DNA from: Saccharothrix ecbatanensis
GTDB lineage: Bacteria; Actinomycetota; Actinomycetes; Mycobacteriales; Pseudonocardiaceae
Assembly (NCBI RefSeq): GCF_014205015.1
Contig: NZ_JACHMO010000001.1
Span: 124,001-188,000 of the forward strand
DNA: 64,000 nt
Direction of reading: 5' to 3'
The position numbers and the translations under genes are program-made. Positions 1-64,000 of this stretch are shown piece by piece; positions within the stretch are counted from its first letter, which is position 1, and each line of letters opens with the position of its first letter. The notes beneath the pieces were generated by a model, which saw only the letters and a program-made list of their open reading frames with translations, did not search any database and was not told the DNA's origin.

Positions 1-938
1 TGGTCCGGAGTGCCGACAGCGGACGTCTGGCGTTCGGTCTCACCGCGCACCACGTGGCGTTCGACGGCGCGTCCCAGGAGCCCATGGCCGCTGACCTGGG
101 CACCGCCTACCAGGCGAGGCTGCGCGGAGAGGCTCCCGTGTTCGCCGAGCCGGCCGAGACGCTGGCCGAGATCGCCGACACCTACCGCCGGCGGCGCGCG
201 GCGGCCGACCTGGACGCCCAGATCGACTACTGGAACAAGGAACTCGACGGCCTGCCGCAGATCACCCTGCCGGGGCGGTTGTCCGCGGAGACCATCGACG
301 GTCCCAGGGTGACGGTCGCACGGCACGTGTCGGCGCAGGAGATGGAGCCCTGGGACGAGGCTGCCCGCGAACTCGGGTCGACCCGACTGGTGGCGCTGTC
401 CGTGGCCTACGGCTCGGTGCTGCGCCGGCTGTCCGGTCAGGACGACTTCGGCATCCTCGTGCCGTTCTCCAGCTGGATCGGGGACCCCGGCCGGTCCATC
501 TCGACCCGGATGGACATGTTGTGCCTGCGCATGCGTCCGGCGTCGGCCGGGAGCGACATGTGGGACAACGTCGGCAAGGCGGTCGGCGCCGCGCTCGTCG
601 CCCAGGACGTCTCGTTCGTCGAGGCGGCCATGCCGGTGATCACCGCGATCGGCGACGACGCCATGGGCAGGCTGCCGGTGCTCCTCGTGGAGAACCTGGC
701 CGACCCGGAGCTGACGCTGCCGTCCTGCCGCACCGAGTTCGCCCATTTGGGCGCACCCACGACGATGAGCGAGCTGGAGACCGAAGTCTGGTACGCCCCC
801 GATGGTGGCGTGCGGCTCAACGTGGCGGTGTGGACCGACTACCTCCCCGTAGAATTCGCCACCGAGTTCGCCGAGGAGTTCCAGCGCGTCCTGTGCGCCG
901 GGCCGGCCGCGTTGGCCGCACCGGCCGACGCACCGTGA
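1..938 (+). CDS. NRPS condensation domain protein, 3' part (5' end outside window)
   Basis: The reading frame is open from the first bases of the window, so this is the C-terminal part of a longer protein. Just before residue 'AFDG' it reads HHVAFDG, the HHxxxDG catalytic signature of condensation (C) domains, which join aminoacyl and acyl groups carried on peptidyl carrier proteins. The following ~290 residues look like the second half of a C domain (a bridging-type DFGILVPFSS segment and a C-terminal beta-strand/helix region). The frame stops at 936-938 with no carrier, adenylation or thioesterase domain after it, so this is either a stand-alone C-domain enzyme or the last domain of an NRPS. 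The esterase gene follows 43 bp downstream in the same direction and may be co-transcribed. The domain call is firm; the pathway lies outside the window. Confidence 0.85.
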   Translation, partial: VRSADSGRLAFGLTAHHVAFDGASQEPMAADLGTAYQARLRGEAPVFAEPAETLAEIADTYRRRRAAADLDAQIDYWNKELDGLPQITLPGRLSAETIDGPRVTVARHVSAQEMEPWDEAARELGSTRLVALSVAYGSVLRRLSGQDDFGILVPFSSWIGDPGRSISTRMDMLCLRMRPASAGSDMWDNVGKAVGAALVAQDVSFVEAAMPVITAIGDDAMGRLPVLLVENLADPELTLPSCRTEFAHLGAPTTMSELETEVWYAPDGGVRLNVAVWTDYLPVEFATEFAEEFQRVLCAGPAALAAPADAP

Positions 939-981
939 GGACCGCCCTGGTCCCCGGTGCTCGGGACGAAGGGGGATCAGG

Positions 982-2469
982 GTGATCACGACCGATGTCG
1001 AGATCGCGGACGGAGTCGTCCGCGGCTCCCAGGGCTCGCGCGCGCTGCGGTGGCGGTCGATTCCGTACGCGGCCGCGCCGGTCGGGGAGCTGCGGTTCCG
1101 CGCGCCTCAGCCGGTGCGGCCGTGGGTGGGTGTGCGTGACGCCACCAAGTTCGGGTATCCGGCCGTCCAGCGCCGGAACCCGATGGTGGGCTTGCGCCGG
1201 ACGGACGAGGACTGCCTGACCCTGAACGTGACCACGCCGCCGGATCCCTCGACGCGGCCGCGACCGGTGATGGTCTTCATCCACGGTGGCAGTTACGTCT
1301 CGGACACGGCGTCCCGGTACCCGGGCGACTCGCTGGCGGCGCGTGGCGACGTGATCGTCGTGACGCTCAACTACCGGCTGGGCGCGTTCGGGTACGTCGA
1401 CTTCACCGAGTTCTCCACCGCGGACCGGCCGATCGAGTCGAACCTCGGTCTGCGGGACCAGGTGGCGGCGTTGCAGTGGGTGCAGCGCAACATCGCCGCG
1501 TTCGGCGGGGACCCGGACAACGTCACGATCTTCGGCGAGTCGTCGGGCGCGGACGCGGTGCTGACGCTGATGACGACCCCGTCCGCGGCCGGGCTGTTCC
1601 ACCGCGCGATCGCGCAGAGCTCGGCCGCGGACTGGGCGGCAGTGGACGTGGAGGAGGCCCGGCGGTTCGCCCGCCGGGTCCTCGGCAAGCTCGACGTCGC
1701 ACCGGACGCGGCGGCGAAGGCGTTGGCCACGACGGGTGCGCAGGACCTCTGCGAAGCCGCCCACCGGGCGTTGCTGGACGTGCTGGGCGCCTATCCCGGC
1801 ACCTTCCCGGTGGCGGTGGTCGTCGACGGCGACTTCCTGCCGGAGGACCCGTTGGACGCGTTCGCCGCGGGTCGGTCGCACCCGGTGCCGCTGATCGCCG
1901 GCACCAACCGCGATGAGTGCACCCTGTTCCAGTTCGACCCGACGGTGCCGACGAGCGAGCCGATGCTGCGGGCCGCGCTGGAGCGGTGCGGCGCCGACTA
2001 CGAGCGGGTGGTGGCCGCCTACCCCGGTTACCCGAAGCGGTCGGCCGCGGTCGAGGTGAGCACGGATTTCGTGCTGTGGCGGCCGATGCAGGCGGTGCTC
2101 GAAGGGCACAGCGGCCGGGCGCCGACGTTCAGCTACCGACTCGACTTCGCTCCACGCGTGTTGCACCTGCTCGGGTTGCGGGCACTGCACGGGCTGGAGC
2201 TGCTCGCGGTGTTCGGTGGCGTCGACAGCGTGCCCGGACGGCTGTTGACGCTGGCGGGCGGACGGCAGGGGTTCCGGGCCGTGCAGGACGAGTTCCAGGA
2301 CAACTGGCTCACGTTCGCCCGCACCGGCCGGACCCTCCCGTCGTGGCCGGAGTACACGGTGGAGCAACGCAACACCCGCATCATCGACCACCCGTCACGG
2401 GTCGAAGTGGACCCGCAGCGGGAACGCCGGCTCGTCTGGGAAGGCATCCGCATCCCGGCGTCGGAGTAG
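982..2469 (+). CDS. type-B carboxylesterase (para-nitrobenzyl esterase family)
   Basis: A 495-residue carboxylesterase, the normal length for the family, predicted to hydrolyse carboxylic esters. The sequence shows the family marks: DEDCLTLNV after the first strands, the oxyanion-hole HGG (FIHGGSY), the nucleophile elbow GESSGA with Ser187, the acid Glu312 in TNRDE, and His403 in LHGLEL, which together make a complete catalytic triad. No signal peptide is seen, so the enzyme is probably cytoplasmic. The GTG start is chosen because a purine-rich GGGGGA lies just upstream. Its position directly behind the condensation-domain gene suggests it may act on the product of that pathway (ester hydrolysis or deprotection), but this is inference; such esterases also occur alone. 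Confidence 0.9.
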   Translation: MITTDVEIADGVVRGSQGSRALRWRSIPYAAAPVGELRFRAPQPVRPWVGVRDATKFGYPAVQRRNPMVGLRRTDEDCLTLNVTTPPDPSTRPRPVMVFIHGGSYVSDTASRYPGDSLAARGDVIVVTLNYRLGAFGYVDFTEFSTADRPIESNLGLRDQVAALQWVQRNIAAFGGDPDNVTIFGESSGADAVLTLMTTPSAAGLFHRAIAQSSAADWAAVDVEEARRFARRVLGKLDVAPDAAAKALATTGAQDLCEAAHRALLDVLGAYPGTFPVAVVVDGDFLPEDPLDAFAAGRSHPVPLIAGTNRDECTLFQFDPTVPTSEPMLRAALERCGADYERVVAAYPGYPKRSAAVEVSTDFVLWRPMQAVLEGHSGRAPTFSYRLDFAPRVLHLLGLRALHGLELLAVFGGVDSVPGRLLTLAGGRQGFRAVQDEFQDNWLTFARTGRTLPSWPEYTVEQRNTRIIDHPSRVEVDPQRERRLVWEGIRIPASE

Positions 2470-2498
2470 GGACCGTTCGAGCTCAGCTCGACGGTTCC
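2470..2498. terminator. hairpin between convergent genes
   Basis: A near-perfect inverted repeat (GGACCGTTCGAGCT, one loop base, then AGCTCGACGGTTCC) sits between the esterase stop and the convergent hydrolase and overlaps the hydrolase stop codon. There is no T-tract. It may serve both directions. Confidence 0.45.
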
Positions 2499-3610
2499 AC
2501 GATGGCGACCTCGGGGTAGCTCGCCGACGGCCCGTCCAACAACGGCTGCGGCTCGCCGCGCAGGTGCAGGTCGAAGAACGCCCGGACGTAGGTGCGGGTG
2601 ATCGCCGCGCCGCGTGCCCAGCCGACGTCCGCGCCGAAGTCGAGGCCGAGTTGCGCGCCCAGCACCCCGATGTCGGTGAACGACGGGTGTTCCATGCCCG
2701 CGACCACCAGCCAGCGCTTCCACCCGGTCAGCAGCGGCCAGTTGTCCTCCCAGGTGTCGGCCGCACCACCGGGCGTGCCGGGGGAGTAGGTGTTCTGCCG
2801 CCCCAGGAGCATGAACGGGCGCGACAGCCCGGGGTCGGGGATCGGCGTGGAGATGCTGCCGTCGACGTTGATCCCGGCCAGGATGCGGGAGTCGGCGCGC
2901 AGGGCGGCGAGGCTGCTCGCACCACCCACGGAGTGGCCACCCATTGCGATCCGCGACGCGTCGACCAGGTTCGCCCCACGTCGGTGGCGCAGCGGCCCGG
3001 TCAGCTGGTCCAGCACGAACGACACGTCCGCCGCCCGGCCACGCACCAGCTTCTCCCAGAACGCCAGGTCGTAGGAGCCGCAGGCCTCGCAGCTGGTGAC
3101 CCGCCCGTCGGGGAAGGTCGTGGCGACGTTCTCGTAGGTGTGGTCGATCACCACGACGACGTAACCGTGGCTCGCCAGGTCTTCGGCGAGCGTGCTCAGC
3201 GTGGCGCGTGGCCTCTTGAAGCCCGGCGACAGCACGACCAACGGCAGGCTGTGCCTCTTGCCCGCGGTCGGACGTGCGTCGACCACGGCGTTGGTCCGGG
3301 CCGTGCTCAACACGTCGGGCGGCACGGTCGTGATGCCGCCTTCCTCCAGCACCGCGGCGGACTCCGCCGGCGTCATGTACTGCTTCTTGAGCCCACGCGC
3401 CGAGGCCGCCGGGTAGAACACGGAGACCATCAGCTCCCTGTCCCGCGAGGGCACCCACGGGTCGGGCCGCGCGGTGTCCGTCAGGTGGAACGACGTCGTG
3501 CCGACCGGGTGGCGGCCGGTCGGGGCGGGTAGGTGCAGCGAAGTGTCGGCCGCGGCGGGTGATGCGGACACGGCGAGCGTCAGTGCGGTCAGGAACACGA
3601 GACGGCGCAT
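2483..3610 (-). CDS. secreted alpha/beta hydrolase, PAF-acetylhydrolase-like
   Basis: A 375-residue predicted exported hydrolase. The chosen ATG begins a clear signal peptide (MRRLVFLTALTLAVSASPAAA) and is preceded by GGAAGAGAGAGA, so a longer upstream in-frame extension is not used. The nucleophile elbow is GGHSVGG with Ser227. A central TTFPDG...CEACGSYDLAFW segment and a late GMEHPSFTD segment resemble platelet-activating-factor acetylhydrolase/cutinase-like lipases of actinomycetes. It likely cleaves short-chain or phospholipid esters outside the cell; the substrate cannot be read from sequence. It lies 23 bp after the ABC permease on the same strand and may be the last gene of the GntR-ABC operon. 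Confidence 0.75.
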   Translation of the reverse strand: MRRLVFLTALTLAVSASPAAADTSLHLPAPTGRHPVGTTSFHLTDTARPDPWVPSRDRELMVSVFYPAASARGLKKQYMTPAESAAVLEEGGITTVPPDVLSTARTNAVVDARPTAGKRHSLPLVVLSPGFKRPRATLSTLAEDLASHGYVVVVIDHTYENVATTFPDGRVTSCEACGSYDLAFWEKLVRGRAADVSFVLDQLTGPLRHRRGANLVDASRIAMGGHSVGGASSLAALRADSRILAGINVDGSISTPIPDPGLSRPFMLLGRQNTYSPGTPGGAADTWEDNWPLLTGWKRWLVVAGMEHPSFTDIGVLGAQLGLDFGADVGWARGAAITRTYVRAFFDLHLRGEPQPLLDGPSASYPEVAIVEPSS

Positions 3611-3633
3611 GGATCTCTCTCTTCCGTGGGGAG

Positions 3634-4617
3634 TCAGGACAGGTGGCGTAGGCCGCGGAAGCAGAACCACGTCAGCAGTGCCGACAGCGCGAGGAACATC
3701 CCCAGCTCAAGCCACTGGAACGGCCAGAAGCGGCTCGCCGGCTGGTAGACCAGGTGCTGCCGGTAGCCGTGGTCGGACAGCCGGGCGAAGCACGTGTGGA
3801 TCCGCTCGAAGTCCAGCACGGCCGGGGTTTCCGCCGATGACGGTGGGAGGCAGTCGCCCACGACGTCGGGCAGCGGTCGGACCACGGCGCCGTTCGCGTC
3901 CACGGTCTGGTTGGCCAGCACCCACGCGCCCGCGGGTTCGAGGACGAAAAGCGACTGGGCCACGACACCGTCGTCCGCCTGGATTCCGGCGATGTTCCGC
4001 GCCGTGATCGTGACCGCTTCCTCGACCGGCGGAAGGATGTGGGGGCGCACCGCGAGAGGAACGGCTAGTTGCACGGCGGCGTACACCACGAGGGTGACGG
4101 CCATGGCGGTCACGGTGCGGCGCAACAGGATCGCGACGGCGATCCCGAGGACGAACGCGAACGCGGCGTACCCGATGGGCGCGATACCGCGTGCGGCGAA
4201 CACCATCGGCGTGAGGCGGGGCGTGATGTTGTCTTCGACCTTCGCGCCGGCCGCGCTGTCGACGGGGTCGGCCCACCAGGTGACGGCCAAGCTCAGCAGT
4301 CCCGCCGCGACCATGGCCGCCGGCACGCCGACGCCCAGCTTGACCGTGAGCCAGCGGGTGCGGGTGATGCTCTGGTTCCACACCAGGTTGTGCGTGCCGG
4401 TCTCCAGCTCCCGGGCGATCATCGGCACCGCCCAGAACACCCCGAGGAGGGCGGGCAACAGGTGCACCCCGACCTGGGCGCCCGTGTACAGGGACTCCTG
4501 GTGGGTGGAGTACGTGCCGTCGGGACGCGTGACCGCGAGGATCACGCCGGCGACCGCGAGGAACGCGTACACCGACAGCACCGGGACGCGCAGCTGCCGC
4601 CACGCCAACCAGGTCAT
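3634..4617 (-). CDS. ABC transporter permease, ABC-2-like
   Basis: A 327-residue integral membrane protein with about six hydrophobic segments: one near the N-terminus (VLSVYAFLAVAGVILAV), several in the middle, and a last one near the C-terminus (LGMFLALSALLTWFCF). A large extracytoplasmic loop separates the last two. It would form the channel for the ATPase encoded just upstream. The ATG overlaps the ATPase stop codon (ATGA), so translation is probably coupled; this overlap fixes the start over a longer in-frame option. The substrate is unknown. GntR-controlled pairs of this kind often export antibiotics, lipids or peptides, which is only an inference here. Confidence 0.8.
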   Translation of the reverse strand: MTWLAWRQLRVPVLSVYAFLAVAGVILAVTRPDGTYSTHQESLYTGAQVGVHLLPALLGVFWAVPMIARELETGTHNLVWNQSITRTRWLTVKLGVGVPAAMVAAGLLSLAVTWWADPVDSAAGAKVEDNITPRLTPMVFAARGIAPIGYAAFAFVLGIAVAILLRRTVTAMAVTLVVYAAVQLAVPLAVRPHILPPVEEAVTITARNIAGIQADDGVVAQSLFVLEPAGAWVLANQTVDANGAVVRPLPDVVGDCLPPSSAETPAVLDFERIHTCFARLSDHGYRQHLVYQPASRFWPFQWLELGMFLALSALLTWFCFRGLRHLS

Positions 4618-5495
4618 CGCACTACCCCCAGCGCCGGACGTGCCGGGCCGGTGTTGCCCATGTAGGCCAGGATCAGGTCCTCGAGGTCCACCTCGCCGAC
4701 GTCCCACGTGGGGTCGAGGACGGGTGCTCCGGTGCGGACGAGCGCGGTGGTCTGGCGGTCGGTCTGGCGCACCGAGACGACCTCCTGGTCGCCGGGCAGG
4801 GTGTCGACGCTACGCCGCGGCCCGGTCAGCCGGCGGTGCGTGGCGAGCAGGTCCTCGACCTCGCCGGCGATCCGGACCTGCGAGTTCACCAGCACGATCA
4901 GGTGATCGCAGACGCGTTCCAGGTCGGCGACCAGGTGCGAGGACATCACCACGCTCAGGCCGTGCTCGGCGACGGCTTCCATGAGGTCCTGGAGGAACTC
5001 CCGCCGGGCCAACGGGTCGAGCGAGGCGACCGGTTCGTCGAGCAGCAGCAGCTCGGGGCGTTTCGCGATGCCGAGGGTGAGCGCGAGCTGGGCGCGCCGG
5101 CCGCCGGACAGCCTGCCCGCGCGCAGTTCCGGGTCCAGCCCGATCCGGCCGATCCGGTCGCGGGCCAGCTTGTCGTCCCAGCCGGGGTTGAGGCGAGCGC
5201 CGAGGCGAAGGTGCTCTTCGACGGTCAAGCCCGCGTACACCGGGGCGTTCTGCGCGACGAAGCCCACCTTGGCCAGCTGCGCCGGACCGCTGCCCGGCAT
5301 GCCGCCGCACACCTCGATGGCGCCGCTCGACGGTTCGATCATGCCGGCGGCGAGGCCGAGCAACGTGGACTTGCCCGCGCCGTTCGGGCCGACCAGGCCG
5401 GTGACGTGGCCGGCGGGGATGTCGAGCGTGCAGCCGGTCAACGCCCAGTGGCGCGCGTACTTCTTGCCCAGTCCTCTGGCACGCAGCACGGTCAC
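4614..5495 (-). CDS. ABC transporter ATP-binding protein
   Basis: A 293-residue ATPase that powers the neighbouring permease. The N-terminal ~220 residues are a complete nucleotide-binding domain: Walker A GPNGAGKS, Q-loop GFVAQNAP, signature LSGGRR, Walker B LLLLDEP with the following D-loop SLD, and the switch histidine in MSSH. The C-terminal ~70 residues are a variable accessory region. The GTG start overlaps the stop of the gntR gene (GTGA), which places gntR, ATPase and permease in one translationally coupled operon. The family is exporter-like, with no substrate-binding protein gene nearby. Confidence 0.92.
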   Translation of the reverse strand: MTVLRARGLGKKYARHWALTGCTLDIPAGHVTGLVGPNGAGKSTLLGLAAGMIEPSSGAIEVCGGMPGSGPAQLAKVGFVAQNAPVYAGLTVEEHLRLGARLNPGWDDKLARDRIGRIGLDPELRAGRLSGGRRAQLALTLGIAKRPELLLLDEPVASLDPLARREFLQDLMEAVAEHGLSVVMSSHLVADLERVCDHLIVLVNSQVRIAGEVEDLLATHRRLTGPRRSVDTLPGDQEVVSVRQTDRQTTALVRTGAPVLDPTWDVGEVDLEDLILAYMGNTGPARPALGVVR

Positions 5496-5896
5496 GCTAT
5501 GTCCTCTTTGGACGCGGCGCGAAACGTGGTGGTGAACAACGCCTCGATGCCCTCCTCGTCCAGCCCGGCGCGGCGGGCCTTGGCGAGCCAGCGCCTCAGG
5601 TCCTGCCGCAGTGGCGCGAGGGCGGTCAGCGGTGCGCCGGACAGCGTGCCCGTCACGAACGTGCCCACTCCCGGGCGGGCGGCGACCAGGCCGTCGTGTT
5701 CGAGCTCCCGGTAGGCCTTGAGCACCGTGTTCGGGTTGATGGCCAGGTCCGCCACCACGTCCTTCACCTTCGGCAGCTGGTCGCCCTCGAGCAGCAGGCC
5801 CAGCCGCAACGCGTGCCGCACCTGCCGGACCAGCTGTTGGTACGGCGAGAGGCCCGACTTGCCGTCCAGGTGGAACCGGATCACGACTACCCCCAT
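5492..5896 (-). CDS. GntR-family regulator, short YtrA type
   Basis: A 134-residue DNA-binding protein with a GntR winged helix at about residues 10-75 (SPYQQLVRQVRHAL, then INPNTVLKAYRELEHDGLV) and only a short helical tail. That length is typical of the YtrA subfamily, which represses adjacent ABC transporter operons. It is the first gene of the gntR-ATPase-permease(-hydrolase) operon and most likely autoregulates it. The ATG lacks a clear Shine-Dalgarno sequence, and a TATAGT -10-like box lies 17 bases upstream, so the mRNA probably has a very short leader. Confidence 0.9.
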   Translation of the reverse strand: MGVVVIRFHLDGKSGLSPYQQLVRQVRHALRLGLLLEGDQLPKVKDVVADLAINPNTVLKAYRELEHDGLVAARPGVGTFVTGTLSGAPLTALAPLRQDLRRWLAKARRAGLDEEGIEALFTTTFRAASKEDIA

Positions 5897-5898
5897 TT

Positions 5899-5920
5899 AT
5901 CTAGCTACCTAGCACTATAG
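5899..5920 (-). promoter_or_regulatory. candidate promoter/operator of the GntR-ABC operon
   Basis: Read on the minus strand, TATAGT (plus-strand ACTATA at 5914-5919) is followed by CTAGGTAGCTAG, a CTAG-spacer-CTAG repeat, and then the gntR start. A symmetric site over the -10 region is where a YtrA-type GntR repressor would be expected. The assignment is by position and symmetry only. Confidence 0.4.
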
Positions 5921-6286
5921 CATCCTGATCAGGCGGACGTATGTCGCAGGTAGCCGGAGGTCAGCCGCCGGAGGACCGGAAGTGACGAGTCCGGTGACCG
6001 TGGGGTCGCCGGACCGCCGCCCGGCGACGGCGCGCAGGTCGGCCACCAGCTGCCGGCTTTGGTGCTCCTGCTCCTCGGGCGGGTGGGCGGCACGGGCGGC
6101 GGGGTCGGTGAACCAGCGGTGCACGATGTAGCGCCGGTCGCCGGAGAGGCCGGTGTGGTCGCCCGTCAGCAGCACGGCCGCCTCGTTCTGCGCGAGGACT
6201 TCGCCCAGGTCGGACAGCACCACGGCCGGGGTGTCGCCGAGCCGTCCCGCCAGGCTCCGCCCGCGGCGACCGCTACCCGTCCACGT
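5915..6286 (-). pseudogene. fragment of an MmyB-type XRE regulator
   Basis: The minus-strand frame from 6286 to 5915 encodes the middle of an MmyB-like ligand-binding domain. It reads LGDTPAVVLSDLGEVLAQN, then RYIVHRWFTDPAARAAHP, then LVADLRAVAGRR.GDPTVTGLV. The intact homologue at 59076-59972 shows the same order (LLAMIGDAPALVLGRR, LVFLDEHTRELYADWP, VVGALRLASGQHVDDPALASLVG). Here the N-terminal helix-turn-helix is missing: the frame closes at a stop at 6287-6289 and no HTH is seen beyond it. The end of the domain after LVT is replaced by unrelated sequence running into the gntR promoter. An apparent ORF can start at GTG 6223, but both ends are lost, so it is called a remnant. Confidence 0.65.
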
Positions 6287-6315
6287 TCATGGCCGACCTC
6301 GGCGTGGGCAACTGA
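6262..6315 (+). pseudogene. possible 3' remnant of an unidentified gene
   Basis: In plus frame 1 the bases before the TGA at 6313-6315 encode DRYPSTFMADLGVGN, which reads like a natural protein C-terminus. The frame further upstream does not look coding and overlaps the MmyB fragment on the other strand. The parent gene is not recognised. It is listed because it adds to the gene debris here. Confidence 0.25.
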
Positions 6316-6371
6316 GTCCGGCTCTCCGGCGACGCCCGCTCCGAAGCGGGTTCCGCCGGGAGCCGCAGGCG

Positions 6372-6508
6372 TCACCGCTGGTCGGAGTCGCAGCCCGGGT
6401 TGTCGAGCGACGTCAGTCGAACGCCCTGGCCGTGCTCCCAATCCCGTCGCAGTGGGCGGAGAACCACTGCTGGAGGAAGCCGAAACCCTCGGTATTGATG
6501 TGGACCTC
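6372..6508 (-). pseudogene. broken Imm53-like immunity gene
   Basis: On the minus strand, FGFLQQWFSAHCDG is followed, after a one-base shift, by DWEHGQGVRLTSLDNPG and then a premature stop at 6372-6374. LQxWF...CDGDWEH..GV....LDNPGW is the conserved N-terminal half of immunity protein 53 (Imm53), a family linked to polymorphic toxin systems. Here an extra G in the run after CGAC breaks the frame, the domain ends right after DNPG, and no normal start codon is present: an AGGAGG is followed at start spacing by ATC. It is therefore a decayed fragment. No toxin gene is seen nearby. The family call rests on motif recognition. Confidence 0.55.
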
Positions 6509-6522
6509 CTACGGCTCGACCC

Positions 6523-8091
6523 TCAGCAGGCCTTGACCCAACTGCACTCCAGGTCGACGTCGAGCTGCCGCCTCTGGTCGTCGGACAGCTCCGGAATGAC
6601 GTACGCACCCGGCGGGGTCTGCCCGCTCCGGTTGCCCGCCAGCCGGACCGCGACCGCGTCCTCCAGCGGTTTCGCGGACGTCAGCGTGTTGTTGCTGATC
6701 ATGGAGAACACCAGCGGGGTGCCGTCGGCGGTGGTCACGTAGCCCGACAGCGCGCTCACGCCGGTCAACGAGCCGGTCTTGGCCCGCACGTTGCCCTCGG
6801 CCGGCGTGCCGCGCATCCGGTTCCGCAACGTCCCGCCGGTCATCCGGTCGCTCACCCCGGCGACGGGCAGCGAGTCGTACCACGCCTGGAACCACGGCTT
6901 GCCCTTGGCCGCGAGCAGCAGCCCGGTCACCTGGCCGGGCGCCACCTGGTCCATTCTGGACAGACCCGAGCCGTCCCTCAGCGAGATCACCGTCGAATCC
7001 ATGCCGAGCCCGCCCAGCCGCGCCGAGATCGCCCGCAGACCGGCACTCCAACTGCCCTCGCCGAACACGGCACGCCCGGCGGTCTTCACCAGGATCTCGG
7101 CGTGCATGTTGTTGCTGAGCTTCATGAACGGCACCATCAACCGCGACAGCGGCATCGACTGGTGCTCACCCAGGACTCGGGCATCCGCCGGTGTCACGCC
7201 GACGCCCGTGCCGGCGAGCACGCGGACCCCGTGCCGGGCCAGGGCGTCGTGGAACAGTGACGTGACCAGTCCGGTCGGCTCCCAGACGGTGCTCCACTCG
7301 GTCTCGACGGCGCCTCCGGCGGGGATCGAACCGCGCACGTCGATCACGTTCGTGCCGTGCTGCCGCTCGACGGACACGCTGGACGTCGACCCGGGCGCGC
7401 CGGTCACGGCGGTGTTGGCGATCGTGACGTAGCTCGTCGGAGGGTCGGTGGTGACGGAAGCCGGTTCGCCGGCCGCCCCCGGCGCGACCCGCACGATGAT
7501 CGATCCCGCGTCGTAGTCGGTGTCCGGTGAAACGGTCAGCGCCGAGATCTGGGCGTTGTAGTAGTACGGCTCGTCGTCCCAGGCCCAGCCGGTGCCCAGG
7601 CGCACGGAGTCGAACCAGGTGTCGTCGGCGACGAGCCTGCCGCGGACCAGCTTGATCCCGTCGGCCGCGACCTTGGCGGCCAACGCGTCGTAGTCGGCGG
7701 CGAGGATCGTCGGGTCCCCGGTTCCGCGCAGGTGCAGGTCGCCCGCCAGCACTCCGCCAGTCGTGCGTCCGACCGCCGACACGCTGGTGGTGAACCGGTG
7801 GTCGGGACCGAGGATGTCGAGCGCGGCGGCGGAGCTGATCAGCTTGCCGTTGGACGCCGGCTGGCGGCGCTTGTCGCTGTCCCGGGTGAACAACACGGCG
7901 CCGGTGTCGGCGTGCCGGACCACGAGACCCACGTCGGCGCCCTTGAGCCCGGGAGCGGCGAGGATCGCGCTGAGATCCTGGTAGAGCGTGTCCTGGGCCT
8001 GTGCGGACGCGTCGGTGGCCAGATCGGACGCCGGAACCGCGGTGAACAGGGCGGCGGCCAGCACAAGGGCGAGGGATCGCGGTCTGGGCAT
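6523..8091 (-). CDS. dacB: D-alanyl-D-alanine carboxypeptidase/endopeptidase, PBP4 (S13) family
   Basis: A 522-residue exported serine peptidase that trims the D-Ala-D-Ala end of peptidoglycan stem peptides or cuts cross-links. The start is the ATG preceded by GGAG and followed by a signal peptide (about residues 1-30). All three penicillin-binding motifs are present: S80-N-G-K83, SNN in the middle (KLSNNMHAEI), and KTG (RAKTGSLTGV). A long insert between the first and second motifs is characteristic of the PBP4/DacB class. The C-terminus (LDVDLECSWVKAC) is Cys-containing. The gene stands alone, with its promoter in the 350-bp gap it shares with the divergent GH43 gene. Confidence 0.9.
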   Translation of the reverse strand: MPRPRSLALVLAAALFTAVPASDLATDASAQAQDTLYQDLSAILAAPGLKGADVGLVVRHADTGAVLFTRDSDKRRQPASNGKLISSAAALDILGPDHRFTTSVSAVGRTTGGVLAGDLHLRGTGDPTILAADYDALAAKVAADGIKLVRGRLVADDTWFDSVRLGTGWAWDDEPYYYNAQISALTVSPDTDYDAGSIIVRVAPGAAGEPASVTTDPPTSYVTIANTAVTGAPGSTSSVSVERQHGTNVIDVRGSIPAGGAVETEWSTVWEPTGLVTSLFHDALARHGVRVLAGTGVGVTPADARVLGEHQSMPLSRLMVPFMKLSNNMHAEILVKTAGRAVFGEGSWSAGLRAISARLGGLGMDSTVISLRDGSGLSRMDQVAPGQVTGLLLAAKGKPWFQAWYDSLPVAGVSDRMTGGTLRNRMRGTPAEGNVRAKTGSLTGVSALSGYVTTADGTPLVFSMISNNTLTSAKPLEDAVAVRLAGNRSGQTPPGAYVIPELSDDQRRQLDVDLECSWVKAC

Positions 8092-8260
8092 GGGGACTCC
8101 CTGAGGCGCCGAGGATGGTTCGTCAAGGATTCTCCACAAACTCGGGTGTTCTGTGAAGCTTTGACACACGGTCGGCGGGGCGGCTGCCGTCGAACCGGGG
8201 TTGGCCGGCGGCGGGTCGGCGATTCCGGTGTCCGGGCTGGTCGCGGCACGATGTTACGCA

Positions 8261-8274
8261 TGTGAGCGCTAACA
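8261..8274. promoter_or_regulatory. LacI-type operator
   Basis: TGTGAGCGCTAACA is a near-perfect 14-bp palindrome with a central CG, the form bound by LacI/GalR-family repressors. It is closely similar to the sites at 8376, 14116 and 14229. Confidence 0.6.
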
Positions 8275-8375
8275 GATTTGGTCATACGGCGGGTGGTCGC
8301 CGAAACGGTCGGACACGTGGGCAACGGGAGCCAGCGGCGAAGGTACTGATGCCCCTTGAGGCGGACCACGGCTCC

Positions 8376-8389
8376 TGTTAGCGTTAACA
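8376..8389. promoter_or_regulatory. LacI-type operator upstream of GH43
   Basis: TGTTAGCGTTAACA is symmetric except for one central pair and lies 53 bp before the GH43 start, a typical repressor position around the promoter. Confidence 0.65.
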
Positions 8390-8442
8390 CCTCGCAGTGA
8401 CGCGAGTCACTACCCCTGTCCCAGGTCATCCGAGGAGTGGTT

Positions 8443-9906
8443 GTGCTGTTCGCTCAACGCAGAGGAACGGCATGGCGGGCCTTGTCGCTCGTCGCTGCCA
8501 TCGTCGCCGGGCTGTTCCTGAGCCCGATCAGTCAAGACCAGGCGGAAGCCGCGCCCGGCCCGTCGTTCACCAACCCCGTAGTCGGTGCGCCGAACAGCGC
8601 GGATCCGACCCTGGTGCAGTACAACGGCAACTACTACTACGTTGCCACGACGTGGTCGTCCGACGTGGTCATGCGCCGATCCGCCACGATCGCGGGCCTG
8701 CGCAGCGCCCCTGAGCAGCTGGTGCTGCGCACCGGCGGGGACACCATGTGGGCGCCGCACCTGGAGATGGTCGGCAACCGCTGGTACCTGTACTACTCGG
8801 TGGAGATGTCCGGAGCGCCGCGGCGGACGCACGTCGCGGAGAGCGCCGGGTCGGACCCGATGGGCCCGTACACCTACCGCGGCGTCGTGAACCTGATGCC
8901 CAACAACGGGTGGGCGATCGACGCGAGCCTGTTGAAGCTCAACGGGGCGCTGTACATGACGTTCTCGGCGTTCTCGCCGGTCGACAACCTCCAGTCGCTC
9001 TACATCGCGCCGATGGCGAGCCCGGTGCAGGCCAGTGCGTTCGGGACGCGGATCTCCGCTCCGACGCTGGCATGGGAACGGCAGGACGGCGCGGTCAACG
9101 AGGGGACGTTCGCGTTGCAGCGCAACGGCCGCACGTTCCTGACCTACTCGGGCAGCCACTGCAACGGACCCAACTACAAGGTCGGCATGCTGGAGTACCG
9201 CGGCGGCGACCCGTTGGCGCAGGGCTCCTGGTCCAAGTTCGCCAATCCGATCTTCCAGCGCAACGACGCCGCCGGCGTCTACGGCCCGGGTCACCACTCC
9301 TTCTTCACCTCGCCGGACGGCACCGAGACCTGGATCGCCTACCACGCCAACTCCTCTGCGTCCCAGGGCTGCGGCACGAGTCGCACCACCCGCGTGCAGA
9401 AGATCTCCTGGAACGCCGACGGAACGCCCAACCTGGGTGTCCCCGTCTCCACCTCCACCGTCATCGCCGGCCCGTCGGGCGAGACCGGCAGCACCCCGCG
9501 GGTGAAGATCCGCAACCAGCACAGCGACCTCTGCCTGGACGACTACAACTTCGGCGCCGCCCCCGGCGCCGAGGTCCGGCAGTGGACCTGCAACAACCTG
9601 CCGGTCCAGGACTGGTACCTGACCGCGGTCGGTGACGGCTACTACCGGATCGCCAACGGCCACAGCGGCCTGTGCCTGGACAACAAGGACTTCGGCACCG
9701 CACCGGGTTCCGTGGTCCAGCAGTGGACGTGCAACGACCTCGCCGTGCAGCAGTGGCGGCTGACCACGACCAACGGCCGCACCACGTTGGTCAACCGGCA
9801 CAGCGGCCTCTGCCTGGACAACTACAACTTCGGCACCGCACCGGGCTCCGAAGTGCGGCAGTGGACCTGCAACGGCCTCGCCGTGCAGCAGTGGAACGTC
9901 GCCTGA
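8443..9906 (+). CDS. secreted GH43 glycosidase with ricin-type (CBM13) domain
   Basis: A 487-residue secreted enzyme, probably an alpha-L-arabinofuranosidase or related exo-enzyme acting on arabinan or arabinoxylan side chains. The start is the GTG 5 bases after GAGGAG; an in-frame GTG at 8437 overlaps that ribosome site and is less likely. A signal peptide (to about residue 33) precedes a five-bladed propeller GH43 domain (about 36-340). The expected acids are the base Asp54 (SADPTLV), the pKa modulator Asp160 (AIDASLL) and the acid Glu220 (NEGTF). Residues ~350-487 contain three similar repeats, each with a C-L-D core (SDLCLDDYNFG, SGLCLDNKDFG, SGLCLDNYNFG) and QWTCN, which form a sugar-binding beta-trefoil. 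It is followed by a hairpin terminator. Confidence 0.88.
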   Translation: MLFAQRRGTAWRALSLVAAIVAGLFLSPISQDQAEAAPGPSFTNPVVGAPNSADPTLVQYNGNYYYVATTWSSDVVMRRSATIAGLRSAPEQLVLRTGGDTMWAPHLEMVGNRWYLYYSVEMSGAPRRTHVAESAGSDPMGPYTYRGVVNLMPNNGWAIDASLLKLNGALYMTFSAFSPVDNLQSLYIAPMASPVQASAFGTRISAPTLAWERQDGAVNEGTFALQRNGRTFLTYSGSHCNGPNYKVGMLEYRGGDPLAQGSWSKFANPIFQRNDAAGVYGPGHHSFFTSPDGTETWIAYHANSSASQGCGTSRTTRVQKISWNADGTPNLGVPVSTSTVIAGPSGETGSTPRVKIRNQHSDLCLDDYNFGAAPGAEVRQWTCNNLPVQDWYLTAVGDGYYRIANGHSGLCLDNKDFGTAPGSVVQQWTCNDLAVQQWRLTTTNGRTTLVNRHSGLCLDNYNFGTAPGSEVRQWTCNGLAVQQWNVA

Positions 9907-9927
9907 CGCCTCCTCAGGCGCGAGGGG

Positions 9928-9966
9928 AACGGGGCATCAGGCCGATTCGGCTTGGTGCCCCGTTTC
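9928..9966 (+). terminator. hairpin terminator after the GH43 gene
   Basis: AACGGGGCA (9928-9936) pairs with TGCCCCGTT (9956-9964), with an inner GCCGA/CGGC extension, followed by TTCTT. A plausible factor-independent terminator. Confidence 0.7.
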
Positions 9967-10059
9967 TTCGTGCCAGGAGTTACCGGTGAGTTAAACCGTT
10001 TGCATAGGTGCCTCCCTCTTGACACAGGACGGTGTTGCCTGGTTCTCTGCGGATCGCAT

Positions 10060-10073
10060 AGTAAACGTTTACA
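10060..10073. promoter_or_regulatory. LacI-type operator upstream of the rhamnogalacturonan lyase gene
   Basis: The core GTAAACGTTTAC (10061-10072) is a perfect 12-bp palindrome with central CG, about 70 bp before the lyase start. It fits the TGTnAnCGnTnACA pattern of the other sites except at its first base. A weaker AAACCGTTT palindrome lies at 9993-10001. Confidence 0.6.
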
Positions 10074-10141
10074 CACCCGCCGCCGCCACCAAGTGCCGAG
10101 TGTCGAGGTGCTAGGCCGCCTCGACCTGTTGAGGGGCAGTG

Positions 10142-12370
10142 ATGAAACGACTGACAAAGACGTCCGCCGTTGTAACCGCGGCGACCGTCCTGGCCGCCAT
10201 GGTCACGACAGGAGTGTTCGCACCAGCCGTGCACGCCGCGACCGCCAGGTACGAGGCGGAGTCCGCGCCGGCCACCTGTGACGGGGCCATCGCGACGAAC
10301 CACTCCGGCTTCTCCGGCACCGGCTTCTGCGACTCGACCGGCACGGTCGGGGCCGCCGCGCGGTTCACCGTCGCCGCGACCGCCGCCGGCAGCGCGACCC
10401 TGGACATCCGCTACGCCAACGGCAACGCCGTCGGCCGCCCCGCGAACGTCACCGTCAACGGGACTGTGGTGCACAGCGCCACCCCGTTCGACAGCACCGG
10501 CGGGTGGAGCGCCTGGGCCACCAGGACGATCACCGTCCCGCTGAACGCCGGCAGCAACACCATCGCCCTGTCCGCGACCACCGCCGGCGGCCTGGCGAAC
10601 ATCGACTACCTCGACGTCACCACCAACGGCGCCGCCGTGGGCAGGCGGATGGAGAGCCTGGGCCGCGGGGTCGTCGCCGTGCGTTCGAGCAGCAGCGCGG
10701 TGCTCGTCAGCTGGCGACTGCTGGGCCTCGACCCCGCCGGGATCGGGTTCAACGTCTACCGGTCCACCGCGGGTGGCGCGGCCGTCAAGCTGAACTCCTC
10801 CGTGCTGACCGGTGGCACGAACTTCACGGACTCGACGGCCAACCTGTCGCAGGCCAACAGCTACCACGTCCGGCCGGTGATCGGCGGTGCTGAGCAGGCT
10901 TCGAGCGGGGCGTTCACGCTGACCGCGAACCACGCGACCGAGCCGGTGGTGCGCGTGCCGCTGCGCGCGGGCGGCGTGGTGAAGTTCCTGTGGGTGGGCG
11001 ACCTGGATGGTGACGGCGAGTACGACTACGTGCTCGACCGGCAGACGTCGCCGCAGAAGATCGAGGCCTACCGCCGTGACGGCCGGTTCCTCTGGCAGGT
11101 CGACATGGGCCCCAACAGCACCAACCAGAACAACATCGAGGGCGGCTCGTCCACGATCAACGTCGGCCACAACGACGGCGTCACCGTCCAGGACCTCGAC
11201 AGCGACGGCCGTGCGGAAGTCGCGGTGCGGATCGCCAACGGCGTCACGTTCGGCAACGGCGTCAGGTTCACCGACAGCAACAACAACCGGCAGCACATCG
11301 CCATCCTCGACGGCATGACCGGCGCACCCCGCGCCACCGCCCCGGTGCCGACCGACTACCTGGCCGACGGCCCGATGTACGCGCGCTTCGGCGTCGGCTA
11401 CCTCGACGGCGTCAACCCCAGCCTCGTGGCGTTCATGAAGAACCGGATCGGCAGCGGCGACTTCAACCTCATGTTCGCCGCCTGGAGGTTCACCGGCAAC
11501 GCGCTGACCATGCAGTGGAAGTTCCTGCGCGGCAACCAGAACCTGCCCGACGGGCACAACACCCGCATCATCGACGTGGACGGCGACGGCAAGGACGAGA
11601 TCGTCGAGATCGGGTTCGTGCTCAACGGCGACGGCCGCCTGCGCTACTCGCTCGGCCCGCAGGGCATCGTCCACGGCGACCGCTTCCACATCGCCGACAT
11701 CGACCCGAGCCGTCCGGGGCTGGAGGGCTACGGGGTGCAGCAGAACAACCCCAGCGGCCTGCGCGACTACTACTACGACGCCGCCACCGGCAACATCATC
11801 TGGCGGCACTCCGCATCCGGCACCGCCGACGTCGGCCGCGGCATGGTCGGCGACATCGACCCCCGTCACCCCGGCATGGAGGTCTGGGCCTTCTCCGGGC
11901 TCTACAACGCGTCCACCAACCGGCTCACGCAGTCGAGCACGTCGTTGCAGCCCTGGCCGCAGTTGGGCCTGTACTGGGACGGCGACACCACGATGGAACT
12001 GCTGAACGACGGCAAGTTCGAGAAGTGGAACCCCACCAGCCCGACCACGACCAACAGCGTGCCGCGGCTGCTCACCACCGGGAACTACGGCGCGGTCGAC
12101 GCGGCACAGGGCAACTCGCCCGTCATCTACGGCGACATCTTCGGCGACTGGCGCGAAGAAGTCCTGTACACCAACGCAGCCTTCAACGAGCTGATCATCT
12201 TCACGACGAACCAGCCGTCGAACACCAGGTTGTACACGTTGGCGCACAACCCCGCCTACCGCAACGCCATGACGTTCAAGGGCTACATGCAGTCGCACCA
12301 CGTCGACTACTTCCTCGGCGCGGGCATGGCCACACCTCCCCGGCCGAACATCACCTACCAGCCGCGATAA
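10142..12370 (+). CDS. secreted rhamnogalacturonan lyase (PL11) with CBM35
   Basis: A 742-residue secreted pectin-degrading enzyme that cleaves the rhamnogalacturonan I backbone by beta-elimination. The start is the ATG after GAGGGG; the in-frame GTG three bases earlier is less well spaced. A signal peptide (about 1-33) is followed by a CBM35-like module (about 35-155, beginning ARYEAESAP) that binds uronic-acid-containing sugars. The PL11 catalytic region runs from about residue 165 to the end: a short FnIII-like segment (GFNVYRST), then an eight-bladed propeller with repeated calcium-binding D-x-D-x-D-G motifs (LDGDGEYD, LDSDGRAE, VDGDGKDE) and the family-typical GDIFGDWREE near the C-terminus. 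The gene stands alone between terminator hairpins. Confidence 0.9.
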   Translation: MKRLTKTSAVVTAATVLAAMVTTGVFAPAVHAATARYEAESAPATCDGAIATNHSGFSGTGFCDSTGTVGAAARFTVAATAAGSATLDIRYANGNAVGRPANVTVNGTVVHSATPFDSTGGWSAWATRTITVPLNAGSNTIALSATTAGGLANIDYLDVTTNGAAVGRRMESLGRGVVAVRSSSSAVLVSWRLLGLDPAGIGFNVYRSTAGGAAVKLNSSVLTGGTNFTDSTANLSQANSYHVRPVIGGAEQASSGAFTLTANHATEPVVRVPLRAGGVVKFLWVGDLDGDGEYDYVLDRQTSPQKIEAYRRDGRFLWQVDMGPNSTNQNNIEGGSSTINVGHNDGVTVQDLDSDGRAEVAVRIANGVTFGNGVRFTDSNNNRQHIAILDGMTGAPRATAPVPTDYLADGPMYARFGVGYLDGVNPSLVAFMKNRIGSGDFNLMFAAWRFTGNALTMQWKFLRGNQNLPDGHNTRIIDVDGDGKDEIVEIGFVLNGDGRLRYSLGPQGIVHGDRFHIADIDPSRPGLEGYGVQQNNPSGLRDYYYDAATGNIIWRHSASGTADVGRGMVGDIDPRHPGMEVWAFSGLYNASTNRLTQSSTSLQPWPQLGLYWDGDTTMELLNDGKFEKWNPTSPTTTNSVPRLLTTGNYGAVDAAQGNSPVIYGDIFGDWREEVLYTNAAFNELIIFTTNQPSNTRLYTLAHNPAYRNAMTFKGYMQSHHVDYFLGAGMATPPRPNITYQPR

Positions 12371-12378
12371 GCGCCACC

Positions 12379-12411
12379 GCTCCGGCCGGGTCGTGGAGAC
12401 CCGGCCGGAGC
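12379..12411. terminator. bidirectional hairpin terminator between convergent genes
   Basis: GCTCCGGCCGGGTC (12379-12392) and GACCCGGCCGGAGC (12398-12411) form a perfect 14-bp stem with a 5-base loop, between the lyase and alpha-galactosidase stops. No T-tract is present, as is common in GC-rich actinomycetes. Confidence 0.75.
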
Positions 12412-12416
12412 ACCGG

Positions 12417-14057
12417 TCAGACGCGGGCCCACCGCTGATTGGCCTGCCCGTTGCAGGACCACAGGATGAGCGCCGTGCCGTTGGCCGTGCCCGCCAGGTT
12501 GGCGTCCAGGCACAGGCCTGCGTGGACGTTGCGGACGGAGCCGTCCGAGTTGAACGTCCAGCGCTGGTTGGCCTGTCCGTTGCACGGCCACGTGATCACC
12601 CTGGTGCCGTTCGCCGTGCCCGAGTTGTCGGCGTCGAGGCACATGGTGCCGAAGACCCGGATCTCACCCGTGCTCCAGCTGGTCCACAGCTGGTTGGCGG
12701 CGTTGTGGCAGTCCCAGAGCAGGGTCGTCGCACGGGCTGCGGTGGAGGCGTTGTCCACGTCCACGCAACGGCCCGAACCGACACCGCGAAGACGGCTCGT
12801 GGTGTTCGGGAGGGTGCTGCCGCCACTGATCCGGAACACGGCCACACCGTGCGCGGGCACGTTCGCCGAGATGGTGCCGCCGGTGCCGAAGACGCTGCCG
12901 GTCCACAGGTCGGTCGCGGTGAACGACCCGCCCGACAGACCGATCTGCGCCGCCGTGGTGGAGATGGTGGCGCTGCCACCGCCCCGGTTGAACAACCCGA
13001 CCGCGACCGAACCGTCGGACAACGGCTTGGCGAAGACCTCGGTCGCGCCGTCGTCACGGACCCGGCGTCCGCCCGCGCCCGACCGGTCCTGGTTCACCGC
13101 GAGCAGGTGGGGGTTGCGCAGGATCGCGCTGACGTCACCGGACATGGTCCGGATGTCGTTGCCCGCCATGAGCGGCGCGGCCATCAGGGCCCAGAGCGCG
13201 AAGTGCGAGCGGGACTCGGTGAGGGTGAGGCCCGGCCTGCCGACGACGAGCATGTCCGGGTCGTTCCAGTTGCCCGGACCGTTCTGCGCGGCCAGGGGAG
13301 CGGTGACGTCGACGACGTTGCCCACGCCCATGGGGTAGCTGTTGGTGTTGCCGTTCTGCCAGATGTCGAGCAGGTCCTCGGTGGTGCGCCACAGGTCGGC
13401 GACCTGGCCCCAGTTGTACTTGTCGCCGGTGATGGCGTGCAGGCTGTTGGGGTTGATGCTGTAGACGATCGGGCGGCCGGTGGCGCGCAGGGCGTCGCGC
13501 ATCGCGGTGAACCGGGCGACCTGCTCGTCACGGGTGCCCCAGGGGTTGCACCAGTCGTACTTGAGGTAGTCCACGCCCCACGAAGCGAACGTGCGGGCGT
13601 CCTGCGCCTCGCGCCCGCCGCTGCCGGTCGAACCGGGGTAGTTGCCCACGCGCTGCGCGCAGGTGCGGTCGGTCGGGGCCATGTAGATGCCGAACTTCAA
13701 GCCGCGGCTGTGGATGTAGTCACCGAGCGCCTTCATCCCGCTCGGGAAGCGGGTCGGGTGCGCCCGCAGGTTGCCCTGCGCGTCGCGGTTCGGGTCGAAC
13801 CAGCAGTCGTCGACCACCACGTACTGGTAGCCGGCCGCCCGCATCCCGGAGCTCACCATCGCGTCGGTCGCCTGGCGGATCAGGGTTTCGCTGATGTTGC
13901 AACCGAAGGTGTTCCACGAGTTCCAGCCCAGTGGGGGCGTCAGCGCGGGGCTGCCGGGGGCGGCCGTGGCGGCCTGTGGTGCTAGCAGGACAGCTGCGGC
14001 TGCGGCAGCCGTGGTGAGGAGGTGGAGCAGTCGTCTACGCAAGCGAGTGGGCGTCAT
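12417..14057 (-). CDS. secreted GH27 alpha-galactosidase with ricin-type (CBM13) domain
   Basis: A 546-residue secreted exo-glycosidase that removes alpha-linked galactose from galactomannan and similar sugars (some GH27 members act on beta-L-arabinopyranose). The ATG follows AAGGAGAGG and begins a signal peptide ending near TAAPGSP. The GH27 barrel starts at TPPLGWNSWNTFGC and covers about residues 38-320. The nucleophile is Asp168 (LKYDWCN) and the acid/base is Asp228 (RTTEDLLD), aligned from the human alpha-galactosidase A pattern. A C-terminal beta-sandwich follows, then a beta-trefoil with three repeats of C-x-D-x-D/A...NQLW/NQRW. It is convergent with the pectin lyase and has LacI-type sites upstream. 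Confidence 0.92.
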   Translation of the reverse strand: MTPTRLRRRLLHLLTTAAAAAAVLLAPQAATAAPGSPALTPPLGWNSWNTFGCNISETLIRQATDAMVSSGMRAAGYQYVVVDDCWFDPNRDAQGNLRAHPTRFPSGMKALGDYIHSRGLKFGIYMAPTDRTCAQRVGNYPGSTGSGGREAQDARTFASWGVDYLKYDWCNPWGTRDEQVARFTAMRDALRATGRPIVYSINPNSLHAITGDKYNWGQVADLWRTTEDLLDIWQNGNTNSYPMGVGNVVDVTAPLAAQNGPGNWNDPDMLVVGRPGLTLTESRSHFALWALMAAPLMAGNDIRTMSGDVSAILRNPHLLAVNQDRSGAGGRRVRDDGATEVFAKPLSDGSVAVGLFNRGGGSATISTTAAQIGLSGGSFTATDLWTGSVFGTGGTISANVPAHGVAVFRISGGSTLPNTTSRLRGVGSGRCVDVDNASTAARATTLLWDCHNAANQLWTSWSTGEIRVFGTMCLDADNSGTANGTRVITWPCNGQANQRWTFNSDGSVRNVHAGLCLDANLAGTANGTALILWSCNGQANQRWARV

Positions 14058-14115
14058 TGCCTCTCCTTGAACGTTCCATGTCCCGCTGACGCTCGAAGTC
14101 GGTGTGCGTCAGGGT

Positions 14116-14129
14116 TGTGAACGCTAACA
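14116..14129. promoter_or_regulatory. LacI-type operator upstream of the alpha-galactosidase gene
   Basis: TGTGAACGCTAACA lies 59 bp upstream of the gene start and differs from the 8261 site by a single base. Confidence 0.6.
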
Positions 14130-14228
14130 GGGGGCTTGGAGCGATTCAATATCTTGGCAGGGTCGAGCAGGTCCACTACGCTGCCTCAGCAACATATCCC
14201 GTCCGCCGGTGAGCTTCGGACAGGTGTA

Positions 14229-14242
14229 TGAGAGCGATAACA
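14229..14242. promoter_or_regulatory. second LacI-type site between the alpha-galactosidase and helicase genes
   Basis: TGAGAGCGATAACA matches the 8261 site at 12 of 14 positions. It lies 113 bp centre to centre from the 14116 site, almost the same spacing as the 8261/8376 pair (115 bp), which suggests a repeated two-site arrangement. Confidence 0.5.
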
Positions 14243-14319
14243 GCCGAGCTGCTGACGCCCGCGCACGCCCGGACGGCCGGCCCCGGAACAGGGCCGGCCG
14301 CTCGGGGATCACGAGACGC

Positions 14320-16515
14320 CTACCGCTGATTCCCCGCCTGAACGGGTGCCCCGACCTCGGTGAGCCCGGTCAGCGCCTGCGGCAACGGGCTCCGGTGCAG
14401 GACGCCGAGGCGTTGCGTGGCACGGGTCAGGGCGACGTACAGCTCGGCCGCGCCGCGGGGGCCGTCGGCGATGATCCGCTCCGGCTCCACGACCAGGACG
14501 GCGTCGAACTCCAGGCCCTTGGTCTCCGACGCCGGCACCACACCCGGCACGCCGGGCGGCCCGATCACGACGCTGGTGCCCTCACGACCGGCCTCCTCCC
14601 GCACGAACTCCTCGATCGCGGCGGCCAGTTCGTCCTCGGTGACCCGCCTCGACCACGGCTGCACGCCGCACGCGCGGACCGACTCGGGTGGCTGGACGTC
14701 GGGCGCGAACTCGGCGAGCACCGCGGCGGCGATGGTCATGATCTCCGCCGGGGTGCGGTAGTTCACCGTCAGCGACCGGTAGACCCAGCGGCCCGGCACG
14801 TACGGGTCCAGCATCGTGTCCCACGAGGTCGCGCCGGCGGCCGAACGGCGTTGGGCGAGATCGCCGACCACCGTGAACGAACGGCCCGGACAGCGCCGCA
14901 TCAGCACCCGCCAGTCCATTTCGGACAGTTCCTGCGCCTCGTCCACCACCACGTGCCGGTACGTCCAGTCCCGGTCGGCGGTGGCACGTTCGACCAGGTC
15001 ACGCGTGTCGCGCTCCAGGACGCGATCCGCCAGGTCCTCGGCGAAGAGCAGGTCCGTGGCGTACAGGTGGTCCTCGTCGTCCATCGAGTCCTCGCGGTTG
15101 GCGAGGCTGTCCAGCACGCCGGAGGCGAACTCGGCCTCGGCCTTCCGCTTCCGCTCGGCGGCCTCGTCGACCGACTTGTCCCGGCCCAGCAGGTCCACCA
15201 GCTCGTCGAGCAGCGGCACGTCCGACACCGTCCAGGGGTCACCGTCGGCGCGCAACAGCGCCAGGTCGGCGCCCGCGGCGCGCAGCCGTTCGGGGGATGT
15301 GAACAGCGGCCCCAACAACGATTCCGGCGTCAGCACCGGCCAGAGCTCGTCCAGCGCGGCGACGAACTTCTCGTCCTGCGCCAGCTCCTTGGTCAGCTCC
15401 GTCCGCATCCGCTCCCATGCGTCGCGGTCGTCGCGGGTCAACCAACCCTTGCCGATCCTGGGGATGGCCCGTTCGGTGAGCACGTACGTGACGATCTCGG
15501 CGAACACGGTGCGGGCTTCGTTGTGCGGCAGCCCGCTCGCTCGCGCTTCTTCCCTGGCCCACTCGGCGGTCCCCGCGTCGATCCGCACCGTGACGTCCGA
15601 CAGCCCGATCGGCAGCGGCTCCTCCGGCAGTAGCTGACGGTCGGCGATCGCCGCCCGGAGCACGTCCAGGATCTTCAGCGAGCCCTTGAGCCGCGCGGCT
15701 TCCGGGGTGTCCTCGGCGGTCGCGCGCAGACCGGGCACGAGATCGCCGGTGGTCATGAACACCACGTCGGACTCGCCCAGCGACGGCAGGACGCGGCCGA
15801 TGTGGTTCAGGAACGCCGGGTTCGGCCCGACCACGAGCACACCGTGGCGTTCCATCCGCTCCCGCTGGGTGTAGAGCAGGTACGCGACGCGGTGCAGCGC
15901 CACCACGGTCTTCCCGGTGCCCGGTCCGCCCTCGATCACGAGCACGCCGGGGTGGTCGAGCCGGATGATCCGGTCCTGCTCGGCCTGGATCGTGGCCACG
16001 ATGTCGCGCATCCCGGCGCCGCGCGGCGCGTTGACCGCCGCGAGCAGGGCCGCGTCCCCTTGCGCGTCACCGCCGGGGCGTCCGAGCACCTCGTCCGTGA
16101 AACCGGCCACGTGACGCCCGCGCGTGTGGAACTGGCGGCGGCGACGCATGTTCTCCGGGTTCGCGGCGGTGGCGACGTAGAACGGGCGCGACGCCGGCGC
16201 CCGCCAATCGAGCAGCACCGGCTCGTAGCCGTTCTCCTCGTCGAAAAGGCCGATCCGGCCGATGTACGAATGCTCGCCCGAAAGGCTGTCCAACCGGCCG
16301 AAGCACAGCCCGTTGTCCGCCACGTCGAGCCGCTTCGCCTCCTTGGCCAGCGCGCGCACCTCGTCGTCACGTTCCATGGGCGTCCCGCCGTTGCCCCGCA
16401 ACGCCGCGCCGTACGCGCCCTTCACGCGTGCGCGCTCGGCGTCGAGCCGCAGGTAAAGCCCCTCCACGTAGCTGCGTTCGGACCGCAATTCGTCTTCGTA
16501 ACCCTGAGTTGACAC
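14320..16515 (-). CDS. HelD-like superfamily I ATPase/helicase
   Basis: A 731-residue UvrD-like ATPase of the actinobacterial HelD/HelR type, proteins that bind RNA polymerase and release it from stalled complexes; some protect against rifamycins. An N-terminal coiled-coil (about residues 1-60, YEDELRSERSYVEGLYLRLD) fits HelD. Superfamily I motifs are complete: Walker A GGPGTGKT, Walker B VVDEAQ, motif III GDLAQRR, motif IV VNYRT, and motif VI ALTRATQRL. The GTG start after GAGGGG is used. I looked upstream for the rifamycin-associated element described for inducible helR genes and did not see it, so antibiotic induction is not supported. Confidence 0.85.
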   Translation of the reverse strand: MSTQGYEDELRSERSYVEGLYLRLDAERARVKGAYGAALRGNGGTPMERDDEVRALAKEAKRLDVADNGLCFGRLDSLSGEHSYIGRIGLFDEENGYEPVLLDWRAPASRPFYVATAANPENMRRRRQFHTRGRHVAGFTDEVLGRPGGDAQGDAALLAAVNAPRGAGMRDIVATIQAEQDRIIRLDHPGVLVIEGGPGTGKTVVALHRVAYLLYTQRERMERHGVLVVGPNPAFLNHIGRVLPSLGESDVVFMTTGDLVPGLRATAEDTPEAARLKGSLKILDVLRAAIADRQLLPEEPLPIGLSDVTVRIDAGTAEWAREEARASGLPHNEARTVFAEIVTYVLTERAIPRIGKGWLTRDDRDAWERMRTELTKELAQDEKFVAALDELWPVLTPESLLGPLFTSPERLRAAGADLALLRADGDPWTVSDVPLLDELVDLLGRDKSVDEAAERKRKAEAEFASGVLDSLANREDSMDDEDHLYATDLLFAEDLADRVLERDTRDLVERATADRDWTYRHVVVDEAQELSEMDWRVLMRRCPGRSFTVVGDLAQRRSAAGATSWDTMLDPYVPGRWVYRSLTVNYRTPAEIMTIAAAVLAEFAPDVQPPESVRACGVQPWSRRVTEDELAAAIEEFVREEAGREGTSVVIGPPGVPGVVPASETKGLEFDAVLVVEPERIIADGPRGAAELYVALTRATQRLGVLHRSPLPQALTGLTEVGAPVQAGNQR

Positions 16516-16716
16516 ATGCCCCTCACAGCGGCTAGCCTGGAACCAGGTTCGGCGGATTCTCCATTGGATTACGGAGAGCACGCCGACTTTTTATTGTCCA
16601 TCTCCTGTCAAGTCGGCTTGCTTTTCGCGGCTGCCGGCACGGCTTGCACTAGTGCACAGCAGGGCTTTTCCCGTCGCGGCCGGTGGAGTTGGCGATCTCC
16701 TCCATACGGTGATCAC

Positions 16717-17976
16717 ATGAAGTATCTGGAAGGGCCTTTCGCGCCCGTCACCGAAGAGGTCACCGCGTTCGACCTCCCGGTCACCGGGAGCATCCCGGCC
16801 GAGTTGAACGGCCGCTACCTGCGCAACGGGCCGAACCCGCTGGGCGTCGAAGATCCCGCCGTGCACCTCTGGGGCATGGGCCAGGGCATGGTGCACGGCG
16901 TGCGGCTGCGTGACGGCCGGGCCGAGTGGTACCGCAACCGGTTCGTGCGCACGCCCGGCTACGCGCCCATGGTGCACGTGATCGAGCACGCCCGGCGCAC
17001 CTTCGCCCTGGCCGAGGGCGGCCTGCCGCCGACCGAGCTGGACGACGAGCTGAACACTGTGGGCGTGTGCCCTCTGGGCGGCACGGCGGAGGGGTTCACG
17101 GCGGGCGCGCACGCCAAGCACGACCCGCTCACCGGCGAGCTGCACTCGCTGTCGTACATGGTCGGCCGCGACTTCGTGCAGCACATCGTGACCGGCGTCG
17201 GGGGAGACGTCGTCCGGTCCACCACCATCCCCATGACCCGCACGCCGTTCATGCACGACTTCGCGCTGACCGAGAACCACGTGGTGTTGTGGGACACGCC
17301 GCTGGGCTTCGACGGGTACGAATGCCGGTGGCTGCCGGAGCACCCGACGCGAGTCGGCGTCATGCCTCGCACCGGCGGTGACGTCCGCTGGCTGGACATC
17401 GACCCGGTGCACGTCAGCCACACGCTCAACGCCTACGACGACGGCGACTCGGTCGTGGTCGACCTGGTCACGGCCGACGGGCCGTTCGACCCCTCCGACC
17501 CCGGTGCGATTCGGCCCACGCTCGATCGCTGGACGATCGGGCCGGACAGGATCGACCAGCGACGTATCGACGACCGGCCGCAGGACTTCCCGCGCCTGAA
17601 CGAGGCACGCGCCACCCTTCCGCACCGGTACGGCTACTCGGCCGCGACCGCCCTGTACGGGATGCCGTTCACGCCCGAGGGCACGCCGCCGGACGGGGCG
17701 TTCACCAACGCCCTGGTCAAGCACGACTTCGAACGCGGGACGGCCGAGGTGCACGGGTTCGGCGCGGACGAAGCGGTGGGGGAGGCCGTGTTCGCCGCCG
17801 CGGGGGCGGGTGAGGACGACGGATACCTGCTCACGTACGTCCACAACCCCCTGCGCGGCGCCGGTGACCTGGTGATCCTCTCGGCCGAGGACTTCACCGG
17901 CGAGCCCGTCGCGCGGGTCCACCTGCCGGCCAGGGTGCCGCTCGGCCTGCACGGCAACTGGCTGCCCGACCGCTGA
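16717..17976 (+). CDS. carotenoid oxygenase (carotenoid cleavage dioxygenase family)
   Basis: A 419-residue non-haem iron enzyme, predicted to cleave a C=C bond in a carotenoid, apocarotenoid or stilbene-type substrate with O2. The N-terminal GRYLRNGPNP is diagnostic. The four iron-binding histidines are present in the expected order: His132 (AHAKHDP), His180 (FMHDFALT), His235 (HVSHTLNAYD) and His412 near the C-terminus (LHGNWLP). The ATG with upstream GGTGAT fits; longer in-frame versions add non-homologous sequence. No carotenoid biosynthesis gene is seen in the window, so the substrate is open. Confidence 0.92.
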   Translation: MKYLEGPFAPVTEEVTAFDLPVTGSIPAELNGRYLRNGPNPLGVEDPAVHLWGMGQGMVHGVRLRDGRAEWYRNRFVRTPGYAPMVHVIEHARRTFALAEGGLPPTELDDELNTVGVCPLGGTAEGFTAGAHAKHDPLTGELHSLSYMVGRDFVQHIVTGVGGDVVRSTTIPMTRTPFMHDFALTENHVVLWDTPLGFDGYECRWLPEHPTRVGVMPRTGGDVRWLDIDPVHVSHTLNAYDDGDSVVVDLVTADGPFDPSDPGAIRPTLDRWTIGPDRIDQRRIDDRPQDFPRLNEARATLPHRYGYSAATALYGMPFTPEGTPPDGAFTNALVKHDFERGTAEVHGFGADEAVGEAVFAAAGAGEDDGYLLTYVHNPLRGAGDLVILSAEDFTGEPVARVHLPARVPLGLHGNWLPDR

Positions 17977-17995
17977 GCCGTGGCAGCATGACGCC

Positions 17996-18871
17996 GTGAC
18001 CGATCCGCGACCGCCGTACCTCCGGATCGTCGCCGACGTCGAGCGGCGGATCGCCGAGGGGGAGCTGCTGCCCGGCCAGCCCGTCCCCACCACCAGGGCG
18101 ATCATGCGCGAGTGGGGTGTCGCCATGGCGACGGCGACGAAGGCGCTGGCCGCGCTCAAGCAGGCGGGCGCCATCGAGTCCGCGTCCCGGGTCGGCGCCG
18201 TGGTCGCCGCGCGGAGGCTGCCCTCGCGTTCGGCCGGCGGTCTCGAACGCGACCGCGTGGTCCGGGCGGCCATGGAGATCGCCGACGCCGACGGCCTGGC
18301 CGCGCTGTCCATGCGGACCGTCGCGGCCAGGCTCGGGGTCGCCACCATGACCCTCCACCGGCACCTCGACGCCGACCTGCCCCAGCTCGTCGCCGATGCC
18401 GCGTTCGCCGAGATCGAGTACCCGGAGCCGCCGCCGGGGTGGCGTTCCCACTTGCGGGTGTCCGCTCAGTTGCAGTGGGCGGCCTACCAGCGCCACCCCT
18501 GGCTGCCGCGGCTGGTGTCGATCACCCGGCCGGCCACGTTGCCGGGGCTGTTGGCGTACGCGCAGTGGACCCTGGGCGCGCTCGACGGCCTGGGGCTGGA
18601 CCCGGTCACCCGCCTGCACGTCTACGCGACGGTGGTCAACCACGTGCGGGGGACGGCGATGAACATCGAGCCCGAGGCCGGCGCGGAGCTGGACACGGGG
18701 ATGACCAGCAAGCAGTGGAACAGGGCCAGGCTGCCGATCGAAGGGCCGCTGATCGCGCAGATCACGGACGTCGGTGCGGAGCTCGACCTGGAGTCGCTGT
18801 TCGCCTTCGGCCTGGAACGCGTGCTGGACGGCCTGACCACCGTGATCATGCCCCGGAAAGTCCGCCGATAG
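17996..18871 (+). CDS. GntR-TetR composite transcriptional regulator
   Basis: A 291-residue regulator with two DNA-binding modules. Residues ~8-72 form a GntR winged helix (YLRIVADVERRIAEGELLPG, then MATATKALAALKQAGAI). Residues ~85-130 form a TetR-type helix-turn-helix (VRAAMEIADADGLAALSMRTVAARLGV followed by TMTLHRH). The rest is a TetR C-terminal ligand domain. This fused layout recurs in actinomycetes. It begins 20 bp after the carotenoid oxygenase gene on the same strand, so it may be co-transcribed and could control it, though its ligand and target are unknown. The GTG start is set by the GntR domain boundary. Confidence 0.85.
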   Translation: MTDPRPPYLRIVADVERRIAEGELLPGQPVPTTRAIMREWGVAMATATKALAALKQAGAIESASRVGAVVAARRLPSRSAGGLERDRVVRAAMEIADADGLAALSMRTVAARLGVATMTLHRHLDADLPQLVADAAFAEIEYPEPPPGWRSHLRVSAQLQWAAYQRHPWLPRLVSITRPATLPGLLAYAQWTLGALDGLGLDPVTRLHVYATVVNHVRGTAMNIEPEAGAELDTGMTSKQWNRARLPIEGPLIAQITDVGAELDLESLFAFGLERVLDGLTTVIMPRKVRR

Positions 18872-19143
18872 CCCGGGGCCGGAGTGATCGGGCGCATGCG
18901 CCGTCACAACCTTCGGCCACGCGATGTGGTCCTGACCGCCGGCGGGTACGCGTGGCGCGCAATCGCACTGCCCGTCCGTGCCGGACGGTGTCCAGGGGGC
19001 GCGCCGTGCACTCGTCCGGGCGGAGTCGGGGCCCGTCGGTGTGACTGCTCTCGCGGGATGTCCTGGTGGTTGTTGTGCTGGCGGGTGTGTGCCGTGACAT
19101 CGGGGCCGACTGGCCCCGCCCGGCCCGATACCCGGAGGTACCG
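18872..19143. other. 272-bp non-coding gap
   Basis: No gene is supported on either strand. It should hold the promoter of the secreted BP74-like gene, but I see no convincing -35/-10 pair or palindrome. The only clear signal is GGAGG just before the start at 19144. Confidence 0.4.
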
Positions 19144-19596
19144 ATGCGTCGTCCCATTGCTGTTCTGGCCGCTCTGGCGGCATTGCTGCCGGCGCTGGTC
19201 GCGGCACCCGCCCAGGCTGCCGACCGCCCCGCCCCGTCGCGTGCGGCCGTGGCGGAGCAAGGGGTCGATTTCGAGTTCATCGACATCACCAGGGAGAAGT
19301 TCGTCTTCCGACTCACCGATCCGGACAAGATCGAGCACGCCAGGCGCATCATCAGCGGAGAGGAAACCGAGGTCGTCCACGTCATGGGGCGGATCACCAA
19401 GGTGCCCGCCGACTACAACCGCAAGTGGAGTTACCACCTCAAGTCGGACAGCGTCAGCTTCTTCGACTACGGCATCGAGGTCTGCGACGCGACCATCCCC
19501 TACGTCGAGGATCACCTGGACGAGGTGGGCGGGGCGTTCCTGCCCGGCCTGTTCTGGTGCCCGTGGACGTCGAAGTTGACCCGCGAGGTCGGCTGA
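19144..19596 (+). CDS. secreted BP74-like domain protein
   Basis: A 150-residue exported protein. The ATG follows GGAGG and opens a signal peptide ending at APAQAA; a longer in-frame ORF start lacks this. The mature ~120 residues (FEFIDITREKFVFRLTDPDK, then HVMGRITK, then WSYHLKSDSVSFFDYGIEVCDATIPYVE and GAFLPGLFWCPW) match the pattern of the BP74 N-terminal domain. That family was first described in Dictyostelium as a secreted protease-inhibitor-like protein, and bacterial copies are sometimes labelled 'calmodulin'. Two cysteines (in EVCDAT and FWCPW) could form a disulfide. A role in inhibiting proteases is known only for the eukaryotic namesake and is inferred here. Confidence 0.75.
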   Translation: MRRPIAVLAALAALLPALVAAPAQAADRPAPSRAAVAEQGVDFEFIDITREKFVFRLTDPDKIEHARRIISGEETEVVHVMGRITKVPADYNRKWSYHLKSDSVSFFDYGIEVCDATIPYVEDHLDEVGGAFLPGLFWCPWTSKLTREVG

Positions 19597-19632
19597 CCCC
19601 GACCGCTCGCCGAGGGGGAGGTGGCCGGGCGC

Positions 19633-19666
19633 CCAACTTTGTGTCACGCTAGTGGTACAAAGTTGG
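19633..19666. promoter_or_regulatory. 10-bp perfect inverted-repeat operator for the membrane protein/GntR operon
   Basis: CCAACTTTGT (19633-19642) is exactly inverted as ACAAAGTTGG (19657-19666) around a 14-base spacer that is itself partly symmetric (CAC...GTG). It ends just before the GTG start at 19675, overlapping the expected core promoter. It is a good candidate for autoregulation by the GntR protein encoded at 20595. Confidence 0.65.
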
Positions 19667-19674
19667 GGGGCGCC

Positions 19675-20598
19675 GTGGAGTCGGTTCTGCTGTACGGCGT
19701 TCTTGGTGTCGCCTTGTTGGCCGTGCTGTGGCCGACGAGATCCACCGCGCTGCGATTCCTCCGGCGATGGGGTGTGGCGGACCCGGACGAACGGCAGGGC
19801 GCGCTCGCGGTGAAGTACCTGCGGGACCGGCGGTTGCTGTACCCCCCGCTGTTCCTGCTCGCCCCGACCGTGACGGCCCTCGCCGCGCACGCGCTGGGAC
19901 TGCCCGACAGCGCCTCCGGCTCCGCCCGTTCCCTCGCCACCCTGATCATCGCCTTGCTGCTCGCGGAAACCGTCGCGGCGCTGCGTCGGGCACGCGGTCC
20001 CCGGGTTGCGACGCTGGCCCGTCGGCACTGGCGCGACCTGGTGCCGGTGTGGGCGATCGGCCTCATGCTCACGTTCGGCTCCGTGGCCGCGCTGCTGGCC
20101 GTGGCGGGCATGATCGCCCAACCGCGAGTGGACCGGATCGTGGCGCTGATACCGGCGGACGGCGTTTGGGAATCACCGGACAGCGGGACGTTGACCGTGT
20201 CGCCTCAGCACCTCGCCGAACTCACCCACCCGACCTCCGTGGTGGCGCTCATCGGGGTGGTGGTGGGACTGGTCGCCGCGCTGGGCGTCGTGCGGCTCGC
20301 GGTCCGGCGTGGCCCGGTCGGCGATCCGCGGGTGGACGCCGCGCTGCGGACGCGCAGTGCCCGGGTCGCGGTCGGCATGGGCATCGCGTGGGCCGCGTCG
20401 ATGATCTTGATCGCCAACGGCCGGCTCGGGCTCCTGCGCAACGTCGACTTCCGCGGCTTCCCGCAGCCCCCCGACTGGCTGGAGCTCACCTCGTCCACCG
20501 ACCTCCTGGGGCTGCCGGTGCTGTTCATCGCCATCGCCGGCTGGATCTGGGTGGCGAATCCGCCCCGCCGCTTGCCCTACGTGCAGGGCGCGGCGTGA
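19675..20598 (+). CDS. polytopic membrane protein of unknown function
   Basis: A 307-residue integral membrane protein with about seven hydrophobic segments: an N-terminal one (LLYGVLGVALLAVLWP), LFLLAPTVTALAAHALGL, a leucine-rich LATLIIALLLAETVAAL, GLMLTFGSVAALLAVAGMIA, SVVALIGVVVGLVAALGVV, ARVAVGMGIAWAASMILIA, and LLGLPVLFIAIAGWIWVA at the C-terminus. No catalytic motif is recognised. The GTG after a G-rich stretch is chosen because it directly precedes the first membrane segment. Its last codons overlap the GntR gene (GTGA), so the pair forms an operon in which the regulator probably controls the level of this protein. Confidence 0.7.
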   Translation: MESVLLYGVLGVALLAVLWPTRSTALRFLRRWGVADPDERQGALAVKYLRDRRLLYPPLFLLAPTVTALAAHALGLPDSASGSARSLATLIIALLLAETVAALRRARGPRVATLARRHWRDLVPVWAIGLMLTFGSVAALLAVAGMIAQPRVDRIVALIPADGVWESPDSGTLTVSPQHLAELTHPTSVVALIGVVVGLVAALGVVRLAVRRGPVGDPRVDAALRTRSARVAVGMGIAWAASMILIANGRLGLLRNVDFRGFPQPPDWLELTSSTDLLGLPVLFIAIAGWIWVANPPRRLPYVQGAA

Positions 20599-20960
20599 CG
20601 CGAATCGTCGTCGACCCCGACAGCGGCGTGGCGTCGTGGCGTCAGGTGCGCGACCAACTCGTCCACCTGATCCGCGTCGGCGAACTCCCGGTCGGCAGCC
20701 AGTTGCCGTCGATCCGGCAACTGGCCCGGGATCTCGGGCTGTCGGTGGGGACCGTGGCACGTGTCTACCGCGAACTGGAGACGGCGGGCGCCCTGCACAC
20801 CGCGAGGCGCAACGGCACGGTCGTCGCCGCCGTGCCGAGTGCGGACACCGACGTCGCCATGGCACTGGCAAAGGCGGCAGCCGACTACGTCACCAGCGCC
20901 AAGGCACTCGGTGCCGACCGACAGGACGCGGTGCAGGCGGTACTGCACGCCTACCAGTAG
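20595..20960 (+). CDS. GntR-family regulator, short YtrA type
   Basis: A 121-residue one-domain regulator: the winged helix covers about residues 12-75 (SWRQVRDQLVHLIRVGELPV, then LGLSVGTVARVYRELETAGAL), followed by a short C-terminal helix. It overlaps the membrane protein gene by four bases and should be co-translated. The perfect inverted repeat at 19633-19666 is its likely operator. Unlike the 5492 copy, its partner is a single membrane protein rather than an ABC transporter. Confidence 0.88.
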   Translation: MTRIVVDPDSGVASWRQVRDQLVHLIRVGELPVGSQLPSIRQLARDLGLSVGTVARVYRELETAGALHTARRNGTVVAAVPSADTDVAMALAKAAADYVTSAKALGADRQDAVQAVLHAYQ

Positions 20961-21146
20961 TCAGTGGCCGTTCCCGGTCATGTCCATCCCGCCGGCGCCG
21001 CCCCGGCCCTCGGGTGTGGACTCGTCCGCCTGCGTGTTCGGCGTGTTGGCCTGGTCGTCCGCGAACGTCGGCCGGCTGTGCTCGTCGGCGAAGTCAGGCT
21101 CGTGCTCCACATCGGGCACGGTGGGGTCGTTCTCACGTGGGTCCAT
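20961..21146 (-). CDS. small acidic hydrophilic protein
   Basis: A 61-residue ORF rich in Asp, Glu, Pro and Thr (DPTVPDVEHEPDFADEHS, then TQADESTPEGRGGAGGMD). It has low hydrophobicity, no cysteine and no membrane segment. The acidic, disordered composition differs from what the opposite frames give and looks like genuine coding, but there is no clear ribosome site before its ATG. It is convergent with the GntR gene, separated only by their stops. No function is recognised. Confidence 0.5.
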   Translation of the reverse strand: MDPRENDPTVPDVEHEPDFADEHSRPTFADDQANTPNTQADESTPEGRGGAGGMDMTGNGH

Positions 21147-21192
21147 GCAGGTGGGGCTACCCGCTGACGGCCACCTCGACGCCTGCCGCCAG

Positions 21193-22314
21193 TCATCGGC
21201 GGGGTGGGGCGACGTCCTTGTCGGCTTTCAGCACGACCTCGCGGCGTTCCCGCGCGCGGTAGCCGTAGGTCGCTTCACGGACGGTGATGTCGTCTTCCAG
21301 ACCCGACCCGACCGCACCCGCGATCGCGCCCAGCACGCTGGCCATCAACGCGATGACCACGTAATCCGTCACGCCGACCGGGTGGCCGAGCGTGGTGGCC
21401 AGGTACGAGGGCGGGACGACCAGCGCCACCGCGGCGAGCGCGACGGCGAACATGGCCACGAAGAACGCGGCGCTGCCGGCGGCGATCGTGATGACCGTGC
21501 TGGCGTTGCGCAGCCGCACGTCGGGATCGTGGCCGCCGTGGCTGCGTTCCCACAGCTCGTGCGAGACGATGATCCAGACGGTCATCGTGGCGACGGCCGC
21601 CGTGGTCACGCCGGCCAGTCGGACCGGGCTGAGCGAGTCCGCGAGCGTCCAGATCGTGGAGTACAGCACGCCGAACGCGATACCGGTCAGCGCACCGGCC
21701 AGCGCGGTGGACAGACCGCGCAGCAGCTGCCACGGCCGGTTGACCCGGACCATCCCGGCCAGCAGGTGCGGCACGCCGCGCCGGCGGGCGATGTGGACGT
21801 GCGGCGAGCCGGGTTCTTCCACTCTGATGGTCCGCGACGACAACTCTCGCCGGAGTTCGGCGAGCGCCGCCGACCCGGGCGGTGCGGCGAGGTAGCCGAC
21901 GATCGCCACCACGGCCGTGCTCAGCCGACGGCGCAGGTGCCATCCGCCCAGCGCGGGCAGTGAGATCACCGCGACCCGGTCGGCCGCGTGGAGGTCGGCG
22001 ATCACGACCGAAGCGCCGTCCGGCATCGGCTGGTCGGTGATGCAGACCACCAGGTCCCACCCGGTGTCGCGGACGTGCTCGCGCGCCTTCTCCACCAGCG
22101 GGTTGTAGTCCGGGTACATCGCCTCGAACGGCTCGTGCATCGTGTCGACGTGCCAGGCGACCCCGTCGTCCACCTCGGCGCGGAGGCGTTCGGGGAGCAC
22201 GTCACGCAGCCGGTCGGCGAGGATCGCGGGCAGACCCGGGTCCGCGAGCACGCCGACCGACACCCTGCGTGACGGCACGTCGTCAGGTCGTCGGTGGTCG
22301 TCGGCGTCGGTCAT
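21193..22314 (-). CDS. membrane protein with soluble N-terminal domain, unknown function
   Basis: A 373-residue protein. Residues ~15-190 form a soluble alpha/beta domain (VSVGVLADPGLPAILADRL, then GWDLVVCITDQPM and AVISLPALGG). Residues ~205-350 contain four membrane helices (ALTGIAFGVLYSTIWTLAD, TTAAVATMTVWIIVSH, FFVAMFAVALAAVALVVP, VVIALMASVLGAIAGAVGSG), and a basic tail follows. Related actinobacterial proteins are often mislabelled as methylene-tetrahydrofolate dehydrogenase; nothing here supports that activity. The ATG is chosen where the conserved N-terminal domain begins; the frame is open far upstream but reads as non-coding. Confidence 0.7.
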   Translation of the reverse strand: MTDADDHRRPDDVPSRRVSVGVLADPGLPAILADRLRDVLPERLRAEVDDGVAWHVDTMHEPFEAMYPDYNPLVEKAREHVRDTGWDLVVCITDQPMPDGASVVIADLHAADRVAVISLPALGGWHLRRRLSTAVVAIVGYLAAPPGSAALAELRRELSSRTIRVEEPGSPHVHIARRRGVPHLLAGMVRVNRPWQLLRGLSTALAGALTGIAFGVLYSTIWTLADSLSPVRLAGVTTAAVATMTVWIIVSHELWERSHGGHDPDVRLRNASTVITIAAGSAAFFVAMFAVALAAVALVVPPSYLATTLGHPVGVTDYVVIALMASVLGAIAGAVGSGLEDDITVREATYGYRARERREVVLKADKDVAPPRR

Positions 22315-22626
22315 CGGTCGCGGTCCGGGGTCACGGAGCGTTCCTCCAGCAGGGCGTCGTCCCCGAGGCCTACCCGCTGCCGCCGGTCGGAAACCCGCCG
22401 CGTGGCCGGCCTCACCGGCCGAACGAGAACCCGCGGGTCGACCGCCGGTGGTGCATTCGGGTGGACGAACACCCCTCCAAGAGTGGCTGACCTCCTCCGC
22501 ACGGGTGGATAGCGTCGAGGTCGTCGGGGGACATCGCCACTTCCGGTCACACCGCCACCGCGGGGTCTGCGGCGCCTCCCGACCGCGCGATCCACAGCGC
22601 ACCACCGAAATCGGGAGGAAAACCCT
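22315..22626. other. 312-bp divergent intergenic region
   Basis: It contains no gene. It must hold promoters for the membrane protein (minus) and the subtilase (plus). A short inverted repeat GGGTG-GACGAA-CACCC lies near 22459-22474, and GGAGG precedes the subtilase start. No known operator type is recognised. Confidence 0.4.
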
Positions 22627-25600
22627 GTGTTCAGACCTCGAAAGCGCGGTAAAGCCCTGGGCGCCGTCGTCCTGGCGGTCGGGCTCGTCGCCGCACCGGT
22701 GACCGGAGTGGCCGGTGCGGAGCCGGCGCCGGCGGGCGTGCCACCACGGACCGTCACCCTGATCACCGGCGACCGGGTGGTGGTGACCGGCACGGCGGTC
22801 GGCGCGTTCCAGCCCGGTCCCGGCCGTGAGGCGACGACCTTCCACACCGTCCACCGGGACGGGCGGCTGCACGTCGTCCCCGAGGACGCGGCCAAGGGCA
22901 TCGCCGCGGGCAAGCTCGACCCGCGCCTGTTCGACGTGACCGGCCTGATCGAAGCCGGCTACGACGACGCCCGCAGCGACCACGTGCCGCTCATCATCAC
23001 CGGCACGCCCACCACGGGCCTGCAAGCCACCCGGGCGTTACCCGGCGCAGTGGCCGCACAAGCGCCCAAGACCGGGGCCGCGTTCCAGGACCTGCTCGCC
23101 GATCCCGGCGTGACCAAGGTGTGGCTCGACGGCATGCTCCGCCCGACGCTCGACCGCTCCACCACCCAGATCGGCGCGCCCACCGCGTGGCGGACGGGCT
23201 TGACGGGCAAGGGAATCCGGGTCGCCGTGCTCGACGGCGGCGTCGACGGCGACCACCCCGACCTGGCGGGCAGGGAGATCGCCGAGCGCAACTTCACCGA
23301 CGACCCCGACAGCGCCGACCTCGACGGCCACGGCACACACGTCGCCGCCACCATCGCCAGCGGCAACCGGACGTACCGGGGCGTGGCGCCCGACGCCCGG
23401 ATCCTCGACGGCAAGGTCTGCGTGAACGGCGGCTGCCCGCAGTCGTGGGTGATGGCCGGTATGCAGTGGGCGGTCGACGAGGGCGCCGACGTGGTGAACC
23501 TCAGCCTCGGCGGCTACGACTCCCCGGACATCGACCCGCTGGAGGAAGCGGTCAACCTGCTGTCCGAGAAGACCGGCGCCCTGTTCGTCGTCGCGGCGGG
23601 CAACGGCGGGCGGTCCAGGTCGATCGACTCGCCTGGCAGCGCCGACGCCGCGCTCACCGTCGGCGCCGTCCGGCATGACGACGATCTCGCCCACTTCTCC
23701 AGCCGCGGTCCGCGCAACGGCGACGGCGCGGTGAAGCCCGACATCACCGCGCCCGGCCTGAACATCGTCGCCGCCAGGGCCGCCAAGGCGATCATCGGCA
23801 CCCCGGTCGGCCGGCGGCACCTGTCCCTGTCCGGCACGTCGATGGCCACCCCGCACGTCGCGGGCGCGGCCGCGCTGCTCGCCCAGCAGCACCCCGACTG
23901 GACCGGCACGCAGCTCAAGTCCGCGTTGATGGCCTCGGCCAAGCCGAATCCCGGGCTGGGCGTGTTCGACCAGGGCACCGGCCGGGTCGACCTGCCGCGC
24001 GCGATCACGGCGACCGTCGGCGCCGCGCCGGTGAGCGTCACGTTCGAAGAGCAGCTGTGGCCGCACCACGACGACACCCCCGTCACCAAGACGGTCAGCT
24101 ACCGCAACAGCGGCAAGGATTCCGTCACCTTCGACCTCGTCGCCGAGCTGCGCGGTCCCGACGGCCGGGCCGCGCCCGAGGGCCTGGTCATCGTCACCCC
24201 CGCGCGGGTCACCGTGCCCGCCGGCGGCACGACCGCCGTGGCCGTCACCGCGGACACCAGGGTCGGCGGCCTCGACGGCGTCTACTCCGGCGCCCTGGTC
24301 GGCGGCCCCACGCGAACTCCGGTCAGCCTCGCGCGAGAGGTCGAGAGCTACGACATCGCGGTCGAACACGTAGACGCCGAAGGCAACCCCGCTTTGGACC
24401 ACACGACCGCGCTCGTCGGCATGAACAACGACGTCTACACGAACGTGTACGGCGGCAACGGAACTGCCACCGCGCGCGTGCCCAAGGGTGAGTACATGGC
24501 GCGTTCGGTGGTGCGCACCGGCGCCGAGGTCGCGGTACTCGCCCGGCCGAGCATGACCGTCGACGCCGACCACACGCGGTTCACGTTCCACGCCGCCGTG
24601 GCCAAGCCGATCCGCGTCACCGCGCCCGATCCCGCCGCGCTCGCGGTGATCAGCGACATCAACGTCGCCAGGGTGTTCAACGGCCGGCGCGTCGTGCTCA
24701 ACACGGCGTTCTTCGCCGGCTTCGACGGCATGTCGATCGGCCACGTCGGCCCGACCCTGCCCGAGGACCAGTTGGGCGTCTCCATCGGCGCCCAGTTCCA
24801 GGCCGCGCCGGTCGACGGGACGCCGGTGCACTACCGGTTCCGCTGGGTCGAGCACGCCGTGCCCGACGGGTTCACCCGCGCGCCCACCATGGACGAACTG
24901 GCCGAGGTGCGGACGAGCTTCGCCCCCGGCCCGGCCGACCGCAGGCACCTGCACAGCGGCAACGCCAGCCCGTTGGACGGTTCGGGCGGCTGGTCGGTGC
25001 TGCTGCCCGTGCCCGCCGGCGGCACGGTGGTCGACCGCATCACGCCGGATCAGCTGACCTGGGGCTGGTCCTACACGCGGCAGTCACCGGAGTACCGGAC
25101 GGAGGCCGACTACTCGTCGTTCAACCGCAAGTACGCGCTGGGCGGCGACTACGCGGAGCGGTTCCTGTTCCCCGTGCTCGGGCCGGGCCTGTCCGGCTAC
25201 TCGGCGACCTACCTGGGCCTGTACGAGGACCGCATCACGGCGCAGGTGCCGCTGGTCAACGACCGCGCCGGCAACCTGGGCCGGGCGAGCCACGAAACGG
25301 CGCGCACCTCGCTGCACCGCGACGGGCGGCTGGTCGGCCTGGCCCGCGACCAGGTGGCCGAGTTCACCGTGCCGGCGGGGGAGGCCCACTACCGGCTGGA
25401 GCACGACGTCGTCCGCGATCCGAAGGCCAACGAGCTGACCACGCGGATCAGCGGGGCGTGGACGTTCCGGACGGACGTCCTGCCCGACGGCCACGGCCGC
25501 CGGCTGCCGCTGTCGGTGGTCCGGTTCACGCCGGAGTTGGACGCCGCCGGTGGCACGCCCGCCGGTCGCCTGTTGCGCGTGCCGCTGACCGTGGAGCAGC

Positions 25601-25815
25601 AGGACGGCGCGGACAACGGCGAGGTGCGTGAGGTGCGGGTCGACGTGTCGTTCGACGACGGCAAGAGCTGGCGTCGGGTGCCCGTCGTGGAGGGTGCCGC
25701 TTTGGTGCGACACCCGCACGCGGCCGGCTACACGTCGCTGCGCGCGTCCGGTTCGGACAGTGACGGCAACACGTTCGAGCACACCGTGATCCGCGCTTAC
25801 AAGATCACAGGGTAG
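22627..25815 (+). CDS. large secreted subtilisin-like serine protease (S8)
   Basis: A 1062-residue exported protease. A signal peptide (about 1-31) and a propeptide (about 40-170) precede the S8 catalytic domain (about 185-455). The triad is complete: Asp203 (VLDGGVD), His235 (GHGTHVA) and Ser405 (GTSMATPHVAG). The C-terminal ~600 residues are beta-rich accessory domains, ending in a segment (VREVRVDVSFDDGKSWRRV) like those of other large actinobacterial subtilases. It probably degrades extracellular protein. The start is the GTG after GGGAGGAAAA. It is monocistronic and followed by a hairpin terminator. Confidence 0.92.
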   Translation: MFRPRKRGKALGAVVLAVGLVAAPVTGVAGAEPAPAGVPPRTVTLITGDRVVVTGTAVGAFQPGPGREATTFHTVHRDGRLHVVPEDAAKGIAAGKLDPRLFDVTGLIEAGYDDARSDHVPLIITGTPTTGLQATRALPGAVAAQAPKTGAAFQDLLADPGVTKVWLDGMLRPTLDRSTTQIGAPTAWRTGLTGKGIRVAVLDGGVDGDHPDLAGREIAERNFTDDPDSADLDGHGTHVAATIASGNRTYRGVAPDARILDGKVCVNGGCPQSWVMAGMQWAVDEGADVVNLSLGGYDSPDIDPLEEAVNLLSEKTGALFVVAAGNGGRSRSIDSPGSADAALTVGAVRHDDDLAHFSSRGPRNGDGAVKPDITAPGLNIVAARAAKAIIGTPVGRRHLSLSGTSMATPHVAGAAALLAQQHPDWTGTQLKSALMASAKPNPGLGVFDQGTGRVDLPRAITATVGAAPVSVTFEEQLWPHHDDTPVTKTVSYRNSGKDSVTFDLVAELRGPDGRAAPEGLVIVTPARVTVPAGGTTAVAVTADTRVGGLDGVYSGALVGGPTRTPVSLAREVESYDIAVEHVDAEGNPALDHTTALVGMNNDVYTNVYGGNGTATARVPKGEYMARSVVRTGAEVAVLARPSMTVDADHTRFTFHAAVAKPIRVTAPDPAALAVISDINVARVFNGRRVVLNTAFFAGFDGMSIGHVGPTLPEDQLGVSIGAQFQAAPVDGTPVHYRFRWVEHAVPDGFTRAPTMDELAEVRTSFAPGPADRRHLHSGNASPLDGSGGWSVLLPVPAGGTVVDRITPDQLTWGWSYTRQSPEYRTEADYSSFNRKYALGGDYAERFLFPVLGPGLSGYSATYLGLYEDRITAQVPLVNDRAGNLGRASHETARTSLHRDGRLVGLARDQVAEFTVPAGEAHYRLEHDVVRDPKANELTTRISGAWTFRTDVLPDGHGRRLPLSVVRFTPELDAAGGTPAGRLLRVPLTVEQQDGADNGEVREVRVDVSFDDGKSWRRVPVVEGAALVRHPHAAGYTSLRASGSDSDGNTFEHTVIRAYKITG

Positions 25816-25827
25816 GGCGTTGCCGAC

Positions 25828-25858
25828 GTGCCGGGAGGGACCGCACCCCTCCCGGCAC
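25828..25858 (+). terminator. hairpin terminator after the subtilase gene
   Basis: GTGCCGGGAGGG (25828-25839) and CCCTCCCGGCAC (25847-25858) form a perfect 12-bp stem with a 7-base loop, 13 bp after the subtilase stop. Confidence 0.75.
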
Positions 25859-25925
25859 CGGTCCACCCGCTCGGCCGCCAAGTCCCGCCTCGGCACGGAC
25901 TCGTCCCCGTCACGGCCTGATCCCG

Positions 25926-26288
25926 TCAGGCGGCAACCCGGCGGGAACGGGTCAGCGCGAGCCCGCCGAGGACCATGGCCGCCACGCCGATCACCATGGC
26001 CAGGACGGCGCCGGCCAACCCGTTGCCGGTGCCCAGACCACCGGCGGAGTTGGCGGAGTGCAGGGCGCCGACGACCAGCGCGACGAGCCCCGCCACACCG
26101 GCCGTGAGCGCCCCGCCCCGCCCGTTGCCGGTGGCACGACGGGCAGCACGCAGGGCCAGCGCGCCCAGGACCACGCCGACCAGCCCCAGCAGCGCGGCCA
26201 CGGTGGGCAGGAGCCGTCCGGTGCCGATGCCTTCGGTGGTCTGCGCCGCGGCAACGGCTACGGGGATCAGGGCCTCTGGTGAACTCAT
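25926..26288 (-). CDS. DUF6223 family small membrane protein
   Basis: A 120-residue membrane protein with a short N-terminal lead (TTEGIGTGRLLPT) and three hydrophobic helices (VAALLGLVGVVLGALAL, LTAGVAGLVALVVGALH, LAGAVLAMVIGVAAMVLGGLAL). Composition and layout fit the actinobacterial DUF6223 family, whose function is unknown. The ATG has a good ribosome site (GAAGAGGAGA). It is divergent from the two-component system at 26502 and could be one of its targets. Confidence 0.7.
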   Translation of the reverse strand: MSSPEALIPVAVAAAQTTEGIGTGRLLPTVAALLGLVGVVLGALALRAARRATGNGRGGALTAGVAGLVALVVGALHSANSAGGLGTGNGLAGAVLAMVIGVAAMVLGGLALTRSRRVAA

Positions 26289-26424
26289 GTCTTCTCCTCT
26301 TCCGGCTTTCCTTGCCCGCTGATCATGTCGCCGGGCACGCCGTGGGTCGTCTTGCAGACGGATGCCATTCGCGCTGCGACCGGTGCCGCAGCGCGCTGCC
26401 GCCGATGTCGCAGGAGCGGGGCGA

Positions 26425-26444
26425 ACTACTGCGCGTGCGGTAGT
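26425..26444. promoter_or_regulatory. imperfect palindrome in the divergent promoter
   Basis: ACTAC (26425-26429) is inverted as GTAGT (26440-26444) around a partly symmetric GC-rich core, about midway between the DUF6223 and histidine kinase genes. It is a possible binding site for the LuxR-type response regulator encoded nearby; this rests on position and symmetry only. Confidence 0.3.
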
Positions 26445-26501
26445 CGAGAGGTCGTCTGCGAGGAGGAGTCGTCGGCGGGAGGATCGGGTTACGGTGCGCG
26501 C

Positions 26502-27620
26502 ATGAGGACAGGACGGTCCGGCGTTCCGGCGGGTGTGTGGGATTGGGCGATCGCCGTCGGCGTGGCGGCCACGCTGCTCGTCGCCGGGCTGTCCGGGGAC
26601 CACCCCGCCGACCCGGTCGGCTATGCGCTGTTGGTGGCCGGCGGACTGGCGTTGGCCGCACGCCGTCACGCTCCGGTCCTCGTCCTGGCCGTGACCGGGC
26701 TGTGCGCGGTGGGCTACCAGGCGGTCGGTTTCGACGTGGCCGCCGTCGCGTTCCTGTTCGCCGTGTACGCCTCCGTGCGGGCGGGCCACCACGTCGTCAC
26801 GATCGTGGCCGCTGTGATGATGTTGGCCGCGCTGCCGTTCGCGGGTCTTGTGGTGGGACAGGACATGCCCGTCGGCGAGGCGCTCGTGCAAGCCCGGGGT
26901 GCTCTCGAAATCGCTTGGCTGGTCGCGGCCGGCGCGGCGGGTGAGGCGCTGCGGCAGGCCGAACGGCGGGCGGACGAAGCCGAGCGCACCAAGGAGGAGA
27001 CCGCGCGGCGTCGCGCCAACGAGGAACGGCTGCACATCGCGCGAGAGCTGCACGATTCCCTCACCCACCAGATCTCGATCATCAAGGTGCAGGCCGGAGT
27101 CGCCGTCCACCTGGCCCGCAAGCGCGGTGAACAGGTGCCGGAGGCGTTGCTGGCGATCGAGGAGGCCGGTCGTGAGGCGACCAGGGAACTGCGCGCGACC
27201 CTGGAGGCGCTGCGCGATGACGGCACGACACCGCCGCACGGGCTCGCGCACGTGCCGGAACTGGTGGAACGGGCCCGCACGACCGGCCTGGACGCGACCC
27301 TGACGATCGACGGGCAACGGCAGGACGTGCCGGCCGCGGTGGACCGGACCGCCTACCGGATCGTGCAGGAGTCGCTGACCAACATCACCCGGCACGCCTC
27401 CGCCGCCACGGCGTCCGTCCGGATCGACTACCGGCCGGAGGCCCTCGCCATCCGGGTGGACGACGACGGCAAGGCCACACCGGACACCGTCGCGTTGCCC
27501 GGTGTCGGCCTGCTCGGGATGCGCGAACGCGTCAACGCTCTCGGCGGTCGCCTGCGGGCGGAACCACGCGGCGAGGGCGGCTTCACCGTCCACGCCGAAC
27601 TCCCGGTGGACCGGCAGTGA
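26502..27620 (+). CDS. sensor histidine kinase (NarL/DesK-like, HisKA_3)
   Basis: A 372-residue membrane sensor kinase. Four to five membrane helices (residues ~10-145) are followed by a short coiled coil and the HisKA_3 dimerisation domain with the phospho-acceptor His184 (ARELHDSLTHQI). A HATPase_c domain with VQESLTNITRHA (N box) and GVGLLGMRERV (G box) completes it. There is no separate extracellular sensor domain, so it probably senses a membrane-related signal. The ATG lies just after TTACGGT, so the transcript may be nearly leaderless. The downstream response regulator overlaps it by four bases and is its partner. Confidence 0.92.
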   Translation: MRTGRSGVPAGVWDWAIAVGVAATLLVAGLSGDHPADPVGYALLVAGGLALAARRHAPVLVLAVTGLCAVGYQAVGFDVAAVAFLFAVYASVRAGHHVVTIVAAVMMLAALPFAGLVVGQDMPVGEALVQARGALEIAWLVAAGAAGEALRQAERRADEAERTKEETARRRANEERLHIARELHDSLTHQISIIKVQAGVAVHLARKRGEQVPEALLAIEEAGREATRELRATLEALRDDGTTPPHGLAHVPELVERARTTGLDATLTIDGQRQDVPAAVDRTAYRIVQESLTNITRHASAATASVRIDYRPEALAIRVDDDGKATPDTVALPGVGLLGMRERVNALGGRLRAEPRGEGGFTVHAELPVDRQ

Positions 27621-28273
27621 TCCGCGTCCTGCTGGTGGACGACCAGCCGCTCCTGCGCAGCGGGTTCCGTGCGCTCCTCGACGTCGAGGACGACATCGAG
27701 GTGGTGGCCGAGGCCGCGGACGGGAAGGAAGGGCTGGCGCTCGCCCGGGAACACCTGCCGGACATCGCGCTCATCGACATCCAGATGCCGGTGATGGACG
27801 GCATCGAGGCGACCCGGCGCATCGCCGAGGACCCGGCGCTGGCCGGGGTGCACGTCGTCATCCTGACCAACTACGGCTTCGACGAACACGTGTTCAACGC
27901 GTTGCGAGCCGGGGCCGCGGGGTTCCTCGTCAAGGACATCGAACCGGAGGACTTCCTGCACGCCGTACGGGTGGCCGCGCGCGGTGACGCGTTGCTCGCG
28001 CCGTCGATCACCCGCAAGCTGATCGACCGTTACGTGAGCGAGCCGCTCCACGTGGACGCGGACGTCGGCGGGCTGACCAACCGTGAACGGGAGGCCGTCG
28101 TGCTGGTCGCGCGCGGCCTGTCCAACGACGAGATCGCCGACCGCATGGTGATCAGCCCGTTGACCGCCAAGACCCACGTCAACCGGGCCATGACCAAGCT
28201 CCACGCCCGTGACCGCGCGCAACTCGTGGTGCTCGCGTACGAATCGGGTCTGGTGTCGCCGCGCAACCGTTGA
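27617..28273 (+). CDS. LuxR/NarL-family response regulator
   Basis: A 218-residue response regulator. The receiver domain (about 1-120) has the phospho-acceptor Asp54 (IALIDIQMPVMDG) and the conserved Lys in FLVKDIEP. The LuxR helix-turn-helix (about 150-210) reads LTNREREAVVLVARGLSNDE and continues with the recognition helix TAKTHVNRAMTKL. Its GTG overlaps the kinase stop (GTGA). The stop codon lies in the first copy of a 15-bp tandem repeat (see 28261-28320). Confidence 0.93.
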   Translation: MIRVLLVDDQPLLRSGFRALLDVEDDIEVVAEAADGKEGLALAREHLPDIALIDIQMPVMDGIEATRRIAEDPALAGVHVVILTNYGFDEHVFNALRAGAAGFLVKDIEPEDFLHAVRVAARGDALLAPSITRKLIDRYVSEPLHVDADVGGLTNREREAVVLVARGLSNDEIADRMVISPLTAKTHVNRAMTKLHARDRAQLVVLAYESGLVSPRNR

Positions 28274-28320
28274 CCGCGCAACCGTTGACCGCGCAACCGT
28301 TGACTGCGCGGCCGTCGACT
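28261..28320. repeat. 15-bp tandem repeat (4 copies) spanning the stop codon
   Basis: GCGCAACCGTTGACC occurs at 28261-28275 and 28276-28290, then with one change at 28291-28305, and degenerately at 28306-28320. The first copy contains the response regulator's last codons and TGA. Because 15 is a multiple of three, the next two copies repeat the TGA in the same frame. Confidence 0.9.
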
Positions 28321-28495
28321 CAGAAGTCCCAGCGCGTGGCGCCGTACGGCTCCGAGACCAGCCAGCCGCCCGAGCGGTAGTGGAAGCCAGCGCCGTCCCC
28401 GATTGACGGTCCCGCTTTCGAGGCATCGACACCGGGACCATTCGGTTGAAAACTCAGTGCCCAGGGCAGGCTTCGCCCAACGGAAAGAGTCGATC

Positions 28496-30769
28496 GTGTC
28501 TCGTTCAACGATATTGGTGGCGCTGGACAACAGCACGGGTGGTCTGGTGTCACGAGACCAACTCGAACGGATCTGCGATCAGTTGCGCGAGGAGGACCAC
28601 GAAGTCGTCTGGGCGCGCACCGCGGAAGACGCGCTGGCGTTGACGCAGAGCCGGGCCGACCTGTCGGCCGCGCTGGTGTCCTGGGACCTCGACTCCCCGG
28701 AGACCGTCCTCAGGGCGCTGATGGGCCGCTTCACGAAGCTCCCCGTGTTCCTCGTGACCACCGCGACCTCCGTCGACGACCTGCCGCTCTGGGTGTCCGA
28801 AGTGGTCTCCGGCTACGTCTGGTTGCTGGAGGACACCCCGGATTTCGTCGCCGGCCGGATCGGGGTCGCGGCACGCCGGTACCTCGACGGCGTGCTGCCC
28901 CCGTTCTTCCGGGAGATGCGCCGCTTCGAAGACACGCACGAGTACTCGTGGCACACCCCCGCGCACGCCGGCGGGGTGGCGTTCCTCAAGTCACCGGTCG
29001 GGCGGGCGTTCTTCGACTACTACGGCGAGCGGCTGTTCCGCACCGACCTGTCGATCTCCGTCGCCGAGCTGGGGTCGCTGTTCGAGCACTCGGGCCCCAT
29101 CGGGGACGCCGAGCGCAACGCCGCCCGGATCTTCGGCGCGGACCTCACCTACTTCGTGCTGCACGGCGACTCCACAGCCGACCGGATCGCCTGCCACGCG
29201 AGCGTCGCCACCGACGAACTCGTCCTGGTGGACCGCAACTGCCACAAAGCGATCTACCACGGCCTGACGATCACCGGCGGCCGACCGGTCTACCTGGTGC
29301 CCACGCGCAACGGCTACGGGCTCATGGGTCCGATCCCGCCGGCCGCGATGAAGGCCGAGGCCGTCGCGGAGCAGGTGCGCCGCAGCCCGTTCGCGGAAGG
29401 CGCGGCGAGCCCGGACCCGGTGTACGCCGTGATCACCAACTCGACCTACGACGGGCTGTGCTACGACGCCGTCCGCGTCGCCGAACTGCTCGGCGCCACC
29501 GTGCCACGCCTGCACCTGGACGAAGCGTGGTTCGCGTACGGCCGGTTCAACCCCCTCTACGCCCGCCGCTACGGGATGTCGGTCGACGCCGACGCCCTCC
29601 CCGACGACGTGCGGCCGACGGTCTTCTCCACCCAGTCCACGCACAAGCTGCTGGCCGCCATGTCGCAGAGCGCGATGGTGCACGTCAAGAACGCGCCGAG
29701 GTCGCCGGTCGACCACCGGCAGTTCAACGAGACGTTCATGATGCACGCCACCACCTCCCCGCTGTACCCGATGATCGCGGGCCTCGACGTCGCCGCCGCG
29801 ATGATGGACGGCCCAGGCGGCCGGTGGCTCACCGACGAGGCCATCACCGAGGCCATCCGCTTCCGCCAGGCGGTGGTGCGGCTGGGCAGGCGGATCAAGG
29901 ACGCCGGCGACCGGGCCGACTGGTTCTTCGGCGCCTGGCAGCCGGACGAGGTCACCGATCCCGCCACCGGTCAGGTGTACTCCTTCGCCGACGCCCCGCT
30001 CGACCTGCTCCGCACCGAGCCCCGCTGCTGGACGCTGGAGCCCGGCGGGGAGTGGCACGGCTTCGAGGGCATGGAGGACGGCTTCTGCCTGCTCGACCCG
30101 ATCAAGGTCTCGATCACCTGTCCCGGCGTGGACGCGCTCGGCAACGTCGGCGGCATGGGGATACCGGCCCGGATTCTCACCATGTACCTGGAGACGCGCG
30201 GGATCGTGGTGGAGAAGACCGACGCGTACACGTGCCTGATCCTGTTCTCGATGGGCATCACCAAGGGCAAGTGGGGCACGCTGCTCGACGCGTTGCTGGA
30301 CTTCAAGTCCCTGTACGACTCCGCCGCCACCGTCGCCGACGTCCTGCCGGGCCTGCTGAAGGAGCACCCCGACCGCTACCAGGGCCTCGCCTTGCCCGCG
30401 CTGTGCGACCAGATGCACAACCAGATCGGCAAGAGCGAGCTGACCTCGTTGCTGGACGAGGCTTTCACGCACCCGACACCGGCCGTGTTCACGCCCGCGC
30501 AGACCTACCAGCGCCTCATCCGCGGCGGCACCGAGCCGGTCCGGCTGGCCGACATCGCCGGCCGCACCGTGGCGACCATGGTCGTCACCACCCCGCCGGG
30601 GATCCCGGTCCTCATGCCCGGCGAGAGCACCGGTGAGGCGAACGGTCCCGTGCTGCGGTACCTGCACGCGCTGGAGACGTTCGACCGGGAGTTCCCCGGC
30701 TTCCCCAGCGAGACCCACGGTGTGGCCAGGGATTCGGCCGGTGACTACTGGATCGCCTGCCTGCGTTGA
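28496..30769 (+). CDS. Orn/Lys/Arg decarboxylase family protein (PLP)
   Basis: A 757-residue pyridoxal-phosphate amino-acid decarboxylase of the large biodegradative type, which produces a polyamine or diamine from arginine, lysine or ornithine. The N-terminal ~125 residues are the response-regulator-like wing domain (ILVALDNSTGG...). The PLP domain shows HTPAHAGG, the aspartate/histidine region LHLDEAWFAYGRF, and the Schiff-base Lys384 in QSTHKLLAAMSQ. The C-terminal domain includes CPGVDALGNVGGMGIPA. The GTG is chosen over a 5' in-frame extension because GGAAAGAG precedes it. It is monocistronic; its stop lies in a 17-bp tandem repeat. The exact substrate cannot be fixed from sequence. Confidence 0.88.
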   Translation: MSRSTILVALDNSTGGLVSRDQLERICDQLREEDHEVVWARTAEDALALTQSRADLSAALVSWDLDSPETVLRALMGRFTKLPVFLVTTATSVDDLPLWVSEVVSGYVWLLEDTPDFVAGRIGVAARRYLDGVLPPFFREMRRFEDTHEYSWHTPAHAGGVAFLKSPVGRAFFDYYGERLFRTDLSISVAELGSLFEHSGPIGDAERNAARIFGADLTYFVLHGDSTADRIACHASVATDELVLVDRNCHKAIYHGLTITGGRPVYLVPTRNGYGLMGPIPPAAMKAEAVAEQVRRSPFAEGAASPDPVYAVITNSTYDGLCYDAVRVAELLGATVPRLHLDEAWFAYGRFNPLYARRYGMSVDADALPDDVRPTVFSTQSTHKLLAAMSQSAMVHVKNAPRSPVDHRQFNETFMMHATTSPLYPMIAGLDVAAAMMDGPGGRWLTDEAITEAIRFRQAVVRLGRRIKDAGDRADWFFGAWQPDEVTDPATGQVYSFADAPLDLLRTEPRCWTLEPGGEWHGFEGMEDGFCLLDPIKVSITCPGVDALGNVGGMGIPARILTMYLETRGIVVEKTDAYTCLILFSMGITKGKWGTLLDALLDFKSLYDSAATVADVLPGLLKEHPDRYQGLALPALCDQMHNQIGKSELTSLLDEAFTHPTPAVFTPAQTYQRLIRGGTEPVRLADIAGRTVATMVVTTPPGIPVLMPGESTGEANGPVLRYLHALETFDREFPGFPSETHGVARDSAGDYWIACLR

Positions 30770-30821
30770 CCGCCTGCCCGCGTTGACGGCCTGCCCGCGT
30801 TGGACGCCTGCGTGCGTCAGG
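30755..30821. repeat. 17-bp tandem repeat (3-4 copies) spanning the stop codon
   Basis: GCCTGCCTGCGTTGACC (30755-30771) contains the decarboxylase stop. GCCTGCCCGCGTTGACG (30772-30788), GCCTGCCCGCGTTGGAC (30789-30805) and a decayed fourth copy follow. It fills the gap to the convergent DUF2867 gene. Confidence 0.85.
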
Positions 30822-30832
30822 CGGCGGCGCGC

Positions 30833-31435
30833 TCAGACGGCGGCGTCGCGTTCGCGCCAGGCGCGTTCCCACCGCCGGGTCAGCATCGGGTAGATGACGA
30901 TGTACCGGAAGGGAGCGATGGCGGCCATGTAGATCCGTCCGAACCTGCCGTTGGGCTTGACGAGGACGGTCATCCGCAGTTCGTGGTCGCCGTCCTTCCC
31001 CTCCGCCCAACCGAGGTGCATCACGGTGTGCACGGTCTTGTTCGCCAGTTCGCGGGCGGACTCGTTGTGGAGTTCGTAGACCGCCTTGAGCGGCATGACG
31101 GCGGAGTCGTGGCCGCGTGGAGCGTCGCGGAGGTCTTCGGGCATGTGGTCGCGGAGCGAGGCGACCCGGTCACCGAAGCCGTCCGACGGTTTGTCCCAGC
31201 CCATGAGCGCACCGAGCTTCCAGCGTGCCGTGAACAGGAACCGCACCGGCCAGGACTGCTTCGCGATGCTGCCGCCCGCCCGCATCGCGGCGAGCATCAC
31301 CGGGAAGTCGTCCGGTCCGGCGCCCGGCGTGCGGAACGCCCACGCGTCCTCGACCCGGAAGTCGTCGTCGGTGATCTCGTGGATGCGCCACGGCATTTCC
31401 GTGTACGTCGTCGTGTCGAGTTTCGTCATGGTCAT
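30833..31435 (-). CDS. DUF2867 domain protein
   Basis: A 200-residue protein of the DUF2867 family, a fold related to SRPBCC/START-like ligand-binding proteins and often seen beside short-chain oxidoreductases. Recognisable segments are WRIHEITDDDFRVEDAWAF near the N-terminus, SWPVRFLFTARWKLGALMGW in the middle and GRIYMAAIAPFRYIVIYP near the end. The start overlaps the stop of the FAH-MBL gene (ATGA), so the two are translated together and probably work in one pathway. Function unknown. Confidence 0.8.
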   Translation of the reverse strand: MTMTKLDTTTYTEMPWRIHEITDDDFRVEDAWAFRTPGAGPDDFPVMLAAMRAGGSIAKQSWPVRFLFTARWKLGALMGWDKPSDGFGDRVASLRDHMPEDLRDAPRGHDSAVMPLKAVYELHNESARELANKTVHTVMHLGWAEGKDGDHELRMTVLVKPNGRFGRIYMAAIAPFRYIVIYPMLTRRWERAWRERDAAV

Positions 31436-33366
31436 TCGCCTCGTTCGGTGTCCCATTCGGCCATCAGGGTGAGCAGATCGGTCTGCGCCAACGCGGCCAG
31501 GTCCGGGTCGAGTTCACGGTAGCGCTGGTAGATGTTGACCACGATCCGTTCGGGGTCCAGCCAGGTGGCGTACTCGGCCAGGTCGACGGTCGCGGCGGCC
31601 TCGCGGAAGGGCAGGCCCTTGGCGTGGGCGGCATCGGCCTGATCGATGACGTGGGTCAGGTAGCCGCGGACCGCGCGGATGCCGTCGGCGTCGGTGATCG
31701 GACCGTGGCCGGGCACGACGGTGTGCGCCTCCAACGCCAGCATGGTGTCGCACGCGGCGATCCAGTTGGCGATCGGCCCCTCCCACACGATCGGGGTGCA
31801 GCCGATGAAGAGCAGGTCCCCGGCGAACAGCACGCCCGCGTCCGGGATGTGCACGACCGAGTCGGCGGACGTGTGTGCAGGTCCGAGGTTCAGCACGCGC
31901 ACCTCGCGGCCACCGATGTCCAGGGTGAGATCGCGGTCGAACGTGGTGTCCGGCATCCGCAGCTGGATCCCGGTGAACTCGAACCGGCCGAAGCGTTCCC
32001 GCATGAACGGGCCGAGCGTCGGACCCATGTCGGCCAGCGAAACGGCGGCCAGCATGTCGGGCGGGATCTCGCGGTGCATCTGCTCGGCGGTGTCCGCCGC
32101 GGCGATGATGCGGACGGCGTCGTCGAGCAGTTGGTTGCCGTGGGTGTGGTCGCCGTTGGCGTGGGTGAGCACGGCGTGGGTCAGCGGGTTCCGGTCGGTG
32201 ATCGGCTTCATCGCGTCGAGCATCTCGCCCGTCAGGAGCAGGTCGAAGAGGGTGTCCACGAGCAGCGCGGCACCCTTGCCCGCGACCAGTCCGGCGTTGC
32301 TCCATCCCAAACCGCCGTCGGGGAGCAGCCAGGCCCACACGTCCGGGCCGATCTCGTGCAGGCCCTTGGTGAACGGGAGTGGCGACTTCGCCGGGTTCAC
32401 GCGGTGCCGTGGTGGTGTGGCGTCGGGGTTGTGCCGGGCGGCGATCCGGTGCGGGGTGGGCGTGGCGACGATGGTCTGCCGGACCTCGCCCAGGCCCTGG
32501 ACCCGGAGTTCGACCACGTCGCCGGGCTTCAGCCAGCCGCGGAACGAGGGCAGGTCGTGGAGGGAGAAGTGCTCGATCAGGCAGCACGTCGGCACCGTGC
32601 CCGACCCGAACACGTCACCCGGCACCAGTTCGACGCCGCGTGAGGCGTACGAGATCACTTCGCCGAACGTCCAGTCCATGGTGTCGGTGTTGCCGCGGCC
32701 GACGCGCTCGCCGTTGACGGTCGCCTCGACGCTGAGGGTGAGCCTGCCGTCACGCCGGGGGAGTTCGTCGGGCGTCACCAGGTACGGGCCGAGGGTGGTC
32801 GCGGAGTCCTTGCCCTTGGCCTGGCCGATGGCCAGGCCCGACTCGCGCATCTGGAGGTCACGGGCGGACCAGTCGTTGTAGATCGTGTAGCCGATGATCG
32901 AGCGCTCGGCCTCGTCGGGCGTCAGGTCGCTGCCGCCGACGCCGATCACCGCGCCGATCTCCAGTTCGAAGTCCCACCACGAGCTGCCCGGCGCGATCGG
33001 CACCGGCTCGTACGGGCCGAGCACCGTCGACGGGCAGGCGAAGTAGAAGGCGGGGATGGCGTACCAGGTGTCCTTCAGCTTCCGGCCCACGCCCATCACC
33101 TCCTGGCAGTTCCGCATGTGCTCCAGGAAGCACAGGGAATCGCGGATGGACGGTGGCCGGGGGATCGGCGCGCGCAGCGTCACGTCGGCCAGCCGCACCA
33201 CCTCGTGCGGGTGCGCCACCGCGCTGTCGCCCGCCGCCTGGAGGCCGTCCGCGCCCCGTCCGACCAGCTCGATCAGCTCCGCACCGGGTGCCAGCGCATA
33301 GACGTCGTCGCCTTGGACGAGACCGACCCGATCGCCCTGGTCGGAGCGGTAAGTGACCCACTTCAT
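31432..33366 (-). CDS. FAH-family hydrolase fused to a metallo-beta-lactamase-fold hydrolase
   Basis: A 644-residue two-domain protein. Residues ~1-330 are a fumarylacetoacetate hydrolase-type domain (hydrolase, decarboxylase or isomerase acting on a beta-diketo acid) with metal ligands in WWDFELEIGAVIG and YNDWSARD, and the GSGTVPTCC segment. A linker of ~25 residues (ARHNPDATPPRHRVNP) leads to a metallo-beta-lactamase domain (~355-640) with metal-binding HANGDHTHGN, HTSADS, GD and GHG motifs. The two domains are normally separate proteins. The frame is continuous, with no internal stop or shift seen. The ATG follows a G-rich ribosome site. It is divergent from the TetR gene and coupled to DUF2867, suggesting a TetR-controlled catabolic step on an aromatic or keto-acid intermediate. 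Confidence 0.85.
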   Translation of the reverse strand: MKWVTYRSDQGDRVGLVQGDDVYALAPGAELIELVGRGADGLQAAGDSAVAHPHEVVRLADVTLRAPIPRPPSIRDSLCFLEHMRNCQEVMGVGRKLKDTWYAIPAFYFACPSTVLGPYEPVPIAPGSSWWDFELEIGAVIGVGGSDLTPDEAERSIIGYTIYNDWSARDLQMRESGLAIGQAKGKDSATTLGPYLVTPDELPRRDGRLTLSVEATVNGERVGRGNTDTMDWTFGEVISYASRGVELVPGDVFGSGTVPTCCLIEHFSLHDLPSFRGWLKPGDVVELRVQGLGEVRQTIVATPTPHRIAARHNPDATPPRHRVNPAKSPLPFTKGLHEIGPDVWAWLLPDGGLGWSNAGLVAGKGAALLVDTLFDLLLTGEMLDAMKPITDRNPLTHAVLTHANGDHTHGNQLLDDAVRIIAAADTAEQMHREIPPDMLAAVSLADMGPTLGPFMRERFGRFEFTGIQLRMPDTTFDRDLTLDIGGREVRVLNLGPAHTSADSVVHIPDAGVLFAGDLLFIGCTPIVWEGPIANWIAACDTMLALEAHTVVPGHGPITDADGIRAVRGYLTHVIDQADAAHAKGLPFREAAATVDLAEYATWLDPERIVVNIYQRYRELDPDLAALAQTDLLTLMAEWDTERGE

Positions 33367-33383
33367 GCGCACCCCCGGCGGTT

Positions 33384-33401
33384 CTATGTTGGCTGACATA
33401 G
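33384..33401. promoter_or_regulatory. TetR-type operator in the divergent promoter
   Basis: CTATGT (33384-33389) is inverted as ACATAG (33396-33401) around TGGCTG, between the FAH-MBL start and the TetR start. The placement suits self-regulation and control of the FAH-MBL-DUF2867 operon. Confidence 0.6.
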
Positions 33402-33455
33402 GGAGTGTTGCATAGTCAGTGACCTGACGGGTAGCCAGGGATAGACTCGCCGACT

Positions 33456-34043
33456 GTGACGACTTCACGGGCCACTCGGCGGGCGGAGACGACCCAGGAG
33501 AGCCGCCGGCTCCTGATCGCCGCGGCCACCGACCTGTTCGCCGAGCGTGGTTACCGGCAGACGACGTTCGAGGACATCGCGGCCAGGTCGGGGGTGAGCC
33601 GCGGTTCGATCCCGTGGCACTTCGGCAACAAGGAAGGGCTGCTGGCGGCGGTCGTGGAGCAGGTGGTGGAGCAGCTCAGGGTCGATGCGGACGCGCTGGA
33701 ACCCGGCTCGGTCGACCAGGCGCTGGACCGGCTCGTGGAGTTCACGCGGAGTCCGTCGACCAGGCTCTTCGTCACGCTGCTGGCCGAGGCGGTGGAGCCG
33801 GATTCGCCGCCGCACAAGCGGTACGGCGACCTGCACCGGGCGTTGCGCGACCAGGTGCGGGCCAAGGTCGAGGAGGTCGACCTGCCGGACGGGGTCGGCG
33901 CGGAGGAGCTGAGCACCGTCCTGCTCGGCGCGATCATGGGCATCCACCTCCAGTGGCGCATCGCACCGGACGCCGTCGACCTGGAACGCACCTACTCGAC
34001 GGTCGGTGCGCTGCTGCGCTCGGTCATGCCGTTCGGATCATGA
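33456..34043 (+). CDS. TetR-family regulator
   Basis: A 195-residue regulator with an N-terminal helix-turn-helix (LIAAATDLFAERGYRQTTFE, then IAARSGVSRGSIPWHFGNKEGL) and an all-helical ligand-binding domain. It is divergent from the FAH-MBL operon with a palindromic site between them, which makes it the likely local repressor. The HEAT-repeat gene overlaps its stop codon (ATGA). The GTG start fits the domain start. Confidence 0.9.
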   Translation: MTTSRATRRAETTQESRRLLIAAATDLFAERGYRQTTFEDIAARSGVSRGSIPWHFGNKEGLLAAVVEQVVEQLRVDADALEPGSVDQALDRLVEFTRSPSTRLFVTLLAEAVEPDSPPHKRYGDLHRALRDQVRAKVEEVDLPDGVGAEELSTVLLGAIMGIHLQWRIAPDAVDLERTYSTVGALLRSVMPFGS

Positions 34044-35956
34044 CCGTCGTCTGGTCGGAGTTGGAGCACAACTACGGCGACGCGTCGGACATTCCGGAGT
34101 TGCTGCGCGGGTGTGCGAGCCAGGACGCCGAGGTGGCGGGTCGGGCGCTCTACGAGGTGTCCAACAACCTGTACCACCAGGGTGGTTGGGTGTGCTCGGC
34201 CGCTTCAGCCGCGTTGCCGTTCCTGATCGACCTGGCCGCAGGCGGGGCCGCGCACCACCGTCCTCACGTGGTCGAGGTGATCGGCCGGCTGGCCCGCGAG
34301 GCCGTCGCGGTGGAGCCCCGGTTCGTGGACCCGGCGTGGCAGCCCGCGTTGGACGCCATGAGGCCGCGGTTGCTCGCACTGCTGGACGACCCGGACCCGG
34401 AGGTGCGTCGGGAGGCGACGCTCATGCTCTCCGACGGCGTCCGACACCCGGAGTCGGTGGAGGCGCTGCGCCGCAGGTGGAGCGCGGAGACCGACCGGAC
34501 GACCCGGTGCGACCTCGTGCGGGCGTTCGGTGTGGTGCTCACGTGGGCGCCGGACGAGTCGCTGCGCGCCGAGCTGGTCGCGCTGCTCAGCGGTGACGAC
34601 CTCCAACTGTGCCTCGCCGCCGTGCACGCGCTGGCCGAGTCCGACCCCGCCGTCGCGCCGCCGCACGTCGACATGCTGGTGCGGGCAGTCCTTGACCCCG
34701 ACGCCGCGCTCTGGCGGGACTCCGCGTGGATCGGTGGCGCGCTCGTCCGCACCACGGGCGACTTGCTGGCCGTCGACCCGGTCGCCGCCACCGCGTTCGC
34801 CATCGGGATCAGCCAGGACAGAGAGGTCGACGGGCGGGTGGCGAGCCTGGGGCAGGCGGGCAGCGTGTTGTCCGAGTGGCGCACCGCGACGGGCGCGATC
34901 CTGCCGCTCGTCGGTCGCCGCTTGCACGATGACACCCCCGAGGTCCGCTATCGGGCGGCGGCTCTGCTCGCGTGCCTTGGGCTCGACGCGAAGCCCTACG
35001 CCGACCACCTCGCGGCGCTTGCCGCCGACCCGGCCATCCGAAACTCCCGCCGCGTGACCACCGTCGGCGACGCGGCGGTGTGGGCACTGGCCCGCCAGGA
35101 CGACCCCCGCTGCCTACCCGGCCTGGTCGAACGGCTGTCCGGCGACCGACTCGGCTTCGGCACCGCCGGCGCCTACCACGGGCGGCTCCCGCACCTGATC
35201 ATGCAGCCCGCCATCCACGAAGTGCTGATCCCGTTGCGCCGGCACGTCGACGTCCTGCTGGACGCGGTCACCGCACGCCTCGCAACGGCCCGCGAGGACG
35301 ACGTGCTCGGGTGGACCCTGTGCGATGTCGTCGCGGCGTGGGGCCCGGCGGCCGAGGCAGCCCTCCCGGCTGTCGCCCGCCTCCTCCACGGCGAACGTTC
35401 GCTGCCCCGGGCCGCCAAGGCCATCGGCGCGATCGGCCCACCCGCCGCCGACGCCGCGAAAGCACTGCGGAACAACACAACGGAACCCACCGCGGCGTGG
35501 GCGTTGTGGCGGACCGGCGCGGACCCGGACTTCGGCATAGAAACCTTGGTGCACCACGTAGCCGAAGGCCGCGGCTACCACAACGCCATCGCACTCCTGG
35601 CCGAGCTGGGACCCCAAGCCGCCGCCTCCACCGACCACCTCCGCGACCTGACCCGTTCCGACAACGACTGGACCCGCGTAGAGGCCGCACACGCCCTATG
35701 GCGCGTCACCGAAGACCCAACCGCCCCCATAACAACCCTGACCGACCTCGCCGAGCCGCTGTCCACCGGCGACTGCCTCCCCGTCCGCATCGCCGCCCTC
35801 CGCTACCTCGCGGACATCGGCGCGTCCACCGAACGCGTGACAACGCTGGCCCGAGCCATCCTCGACAACCCGCGCCGGATCGCCTACTCCGGCGGTTGGC
35901 ACACGTTCGCCGAGGACGAGGAGATCCGAGCGGCAGCGACCCGGCTGCTCAGCTGA
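34040..35956 (+). CDS. HEAT-repeat protein
   Basis: A 638-residue all-helical solenoid protein. Recurrent pairs of helices with D/P-x-VR and AAxAL patterns are seen throughout (LLDDPDPEVRREATLMLSD, RLHDDTPEVRYRAAALLACLG, AWGPAAEAALPAVARLLHG, WTRVEAAHALWRVTEDP). There are no catalytic motifs and no signal peptide. Such proteins act as scaffolds or as modifying-enzyme partners. It overlaps the TetR gene by four bases and is probably co-translated, but a link to the TetR-controlled pathway is uncertain. Confidence 0.75.
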   Translation: MTVVWSELEHNYGDASDIPELLRGCASQDAEVAGRALYEVSNNLYHQGGWVCSAASAALPFLIDLAAGGAAHHRPHVVEVIGRLAREAVAVEPRFVDPAWQPALDAMRPRLLALLDDPDPEVRREATLMLSDGVRHPESVEALRRRWSAETDRTTRCDLVRAFGVVLTWAPDESLRAELVALLSGDDLQLCLAAVHALAESDPAVAPPHVDMLVRAVLDPDAALWRDSAWIGGALVRTTGDLLAVDPVAATAFAIGISQDREVDGRVASLGQAGSVLSEWRTATGAILPLVGRRLHDDTPEVRYRAAALLACLGLDAKPYADHLAALAADPAIRNSRRVTTVGDAAVWALARQDDPRCLPGLVERLSGDRLGFGTAGAYHGRLPHLIMQPAIHEVLIPLRRHVDVLLDAVTARLATAREDDVLGWTLCDVVAAWGPAAEAALPAVARLLHGERSLPRAAKAIGAIGPPAADAAKALRNNTTEPTAAWALWRTGADPDFGIETLVHHVAEGRGYHNAIALLAELGPQAAASTDHLRDLTRSDNDWTRVEAAHALWRVTEDPTAPITTLTDLAEPLSTGDCLPVRIAALRYLADIGASTERVTTLARAILDNPRRIAYSGGWHTFAEDEEIRAAATRLLS

Positions 35957-35969
35957 CTTCGGACACGGT

Positions 35970-36827
35970 TCAGCGGGTGCCGGTGACTACGAGCATTTCG
36001 CACGGGCCGGTGAAGCCGGTGGGGGTTTCGAACTGGGCGAGTTCGTCGGTGATCTCCTGCCACGCGGCTTCTCGGGCGGGGTCGGTCAGGTTCGACAGCA
36101 TCTGGTGGAGGGCGCCGAACGACTCGCGTTCGAAGCGGACGCATTCGGCTGCGCTCGGCAGGCGGACCGGTGAGGGGACCGGGGTGACGGTGATGTCCTG
36201 GAAGCCGGCGGTGGTGAAGGTTTGTTCGGCTACGCCGGGCGCTCCCAGGCTGAACGGGCCGGGCTGGCCGGGTGCGGGCGGGGGGAGTTGGGCTCGGCGG
36301 CGGATGACGCCTACGGGGATCGAGAAGAAGCCGTTGCGGTCCGGGGTGGAGTAGACGACGGCGGAGAACCTGCCGCCGGGGCGCAGGGCACGGCGGATGC
36401 CCGCCAGGGCGGCCTGCTGGTCGGGGAAGTAGATCAGGCCGACGCGGGAGATGGCGGCGTCGTAGCCCTGTTCCGCGACCTCGGACAAGTCCTCGCCGTC
36501 GGCTTCCAGAGTGGTCACGTTGGCCACGCCCGCCTCGGCGGCCACGTGCTCGGCGTAACGCAGGATGCCGGGCGAGATGTCGGTCGCGAGCACGTGACCG
36601 GTGGGTCCGGCCAGTCTCGCCGCGGCGATTGTCTGGCCGCCTGCCCCGGCGGCTACGTCCAGGACGCGGCTGCCCGAGGTGATCCCGGCGGCGCGGAGCA
36701 TCTCGTCGGTGGCGGCGCCCAGCCAGTCCTCGATGGTCGGTCCCCACCGGTGCCACGCCTCGGCGGCGTTCTCCCACTGCGCACGGGTGGTCTGCTTGAA
36801 GGTGGCGGGGTCGAAGGTGACGGTCAT
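35970..36827 (-). CDS. SAM-dependent methyltransferase, class I
   Basis: A 285-residue methyltransferase. The SAM-binding fold shows motif I VLDVAAGAGGQTIAAA, an acidic residue after strand 2 (ATDISPG) and motif VRRALRPGGRF-like IRRALRPGGRFSAVVY. The N-terminal AEAWHRWGPTIEDWL and the C-terminal cap (RFERESFGALHQML) resemble small-molecule methyltransferases of the UbiE/MT-11 type. The ATG follows GAGGAGG. It is divergent from an HxlR regulator, with a clear inverted repeat between them. Confidence 0.85.
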   Translation of the reverse strand: MTVTFDPATFKQTTRAQWENAAEAWHRWGPTIEDWLGAATDEMLRAAGITSGSRVLDVAAGAGGQTIAAARLAGPTGHVLATDISPGILRYAEHVAAEAGVANVTTLEADGEDLSEVAEQGYDAAISRVGLIYFPDQQAALAGIRRALRPGGRFSAVVYSTPDRNGFFSIPVGVIRRRAQLPPPAPGQPGPFSLGAPGVAEQTFTTAGFQDITVTPVPSPVRLPSAAECVRFERESFGALHQMLSNLTDPAREAAWQEITDELAQFETPTGFTGPCEMLVVTGTR

Positions 36828-36886
36828 GGTGGCCTCCTCAGTGGACGGTTCCCACCGAGGACACCACCGGCCGGACAGTCGCTACT

Positions 36887-36925
36887 AGTACAGGTTCTGG
36901 ACTGACCTGGTACAAGTCCTGTACT
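36887..36925. promoter_or_regulatory. GTAC-type inverted repeats between the methyltransferase and HxlR genes
   Basis: AGTACAGG (36887-36894) is inverted as CCTGTACT (36918-36925). A further GGTACAAG lies between them, so several GTAC half-sites occupy the divergent promoter. GTAC-containing sites are typical of HxlR-family proteins; the adjacent regulator is the probable binder. Confidence 0.6.
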
Positions 36926-36943
36926 GCGGCGCACAATGGCACG

Positions 36944-37627
36944 ATGCGCGATTACGCCCAGTACTGTCCGGTCGCACTGGCCAGCGCGGTGCTCGCGGAT
37001 CGGTGGACGCCGTTGATCGTGCGCGAACTGGTCCTCGGCAGCCGCCGGTTCAACGACATCGACCGCGGCTTGCCGGGCATTTCACGGTCGCTGTTGCAAC
37101 AGCGGCTCCACCACCTGGAACGCAAGGGCGTGTTGGAGCGGATCCCGGTCGCCCGTGGCCACGAGTACCAGTTGACGCCCGCCGGCAAGGACCTGGAGGG
37201 CGTCATCATGGCGATCGGCGAGTGGGCGGTCCGCTGGATGTTCGCCGAGCCGCAGCCGCGCGAGGTCGACCCGGTGACGCTCACCTGGTGGCTGTCCCGT
37301 CGACTGGACCACGACCGGCTGCCCGATCAGCGCGTGGTCGTGGAGTTCGACTACCGGGGCGACGCCCCCGCCCGGCTGTGGCTGGTGCTGGAGAAGCACG
37401 AGTCGTCGGTGTGCACGGAGCACCCGGGGTTCCCCTCGGACGTCGTGGTGACGACCGCGCCGGTCGCGTTGATGCGCGTGTTCTCCGGGATCACCACGCT
37501 GGCACGGGCGACGGCCGGCGGCGAGGTCGTCGTCACAGGAACGCCGCGGTGGGTCCGGGCGTTGGGGGACTGGTTCCTGTGGAGCCCGTTCGCGCCGGCC
37601 GTGCGTGAGCGGCTGGTCGGAGCCTGA
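36944..37627 (+). CDS. HxlR-family regulator with C-terminal SCP2-like domain
   Basis: A 227-residue regulator. Residues ~8-95 are the HxlR winged helix (ALASAVLADRWTPLIVRELV, then FNDIDRGLPGISRSLLQQRL). The C-terminal ~110 residues form a sterol-carrier-like domain that ends in VRALGDWFLWSPF. It is divergent from the methyltransferase gene and probably represses it. The stop codon lies in the first copy of a 14-bp tandem repeat. Confidence 0.88.
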   Translation: MRDYAQYCPVALASAVLADRWTPLIVRELVLGSRRFNDIDRGLPGISRSLLQQRLHHLERKGVLERIPVARGHEYQLTPAGKDLEGVIMAIGEWAVRWMFAEPQPREVDPVTLTWWLSRRLDHDRLPDQRVVVEFDYRGDAPARLWLVLEKHESSVCTEHPGFPSDVVVTTAPVALMRVFSGITTLARATAGGEVVVTGTPRWVRALGDWFLWSPFAPAVRERLVGA

Positions 37628-37676
37628 CTGCCGGAGCCTGACTGCCGGAGCCTGACTACCGGAGCCTGACTACCGG
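37621..37676. repeat. 14-bp tandem repeat (4 copies) spanning two stop codons
   Basis: AGCCTGACTGCCGG occurs at 37621-37634 and 37635-37648. AGCCTGACTACCGG follows at 37649-37662 and 37663-37676. The first copy carries the HxlR stop (TGA 37625-37627). The last carries the stop of the convergent NAD(P)-binding gene (TAG on the minus strand, 37670-37672). Confidence 0.92.
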
Positions 37677-38542
37677 CTCGCTTTGAGCGCGTGGGCGATC
37701 AGCTCCAGCGCGGGGCGCGGTGGGGTGGGGAGCAGAGCGGCCAGGTCGTCGCCAGGGGAGTCCAGCAGGCCGGCGGCGATGTTGGCGAACAGCGAGAGCG
37801 TGTGCCCCACCTGGTACGGCTCCAGGTCTCCGGCGGCCAGGGCTTGCCTCATCCCGGCCAGTGACAGCGGCTGGTACGTCACCGGACGTCCCAGGGCTTC
37901 GGTCAATGCGCCCGCGATGTCGTCGCCGCCGATCGCGGTCGTGCCCGCCAGTTCGTACGTGCGCCCGGCGTGACGGCTGGGTCGGCCGGCGGCGAGGTCG
38001 GCTTCCGTCTCAGCCGCGACGCGGGCGGTGACGTCGGCCAGGTCTTCCCTGGCCACCACCGCGATCCGGCCGTGGCCCATGGGCGCGGTGAAGACGCCGG
38101 TGGTGGCCGCGGATTCGGCGGCGCTCGTCGCCAGGCCCGCCGGGATCTCCGCGTACAGGCCGTTGCGCAGCACGGTGACGTCGAACGGGGCCTCGGCCAG
38201 GCGGGCTTCGGTCCAGCGGTGGGCCAGCGCGAGGCTGAGTTGGTCGCCCGAGCCGGCCAGGCTGGTGTAGATCACGTGCCGGACTCCAGCCTCGGCCGCC
38301 GCGTCGATCACCGCACCGTGCCGCGCCAGCACCACGTCGTCCTCGGCGTAGCCGGCGGAGACGAACACCAGCACCCGCACGCCGGCGAAACCTTCCGCGA
38401 GCGTGGCCGGGTCGTCGAAGTCGGTCCGACGGGCAGTGCCCGTAGCCGCACGCGTGCCGGCCAGCACGTCCAGGCCTGACGCGCCGAGCCGGTCGAAGAC
38501 CAGCCCTCCGAGCGCGCCCGACACACCGGTCACCAGAATCAT
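37670..38542 (-). CDS. NAD(P)-binding oxidoreductase, NmrA/quinone-oxidoreductase-like
   Basis: A 290-residue atypical short-chain dehydrogenase of the NmrA/QOR2 type. The N-terminal dinucleotide-binding loop is MILVTGVSGALGG, followed by SAGYAEDD and VRHVIYTSLAGSG. The active-site Tyr-x-x-x-Lys of classical SDRs is not evident, as usual for this group. It probably reduces quinones or senses NADP. It is divergent from an HxlR regulator at 38619, the usual layout for redox-responsive HxlR/NmrA pairs. Confidence 0.85.
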   Translation of the reverse strand: MILVTGVSGALGGLVFDRLGASGLDVLAGTRAATGTARRTDFDDPATLAEGFAGVRVLVFVSAGYAEDDVVLARHGAVIDAAAEAGVRHVIYTSLAGSGDQLSLALAHRWTEARLAEAPFDVTVLRNGLYAEIPAGLATSAAESAATTGVFTAPMGHGRIAVVAREDLADVTARVAAETEADLAAGRPSRHAGRTYELAGTTAIGGDDIAGALTEALGRPVTYQPLSLAGMRQALAAGDLEPYQVGHTLSLFANIAAGLLDSPGDDLAALLPTPPRPALELIAHALKASR

Positions 38543-38618
38543 GGAATACCCCTCACCGCGGTTCGGTTGCTGCCCATAGGTTCGTGACCACCGACCGGGA
38601 CCGTAAGGAGGCACTTCC

Positions 38619-39041
38619 GTGTCCGTCGCGCACACCGCGGTAACCCCGCAGGTCAGCGGTGCCGAGCAGGCCGGGCCGTGTGGTGAGGACGACTGCGGTG
38701 TCCGGGACGTCCTCGATCGCATCGGCGACAAGTGGACCGTGCTGGTGATCGTGGAACTCGCCAAGGGCATTCGCCGCTACCGCGAGTTGCAGCGGGCGAT
38801 CCCGGGTATCTCGCAACGGATGCTCACCGTCACCACGCGCCGCCTGTGCCGTGACGGCCTGGTCGAGCGGACCGTCTACGCGACCGTCCCGCCGCAGGTC
38901 GAGTACGCGCTGACCGACGTCGGCCACAGCCTCGCCGAGACGATCGCCCGCCTCGCCGACTGGTCCCGCGACCACAAGGACACCATGGCCGCCGCCCGTG
39001 AGCGGTGGGACGCCGAGCACCCCGACGACGCCGAGCGCTGA
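38619..39041 (+). CDS. HxlR-family regulator
   Basis: A 140-residue winged-helix regulator with the HxlR core CGVRDVLDRIGDKWTVLVIV...RRYRELQRAIPGISQRML...RDGLVERTVYATVPPQVEYALT given here in parts. A cysteine lies just before the domain (DDCGVRD), a position used for redox sensing in some family members. A strong ribosome site (AAGGAGG) precedes the GTG. It is divergent from the NAD(P)-binding gene and probably controls it. A perfect hairpin terminator follows. Confidence 0.9.
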   Translation: MSVAHTAVTPQVSGAEQAGPCGEDDCGVRDVLDRIGDKWTVLVIVELAKGIRRYRELQRAIPGISQRMLTVTTRRLCRDGLVERTVYATVPPQVEYALTDVGHSLAETIARLADWSRDHKDTMAAARERWDAEHPDDAER

Positions 39042-39042
39042 G

Positions 39043-39084
39043 CTGTCCGACGCGCCTGCCGGGCTGGGCGGGCGCGTCGGACAG
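39043..39084. terminator. bidirectional hairpin terminator
   Basis: CTGTCCGACGCGCC (39043-39056) and GGCGCGTCGGACAG (39071-39084) form a perfect 14-bp stem between the convergent HxlR and tautomerase genes. Confidence 0.75.
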
Positions 39085-39087
39085 GGG

Positions 39088-39495
39088 CTACGCGTTCAGC
39101 TTGGCCACGGCCTGGACGAACTCCGCGTCGTGGGTCAGGAGCCGACCGCCCGCGGCGACGTTCTCCAGCGGGTAGTGGTTCATCAGGATCAGGGTCTCGT
39201 CCGTGTTGGCGATGGCCCGGTACGCCTCGTCGACCGCGGCGTGGATCTTCGCGGCCATCTTGGCCTTGACGTCGAGGCTCGCCAGCTCGGGAGCTTCGAG
39301 GAAGCACACCGGCTTGATCGGCTCGGCGTCGATCCGGCCGTCGTGGGAGACGTTGCCGGTGGGGTGCTCGCGCAGCCAGACCCGGACGTCCGCGACGCCG
39401 TAGGCCTCGTCGATCGCCTCGGTGATCTCCCGCATCATCTTCCGCTTGGCATCGGGTTGGACTCCGGTCGGAGCCTCCACGAAGAACTGTGGCAT
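39088..39495 (-). CDS. tautomerase-family protein
   Basis: A 135-residue protein that begins MPQFFVEAP. After Met removal, Pro1 would be the catalytic base, the hallmark of the 4-oxalocrotonate tautomerase superfamily. It has two beta-alpha-beta halves (VQPDAKRKMMREITEAIDEA and SLDVKAKMAAKIHAAVDEA), so it looks like a fused two-unit tautomerase of the longer MIF/CHMI-like size class. It probably isomerises a keto-enol substrate. It is divergent from an HxlR regulator. Confidence 0.85.
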   Translation of the reverse strand: MPQFFVEAPTGVQPDAKRKMMREITEAIDEAYGVADVRVWLREHPTGNVSHDGRIDAEPIKPVCFLEAPELASLDVKAKMAAKIHAAVDEAYRAIANTDETLILMNHYPLENVAAGGRLLTHDAEFVQAVAKLNA

Positions 39496-39526
39496 GTCGG
39501 TCGCCTCTCAGTTGGTTTCTTTTGGG

Positions 39527-39538
39527 AAGTAGCTACTT
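39527..39538. promoter_or_regulatory. palindromic HxlR operator
   Basis: AAGTAGCTACTT is a perfect 12-bp palindrome in the 100-bp divergent region between the tautomerase and HxlR genes. Confidence 0.6.
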
Positions 39539-39595
39539 TCTAATGGGAAGCACGAAGGGTGTCAAGGGCAAGTGGTCGTCTGTACGATCGAAGCC

Positions 39596-40252
39596 ATGGC
39601 GACGAACCGCCGGTACGGCGACGGGTGCGCGATCGCGTCCGCGCTCGACTACGTGGGCGAGCGGTGGGCACTGCTGGTCGTGCGCGAACTCCTGTTGGGC
39701 CCGAAGCGGTTCACCGACCTCCAGGACGGACTGCCGGGCGCGGGCTCCAAGGTGTTGGCCCAGCGACTGCGGGAACTGGAGGCCGCCGGCGTCGTGCGGC
39801 GTCGCACGCTGCCTCCGCCGGCCAGCTCACAGGTGTACGAGCTGACCGAGTGGGGCGCGCGGCTGGATGCCGTCGTCGTCGCGCTGGGGCAATGGGGAGC
39901 GGGCGCGCCGGAGCAGTCGGAGGACCCGGTCGGCGCGGACGCGGCCATGATCAAGCTGCGCAGCTTCTTCAGCCCGCAAGAGGAACGACCGTGGACGGCC
40001 ACTTACGAGATGCGCCTCGGCCGCTACCGCTTCACGGTCGGGGTTGTCGACGGCCGGCTGGACGAGATGGGCCGCGGGGAGCCGCGTGAGCCCGACACGG
40101 TCATCGGCACCGACCCGGACACGTTGGATCGCGTCATCGGTGTGGACGGCGCGCTGACGGAGGCCGTCGACAGCGGGCGGCTCACCATGACCGGCGACGG
40201 TGAGGCCGGTCGACGCCTGTTCGGCGCGGTCCGGATGCCGACGTCCGCCTAG
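39596..40252 (+). CDS. HxlR-family regulator with C-terminal SCP2-like domain
   Basis: A 218-residue regulator with the HxlR core (ASALDYVGERWALLVVRELL, GPKRFTDLQDGLPGAGSKVL) and a C-terminal sterol-carrier-like domain (YRFTVGVVDGRLDEMGRGEP), the same architecture as the 36944 gene. The ATG is taken where the conserved region starts. It is divergent from the tautomerase gene, with a palindrome between them, so it is the likely regulator of that gene. Confidence 0.88.
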   Translation: MATNRRYGDGCAIASALDYVGERWALLVVRELLLGPKRFTDLQDGLPGAGSKVLAQRLRELEAAGVVRRRTLPPPASSQVYELTEWGARLDAVVVALGQWGAGAPEQSEDPVGADAAMIKLRSFFSPQEERPWTATYEMRLGRYRFTVGVVDGRLDEMGRGEPREPDTVIGTDPDTLDRVIGVDGALTEAVDSGRLTMTGDGEAGRRLFGAVRMPTSA

Positions 40253-40255
40253 AAA

Positions 40256-40297
40256 TGCCGGTGTGCCCCTCACATCGCTGCGAGGGGCACACCGGCA
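40256..40297. terminator. bidirectional hairpin terminator
   Basis: TGCCGGTGTGCCCCTC (40256-40271) and GAGGGGCACACCGGCA (40282-40297) form a perfect 16-bp stem between the convergent HxlR and xylanase genes. Confidence 0.8.
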
Positions 40298-40301
40298 CCC
40301 G

Positions 40302-42637
<2,336 letters not shown>

Positions 42638-43861
42638 ATGCGGAAATCCACACGGCGGCGCATGACCGCGGTGCTTGGCGGGGCGGTGGTCCTGGTGATG
42701 GCGTCCGCGGGCACGGCGCTCGCGGACCAGGATCGAACGAAGCCCAAGGACACGAAGCCGACGACCACGGCGCCCGCGGGCACCTCGGCGGAGACCGGGC
42801 CCGTGCCGGGCGGCTTCAGATCCTGGGGCGAGTTACGGGCCATGCAGCAGAAGCTGAACGCCGCCGCGGACCGCGTCACCGCCGCTGGTGGCGACGGGCT
42901 GGCCGGCATCGTGGCCGCGCCGGAGAACCGTGAGCTGCGGGTGTACTGGGCGGGCAAGACCTCAGCCGCGGTCACCGACCTGCTGAGTGACCTGAACCGG
43001 ACGGTGCCGGTCAAGGTGCTGCCCGCCGCGCACAGCCACCGGTCGTTGCAGGCCGAGGCCGCCCGGCTCGTCCGGCAGCCCGGCGTCACGTCCGCCGCCC
43101 CGAAGGTGGACGGCAGCGGTCTGGTGCTCGGCGTCCGGGACTCGGCCCGCACGCAGGCGCTGTCCACTTCGGTCCCGGTCGAGCAGGTCGCGTCGGCGCC
43201 CGAGTCGATGGCCTCACGCGGCAACGACTCGACGCCGTACTGGGGTGGCGCGCGCTGGAACGGCTGTTCGACCGGCTTCGCGGTGTGGCACGGCGGCGTC
43301 ACCAAGATGCTGTCCGCAGGCCACTGCGGCAGCCACGGGCAAGGCGCCTACGACGGCGGCGGCGACTACATGGGGCTGATCGAGGGCGACAACGACGCCT
43401 ACGACCGGCTGCTGATCAACACCTGGTCGTCGGGCCGGACCTACGACGGCGGCGTGGGCGTCAACGAGTTCTCCAAGCCCACGGCGAGCGCGGCGCACAG
43501 CTACGTCGGGAACTGGGTGTGCAACTCCGGCGCCTACTCCGGCGCGTGGTGCGGCATCCAGGTGAAGTACACAAACGTGACCGTCAACGTCGGCTACCTC
43601 ATTTACCAGACGGTGTGGGCGGAGCAGGTCGACCGCATCGCGCCGGTCGGCAACGGCGACAGCGGCGGCCCGGTCTTCGACCTCACGCCGGACCACGCCC
43701 GGACGATCGCCAAGGGCACCAACACGGCGATCGACCTGTCCACGCAGGCGCCGTGCCGCGGCGTTCCGGAGGGTGCGAGCCGCAAGTGCGCGTGGCGGTT
43801 CTTCTACGTCGACGTCGTCAACTCGCTGAACGCGTACGGCGCATCTATCGTTACTGGCTGA
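42638..43861 (+). CDS. secreted trypsin-like serine protease (S1)
   Basis: A 407-residue exported protease. The ATG follows GAAGGGGAGAAG and starts a signal peptide ending at ALADQ. A proregion of about 150 residues precedes the chymotrypsin fold (~195-407), with His229 (SAGHC), an Asp in NDAYDRLLI and Ser342 (GNGDSGGP), a complete triad. A further Cys pair (VCNSGAYSGAWC) fits actinobacterial S1 proteases. It is divergent from the xylanase and closed by a very strong terminator, so it is probably not part of the RiPP cluster that follows. Confidence 0.9.
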   Translation: MRKSTRRRMTAVLGGAVVLVMASAGTALADQDRTKPKDTKPTTTAPAGTSAETGPVPGGFRSWGELRAMQQKLNAAADRVTAAGGDGLAGIVAAPENRELRVYWAGKTSAAVTDLLSDLNRTVPVKVLPAAHSHRSLQAEAARLVRQPGVTSAAPKVDGSGLVLGVRDSARTQALSTSVPVEQVASAPESMASRGNDSTPYWGGARWNGCSTGFAVWHGGVTKMLSAGHCGSHGQGAYDGGGDYMGLIEGDNDAYDRLLINTWSSGRTYDGGVGVNEFSKPTASAAHSYVGNWVCNSGAYSGAWCGIQVKYTNVTVNVGYLIYQTVWAEQVDRIAPVGNGDSGGPVFDLTPDHARTIAKGTNTAIDLSTQAPCRGVPEGASRKCAWRFFYVDVVNSLNAYGASIVTG

Positions 43862-43869
43862 TCGCACGA

Positions 43870-43906
43870 AACGGCGCCGGCGTCTCGACGCCGGCGCCGT
43901 TCCCTT
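43870..43906. terminator. strong bidirectional intrinsic terminator
   Basis: AACGGCGCCGGCGTC (43870-43884) pairs perfectly with GACGCCGGCGCCGTT (43887-43901): a 15-bp stem with a 2-base turn, then CCCTTTT. It separates the protease and the convergent sigma factor. Confidence 0.88.
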
Positions 43907-43929
43907 TTCGGCAGGAGCAGCGAATGCCC

Positions 43930-44484
43930 TCAGTCGTCGAGCAGTGCGGCGATCGAAGGAATGCGGCGAATCCTGGCCAGGCAGCGCTGGCGGGTCGGGC
44001 CGATCGACCCGCGTGGGATGCCGAGGTTCTCCACGATCGTGTCGTAGGGCGTCGGCGGGTCGGAGAACAGCAGCGAGAGCAGCGTGCGGTCGCGTTCCGG
44101 CAGCAGGACGAGCGCCTGGCGCAGGGCCTCGTGCCGCTCGGTGTCGAGCAAGGACACGTCGGCGGCGGGCTCCGACTGGTCGACCGGCTCGTCGTCGGTC
44201 GGGGTGTGGCGGTGCCTGCCACGCATCAACATGAGGCATTCTCGCCTGGTCGTGGTGGCGAGCCAGCCCGGCAGCGCTTCCGGCTGACGAATGGTTCTCA
44301 GGTTCAGCACGAGGCGCAGCCAGACGGTGGCCCCGACGTCGTCGGCGTCCGCGCCCCGGATGCCGTGCCGCAGGCACACCGCCCGGACCAGCGGGGTGTA
44401 GCTGCGCACGATGTCCCGCCAGGCCGATTCCCAACCGCGCGCGGCGTGGTCCAAGAGCAGCGTGTCCGTTGTGTTGTGACTCAT
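43930..44484 (-). CDS. sigma-70 family (ECF-like) RNA polymerase sigma factor
   Basis: A 184-residue sigma factor with region 2 (RDIVRSYTPLVRAVCLRHGI, then DADDVGATVWLRL and PGWLATTTRRECLM) and region 4 (LVLLPERDRTLLSLLFSDPP, YDTIVENLGIPRGSIGPTRQ). There is no long C-terminal extension and no anti-sigma gene beside it. It diverges from the SARP gene by 105 bp, so both probably respond to the same promoter region. Actinobacterial RiPP and other secondary-metabolite clusters often carry such a sigma factor; its role here is inferred from position. Confidence 0.88.
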   Translation of the reverse strand: MSHNTTDTLLLDHAARGWESAWRDIVRSYTPLVRAVCLRHGIRGADADDVGATVWLRLVLNLRTIRQPEALPGWLATTTRRECLMLMRGRHRHTPTDDEPVDQSEPAADVSLLDTERHEALRQALVLLPERDRTLLSLLFSDPPTPYDTIVENLGIPRGSIGPTRQRCLARIRRIPSIAALLDD

Positions 44485-44548
44485 CGCAGGCCCCCAATTT
44501 CGTTGGTCGGGTTCGACCGCTTCACGATTTCGGTTCGCCCTGCTCGCA

Positions 44549-44570
44549 GACCTTGCGGCGACCTTGCGGA
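44549..44570. promoter_or_regulatory. 11-bp direct repeats, candidate SARP box
   Basis: GACCTTGCGGC (44549-44559) is followed immediately by GACCTTGCGGA (44560-44570). Direct repeats with an 11-bp period are the classic binding layout of SARP/AfsR activators. They sit between the sigma factor and the SARP gene. Confidence 0.55.
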
Positions 44571-44589
44571 GCGACAAGCATCGATTGAT

Positions 44590-47358
44590 ATGGAATTCCG
44601 GTTGTTCGGTGAGGTACGGGTGCTCGCGGGCGACCGGCCGCTGGACGTCGGAACGCCGCGGCAACAGGCCGTGCTGGCAGCCCTCCTTGTGGACGCCGGC
44701 CGTCCGGTCGACATCGAGACCCTCATCGACCGGGTCTGGGACGAAGCGCCGCCCGTCGAGGCGCGGAACGTCCTGTACTCGCACCTCAGCCGCATCCGGC
44801 GGCTGCTCGCCACCGCCAGTGGGCACACCGGCGTCCGGGCCCGGCTGGAGCGTCGCAGCGCCGGGTACGTGCTGGACGTCGATCCGGACCTCGTGGACCT
44901 GCACCGGTTCGCCCGGCTGACGGCACGCGGCCCGGCGGGGGACACGGCCCGCGCGGCGGCGTTGACGGAGGCGCTGGACCTGTGGAGCGGCCCCCCGCTC
45001 GCCGGGATCTCCGGTGACTGGGTCGACCAGGTCCGGAACAGCTGGCGGCGGCGCAGGCTCGACGCGGTGACGGCGTGGGGCGAGGTGGAGCTGCGGCTCG
45101 GCCGGGCCGACGCGGTGACCGCCGCGCTGCCCGACGTCCTCGCGGAGTACCCCCTCTCCGAGCCGCTGGAGGCCCTGTTCATGCGGGCGCTGCACGCGGC
45201 CGGGCGGGACGCGGAGGCGATCGAGCGCTACGCCGTCATCCGGGCCAGGCTCGCCGACGAGCTGGGCACCGATCCCGGCGCCGAGCTGCGCGCCCTGCAC
45301 AGCGCGATCCTGCGCGGTGAACTGCCGCAGTCCGAGCCGGACAGTCCACTCGCGACACCCGCCCAACTCCCACCGGACATGCCCGGTTTCGCGGGCCGCG
45401 AGGAGGAGCTGCGGCTGCTGGACGACCTGGCGGGCGGCAGTGCGACGGCGGTGCGGATCGTCGCCGTGTCCGGCACAGCGGGCGTGGGCAAGACGGCACT
45501 GGTCGTGCACTGGGCACATCGGATGCGCGGGCACTTCCCCGGTGGGCAGCTGTACGTGAACCTGCGCGGGTTCGACCCGACCGGCTCACCGGTCACGCCC
45601 GCCGAGGCGGTGCGGCGGTTCCTGGACGCGTTCGAGGTGTCGCCGCAACGCATTCCGGTCGGCTTCGAGGCGCAGGTCGGCCTGTGCCGCAGCCTGCTCG
45701 CGAACCGCCGGGTGCTGGTGGTGCTGGACAACGCCCGCGACGCCGAGCACGTGCGCCCATTGCTGCCCGGGTCGCCGGACTGCCTGGTGCTGGTGACCAG
45801 CCGGGACCAGCTGTCCGGACTGGTGGCCGACGGCGCCCGGCACCTGACCGTGGACCTGCTCGAAGCCGACGAGGCGCGGCGGCTGCTGGCCGGACGGCTC
45901 GGCGCCGAACGGATCGCGGCGGAGCCCCGTGCGGTGGACGAGATCGTGGCGCTGTGCGCGCGGCTGCCGTTGGCGCTCGCGGTGGTGGCGGCCCGTGCGG
46001 CAACGCACCCGAAGTTCGGGCTGGTGGCGCTGGCGCGTGAGCTGCGCGCGGCGCGGGGGAGTCTGGACGAGTTCTCGGGCGCCGATCCGGCGACGGACCC
46101 GAGGGCCGTGTTCTCGTGGTCCTACCTCCAGTTGACCGCCGACGCGGCCCGGCTGTTCCGGTTGACGGGCCTGCACCCCGGACCCGACCTCGGCACCCAT
46201 GCCGCGGCGAGCCTGGCCGGACTGCCGTCGCGCGCGGTGCGCCCGTTGCTCGCCGAACTGTCCCGGGCGCACCTCGTCACTGAGCACAGCCCCGGTCGCT
46301 ACACCTGCCACGACCTGCTGCGCGCCTACGCCTCCGAGCAGGCGCAGGTGCTCGACCTCGAGCCCGACCGGCGTGCGGCCCTCCGGCGGACGCTGTGCCA
46401 CTACCTGCACACCGCGAACGACGCGGACCGGCTGCTCGACCCGCGCCGGGAGGAACTTCCCACGCTGACGGCACTTCCGCCGGGCGTCACGCCCGAACCG
46501 GTCGCCGACCGCACGGAGGCACTGGCCTGGTTCGACGCCGAACACCGCGTGCTGCTGGCGGCGATCCAGCAGGAGCCGGCGTTCGACGTCGAGGTGTGGG
46601 AGCTGATCTGGGCGATGCGGCGGTTCCTCGCGCACCAAGGCCACTGGCAGGACGAGATCGACTCGCTGAACGTGGCGCTGGCCGCCGCACGACGCCTCGG
46701 CGACCCGCTCAAGCAGGCGTTCGCGCACTGCTACAAGGGCTGCACCTACGTGTGGTTCGGCAAGTACGAGGACGCGTGTGCCGAACTGGATGTCGCGCTC
46801 TCCCTCTACCGCGAGGCGGGCGATCGCGTCGGCGAGGCTTACGTCCAGTTCTACCACTCGTGGCTGCTCGACCGGCAGGAGCGCAACGTCGAGGCGCTGT
46901 CGCACGCCGAGCAGGCGTTGGAGCTGTTCCGGGCGGCGGGCCACCAGGCGGGCCAGGCCAAGGTGCTGAACGCGGTCGGGTGGTTCCACGCGCTGCTCGG
47001 CGACCACGAGACGGCCATCGGGTACTGCCGCAAAGCCCTTGACCTGCAAACGGAACTCGGCGACCAGCTCGGGGCGGGCCAGACCTGGCACAGCCTCGGC
47101 TACGCCTACCAGCAGCTCGAAGACCACGGCCGGGCGGTGGCCTGCTACCAGGCCGCGGTGGACCTGTTCGAGGCGTCCGGCTACCGGATCAACGAGGCGC
47201 ACGTGCTGTCGTCCCTGGGCGACGCGCTCCACGACGCGGGGGACGTCGACGCCGCCCGTGACGCCTGGCAGCGGTCCGTCGACATCCTCGACCAGCTCAG
47301 CCACCCGGACGCGGACGACACCCGGGTCAAGCTGACGAAGTCCACATCGGACACATGA
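44590..47358 (+). CDS. AfsR/SARP-family regulator with NB-ARC and TPR domains
   Basis: A 922-residue pathway activator. The N-terminal OmpR-like winged helix (about 1-95: MEFRLFGEVRVLAGDRPL, then LYSHLSRIRRLLA) is followed by the BTAD domain (~98-245), an NB-ARC STAND ATPase with a P-loop SGTAGVGKTAL (around residues 294-304) and VLVVLDNARD, and C-terminal TPR repeats (~640-900; e.g. DACAELDVALSLYREAGD, ALSHAEQALELFRAAGHQ). Such proteins switch on secondary-metabolite clusters in response to a ligand or stress. The RiPP precursor gene follows after 13 bp on the same strand, so it is probably the cluster-specific activator. The direct repeats just upstream suggest self-control. Confidence 0.92.
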   Translation: MEFRLFGEVRVLAGDRPLDVGTPRQQAVLAALLVDAGRPVDIETLIDRVWDEAPPVEARNVLYSHLSRIRRLLATASGHTGVRARLERRSAGYVLDVDPDLVDLHRFARLTARGPAGDTARAAALTEALDLWSGPPLAGISGDWVDQVRNSWRRRRLDAVTAWGEVELRLGRADAVTAALPDVLAEYPLSEPLEALFMRALHAAGRDAEAIERYAVIRARLADELGTDPGAELRALHSAILRGELPQSEPDSPLATPAQLPPDMPGFAGREEELRLLDDLAGGSATAVRIVAVSGTAGVGKTALVVHWAHRMRGHFPGGQLYVNLRGFDPTGSPVTPAEAVRRFLDAFEVSPQRIPVGFEAQVGLCRSLLANRRVLVVLDNARDAEHVRPLLPGSPDCLVLVTSRDQLSGLVADGARHLTVDLLEADEARRLLAGRLGAERIAAEPRAVDEIVALCARLPLALAVVAARAATHPKFGLVALARELRAARGSLDEFSGADPATDPRAVFSWSYLQLTADAARLFRLTGLHPGPDLGTHAAASLAGLPSRAVRPLLAELSRAHLVTEHSPGRYTCHDLLRAYASEQAQVLDLEPDRRAALRRTLCHYLHTANDADRLLDPRREELPTLTALPPGVTPEPVADRTEALAWFDAEHRVLLAAIQQEPAFDVEVWELIWAMRRFLAHQGHWQDEIDSLNVALAAARRLGDPLKQAFAHCYKGCTYVWFGKYEDACAELDVALSLYREAGDRVGEAYVQFYHSWLLDRQERNVEALSHAEQALELFRAAGHQAGQAKVLNAVGWFHALLGDHETAIGYCRKALDLQTELGDQLGAGQTWHSLGYAYQQLEDHGRAVACYQAAVDLFEASGYRINEAHVLSSLGDALHDAGDVDAARDAWQRSVDILDQLSHPDADDTRVKLTKSTSDT

Positions 47359-47371
47359 GAGGCAAGGAACA

Positions 47372-47746
47372 ATGACCGAATCGTTCATCACGGCCGAAGA
47401 CATCGAAGAACTCTTCGCGAAGCTCGACGAGGTGGAGCTGAACGACCCGCAGCGCGCCCTGCTCTCGGCGATCCTCAAGGTCGCCGGCGACGTCACCGAT
47501 GTCACCGACCTGTCGGAGGAATCGGAGGAATCGGAGGACAAACGTTCGTTCAGCGACCAGTTCGCGACCTCGTTCACCCCGCACCAGGCCGCCTTGATCG
47601 TCGAGTACGTCGAGGCTCCCGCGGGCCCGAGCCTGATCAGCCGGGTCACGCCGCCTTGTCCGCCGCTACCGGCCGGTTCCGCGACCCCTGCGCTGATCAG
47701 CAGGCTGATCAGCAGAAACGTCCGCCCGGACAGCTCGCAGCCGTGA
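47372..47746 (+). CDS. RiPP precursor-like peptide
   Basis: A 124-residue peptide encoded directly before, and overlapping, a radical SAM maturase. The acidic N-terminal part (TAEDIEELFAKLDEVELNDPQRALLSAILK) resembles leaders of natural-product precursors found with this maturase family, although the grouping is by pattern recognition. An acidic stretch (residues 40-57) and a segment SFSDQFATSFTPHQAALIVEY follow. The likely core is the C-terminal ~41 residues, which have a different composition: Pro-rich PPCPPLPAG around the only cysteine (Cys96), flanked by three Leu-Ile-Ser-Arg motifs (SLISRV; ALISRLISRNV). The ATG has a good ribosome site (GAGAGGCAAGGA). The mature product and cleavage site are unknown. 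Confidence 0.75.
   Translation: MTESFITAEDIEELFAKLDEVELNDPQRALLSAILKVAGDVTDVTDLSEESEESEDKRSFSDQFATSFTPHQAALIVEYVEAPAGPSLISRVTPPCPPLPAGSATPALISRLISRNVRPDSSQP
47630..47715. repeat. repeated CTGATCAGC coding Leu-Ile-Ser in the precursor core
   Basis: The 9-mer CTGATCAGC occurs three times in the core-encoding part of the precursor gene (near 47632, 47691 and 47704), each encoding Leu-Ile-Ser and followed by an Arg codon. The use of identical codons suggests recent internal duplication of a core motif. Confidence 0.7.
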
Positions 47747-49575
47747 CCGTGCCGACGGTCCTGGTGTCGATGCCGTTCATGCAGGTCGATCGTCCGTCGA
47801 TCCAATTGGGACTGTTGAAGGCGATCGGCGAGGCGAACGGCTTCCCGGTGCGCACCCTGCACGCGAACCTCGACTTCGCGGCACGGATCGGGCCGGACTA
47901 CTACCGGCTGCTCGCCGAGCACCGGGGCAGGCAGATCGGCGACTGGCTGTTCTCCGTGGAGGCTTTCGGCGCTGCCGCACCGGACGTAGACGGCGAGTTG
48001 CCCGCGGAGTTCGCCGACGAGTTGGCCTACTTGGCAAGGGAGTCCGGGTCGGTGCGCGACCGGCTGGTGCGAACGCGCGACCACGACGTGCCCGCGTTCC
48101 TGGACGCGTTGGTGGACGGGTTCGACTGGCACGGCACGAGGGTCGTCGGCTTCAGCTCGACGTTCCAGCAGAACACCGCCTCGTTCGCGTTGGCCCGGCG
48201 GCTGAAGGAACGGTTCCCGGACATCGTCACGGTGTTCGGCGGCGCGAACTTCGACGGCGAGATGGGCCTCGAACTCGTGCGTTCGGTGGACTGCGTCGAC
48301 TACGCGGTCATCGGTGAGGGGGACCGGGCGTTTCCGCAGCTGTTGGCGGCATTGGCGGCGGGAACGGATCCCGCCGAGGTTCCGGGCGTCGCCCGCCGTG
48401 CCGGTGACCGGGTGGTGGCGGCCGTCGCGTCGCCACCGCTCGAGCACCTGGACGACCTGCCCGCGCCGGACTACGGCGAGTTCTTCGAACGGTCGGCTTC
48501 GTTGGGCCTGCCGACCGCGGAGGTGTGGCTGCCGTTCGAGTCGGCGCGGGGCTGTTGGTGGGGAGCCAAGCACCATTGCACGTTCTGCGGCCTCAACGGC
48601 ACCACGATGAAGTTCCGCGCGAAGTCGCCGCAACGCGTGCTGGACGAGCTGGTCGGGCAGTCGCGGCGCTACCACGCGTTCCGCTTCGAGGCCGTCGACA
48701 ACATCCTCGACCCGGCCTACCTGAAGGAGCTGTTCCCCGCACTGGCCGCCGGCCGCCACGACTTCGAGATCTTCTACGAGGTCAAGGCGAACCTGACGAG
48801 GGAACAGCTGAAAGTCCTGGCGCACGGCGGTGTCACGCACCTCCAGCCAGGGTTGGAGTCGCTCAGTTCGGCCGTGCTCCGGCTGATGGACAAGGGTGTG
48901 CGGGCGGCGCAGAACGTCAACCTGCTGCGTTGGGCCCGGTACTACGGCTTGCAGGTGGGCTGGAACATCCTGTGGGGCTTCCCCGGTGAAACCGAGGAGG
49001 ACTACCTGGCCCAGGCTGCCGTCGTGCCGCACCTCGTGCACCTGCAACCGCCGGCGAGCGCCGCCGAGATCTGGCTCGAACGCTTCAGCCCCCTGTACAC
49101 GCGGCCCGACCGGTTCGGGCTGCTGCGCCGCAGTTCCGAGGCCAGCTACCGGCACGTGTACCCGGACAGCGTGGACATCGACCGGGTCGCCTACTTCTTC
49201 GACTACGAGTTCGCCGACGCCCTGCCGCCGTCCGCTTATGCGCTGTTGGCGAAGGCGGTGGCGGAGTGGTCGGAGGCGTGGTCGCACAGCCGGCCGTCGC
49301 TCACGTTCCGGTCCACGCGCGGGTTCCTCCAGATCGACGACCGGCGGCAGCAGGGGCACGACGGCACGTACACGTTCCACGACACGCTCGCGGACATCTA
49401 CCTCGCGTGCAGCGAACGACCGACCACGGCTTCGGCCGTCCACTCCGCGTTGGGGCTGGACCGGCCGGTGGCGGACGTCGAGGCGGCGTTCGAGCAGTTC
49501 GCGGAACGCGGGCTCATGTTCCTGGACGGCAACCTGGCGCTGTCCCTCGCGCTCCCCGCCACGCCTGGGCGCTGA
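47743..49575 (+). CDS. RiPP maturation radical SAM/B12 C-methyltransferase
   Basis: A 610-residue enzyme of the 'RiPP maturation radical SAM protein 1' type. The N-terminal ~230 residues form a cobalamin-binding-like domain (VSMPFMQVDRPSIQLGLLKA; VVGFSSTFQQNTASFALARR; VFGGANFDGEMG). The radical SAM core follows, with the cluster motif C271-x7-C279-x2-C282 (RGCWWGAKHHCTFCGLNG), the spacing this family uses instead of the common CX3CX2C. Other hallmarks are FEAVDNILDP, YEVKANLTREQL, NLLRWARYYGL and WGFPGETEEDY. The expected reaction is methylation of unactivated carbons in the precursor core. Its GTG overlaps the precursor stop (GTGA), tying the two together in translation. Its last 62 bp overlap the convergent MFS gene. 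Confidence 0.9.
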   Translation: MTVPTVLVSMPFMQVDRPSIQLGLLKAIGEANGFPVRTLHANLDFAARIGPDYYRLLAEHRGRQIGDWLFSVEAFGAAAPDVDGELPAEFADELAYLARESGSVRDRLVRTRDHDVPAFLDALVDGFDWHGTRVVGFSSTFQQNTASFALARRLKERFPDIVTVFGGANFDGEMGLELVRSVDCVDYAVIGEGDRAFPQLLAALAAGTDPAEVPGVARRAGDRVVAAVASPPLEHLDDLPAPDYGEFFERSASLGLPTAEVWLPFESARGCWWGAKHHCTFCGLNGTTMKFRAKSPQRVLDELVGQSRRYHAFRFEAVDNILDPAYLKELFPALAAGRHDFEIFYEVKANLTREQLKVLAHGGVTHLQPGLESLSSAVLRLMDKGVRAAQNVNLLRWARYYGLQVGWNILWGFPGETEEDYLAQAAVVPHLVHLQPPASAAEIWLERFSPLYTRPDRFGLLRRSSEASYRHVYPDSVDIDRVAYFFDYEFADALPPSAYALLAKAVAEWSEAWSHSRPSLTFRSTRGFLQIDDRRQQGHDGTYTFHDTLADIYLACSERPTTASAVHSALGLDRPVADVEAAFEQFAERGLMFLDGNLALSLALPATPGR

Positions 49576-50731
49576 CGAGCAGCCCGGCGGCCACGGTGAC
49601 CGCCACGAACATCCAGCCGCCGGTGTGGACGCCGTGGCGTTCGCTGACGAGCCCGAAGACGATCGCCACGGGGAGAAAGGCGATCCAGGACAGCGTGCTG
49701 ACGCCGGACGCGACTCCCGTGCGGACGGTGGCGGGGACGGCGTCGTGCAGGAGGCGTGAGACGTGGATGCTCGCGGCCACGACCAGCAGTGCGAGCAGGA
49801 TCTGAGCACCTGTCACGACGAGGACGTGCGCGCTGGTGGTGAGCGTCAGGCCGGCCGCCGTCATCAGCACGGCCACGGCTGCCGCTGTGCGTGGCCGGTC
49901 GAGGTCGAGTTTTCCGGCGAGCAGCCCGCCGAGTCCGAGGGCGGAGACGAGTCCGGCCCAGTACGGGCCGTACAGGAGCGCGGGTGCGGCCGGCGCCACC
50001 AGCCACAGCGGTCCGAATTCGAGCAGCAGTTGCAGGATGAGCGCGGCCAGCACGGCCATGGTGACGACCGGCAGCAGTCGGCCGCCTCGGGTCAGGGTGC
50101 GGCAGGTGAGGGCGACGTGCGCGCTGAGTGAGGTCGTGCCCGTGGCACGGTGCAGCTGCGGCTCGGTGAACCGGAGGAGGGCGACGATCGACAGCGCCAC
50201 GAACGGCACCGTCACCAGGTACGTCGTGCGGGTACCGGCGAGCCCGGCCAGCGCACCGCCCGCGAGCGCGCTCGTCACCAGGGCGGCGCTGTTGACCAGT
50301 CGGACACGGCCGAGCTGCCGCTCGAATCCGTCGCTGTCACCGGTCTCCTCCAGGACGGTGTCGTACACGACGGCGTCCATCGTTCCCGAGTACATCGCGA
50401 AGAAGACGCCCAGTGCCAGCGCGCTGAGGAAGTACATGGGCACGCTGTGGCTGAGGCCGCCGAGCAGTGCGCTGACCATGAGCGCCACGCTCGACAGGAC
50501 GAGGACACCGCGACGGCTCCACCGGTCCGCGAGGATTCCGGATGGCACCTCGATGACCGGCACGATCGCGGCGTACGCGGCGGCCATCAGCCCGATGCTC
50601 GCCGCGTCGAAACCGATCTCGTTCATGAACAGCTTCTCGACCGGCACCCAGAAGCCCACGCCTTGGAGGAACGCGGCGGCTTGCAGCGGGAGCAGGCGTC
50701 GCTTCAGCCGGGATCGCTGGACGGTGGTCAC
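49514..50731 (-). CDS. MFS transporter, probable RiPP exporter
   Basis: A 405-residue major facilitator with about 12 membrane helices and the MFS loop motif after helix 2 (GILADRWSRRGVLV). The GTG start follows GAGGAG. Its 3' end overlaps the radical SAM gene tail-to-tail by 62 bp, which makes an association with the cluster likely; export of the mature peptide is the simplest role. It shares a promoter region with the YCII-sigma module on the other strand. The real specificity cannot be read from sequence. Confidence 0.8.
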   Translation of the reverse strand: MTTVQRSRLKRRLLPLQAAAFLQGVGFWVPVEKLFMNEIGFDAASIGLMAAAYAAIVPVIEVPSGILADRWSRRGVLVLSSVALMVSALLGGLSHSVPMYFLSALALGVFFAMYSGTMDAVVYDTVLEETGDSDGFERQLGRVRLVNSAALVTSALAGGALAGLAGTRTTYLVTVPFVALSIVALLRFTEPQLHRATGTTSLSAHVALTCRTLTRGGRLLPVVTMAVLAALILQLLLEFGPLWLVAPAAPALLYGPYWAGLVSALGLGGLLAGKLDLDRPRTAAAVAVLMTAAGLTLTTSAHVLVVTGAQILLALLVVAASIHVSRLLHDAVPATVRTGVASGVSTLSWIAFLPVAIVFGLVSERHGVHTGGWMFVAVTVAAGLLVSAQAWRGARGTAPGCRPGT

Positions 50732-50873
50732 GGCAGGCTCCTCTTCGACGGCATCGCGGGGACATCGGCGCCGACGACCGGTTCTCGACATCGGTCCGGC
50801 CGGGATGTCGAGATCGGGGTGGTCGGCCACGATGTCCCCGTGAACGGCGTCCGCACGAGCGAGGAGCGAACCG

Positions 50874-51248
50874 GTGAAGTTCATGCTGATGATCTGGAGC
50901 AACCCGGAGAACTGGGACGCGTTGCCCCCGGCGGACCGGGCGGCGTTGGCGGGTGACGCGGTGGCCGAGCACGCCGCCATCGACGCCGACCTGCTCCGCT
51001 CAGGCGAGCTGGTGATCTCGGCGGCGTTGGCCGACCCGATCACCTCCCGCGCCGTCCGGGTCCGCGACGGGGTCGTGACCAGCACCGATGGGCCGTATGC
51101 GGAGGCGAAGGAGTACTTGGCCGGGTACTACCTGGTCGACTGCGAGAGCGTGGACCGGGCGGTGGAGATCGCGGCGCGGATACCGGACGCGCGGTGGGAA
51201 CGGGTCGAGGTCCGGGCGGCCATGGACGTCGCGGGCCTGGAGATGTGA
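50874..51248 (+). CDS. YCII/DGPF-domain protein
   Basis: A 124-residue dimeric alpha-beta barrel-type protein of the YCII-related family (MKFMLMIWSNPENWDALPP; TSTDGPYAEAKEYLAGYYLVD). The DGPF-like motif DGPYAE is the family mark. It is followed with no gap by an ECF sigma factor, the standard partner in ECF42-type modules, and probably acts as a sensor or helper of that sigma factor. A second module of this kind lies at 55983. Confidence 0.88.
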   Translation: MKFMLMIWSNPENWDALPPADRAALAGDAVAEHAAIDADLLRSGELVISAALADPITSRAVRVRDGVVTSTDGPYAEAKEYLAGYYLVDCESVDRAVEIAARIPDARWERVEVRAAMDVAGLEM

Positions 51249-52466
51249 GTGGACTCCGTCGAGGCCGTGCTGCGTGAGCAGGCGCCGCACGTGCTCGGGG
51301 CGTTGGTGCGCCATCACGGGCGGTTCGACGCGTGCGAGGACGCGGTGCAGGAGGCGTTGCTCGCAGCGGCCGTGCAGTGGGGTGAACACGGCGTGCCGGA
51401 GAGCCCGCGCGGCTGGCTGATCACCGTTGCCTCACGTCGGCTCACCGACCAGTGGCGCAGCGACACGGCACGTCACGTGCGTGAGGCTGCCGCACTGCCC
51501 CACAAGCAGATGGCTCCGGCGGCGGATGCCGTGCCCTCCGGGGAGGACGACACGTTGGTGCTGCTGTTCCTGTGCTGCCACCCGTCGTTGTCCCCGCCTT
51601 CACAGGTGGCGTTGACGCTGCGGGTGGTCGGCGGGCTGACCACGGCCCAGATCGCCCGCGCGTTCCTGGTCCCCGAGGCCACGATGGCGCAGCGGATCAG
51701 CCGGGCCAAGCAGCAGATCAAGGCGGCCGGGGCGCGGTTCGACCTACCGCCGCAGGACGCGTGGCGGCAGCGGTTGGACGTGGTGCTGCACGTGCTGTAC
51801 CTGGTGTTCAACGAGGGCTACGTCGCCACATCAGGCCCGGACGTGCATCGCGCCGAGTTGACGGACGAGGCGATCCGGCTCGTCCGGCAGATCCGGCGCC
51901 TGCTGCCCGACGACGGCGAAGTGGCCGGGCTCTTGGCGCTGATGCTGCTCACCGACGCACGGCGGCTCGCGCGCACCCAATCCGACGGAAGCCTGATCCC
52001 ACTGGCAGAGCAGGATCGCCGCCAGTGGAACCAGGACGTGCTGAGGGAAGGCGTCGGCATCGTCACCGAAACCCTGACCCGGTCCCGGATCGGCCCCTAC
52101 CAACTCCAGGCCGCGATCGCCGCCGTGCACGCCGAGGCACGGCGTGCGGAGGACACCGACTGGCCGCAGATCGTGGCGCTCTACGACGTGCTGACCCAGT
52201 TCTCGCCGAACCCGGTGGTCACGCTGAACCGTGCCGTAGCGGTGGCGATGGCGCACGGCGCGCAAGCGGGCCTCGACCTGATCGAGGAACTGGCTGGCGA
52301 CCGGCACTTGGCCGACCACCACCGCCTCCACGCCGTCCGCGCCCACCTGCTGGAGCTGGCCGGCCGTCCGGAGCCCGCCCGTGCCGCGTTCGAGGAGGCC
52401 GCGCGGCGGACGACGAGCACACCTGAACAGCGTTACCTGCGTGCGCGGGCCGACCGGCTCTCCTAG
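51249..52466 (+). CDS. ECF sigma factor, ECF42-like, with C-terminal extension
   Basis: A 405-residue extracytoplasmic-function sigma factor. Region 2 (FDACEDAVQEALLAAAVQW, GWLITVASRRLTDQWRS) and region 4 (VALTLRVVGGLTTAQIARAF, TMAQRISRAKQQI) are followed by a long helical, TPR-like extension with DVVLHVLYLVFNEGY and NPVVTLNRAVAVAMAHG. These are marks of the ECF42 group, which has no anti-sigma factor and is controlled through its extension and a YCII partner. The GTG starts directly after the YCII stop. It overlaps the convergent LURP-one gene by four bases. Confidence 0.9.
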   Translation: MDSVEAVLREQAPHVLGALVRHHGRFDACEDAVQEALLAAAVQWGEHGVPESPRGWLITVASRRLTDQWRSDTARHVREAAALPHKQMAPAADAVPSGEDDTLVLLFLCCHPSLSPPSQVALTLRVVGGLTTAQIARAFLVPEATMAQRISRAKQQIKAAGARFDLPPQDAWRQRLDVVLHVLYLVFNEGYVATSGPDVHRAELTDEAIRLVRQIRRLLPDDGEVAGLLALMLLTDARRLARTQSDGSLIPLAEQDRRQWNQDVLREGVGIVTETLTRSRIGPYQLQAAIAAVHAEARRAEDTDWPQIVALYDVLTQFSPNPVVTLNRAVAVAMAHGAQAGLDLIEELAGDRHLADHHRLHAVRAHLLELAGRPEPARAAFEEAARRTTSTPEQRYLRARADRLS

Positions 52467-53050
52467 CGGGACTGGAGGGCGTCCGTCGCGACGGCCTGCG
52501 CGATCACCACGCGGCGGTCGATGTACGGGTCGGCGACCTGGACCAGGTAGTGGTCGCGGACCCAGGTCTTCTTGTCCACGCTGAACACCGGCTGACCGTT
52601 GCGGACGTAGTCGAAGTGGTAGCGGAACGGGACCGGGATGTTGTTGACCAGGGGGATGAAACCCCACAGCCGGCGCAGGATCGCGAGGCCCGCGTTGCGC
52701 TCGCTGCCCGTGGCCGTCGGCGCGCCGGGGACGTCGAGGTGCCAGGTGGAGTTCATCAGGGACTTGCCGAAGTCCTTGCGGAAGTGGCCGATGGATCTGC
52801 CGTCGCCGTCGGTCACGTCGTAGCCGCTGCCGAGGTCGATCACCTTGCGCGCGCGGAAGCCCGCGAGCACCTGGCTCTTGCTGGAGTCGGTGTAGATCGT
52901 CACTTGCTCCTTGAACGCCATCCGCTTCTGCTCGACGAACGCGACGAGCTGGCCCGGCTCGCCGCCCTGGTCCGCGAAGATCTCGTAGCGGTTCACCATC
53001 AGGGTGACCTTCTGGTGCATGTGCAGCACGTTCATCGCCTGCGAGAGCAT
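52463..53050 (-). CDS. LURP-one-related/scramblase-like family protein
   Basis: A 195-residue protein with the tubby-like LURP-one fold pattern: repeated short beta segments (KVTLMVNRYEIFADQGGE; VAFVEQKRMAFKEQVTIYTD; VIDLGSGYDVTDGDGRSIGH; RYHFDYVRNGQPVFSVDKKT). Bacterial members are mostly of unknown function, though the fold binds membranes or lipids. It has no signal peptide. Its stop overlaps the ECF sigma gene tail-to-tail. Confidence 0.75.
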   Translation of the reverse strand: MLSQAMNVLHMHQKVTLMVNRYEIFADQGGEPGQLVAFVEQKRMAFKEQVTIYTDSSKSQVLAGFRARKVIDLGSGYDVTDGDGRSIGHFRKDFGKSLMNSTWHLDVPGAPTATGSERNAGLAILRRLWGFIPLVNNIPVPFRYHFDYVRNGQPVFSVDKKTWVRDHYLVQVADPYIDRRVVIAQAVATDALQSR

Positions 53051-53220
53051 CGTCGTCCCCTTGACCTTCGGTGGAGCCGCATTTTCACACCCGACCCGAC
53101 CAAGATCCCCAGAGGGACCGCCGTGCCCGCTCTGTCACCGTTCGGTCACCCAAGCCAGATATGACCGTGGAACGACAGGTACCGATTGACATTCGATAGG
53201 CAACGAGCGAGACTCGATGC

Positions 53221-53700
53221 ATGATCGCAGAGCGTTGGGCGGTAGCCCTGCTGAGGGTTTTCCTCGTGTTGTTGTTCGGGGTCCTGGTCGTGTTCCAGGT
53301 GATGTCCCTGCCGGGGCAGTTCGCGCACATGGCGCAGGAGTCGCCGGACATGGCCCACCTGAGGTGGCCGCTGACCGCCATCACGGTGTTCTGGGTGCTG
53401 TGCGTCCAGGTGGTCGTCGTGTCGACCTGGAGGTTGCTGACCCTGGTCAAGAACGACCAGATCTTCAGTGAGGCGTCCCTGAAGTGGGTGGACGCGATCG
53501 TGTGGGCCATCGCCGCCGCGTGGGTCGTGTTCGTGGGCGTGTTCCTCTGGGTCGGCTTCAACGCGGACGACCCCGGCGTGCCGCTCATGCTGTTCCTGAT
53601 GCTGATCGGCCTCAGCGTGCTGGGGCTGCTGATGGTGGTGATGCGGGCGCTGCTGCGGCAGGCCACCACGCTGCGGGACGACATGGAATCGGTGATCTGA
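53221..53700 (+). CDS. DUF2975 membrane protein
   Basis: A 159-residue protein with four membrane helices (LLRVFLVLLFGVLVVFQVM; WPLTAITVFWVLCVQVVVVS; VDAIVWAIAAAWVVFVGVFLW; PLMLFLMLIGLSVLGLLMVV), the DUF2975 layout. DUF2975 proteins are regularly encoded next to a small XRE regulator, as here, and may sense a membrane signal and hold the regulator. It is the first gene of a four-gene unit with the XRE gene and an ABC exporter. Confidence 0.85.
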   Translation: MIAERWAVALLRVFLVLLFGVLVVFQVMSLPGQFAHMAQESPDMAHLRWPLTAITVFWVLCVQVVVVSTWRLLTLVKNDQIFSEASLKWVDAIVWAIAAAWVVFVGVFLWVGFNADDPGVPLMLFLMLIGLSVLGLLMVVMRALLRQATTLRDDMESVI

Positions 53701-53927
53701 TGCCGATCATCGTGCGCATCGACGTCGAGTTGGCCAAGCGCAAGATGAGCGTCGGCGAGTTCGCGGAACGCGTCGGGCTCACGCCGTCGAACGTGGCCGT
53801 GCTGAAGAACGGCCGGGCCAAGGCCGTCCGCTTCAGCACGCTGGAAGCCATGTGCCGGGTGCTCGAATGCCAGCCCGGCGACCTGCTGGAGTGGGTCGAC
53901 GACGGCGACGAAGAAGGACAGCAGTGA
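53700..53927 (+). CDS. small Cro/CI-type (XRE) regulator
   Basis: A 75-residue helix-turn-helix protein (MPIIVRIDVELAKRKMSVGE, then FAERVGLTPSNVAVLKNGRA and MCRVLECQPGDLLEW), of the YozG type always seen with DUF2975. Its ATG shares one base with the DUF2975 stop (TGATG), and its own stop overlaps the ATPase GTG, so all are translated in sequence. It probably regulates this operon. Confidence 0.9.
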   Translation: MPIIVRIDVELAKRKMSVGEFAERVGLTPSNVAVLKNGRAKAVRFSTLEAMCRVLECQPGDLLEWVDDGDEEGQQ

Positions 53928-54856
53928 TCGAGGTGCGCGGCCTGACGAGACGCTACGGCGACGTCCTGGCCGTGGACGACCTGAGCTTCGACGTGGAACC
54001 GGGCAAGGTCACCGGGTTCCTCGGGCCGAACGGCGCCGGCAAGTCCACCAGCATGCGGATCATGCTCGGCCTCGACCGGCCCACCTCGGGGACGGCACTC
54101 GTGAACGGGCGTCCGTACGCGACGTTCACCGAACCGCTCCGGGAAGTCGGGGCGCTGCTCGACCCCGGCTCGGCACATCACGGCCGCACCGGACGCAGCC
54201 ACCTCCGCGTGGCCGCCAGGTCCAACGGCATCCCCGCACGTCGGGTGGACGAGGTGATCGAACGCGTCGGGCTCGACCGCGCGGCCCGGCGTCGGATCAA
54301 GGGCTACTCGCTGGGCATGCGGCAGCGTCTCGGGATCGCGGCGGCGCTGATCGGCGACCCTGGCGTGCTGCTGTTCGACGAGCCGATCAACGGGCTGGAC
54401 CTCGACGGCGTCCGGTGGATTCGCGGGCTGCTGCGCCAACTCGCCGACGAGGGACGCACCGTGCTGGTCTCCAGCCACCTGATGAGCGAGATGGAACAGG
54501 TCGCCGATCGCCTGGTCGTCATCGGTCGTGGCCGGTTGATCGCCGACGCCACGACGGAGCAGATCATGAGCGGGCTGGGGCACGTCCAGGTGCGGGTTCG
54601 CGGGCCGGAACCGGATCGGCTCCTCACGGCGCTCCGGGAGCACGGCTTCCAGGCTGAACGGGTCGACGCGCTCGAGGTGCAGGTCGAGGACAGCACCGCC
54701 GAGAAGGTGGGCGAGCTGGCCCATGCCCTGCACATCCCGCTGCACCACCTGTCCGAGGTGCGCCAGTCCCTTGAGGATGCCTACATGGAGTTGACCAACA
54801 ACAGCGTCGAGTACCACGGGCGTGAACTGGTGGGGACGACGGAGGTGGCGCGGTGA
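53924..54856 (+). CDS. ABC transporter ATP-binding protein
   Basis: A 310-residue ABC ATPase: Walker A GPNGAGKST, signature-like YSLGMRQRL (replacing LSGGQ, as in many DrrA/BcrA-type exporters), Walker B VLLFDEP followed by NGLDLDG, and switch SSHLMSEME. The C-terminal ~90 residues are a DUF4162-like tail (HVQVRVRGPEPDRLLTALRE). This type exports antibiotics or peptides with a separate permease, encoded next with a GTGA overlap. The GTG start is fixed by the overlap with the XRE stop. Confidence 0.92.
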   Translation: MIEVRGLTRRYGDVLAVDDLSFDVEPGKVTGFLGPNGAGKSTSMRIMLGLDRPTSGTALVNGRPYATFTEPLREVGALLDPGSAHHGRTGRSHLRVAARSNGIPARRVDEVIERVGLDRAARRRIKGYSLGMRQRLGIAAALIGDPGVLLFDEPINGLDLDGVRWIRGLLRQLADEGRTVLVSSHLMSEMEQVADRLVVIGRGRLIADATTEQIMSGLGHVQVRVRGPEPDRLLTALREHGFQAERVDALEVQVEDSTAEKVGELAHALHIPLHHLSEVRQSLEDAYMELTNNSVEYHGRELVGTTEVAR

Positions 54857-55638
54857 CGGCCGGGGTTGCTCCGGGGGTCTCCGTCGGCCGGGTGTTCGCC
54901 CGTTCGTGCGCCGCCGAGTGGACGCGACTGTGGACGGTCAAGGCGACGTGGTGGTTCCTGGCCGCGGCGGCCGTGACGATGGTCGGGGTCGGTGTCATCG
55001 CGGGCTTGGAGGCTGGTTCGGATCCCGTTCCGCCGCAGGGTGCGTCGGCGTGGCTGGCGGCGTCCGTGGCGGGTATGCCGGTGCAGTTCGCCCTGCTGGC
55101 GCTCACCCTGATCGCGGTGACGTCCGACTACTCGACCGGCGGGATCATCCCGGCCCTCCAGTGGACGCCTCGACGCAGCGTCTTCTTCCTCGCGCGCATG
55201 ACCGTGACGGTGGGAACGGTGACGAGTGTCGGCGTGCTGCTCGCGGTGGCGTCCACGTGCACGGCGTTCGTCGCGGCTCATCCGGTGCTCGACGTTCCGT
55301 TGGACGACGGGTTGGACGTGCTCGGCAATGTCGCTTTCGTCTTCGCGGCCGGGTCGGCGTTCGCGATCGGGCTCGGCTTCCTGCTGCGCAACATCGCCGG
55401 GGGCCTCGTCACGGCGTTCCTGCTGATGCTGGTGCTGCCGCTGATGCTGCCGAACTTCGGGTACGAGTGGATGTCCGCGGTCGCCGACCTCCTGCCCGGG
55501 TCGGGCGCGGCGTTCCTGCTGATCGGGGAGGTGCCGGGGATGACGCGGACGTCCTCGGTGGTCACCATGCTGTGCTGGGCGGGCGGCGCCCTCCTGTTCG
55601 GCTGGCTCCGCTTGGCACGCGACGACGCAAACCCCTGA
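54853..55638 (+). CDS. ABC-2 type transporter permease
   Basis: A 261-residue membrane protein with about six helices (WWFLAAAAVTMVGVGVIAGL; MPVQFALLALTLIAVTSD; MTVTVGTVTSVGVLLAVAST; VLGNVAFVFAAGSAFAIGLG; LVTAFLLMLVLPLMLP; SVVTMLCWAGGALLFGWLRL). The segment DYSTGGIIPALQWTPRR after helix 2 is typical of ABC-2 permeases. It is the last gene of the DUF2975-XRE-ABC operon and is followed by a large palindromic repeat. Confidence 0.88.
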   Translation: MTAGVAPGVSVGRVFARSCAAEWTRLWTVKATWWFLAAAAVTMVGVGVIAGLEAGSDPVPPQGASAWLAASVAGMPVQFALLALTLIAVTSDYSTGGIIPALQWTPRRSVFFLARMTVTVGTVTSVGVLLAVASTCTAFVAAHPVLDVPLDDGLDVLGNVAFVFAAGSAFAIGLGFLLRNIAGGLVTAFLLMLVLPLMLPNFGYEWMSAVADLLPGSGAAFLLIGEVPGMTRTSSVVTMLCWAGGALLFGWLRLARDDANP

Positions 55639-55645
55639 CCCAAAC

Positions 55646-55836
55646 CCCGTGAGTCCTACGTTCAGAACGCGTGAGTCGTACCTTCAGAACGACCGTGTCC
55701 TACGTTCAGAACGCCTGAATTCAACGCTCAGGACGGTGGGCGGCGTCCTGAACGTTGAACTCGGGGGTCCGGAACGTAGGACATGGTCGTTCTGAACGTA
55801 GGACTCACGCGACGCGAACGTAGGACTCGCGCGTTT
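55646..55836. repeat. large palindromic repeat cluster (GTGAGTCCTACGTTCAGAACG family)
   Basis: About 190 bp consist of a ~22-bp unit. Four plus-oriented copies (starting near 55648, 55670, 55692 and 55714) are followed, after GTGGGCGG, by inverted copies to about 55836. Outer copies read GTGAGTCCTACGTTCAGAACG; the innermost pair is GAATTCAACGCTCAGGACG and CGTCCTGAACGTTGAACTC. The whole can fold into one long hairpin. It lies after the ABC permease and could act as a terminator, but its multi-unit structure resembles a dispersed intergenic repeat element. Confidence 0.85.
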
Positions 55837-55982
55837 GTGAAAGCGAACGGTGGGGCTGTCGTGCGGCGGTGGAGGTTGGGGGAGAAAATTTTGGCTGCCG
55901 TGTCGATCCGCGGCTCCCACCGTTCGACCTAGGGGTGAGAGGGTCCGAGCGGGACCCGGACAGACCCAGGAGAGACTGAGCC

Positions 55983-56402
55983 ATGAAGTACATGCTGATC
56001 ATGCGTGCGACCGACGAGGCCTACAAGAACATGGGCGAGATCGACTTCAACGAGATGTTGGAGACGGTCGGCAAGTTCAACGACGAGCTGATCCGGGCCG
56101 GTGTGCTGGTCGCCGCGGAAGGCCTCGCCGAGGCGGAGGAAGGCGTGGTCGTCGACTACTCGTCCGAGCCGCCCGTGGTCACCGACGGCCCGTACGGCGA
56201 GACAAAAGAGCTGTTCAACGGGTTCTACATCCTCAACGTGACGTCGAAGGAAGAGGCCGTCGAGTGGGCGAAGCGGTCGCCGATCAGCGGTCCGGGCTTC
56301 AAGACCGAGATCCGCCGGGTCGCCTCGATCGACGAGTTCCCGCAGGACAACGAGTGGGTCCAGAAGGAGCGGGCCTGGCGCGAAGCCACCGGCCAGCTCT
56401 GA
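55983..56402 (+). CDS. YCII/DGPF-domain protein
   Basis: A 139-residue YCII-related protein (MKYMLIMRATDEAYKNMGEI; VVTDGPYGETKELFNGFYIL) with the DGPYGE motif. The ATG follows GGAGAGACTGA. It pairs with the ECF sigma factor 14 bp downstream and is a divergent paralogue of the 50874 gene. It probably takes part in signal perception for that sigma factor. Confidence 0.88.
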   Translation: MKYMLIMRATDEAYKNMGEIDFNEMLETVGKFNDELIRAGVLVAAEGLAEAEEGVVVDYSSEPPVVTDGPYGETKELFNGFYILNVTSKEEAVEWAKRSPISGPGFKTEIRRVASIDEFPQDNEWVQKERAWREATGQL

Positions 56403-56416
56403 GCGGACCGACCGGA

Positions 56417-57700
56417 ATGCCCGCACCCACCGATCGCGCCGCCCGTGACGCCGTCGCCGCCGTGTGGCGGATCGAGTCGGCACGGATCGTCGGCGCCCTC
56501 GCGCGGTACACCGGCGACTTCGCGCTGGCCGAGGACATCGCCCAGGAGGCGTTGGCCGAGGCACTCGTGAGCTGGCCGCGTGACGGCGCGCCACGCAACC
56601 CCGCCGGGTGGCTGCTCACCGTCGGGAAGCGCCGTGCGATCGACGTGTTCCGCCGGCATTCCGCCCTGGACGAGAAGTACGCCGTCCTCGCCCGTGACCT
56701 GGGTGAGGGCGGCGCCTTCTCGGGCAGCACGTCCGAGCAGGCCGAAGACGTGCTGTGGGACCCGGACCAGATCGACGACGACGTGCTCGCGCTGATGTTC
56801 ACCTCCTGCCACCCCGTGCTGTCACGGGAGGCGAGGGTGGCGCTGACGTTGCGCGTGGTCGGGGGTCTGACCAGCGACGAGATCGCCAAGGCGTTCCTCA
56901 TCCCGCCCGCCACCGTGCAGGCCCGGATCACCAGGGCCAAGAAGACGCTCGGTGCGGCGCGGGTGCCGTTCGAGGTGCCGCCGGCCGAGGAACGGCGCAA
57001 GCGGCTCGGCTCGGTGCTCAACGTGATCTACGTGATCTTCACCGAGGGGTCCACGGCGAGTTTCGGCGGTGACCTGATCCGGCTGGACCTGGCCAGCGAG
57101 GCACAGCGCCTGGCACGGGTGCTGGCGCGGCTGATGCCGGACGAGCCCGAGGTCCACGGCCTGCTGGCGTTGCTCGAACTGACCGCGGCCCGCTTCCCCG
57201 CCCGCACCGGGCCGGACGGCGAGCCCGTGCTGCTGGACCACCAGGACCGCCGCCGCTGGGACCGTGCCGCGATCCGCCGTGGACGGGCCGCCCTCGCCCG
57301 TGCGGAGCAGGTCGGCCGCGGTCTGGGCGCGTACGGCTTGCAGGCGGCCATCGCCGAGTGCCATGCCGTCGCACCGTCCGTCGAGGCGACGAACTGGGAC
57401 CGCGTCGTGCTCATCTACGAGGCGCTGGGTCGGCTCGCGCCGTCGCCGGTGGTCGACCTCAACCGGGCGGTGGCCGTGTCCATGGCGAAGGGACCGGCCG
57501 CCGCGCTGTCGATCGTGGACGACCTGGTGGCGGCGGAGACCCTGGCCCACTCGTACCTCCTGCCGAGCGTCCGCGGTGAACTCCTCATCCGCCTGGGACG
57601 TGCGGAGGAGGCGCGCACGGAGCTGGAACGCGCCGTGCGGCTGTGCGGCAACGAGCGTGAACGCCTGGTGCTGGAACGCAAACTCGCCGACCTCGCCTAG
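56417..57700 (+). CDS. ECF sigma factor, ECF42-like, with C-terminal extension
   Basis: A 427-residue ECF sigma factor, paralogous to the 51249 gene. Region 2 (FALAEDIAQEALAEALVSWP, GWLLTVGKRRAIDVFRR) and region 4 (VALTLRVVGGLTSDEIAKAF, TVQARITRAKKTL) are followed by the group's helical extension (LNVIYVIFTEGSTASFGG; PVVDLNRAVAVSMAKG). The ATG is chosen where the conserved N-terminus begins. It has no anti-sigma partner; the YCII gene upstream is the expected one. Confidence 0.9.
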   Translation: MPAPTDRAARDAVAAVWRIESARIVGALARYTGDFALAEDIAQEALAEALVSWPRDGAPRNPAGWLLTVGKRRAIDVFRRHSALDEKYAVLARDLGEGGAFSGSTSEQAEDVLWDPDQIDDDVLALMFTSCHPVLSREARVALTLRVVGGLTSDEIAKAFLIPPATVQARITRAKKTLGAARVPFEVPPAEERRKRLGSVLNVIYVIFTEGSTASFGGDLIRLDLASEAQRLARVLARLMPDEPEVHGLLALLELTAARFPARTGPDGEPVLLDHQDRRRWDRAAIRRGRAALARAEQVGRGLGAYGLQAAIAECHAVAPSVEATNWDRVVLIYEALGRLAPSPVVDLNRAVAVSMAKGPAAALSIVDDLVAAETLAHSYLLPSVRGELLIRLGRAEEARTELERAVRLCGNERERLVLERKLADLA

Positions 57701-57761
57701 ATCGTCATTTTCCCTATGTTGGAGAGCCGGGGGACCTTCCCCGGTGATCCGAGGGGGATTG

Positions 57762-59021
57762 ATGGGCGACACCGGAACGGCTCCGGAGGCGGCGGTCGGT
57801 CGTGGCAAGTGGCGCGACGCGGGGGAGTTGCTGGCCGACCGGCGGTTCCGGCGCTTCTTCCTGGGCTACGCCACATCGCTCATCGGGTCGTCCATGGCTC
57901 CGGTGGCGATGGCGTTCGCCGTGCTGGACACCGGCGCTTCGGCGACCGCCCTCGGCCTGGTGTTCACGGCGGGTGTCGTGCCGTCGATCGTGTTGCTGCT
58001 CGCGGGTGGGGTGCTCGCGGACCGGGTCTCGCGGCGGACCGTGATGGTGGTGGCGGACATCGTGTGCGCCGCCGCCCAGTTCGTGTTCGCCGCGCTCATC
58101 TTCACCGGCACGGCGGAGCTGTGGTCGATGATGCTGCTGGCGGCCGTGCGGGGTGGCGCGGCGGCGTTCTACCAGCCTGCCATGGCCGCCATGCCACCCG
58201 ATCTGGTCAAGCCGGACCGGTTGCAGCGGGCCAACTCGTTCCTCGCGCTGGCGAAGGCGATCCCCGACGTGGCGGGTCCTGCCGTCGCCGGTGTGCTGGT
58301 GGTGCTGGGCGGTTCCGGCGTGGTCCTCGTGGTGGACGGGGTGAGCTACCTGCTGAGCGCGGTGTTCCTGGCCGGTGTCCGGGTTCCGCGGCGGGTGGTG
58401 CCGGCTCGGGCGTCGGTCGTGCGCGACTTGCGGGAGGGCTGGACGGAGTTCCGTTCCCGTAGGTGGGTGTGGACCGGTGTCGTGCAGTTCGCGTTGTGGA
58501 ACATGGCCGTGGTGGCGCCGTTCATGGTGTTGGGGCCGGTGATCGCGCGCAATGAGCTGGGCGGTGCGTGGGCGTGGGGCACGATCGCGGCGGCGCAGGG
58601 TGCGGGGGCTGTTCTGGCGGGCGTCGTGCTGCTGCGGGTGCGGGTACGCCGACCGTTGGTGACCATCGTCGTGGTCCAGTTGAGCTGGGTGTTGCTGCTG
58701 GGCTTCCTGGCGTTGCGGCTCTCCCTGCCGGTGGTGGCCGTGGCGGCGTTCGCCGTGGGCATCGGCTCCGGCGTGTTCATCGCCCTCTGGCGCACCACCG
58801 AGCAGACCCTGATCCCGCGCGACGTGCTCTCACGGGTCACCTCCTACGAACTGCTCGGCGCGTACGCGCTGGGACCGGTGGGCCTCGCGGTAGTGGGCCC
58901 GGTCTCCGACGCGCTCGGCATCGCCCCGGTCCTCTGGTTCGGCGTCGCCTGGCAACTCCTCAGCAGCGCCGCCATCCTCCTACTCCCCGAAGTCCGCTCA
59001 ATCCGCCTCGACCGGTCCTGA
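57762..59021 (+). CDS. MFS transporter, DHA-type multidrug efflux family
   Basis: A 419-residue major facilitator with about 12 membrane helices and the cytoplasmic loop motif GGVLADRVSRRTVMVV. A further mark of the enterobactin-exporter-like subgroup is PDLVKPDRLQRANSFLALAK. The ATG follows GAGGGGG. It lies 61 bp after the sigma gene and 54 bp before the MmyB regulator on the same strand, and may be controlled by either. The substrate is unknown. Confidence 0.88.
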   Translation: MGDTGTAPEAAVGRGKWRDAGELLADRRFRRFFLGYATSLIGSSMAPVAMAFAVLDTGASATALGLVFTAGVVPSIVLLLAGGVLADRVSRRTVMVVADIVCAAAQFVFAALIFTGTAELWSMMLLAAVRGGAAAFYQPAMAAMPPDLVKPDRLQRANSFLALAKAIPDVAGPAVAGVLVVLGGSGVVLVVDGVSYLLSAVFLAGVRVPRRVVPARASVVRDLREGWTEFRSRRWVWTGVVQFALWNMAVVAPFMVLGPVIARNELGGAWAWGTIAAAQGAGAVLAGVVLLRVRVRRPLVTIVVVQLSWVLLLGFLALRLSLPVVAVAAFAVGIGSGVFIALWRTTEQTLIPRDVLSRVTSYELLGAYALGPVGLAVVGPVSDALGIAPVLWFGVAWQLLSSAAILLLPEVRSIRLDRS

Positions 59022-59075
59022 CGTCCTGGGTGACACCCGCAGGGTGTGGCTAGGGCGGCGGGGGTGGTTGAGACT

Positions 59076-59972
59076 ATGGCCATGGACGCGAAACGCCGGC
59101 TCGGGGAGTTCCTGCAGGCCCGTCGTTCGCAGTTGCGGCCGGAGGACGTGGGGCTGGTCGACCACGGTGATCGGCGGCGGGTGGCCGGGTTGCGGCGGGA
59201 GGAGTTGGCGATGTTGGCCGGCGTGAGTGCCTCCTACTACTCCCGGTTGGAGCAGGGGCAGTCGTCGAACGCGTCCAGCGAGGTGTTGGACGCGGTGGCT
59301 CGGGCGTTGCGGTTGGACGAGGCTGAACGTCGTCACCTGCACGAACTGGCGGCGGGAAGTCGGCGGAAGCCGGTTGGACGGCGGCCGGCGGTCGAGCGGG
59401 TGACGCCTGCCGTCCGGCAGCTGTTGGCGATGATCGGCGACGCGCCCGCACTGGTGCTGGGACGTCGTAGCGATGTGTTGGCGTGGAACAGCGCCGGCCA
59501 CGCCCTGTTCGCCGGACACCTCGACCCGGCCGCACCGGACCAGCCCGAGCAGCGGCCGAACATGGCGCGGCTGGTGTTCCTGGACGAGCACACCCGCGAG
59601 CTGTACGCCGACTGGCCGACCAAGGCGAGGGCCGTGGTCGGGGCGTTGCGGCTGGCGTCCGGGCAACACGTGGACGATCCCGCGCTGGCTTCGCTGGTCG
59701 GCGATCTGTCCGTGCGGAGCCGGGAATTCGCGTCCCTGTGGGCCGACCACCGCGTCAAGTCAAGCGGTGACGCGGTGTACGAGATGCGGCACCCGCTGGT
59801 CGGCTCGCTCACCGTCACGCAGCAGAGCCTGCGTACCGAGAATGACCAGCACATCGTCGTCGGAACCACCGTGGTCGGGTCGCCCTCGCACGCGGCCATG
59901 ACCCTGCTCGCGCACAGTCTCGATCCACAGCGGACTGCCGAGCCGGCGCGCGAACCATCGTCGCGCGAATAG
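59076..59972 (+). CDS. XRE-family regulator with MmyB-like ligand-binding domain
   Basis: A 298-residue regulator. The N-terminal helix-turn-helix (~10-80: LGEFLQARRSQLRPEDVGLV, RRVAGLRREELAMLAGVSAS, YYSRLEQG) is followed by the PAS-like MmyB domain (~105-280: VLAWNSAGHALFAG, NMARLVFLDEHTRELYADWP, LVGDLSVRSREFASLWADH). MmyB members bind fatty-acid-like ligands and often control short-chain oxidoreductases or efflux. An in-frame ATG also lies six bases downstream. It is the intact relative of the pseudogene at 5915-6286. Confidence 0.92.
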   Translation: MAMDAKRRLGEFLQARRSQLRPEDVGLVDHGDRRRVAGLRREELAMLAGVSASYYSRLEQGQSSNASSEVLDAVARALRLDEAERRHLHELAAGSRRKPVGRRPAVERVTPAVRQLLAMIGDAPALVLGRRSDVLAWNSAGHALFAGHLDPAAPDQPEQRPNMARLVFLDEHTRELYADWPTKARAVVGALRLASGQHVDDPALASLVGDLSVRSREFASLWADHRVKSSGDAVYEMRHPLVGSLTVTQQSLRTENDQHIVVGTTVVGSPSHAAMTLLAHSLDPQRTAEPAREPSSRE

Positions 59973-60064
59973 CGGTTCCAACGCTTTTCTGAATAACGAC
60001 CTGACCCACCTTGCGTGGGGCGGACGGTCGTGCGCGCCCGAAAACACATGAGAATGGGAAAAGA

Positions 60065-61057
60065 ATGCGCAGAAAGGCCATCATCACCGTGATCCTGACC
60101 GCCGGAATGGCAGTCACGCTCGCCGCCGCACCAGCGTCGGCCGTCGGCGCGGGTCCGCAGGCCGCGATGACGCAGTCGCGGCCGGTCGAGGCCACTCACG
60201 TGGTGCGATCGCGGATCGCGAACCACTTCGACGTGCTGGCAGGGCAGCTGCCGGAGAACGTCGCCCTCGCACCGGACGGCACGGCTTACGTCACGTTCGC
60301 GGGGGCACGCCAGGTCGCCGCGGTCATCCCCGGCGGCGCCACCCGGATCCTCGCCACCCTGCCCGCACCGGCCGACGGCGGCGTGAACACCCCGGTGTTG
60401 AAGTTCGCCCTCACCACGGGGATCGTGCGCACCGCCGACGGGACGCTGTACTTCCTCTACGCCAGCGGTGACGCCGGGTCCACCGGGCTTTACCGGCTCC
60501 GTCCCGGCGGCGCACCGCAGCGCATCGCCGCGTTGCCCGCAGACGGCCTGCCCAACGGGCTCGCCCTCGACGAGCGCACGGGAACGTTCTACGTCACCGA
60601 TTCCGTGCTCGGCACGATCATGACCGTGCCGCTGCGCGGTGGCACGGCGGCGGTCTGGTCATCGGCGCCGGAACTCGCGGCCACCGGTTTCCTCGGCGCC
60701 AACGGCGTGCAGGTGCGCCACGGCGCGGTGTGGGCCACGAACCTGGACCAGGGCACCCTGCTGCGCATCCCGGCGCGGCACGGACGTCCCGGCCGGGTCG
60801 AGGTCCGCGCCACCGGTCTCGTCGGCATCGACGACTTCGCCTTCTTCGGTGACGACGTGCTGGCCGCGCTCAACGGGCCGAACCAGGTGGCGCGCATCGC
60901 CCCCGACGGCACCTCCACCACGCTGCTCGACGCCGCCGACGGCTTGCAGAACCCCACGTCGGTGGCCGTGCGCGACAACACCGCGTACGTGTTCAGCGCC
61001 GCCTACACCACCGCCACCGACCCGAACCTGTTGCTGGCAAAGCTGTCCTGCCGTTAA
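60065..61057 (+). CDS. secreted ScyD/ScyE-like beta-propeller protein
   Basis: A 330-residue exported protein. The ATG follows GGGAAAAG and starts a signal peptide ending at ASAVGAG. The mature part is a six-bladed propeller-like repeat protein (LPENVALAPDGTAYVTFAGA; LPNGLALDERTGTFYVTDSV; FLGANGVQVRHGAVWATNLD), in the SMP-30/NHL-like group annotated as ScyD/ScyE family in actinomycetes. It may bind metals and act as a lactonase, but no activity can be assigned. A hairpin follows. Confidence 0.8.
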   Translation: MRRKAIITVILTAGMAVTLAAAPASAVGAGPQAAMTQSRPVEATHVVRSRIANHFDVLAGQLPENVALAPDGTAYVTFAGARQVAAVIPGGATRILATLPAPADGGVNTPVLKFALTTGIVRTADGTLYFLYASGDAGSTGLYRLRPGGAPQRIAALPADGLPNGLALDERTGTFYVTDSVLGTIMTVPLRGGTAAVWSSAPELAATGFLGANGVQVRHGAVWATNLDQGTLLRIPARHGRPGRVEVRATGLVGIDDFAFFGDDVLAALNGPNQVARIAPDGTSTTLLDAADGLQNPTSVAVRDNTAYVFSAAYTTATDPNLLLAKLSCR

Positions 61058-61072
61058 CCGGTCATAGGGATC

Positions 61073-61101
61073 CCGGCCCGGACGACACCCGTCCGGGCCG
61101 G
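61073..61101 (+). terminator. hairpin terminator after the ScyD/ScyE-like gene
   Basis: CCGGCCCGGACG (61073-61084) and CGTCCGGGCCGG (61090-61101) form a perfect 12-bp stem. Confidence 0.75.
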
Positions 61102-61185
61102 CGTCCTCGGCGGGTGGTGCTGGATCGATTCGACCGTAGCCCCGGCCGGGTCCGGACGGCGTCTGCCGGACAGCGCAACGAAGTC

Positions 61186-61229
61186 GTGCCCCCTGCGGCA
61201 CCGCGGGGACGGTGGCCGTCAGGGGGCAC
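61186..61229 (-). terminator. hairpin terminator of the GH11 xylanase gene
   Basis: GTGCCCCCTG (61186-61195) and CAGGGGGCAC (61220-61229) form a 10-bp stem around a partly paired loop, about 60 bp beyond the xylanase stop in its direction of transcription. Confidence 0.6.
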
Positions 61230-61289
61230 GAGCCGTGTCACCACGGCATTCCGGTGTGTCCTCCGGAGGTCAGATCGGATCGGGTCGGA

Positions 61290-62240
61290 TCAGCCGGCGG
61301 CGCAGGACACGGACGGCCAGTTCCAGTTGCCGTTCGCCTGGATCGTCACACCCCAGTTGTTCCCGCTGCCGTTGGGTTTCGCGGTCAGCACCTGCGCGCT
61401 CGGGTAGCTCGCGCTGACGTTCCAGGTGGCGAGGACCTTCGCCGGCGACGGCACGTTCATCGTCACCGTCCAGTTGCTCGAACCGCTGACCGCGACGTTG
61501 AGGTTGTACCGGTCGCTCCACCGGTCACCGGCGGAAAGGGTCGCGGTGCAGCCGCCGCCACCGGTGGGAGGCGGCGTGGTCGTGGTGCCGCCGACCGTGA
61601 TGTTGGAATTGCCGCTGCTCTGGTAACCCTCGGTCGCCATGATCATGTAATCGTGCGAGCCGAGGTTCATCCCATTACGGGCCCACGCGTCGAAGTGGTT
61701 TCCGGACGTGATGGTGCCGCCCGTCCGCTTCGACTGCCGAACGCTCCAGTACTGGTCGAAAGTCCGGGTGCCCTCGATGGAAGGCTGGTTCACCCGCGTC
61801 GTCTTGTAGATGTCGTACGTGCCGCCGTCCGAGGTGACCGTGCCCTTGTAAGTCCCGGTAGGCCGGTAAGTGCCCCAGTTGTCGACGATGTAGTACTCGA
61901 CGAGCGGGCCCCTGGTCCAGCCGTAAAGGGTGAGGTACGCGTTCCCGGACGGGTTGAAGCTGCCCGAGTAGCTCACCGCCCGCCGTCCGCCGGTGCTCCA
62001 GCCCTTGCCCGCGACGAAGTTGCCGGTGTTGCGCCACGAGGTGCTGTAGTTGCCGCCGGAACCCAGCTCCATCGAGACGGTGCCGGAGCTGTCGGTCCAG
62101 AACGAGTAGAAGTAGCCGTTGTTGGTGCCGGTTTGGTTGGAGGTCACCGCGGCGTAGGCGTTGGGCGCTCCGAATACGACGAGCATGAATGTGATCGCCA
62201 TCAGCGGGATCATTCTCCCGCGTCTGATGTTGACCGACAT
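61290..62240 (-). CDS. secreted GH11 endo-xylanase with CBM2
   Basis: A 316-residue secreted endo-beta-1,4-xylanase. The ATG follows GGAAGGAA; the signal peptide runs to about residue 30 (GAPNAYA). The GH11 jelly-roll (~32-215) has the nucleophile Glu115 ([11 protein letters not shown]) and the acid/base Glu204 (ATEGYQSSG). A Thr/Pro/Gly linker leads to a CBM2 (~225-316; [38 protein letters not shown]) that anchors it to plant fibre. A CGAAACTTGT element 94 bp upstream is shared with the GH10 xylanase promoter, suggesting joint induction by xylan. CBM2 also links it to the CotH gene just upstream on the same strand. Confidence 0.94.
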
Positions 62241-62333
62241 CGGCGAGTTCCTTCCGGTGCAGGGGTTTTGCCGCACGTGCGCTATCGACGTGAAATAGAA
62301 TCAAGCCGGTCGCCGGAACATGTCAACAGTTTG

Positions 62334-62345
62334 CGAAACTTGTCG
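62334..62345. promoter_or_regulatory. CGAAACTTGTCG element upstream of the GH11 xylanase gene
   Basis: The 12-mer lies between the CotH stop and the xylanase start. Its first 10 bases (CGAAACTTGT) recur exactly at 42515-42524 in the GH10 promoter region. Confidence 0.55.
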
Positions 62346-64000
62346 TCAATTCCCGACACAGGTGAGCACCGGCTTGCCGGGCGTCCCGGTGGACGTCCCG
62401 AGGAACCCGAACGTGGTCGTGGCCCCGGCCGCCACCGTGCCGTTGTGGGAGACGTTGCGGGCCGTGGCCACCGTTCCCTGGGTGGTGACGGTCGCGTTCC
62501 ACGCCTGGCTGATCGCCTCCCCGGAGCCGAGGGTCCAGGACACGGTCCAGTTGCTGATCGCCGACGTGCCCGCGGTGACGCGGACTTCACCCTGGAACCC
62601 GCCCGGCCACTGGTTGACCACCGTGTACGTCGCGCTGCACCGCGCCCCGCCGGGAGTGGTGGTGGAAGTCGAAGTCGAAGTCGAAGTCGAAGTCGACGTG
62701 GATGTCGATGTGGAGGTGGAGGTCGGCGTGGTGGTGGACGTGGGTGTCGTGGCGCCGCCCCAGCCCGACGCCGAGTCCAGCCACGCCGAGCGGCGCTGCA
62801 TCCAGTCCCGCATGAACTGCACCTGACCTTGCCACGTGGGCGCGGTCGGCGTGTTGAAGAAGCCGATCATCGCGGTGGAGAGGTTGGGCCAGCGCTGGAA
62901 GTTGCGCTGCGCGGCGTTGGCCAGCGGTCTGGTGAGGGTGTCGATCCGGCTCTGCACGGCGGAATCGGCGAACAGGCCGCGGCGCAGCGACTGCCAGCGC
63001 GACTTGAGCTGGTTCACGAACGCCGGGTCACGGAGGAGCTGGGCGTACCAGTCGTTCGCCGACGGCTGCCGGGTCTGCAAGTGCTGCCAGCCCGCGGTCT
63101 GGTCGTTCTGGAAGTACCCGCCCACACCGAACGTGAGGTCGAAGTCCCACAGCGGACCGGCGAAGATCTTGGCGTCCCGGTCCTTGTAGAAGTGCGCGCT
63201 GCGGAGGTACGCGTCCATGCCGCGGCTCAGCTCGTTGATGATCATGTGGTCGATGAACGACGGCACGTCGATGTACTTCTGGTAGCCGTTGACCGGATCG
63301 GCGAAGTTCGGCGCGCGCAAAGCGTTGTGGAACTCTTGGATGTGGTTGCGCAACCAATCGCGCTGCGCGGGCTGGAGCGGGTCCGGGTCGGCCACTTCGA
63401 GGTAGTTCCAGCACGTGTTCGTCGGCCCCGTGCAGGCCAGCGTCGGCTCCTCGGCGGCCATCCACTCGAACTTGAAGATGTACCCGCCCGAGATCCGGGG
63501 CAGCGTCGTGTCGTCGGCGTTCAGCTTCTTGAGGTCGAGCCGGTCCTTGTCGTTCTTGATCGTCTCGACGAGCATGTAGACGCCCATGTAGTCGTTGGCG
63601 GCCACGGGACTCGCGTCGGTGTTGACGTAGAGCTCCGTGAACGCGTACCGCGGCGCCTTGAGGCCCATCTCCCGGCCGAGGTCGTAGATGAAGGCTTCCC
63701 GGATCAACGACTTGTCGGTGAACGGTCCGCGCAGCACCCAGTCGGACTCGGCGGGCATGCCGAGCACCGGGTAGGAGGCGTCATCGTTGTCGTTGTCCCA
63801 CAGTTCGACGCGGTAGGGCGTCTTCTCGAACGAGGCCGAGGACTGGCCGCGCAGCTTGAACCCGGCGCGGGTGGCGATCGTGGGCGTCCCGGCCAGCGAC
63901 GTCGTCCCGCCCGCGCTCGGCTGGAAGATCATCGCGGTGGCGTGGAAGTACTCACGGGCGGGCTTCCCCGCGCCGTACGAGTCGATCAGGGTCACCGGCA
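62346..64000 (-). CDS. CotH-kinase family protein with CBM2, 5' end outside window
   Basis: The last ~550 residues of a larger protein; the frame remains open at the window edge (PVTLIDSYGAGKP...), so the true start and probable signal peptide lie beyond it. The CotH domain (to about residue 400 of the visible part) shows RAGFKLRGQSSASFEKTPYR, GMPAESDWVLRGPFTDKSLI, MGVYMLVETIKNDKDRLDL and the active-site-like AGPLWDFDLTFG. CotH proteins are atypical secreted protein kinases, first known from Bacillus spore coats. A low-complexity Ser/Thr linker and a C-terminal CBM2 follow, so this version should bind cellulose or xylan. Its target is unknown. It is on the same strand as, and 105 bp upstream of, the GH11 xylanase gene. 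Confidence 0.88.
   Translation of the reverse strand, partial: PVTLIDSYGAGKPAREYFHATAMIFQPSAGGTTSLAGTPTIATRAGFKLRGQSSASFEKTPYRVELWDNDNDDASYPVLGMPAESDWVLRGPFTDKSLIREAFIYDLGREMGLKAPRYAFTELYVNTDASPVAANDYMGVYMLVETIKNDKDRLDLKKLNADDTTLPRISGGYIFKFEWMAAEEPTLACTGPTNTCWNYLEVADPDPLQPAQRDWLRNHIQEFHNALRAPNFADPVNGYQKYIDVPSFIDHMIINELSRGMDAYLRSAHFYKDRDAKIFAGPLWDFDLTFGVGGYFQNDQTAGWQHLQTRQPSANDWYAQLLRDPAFVNQLKSRWQSLRRGLFADSAVQSRIDTLTRPLANAAQRNFQRWPNLSTAMIGFFNTPTAPTWQGQVQFMRDWMQRRSAWLDSASGWGGATTPTSTTTPTSTSTSTSTSTSTSTSTSTSTTTPGGARCSATYTVVNQWPGGFQGEVRVTAGTSAISNWTVSWTLGSGEAISQAWNATVTTQGTVATARNVSHNGTVAAGATTTFGFLGTSTGTPGKPVLTCVGN
62665..62694. repeat. GAAGTC hexanucleotide repeat in the CotH-CBM2 linker
   Basis: Five perfect copies of GAAGTC (minus strand GACTTC, encoding Ser/Thr pairs) followed by degenerate copies to about 62720. 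The Ser-Thr linker length can change by slippage in steps of two residues without breaking the frame. Confidence 0.9.

Follow-up and report, generated by a model that had tools for sequence, protein, structure and literature searches.

Introduction

The known systems closest to the one studied here are PoyB and PoyC of polytheonamide biosynthesis and the bottromycin methyltransferases, which by their descriptions share a CX7CX2C motif and a cobalamin plus radical SAM architecture; PoyC is described as having this motif and as methylating Ile and Val at the beta carbon (PMC5682303, PMC11285071). RiPP C-methylation is also reported for clavusporin-type pairs of a B12-radical SAM enzyme and a DUF5825 protein, and some B12-radical SAM enzymes are reported to cross-link rather than methylate (PMC12257519). 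Large SARPs of the RslR3, PolY and AfsR type have the domain order DBD-BTAD-NB-ARC-TPR, and SARP target promoters are described as direct repeats in 11-bp units (PMC10972967). SARPs have further been presented as beacons for genome mining (PMC12224297). An NB-ARC/TPR protein also stands beside the radical SAM peptide systems of the FxSxx and Haa cyclophane RiPPs. These TPR proteins presumably lack a DNA-binding domain, and we take their radical SAM enzymes to be of another family. RRNPP regulators combine an XRE-type HTH with TPRs. In RRNPP quorum sensing and the Rgg/RaS-RiPP loci of Bacillota, the regulator adjoins a small peptide gene; a radical SAM enzyme is also encoded in the RaS-RiPP loci (PMC13361665).

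The locus described here lies in a 64,000-nucleotide stretch of DNA (the window) from Saccharothrix ecbatanensis, a soil actinobacterium. Its enzyme has the motif and architecture described for the polytheonamide and bottromycin pathways, and Ile/Val-type targets are plausible, but the leader is another one, the locus is minimal and a SARP is part of the operon. No DUF5825 gene was noticed in the window, in contrast to the clavusporin-type pairs. The SARP shares domain order and 11-bp repeats with the large SARPs but sits in one operon with a single precursor and its maturase, and it is not AfsR. Unlike the TPR proteins of the FxSxx and Haa systems, whose models it scores far below cutoff, it carries a DNA-binding domain in front. 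As in the Bacillota loci, the regulator adjoins a small peptide gene, but those regulators have a different DNA-binding domain and no STAND ATPase and belong to another phylum, and peptide sensing would here be a prediction. The name 'TIGR03975' is mentioned in PMC12350317; a search by title and start of abstract found no SARP-TIGR03975 unit, a weak absence as subscription papers mostly lay outside its scope.

Gene Organization and the Conserved Unit

The first-pass annotation had reported a sigma factor gene, a SARP gene, a 124-residue peptide joined through GTGA to a 610-residue radical SAM enzyme, and a convergent MFS gene, an order with which the coordinates agree (Table 1). The peptide ATG starts 13 bp past the SARP end, the GTGA overlap lies at 47743-47746, and the MFS gene overlaps the maturase ORF by 62 bp. 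Scanning the window for tRNAs and, at gathering thresholds, for Rfam families found nothing.

Table 1. Features of the locus, in window coordinates.
Feature	Position	Strand	Basis
ECF sigma factor gene	43930..44484	-	sigma70-ECF, 64.7 bits vs cutoff 42.9
CACGATTTCG, upstream promoter block	44523..44532	+	8/9 aligned promoters; absent in L037
SARP-box-like direct repeat, GACCTTGCGG twice, start-to-start 11 bp	44549..44569	+	conserved alignment, genome scans
CATCG, possible -10 region (putative role)	44579..44583	+	9 nt past the repeat, equal spacing in 9/9 loci
Large SARP regulator, 922 aa (Trans_reg_C, BTAD, NB-ARC, TPR)	44590..47358	+	Pfam domains
RiPP precursor peptide, 124 aa	47372..47746	+	homologues, leader HMM, dN/dS
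Leader helices (residues 8-46)	47393..47509	+	AlphaFold2
Second conserved segment FSDQFATSFTPHQAALIVEYVE (residues 60-81)	47549..47614	+	helices; motif kept in relatives
Tail, presumed core (residues 82-124)	47615..47743	+	LISR at 88-91, 108-111, 112-115
B12-radical SAM maturase, TIGR03975, 610 aa from GTG	47743..49575	+	C271/C279/C282, fold
Maturase C-terminal domain, residues 520-588 in RRE-like beta3-alpha3 order, then two strands to 601	49300..49545	+	DSSP on model
MFS transporter gene	49514..50731	-	outside conserved unit; 1/80 loci, the window itself

Gene layout was compared in the 26 close actinobacterial loci of 80, and the set conserved across them consists of SARP, precursor and maturase. 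The SARP stands directly upstream at 23 of the 26 and on the opposite side at two. The SARPs that neighbor a maturase form one clade, a branch with SH-aLRT 98 setting 25 of 26 apart, and the maturase tree repeats small clades of the SARP tree. Other ORF clusters reach at most 7/26 loci (named by eye, ABC-type genes at seven, and an MFS-looking cluster at five and in scattered positions), counts from an ORF caller that misses some genes, such as sigma. No conserved peptidase or transporter was found at the locus.

Direct tblastn at E 1e-10 placed the sigma gene at 8 of 80 loci, all within the nine box-type loci described below. Sigma thus belongs to the unit in the box-type subgroup only, where the divergent sigma factor that had been assigned to the cluster as its own is kept in 8/9 loci. 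ORF clustering alone gave none, and the eight tblastn loci rule out an unconserved sigma. Within the DNA covered at the 80 loci, the MFS gene was found in the window only and not in L033 (Saccharothrix sp. NRRL B-16314), whose maturase is 92% identical to that of the window. The gene was rejected as part of the cluster, and the earlier inference of export fails because it is found at the window alone.

The Maturase

The maturase scored 639.6 bits against NCBIfam TIGR03975 (RiPP C-methyltransferase; cutoff 281.85) over residues 6-604 of 610. The CX7CX2C cluster, correctly noted at first, is formed by C271, C279 and C282, which are invariant in a 35-sequence alignment. The proposed B12-like N-domain was likewise borne out by a predicted fold resembling the cobalamin enzymes OxsB, TokK and TsrM, with matches mostly covering residues 1-519, and PF02310 scored marginally below its cutoff (31.8 vs 32.1 bits). 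The high TIGR03975 score and the precursor homologues adjoining maturases uphold the pairing of a RiPP precursor with this radical SAM methylase family, and by analogy the maturase probably C-methylates the peptide.

The C-terminal domain was modeled with block pLDDT of 90 or more. Its beta3-alpha3 order is that by which an RRE is defined in a fused domain (PMC12710340), and we call it RRE-like from the predicted fold order. PqqD matched the C-terminal piece of one of eight homologues at a sub-cutoff E of 0.0041 and left seven without a match, and similarity to DUF5825 was weak and sub-cutoff (E 0.01-0.15). When PDB sequences were searched with a profile of the C-terminal part, no RRE chain was among the matches listed; the best totals were tandem-repeat proteins in which no single stretch passed, and these were discarded as an artefact.

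The Precursor Peptide

Next to related maturases, homologues of the peptide occupy the corresponding position, so that it is more than a chance ORF. The lack of a conserved peptide ORF at homologous maturases, which the first-pass annotation had named as a refutation, was thus looked for and not borne out. From these relatives, the peptide is judged to be a true RiPP precursor. AlphaFold2 predicted leader helices at residues 8-20 and 25-46 (block pLDDT 87-93 for 11-40 and 60 for 41-50), second-segment helices at 60-67 and 70-81, and a low-confidence tail without regular structure. The helical leader and the QF..SFTP segment are kept in precursors beside related maturases, while tails vary yet retain Ile-centred motifs, which in the window are three copies of LISR. 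The description of the core as Pro/Cys-rich holds for Pro but not for Cys, of which the tail has one; nor does the tail have a Tyr past residue 79.

No NCBIfam or Pfam model scored the window peptide above cutoff, in line with the remark that its core matches no nameable RiPP class. The nitrile-hydratase-like or Nif11 leaders of proteusins and Nif11-type RiPPs were found neither in this peptide (E up to 1) nor in 10 relatives (E up to 10). NF041299 ('DynW-associated RiPP peptide'; L057, E 0.023) and DUF4248 (window peptide, E 0.15) remained sub-cutoff and were rejected as families. Since the precursor family has no above-cutoff model in these two libraries, it would give genome mining a further type of RiPP leader to search with.

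Between the window and L033, rough estimates from few sites per part gave dN 0.10 and dS 0.21 for residues 1-46, 0.53 and 0.36 for 47-60, 0.09 and 0.34 for 61-81, and 0.33 and 0.61 for 82-124. Where a genome had the locus twice, the second copy (L004, L009, L010, L016) was kept out of the precursor set. In 33 of its 40 members (remote L045, L057, L060 and both L062 and uncertain L046 and L048 left out), Ile made up 7.6% of the last 20 tail residues against a 2.9% background, kinship ignored. At least one Ile occurred there in 30/33 tails against 44% expected, with related sequences counted as independent, and three had none. Ile was likewise above background in the first 40 residues (4.6%), and Val was not enriched in tails (7.6% vs 8.2%). 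Inner start codons were picked by hand for at least 17 of the 40 precursors. The leader HMM was trained on its own hits, which makes later E-values partly circular; four of 25 SARP-clade loci (L042, L043, L046, L056) matched it at E 0.035-0.47. The tails resist alignment across the family, and any choice of the modified residue is therefore a guess.

The SARP and Its Promoter

PF00486, PF03704, PF00931 and PF13424 all exceeded their Pfam cutoffs in the SARP, and the Pfam search found no XRE-type HTH in it. It scored 498.3 bits against the AfsR equivalog NF053617 (cutoff 1430), 338.4 against HaaT (cutoff 1125) and 68.7 against FxSxx_TPR (cutoff 300).

The two GACCTTGCGG repeats ahead of the SARP had been overlooked in the first-pass annotation. 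As a predicted site, they fit the 11-bp-unit direct-repeat pattern of large SARP targets. In the 23 loci of the promoter comparison, the repeat was present at 9/9 close loci and absent from 14 SARP promoters; the box thus characterizes a single subgroup. The exact box occurred 10 times in 297 family genomes, each time 3.0-3.2 kb upstream of a maturase and followed by a SARP DNA-binding domain. The window's own genome has this single exact box and zero sites with one or two mismatches.

One-mismatch boxes numbered 16 in the 297 genomes, 14 of them away from the unit's SARP promoter. Those at L145, L148 and L157 adjoin SARPs whose DNA-binding domain is 63-66% identical and which have no maturase nearby; those at L146 and L174 lie near a SARP with a 44% identical domain. 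The one at L169 (genome G083) lies inside the unit yet 3' of the SARP, and G083 has the system with no box ahead of its SARP.

The conserved direct-repeat promoter supports the predicted control of the cluster by the SARP, whose own promoter seems to contain the only strong site for it. With the regulator's predicted site placed there, the locus resembles a self-contained peptide circuit more than an ordinary cluster for an exported antibiotic. Because SARPs may also recognize degenerate sites, the regulon could be wider.

Proposed Function and Alternative Explanations

We consider it fairly probable, on predicted binding and chemistry, that the locus is an autoregulated SARP module that makes a PoyC-like, probably Ile C-beta-methylated peptide. 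The SARP would bind the 11-bp repeat and activate one operon of itself, precursor and maturase; the divergent ECF sigma gene may be switched on along with it. The enzyme would grip the helical leader, probably via its C-terminal RRE-like domain, and would methylate the beta carbon of Ile within the three LISR repeats of the unstructured tail. A protease and a transporter encoded elsewhere may finish and release the product.

Under the initial proposal, the SARP would be an ordinary pathway-specific regulator and the product an antimicrobial peptide that is C-methylated and exported by the MFS protein. This has general precedent, as SARPs usually activate biosynthetic clusters (PMC10972967) and B12-radical SAM C-methyltransferases serve antibiotic RiPP pathways such as bottromycin (PMC5682303, PMC11285071). 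It is nevertheless unlikely here, as none of the 79 other loci showed this MFS gene in the DNA covered and none of the remaining ORF clusters, within the reach of the ORF caller, passes 7/26. Cross-linking of the tail by a C-C or ether bond instead of methylation is quite improbable: the window tail has a single Cys and no Tyr beyond residue 79, and the model of ApyD, a RiPP B12-radical SAM enzyme that cross-links, scores the maturase at 65 bits against a cutoff of 750. Cys and Tyr are nonetheless close in some relatives' tails (GKYCSRYIKP in L007), and for biphenomycin-like RiPPs, cross-linking of ortho-Tyr by a B12-radical SAM enzyme is reported (PMC12257519). In a further reading, which we regard as very improbable, the peptide would act on the SARP as a small folded partner or as an anti-activator, tuned by modification and yielding no released product. 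Its helices are under tighter constraint than the tail and its gene lies immediately 3' of the SARP, but divergent relatives retain Ile motifs in their tails, and leader relatives adjoin maturases with no detected SARP (L057, L062).

RRNPP regulators sense peptides through their TPRs. Here, the peptide once modified, or part of it such as an LISR stretch, might bind the SARP TPR and set the NB-ARC switch in a feedback loop with sigma as output, a conceivable but doubtful reading that extends the autoregulated module and does not exclude it. It is favored by how little is conserved besides regulator, peptide and maturase, by the unit-specific promoter box, by the recurrence of NB-ARC/TPR proteins in other radical SAM peptide systems (the sub-cutoff HaaT and FxSxx_TPR matches), and by reports of peptide-activated RRNPP regulators in Bacillota (PMC12445099) and of AP-ATPase/TPR proteins coupled to peptide-processing genes (PMC7159879). 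The precursors of L042, L043, L044 and L056 have a signal- or TM-like N-terminus and retain the QF..(S/A)F motif, and related SARPs with one-mismatch boxes at L152 and L154 adjoin a small gene resembling a secreted peptide. Against it, L042, L043 and L056 match the leader HMM weakly, and such regulators are common, with 55 matches to the SARP, not all full length, in the window's own genome.

Significance

The locus joins regulator, precursor and maturase in one small unit that is inherited together and has an almost unique promoter box. It makes two questions directly testable: what role PoyC-type enzymes play when they are not part of a large antibiotic cluster, and what large SARPs sense with their TPR domains. 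Tentatively, and from sequence, the unit may represent an undescribed kind of actinobacterial signaling, in which a STAND/TPR SARP senses a C-beta-methylated peptide from its own operon through a dedicated box, with a sigma output in the box-type subgroup. If this were true, the tail motifs (LISR, IIR, IVR, YIKP, FIKP, SIGP, KIGR and VIC types) would be private signals, each for its own TPR receptor.

Conservation of the Unit

Re-reading of the open reading frames (ORFs) bore out the gene arrangement reported in the first-pass annotation (see table), and the window occupies positions 124001–188000 of one single 9.69-Mb contig. When 26 actinobacterial loci around related maturases were compared, a same-strand SARP gene was located directly upstream in 23; at two loci (L049 and L050) it lay beyond the maturase, on its other side, and at one (L054) the sole SARP was an unrelated one. 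A hidden Markov model (HMM) built from leaders matched an upstream ORF at E 0.01 or better in 19 of the 23 SARP-upstream loci and more weakly in four. In a 43-SARP tree, built by a quick method without bootstrap and rooted at the midpoint, a branch with an SH-aLRT of 98 set the 25 SARPs of the unit apart from all others, namely 17 paralogues (14 from the same genome as the window) and a SARP near locus L077. The maturase tree contained the same small clades, and its deeper branching differed (e.g., L044). The divergent sigma factor was found at 8 of 80 loci, all of them in the nine-locus subgroup with an 11-bp promoter repeat, and the MFS gene at one of 80. The remaining ORF clusters, including ABC-type, response-regulator and MFS-looking ones, each reached at most 7 of 26 loci with a crude ORF caller.

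The maturase was matched at 1e-60 or better in 48 of 297 family genomes, and at least 63% identity was found at 15 places in 14 of these genomes. In the class sample, two of 394 genomes, including the source genome, matched the close model at 1e-200.

Coordinates of features in the window and at related loci (L, locus; G, genome)
Feature	Position	Strand	Observation
SARP	44590–47358	+	
Precursor peptide	47372–47746	+	124 residues
Maturase	47743–49575	+	
ECF sigma factor	43930–44484	−	Divergent
MFS gene	49514–50731	−	Convergent
Promoter repeat units	44549 and 44560		Upstream of SARP
YCII-domain gene, then ECF sigma	50874–52466		DUF6596 (Pfam) in the sigma factor
YCII/ECF sigma pair	55983–57700		Second, similar pair by eye
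722-residue ORF	40302–42470	−	By eye, xylanase, polysaccharide deacetylase and cellulose-binding fusion
SARPs with one-mismatch box	L152:6678–8683; L154:6522–8406		DNA-binding domain 60–65% identical
Three maturase-like genes inside ~12 kb	G153:C12:146667–158163		
Three maturase-like genes inside ~12 kb	G247:C11:263736–275235		
L175	G083:C5:406000–420000		ORF reading like a ricin-type lectin between SARP and precursor; box absent for its SARP
Proteins with leader-like N-terminal segment	L062:14067–15488; L065:9689–11143; L060:11191–13443		HMM E 6e-6, 0.0016 and 0.012, respectively

Promoter Repeat

The SARP promoter contains GACCTTGCGG twice, with an 11-bp distance from start to start. A repeat with this spacing (8 or 9 of 9 matches) was detected in 9 of 23 SARP promoters tested (simulated p, 0.000–0.040 each), all nine with CATCG 9 nt 3′ of the repeat, and had no support in the other 14 (p, 0.25–0.99). 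In the source genome, one exact box was found, the other 14 sites each having three mismatches; the reversed pattern, used as a control, gave 20 matches. The 297 family genomes held 26 sites at up to one mismatch, and all 10 exact boxes (G000, G030, G065, G094, G131, G147, G148, G176, G245, and G268) were positioned approximately 3.0–3.2 kb upstream of a maturase, as were the one-mismatch boxes of G093 and G141. Downstream of all 12 boxes was a SARP DNA-binding domain with 64–100% identity. Units of 11 bp are described as classical SARP sites in a review (PMC10972967).

Repeats of 12 bp occurred at other loci, most strongly at L051 and L053; at these two, L040 and L041, GCTGGA-type repeats with a spacing of 12 bp, not 11, lay upstream of SARP and are perhaps the site of the other SARP subgroup. 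In the SARPs of L152 and L154, a single membrane segment appears by eye to replace NB-ARC/TPR, and each is transcribed divergently from a small gene whose product resembles a secreted peptide; the two may form a second SARP–peptide pair.

Maturase

The maturase matched TIGR03975 with 639.6 bits (cutoff, 281.85). Its AlphaFold2 model, based on an alignment of 35 relatives, had a mean pLDDT of 92.6, the sole weaker stretch being the cluster loop (residues 271–290; pLDDT, 62–71), and the cobalamin radical SAM enzymes OxsB, TokK, CysS, and TsrM were fold matches of its first ~515 residues. According to two reviews (PMC5682303 and PMC11285071), PoyC carries the CX7CX2C motif, proposed as common to polytheonamide and bottromycin enzymes, and methylates Ile3 and three Val residues. 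Residues 520–588 of the model showed the β3-α3 order by which RREs are defined (PMC12710340), and C-terminal RRE fusions in proteusins are mentioned in the work on RRE-Finder. Sequence support for an RRE was weak, with PqqD matched by one of eight homologues (E, 0.0041) under the cutoff. The next-best maturase matches in the source genome were partial (29 and 26% identical).

Precursor Peptide

Among named records, the nearest peptide was that of Saccharothrix sp. NRRL B-16314 (L033; 68% identity). A search of ~5.8 billion proteins returned five matches including itself, and a profile of 37 precursors returned 27, both with limited sensitivity for short divergent peptides. All 14 closest family loci (L001 and L004–L016) had a small leader-like ORF 5′ of the maturase, read from an inner start in L005 and L013. 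The HMM placed leaders beside maturases across actinobacteria and also in Rhodoblastus, Yoonia, and one Chloroflexota bin. With moderate confidence (pLDDT, 72; pTM, 0.33), leader helices were predicted at residues 8–20 and 25–46, with further helices at 60–67 and 70–81 before an unstructured tail, a layout matched by the per-segment constraint between the window peptide and L033. Tail sequences varied, with Ile retained within short motifs; Ile made up 7.6% of tails and 4.6% of the first 40 residues (background, 2.9%), the p-values for tails being a rough guide only because the sequences are related. No Val enrichment was found in the tails.

Upstream of position 10001 in L042, L043, L044, and L056, a hydrophobic signal- or TM-like stretch stands in place of the leader; the QF..(S/A)F motif is kept despite this replacement, and three of the four gave weak HMM matches. 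The L062, L065, and L060 proteins, by eye P450s and a radical SAM/SPASM enzyme adjoining distant maturases, carry a leader-like segment that is perhaps a docking domain.

Proposed Function

Every enzyme and regulator of the unit belongs to a known family, and the literature searches turned up no paper devoted to this combination, precursor family or dedicated promoter. The operon most likely encodes its own activator, for which its own promoter would hold the strongest recognisable site; a self-reinforcing switch would be wired in this way. The precursor tail would then be modified by the maturase, most likely at Ile. Because no transporter, protease or immunity gene is conserved, a standard antibiotic cluster is less likely. 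That a peptide and a TPR-bearing switch recur together favours a putative sensing role, in which the SARP would sense the peptide.
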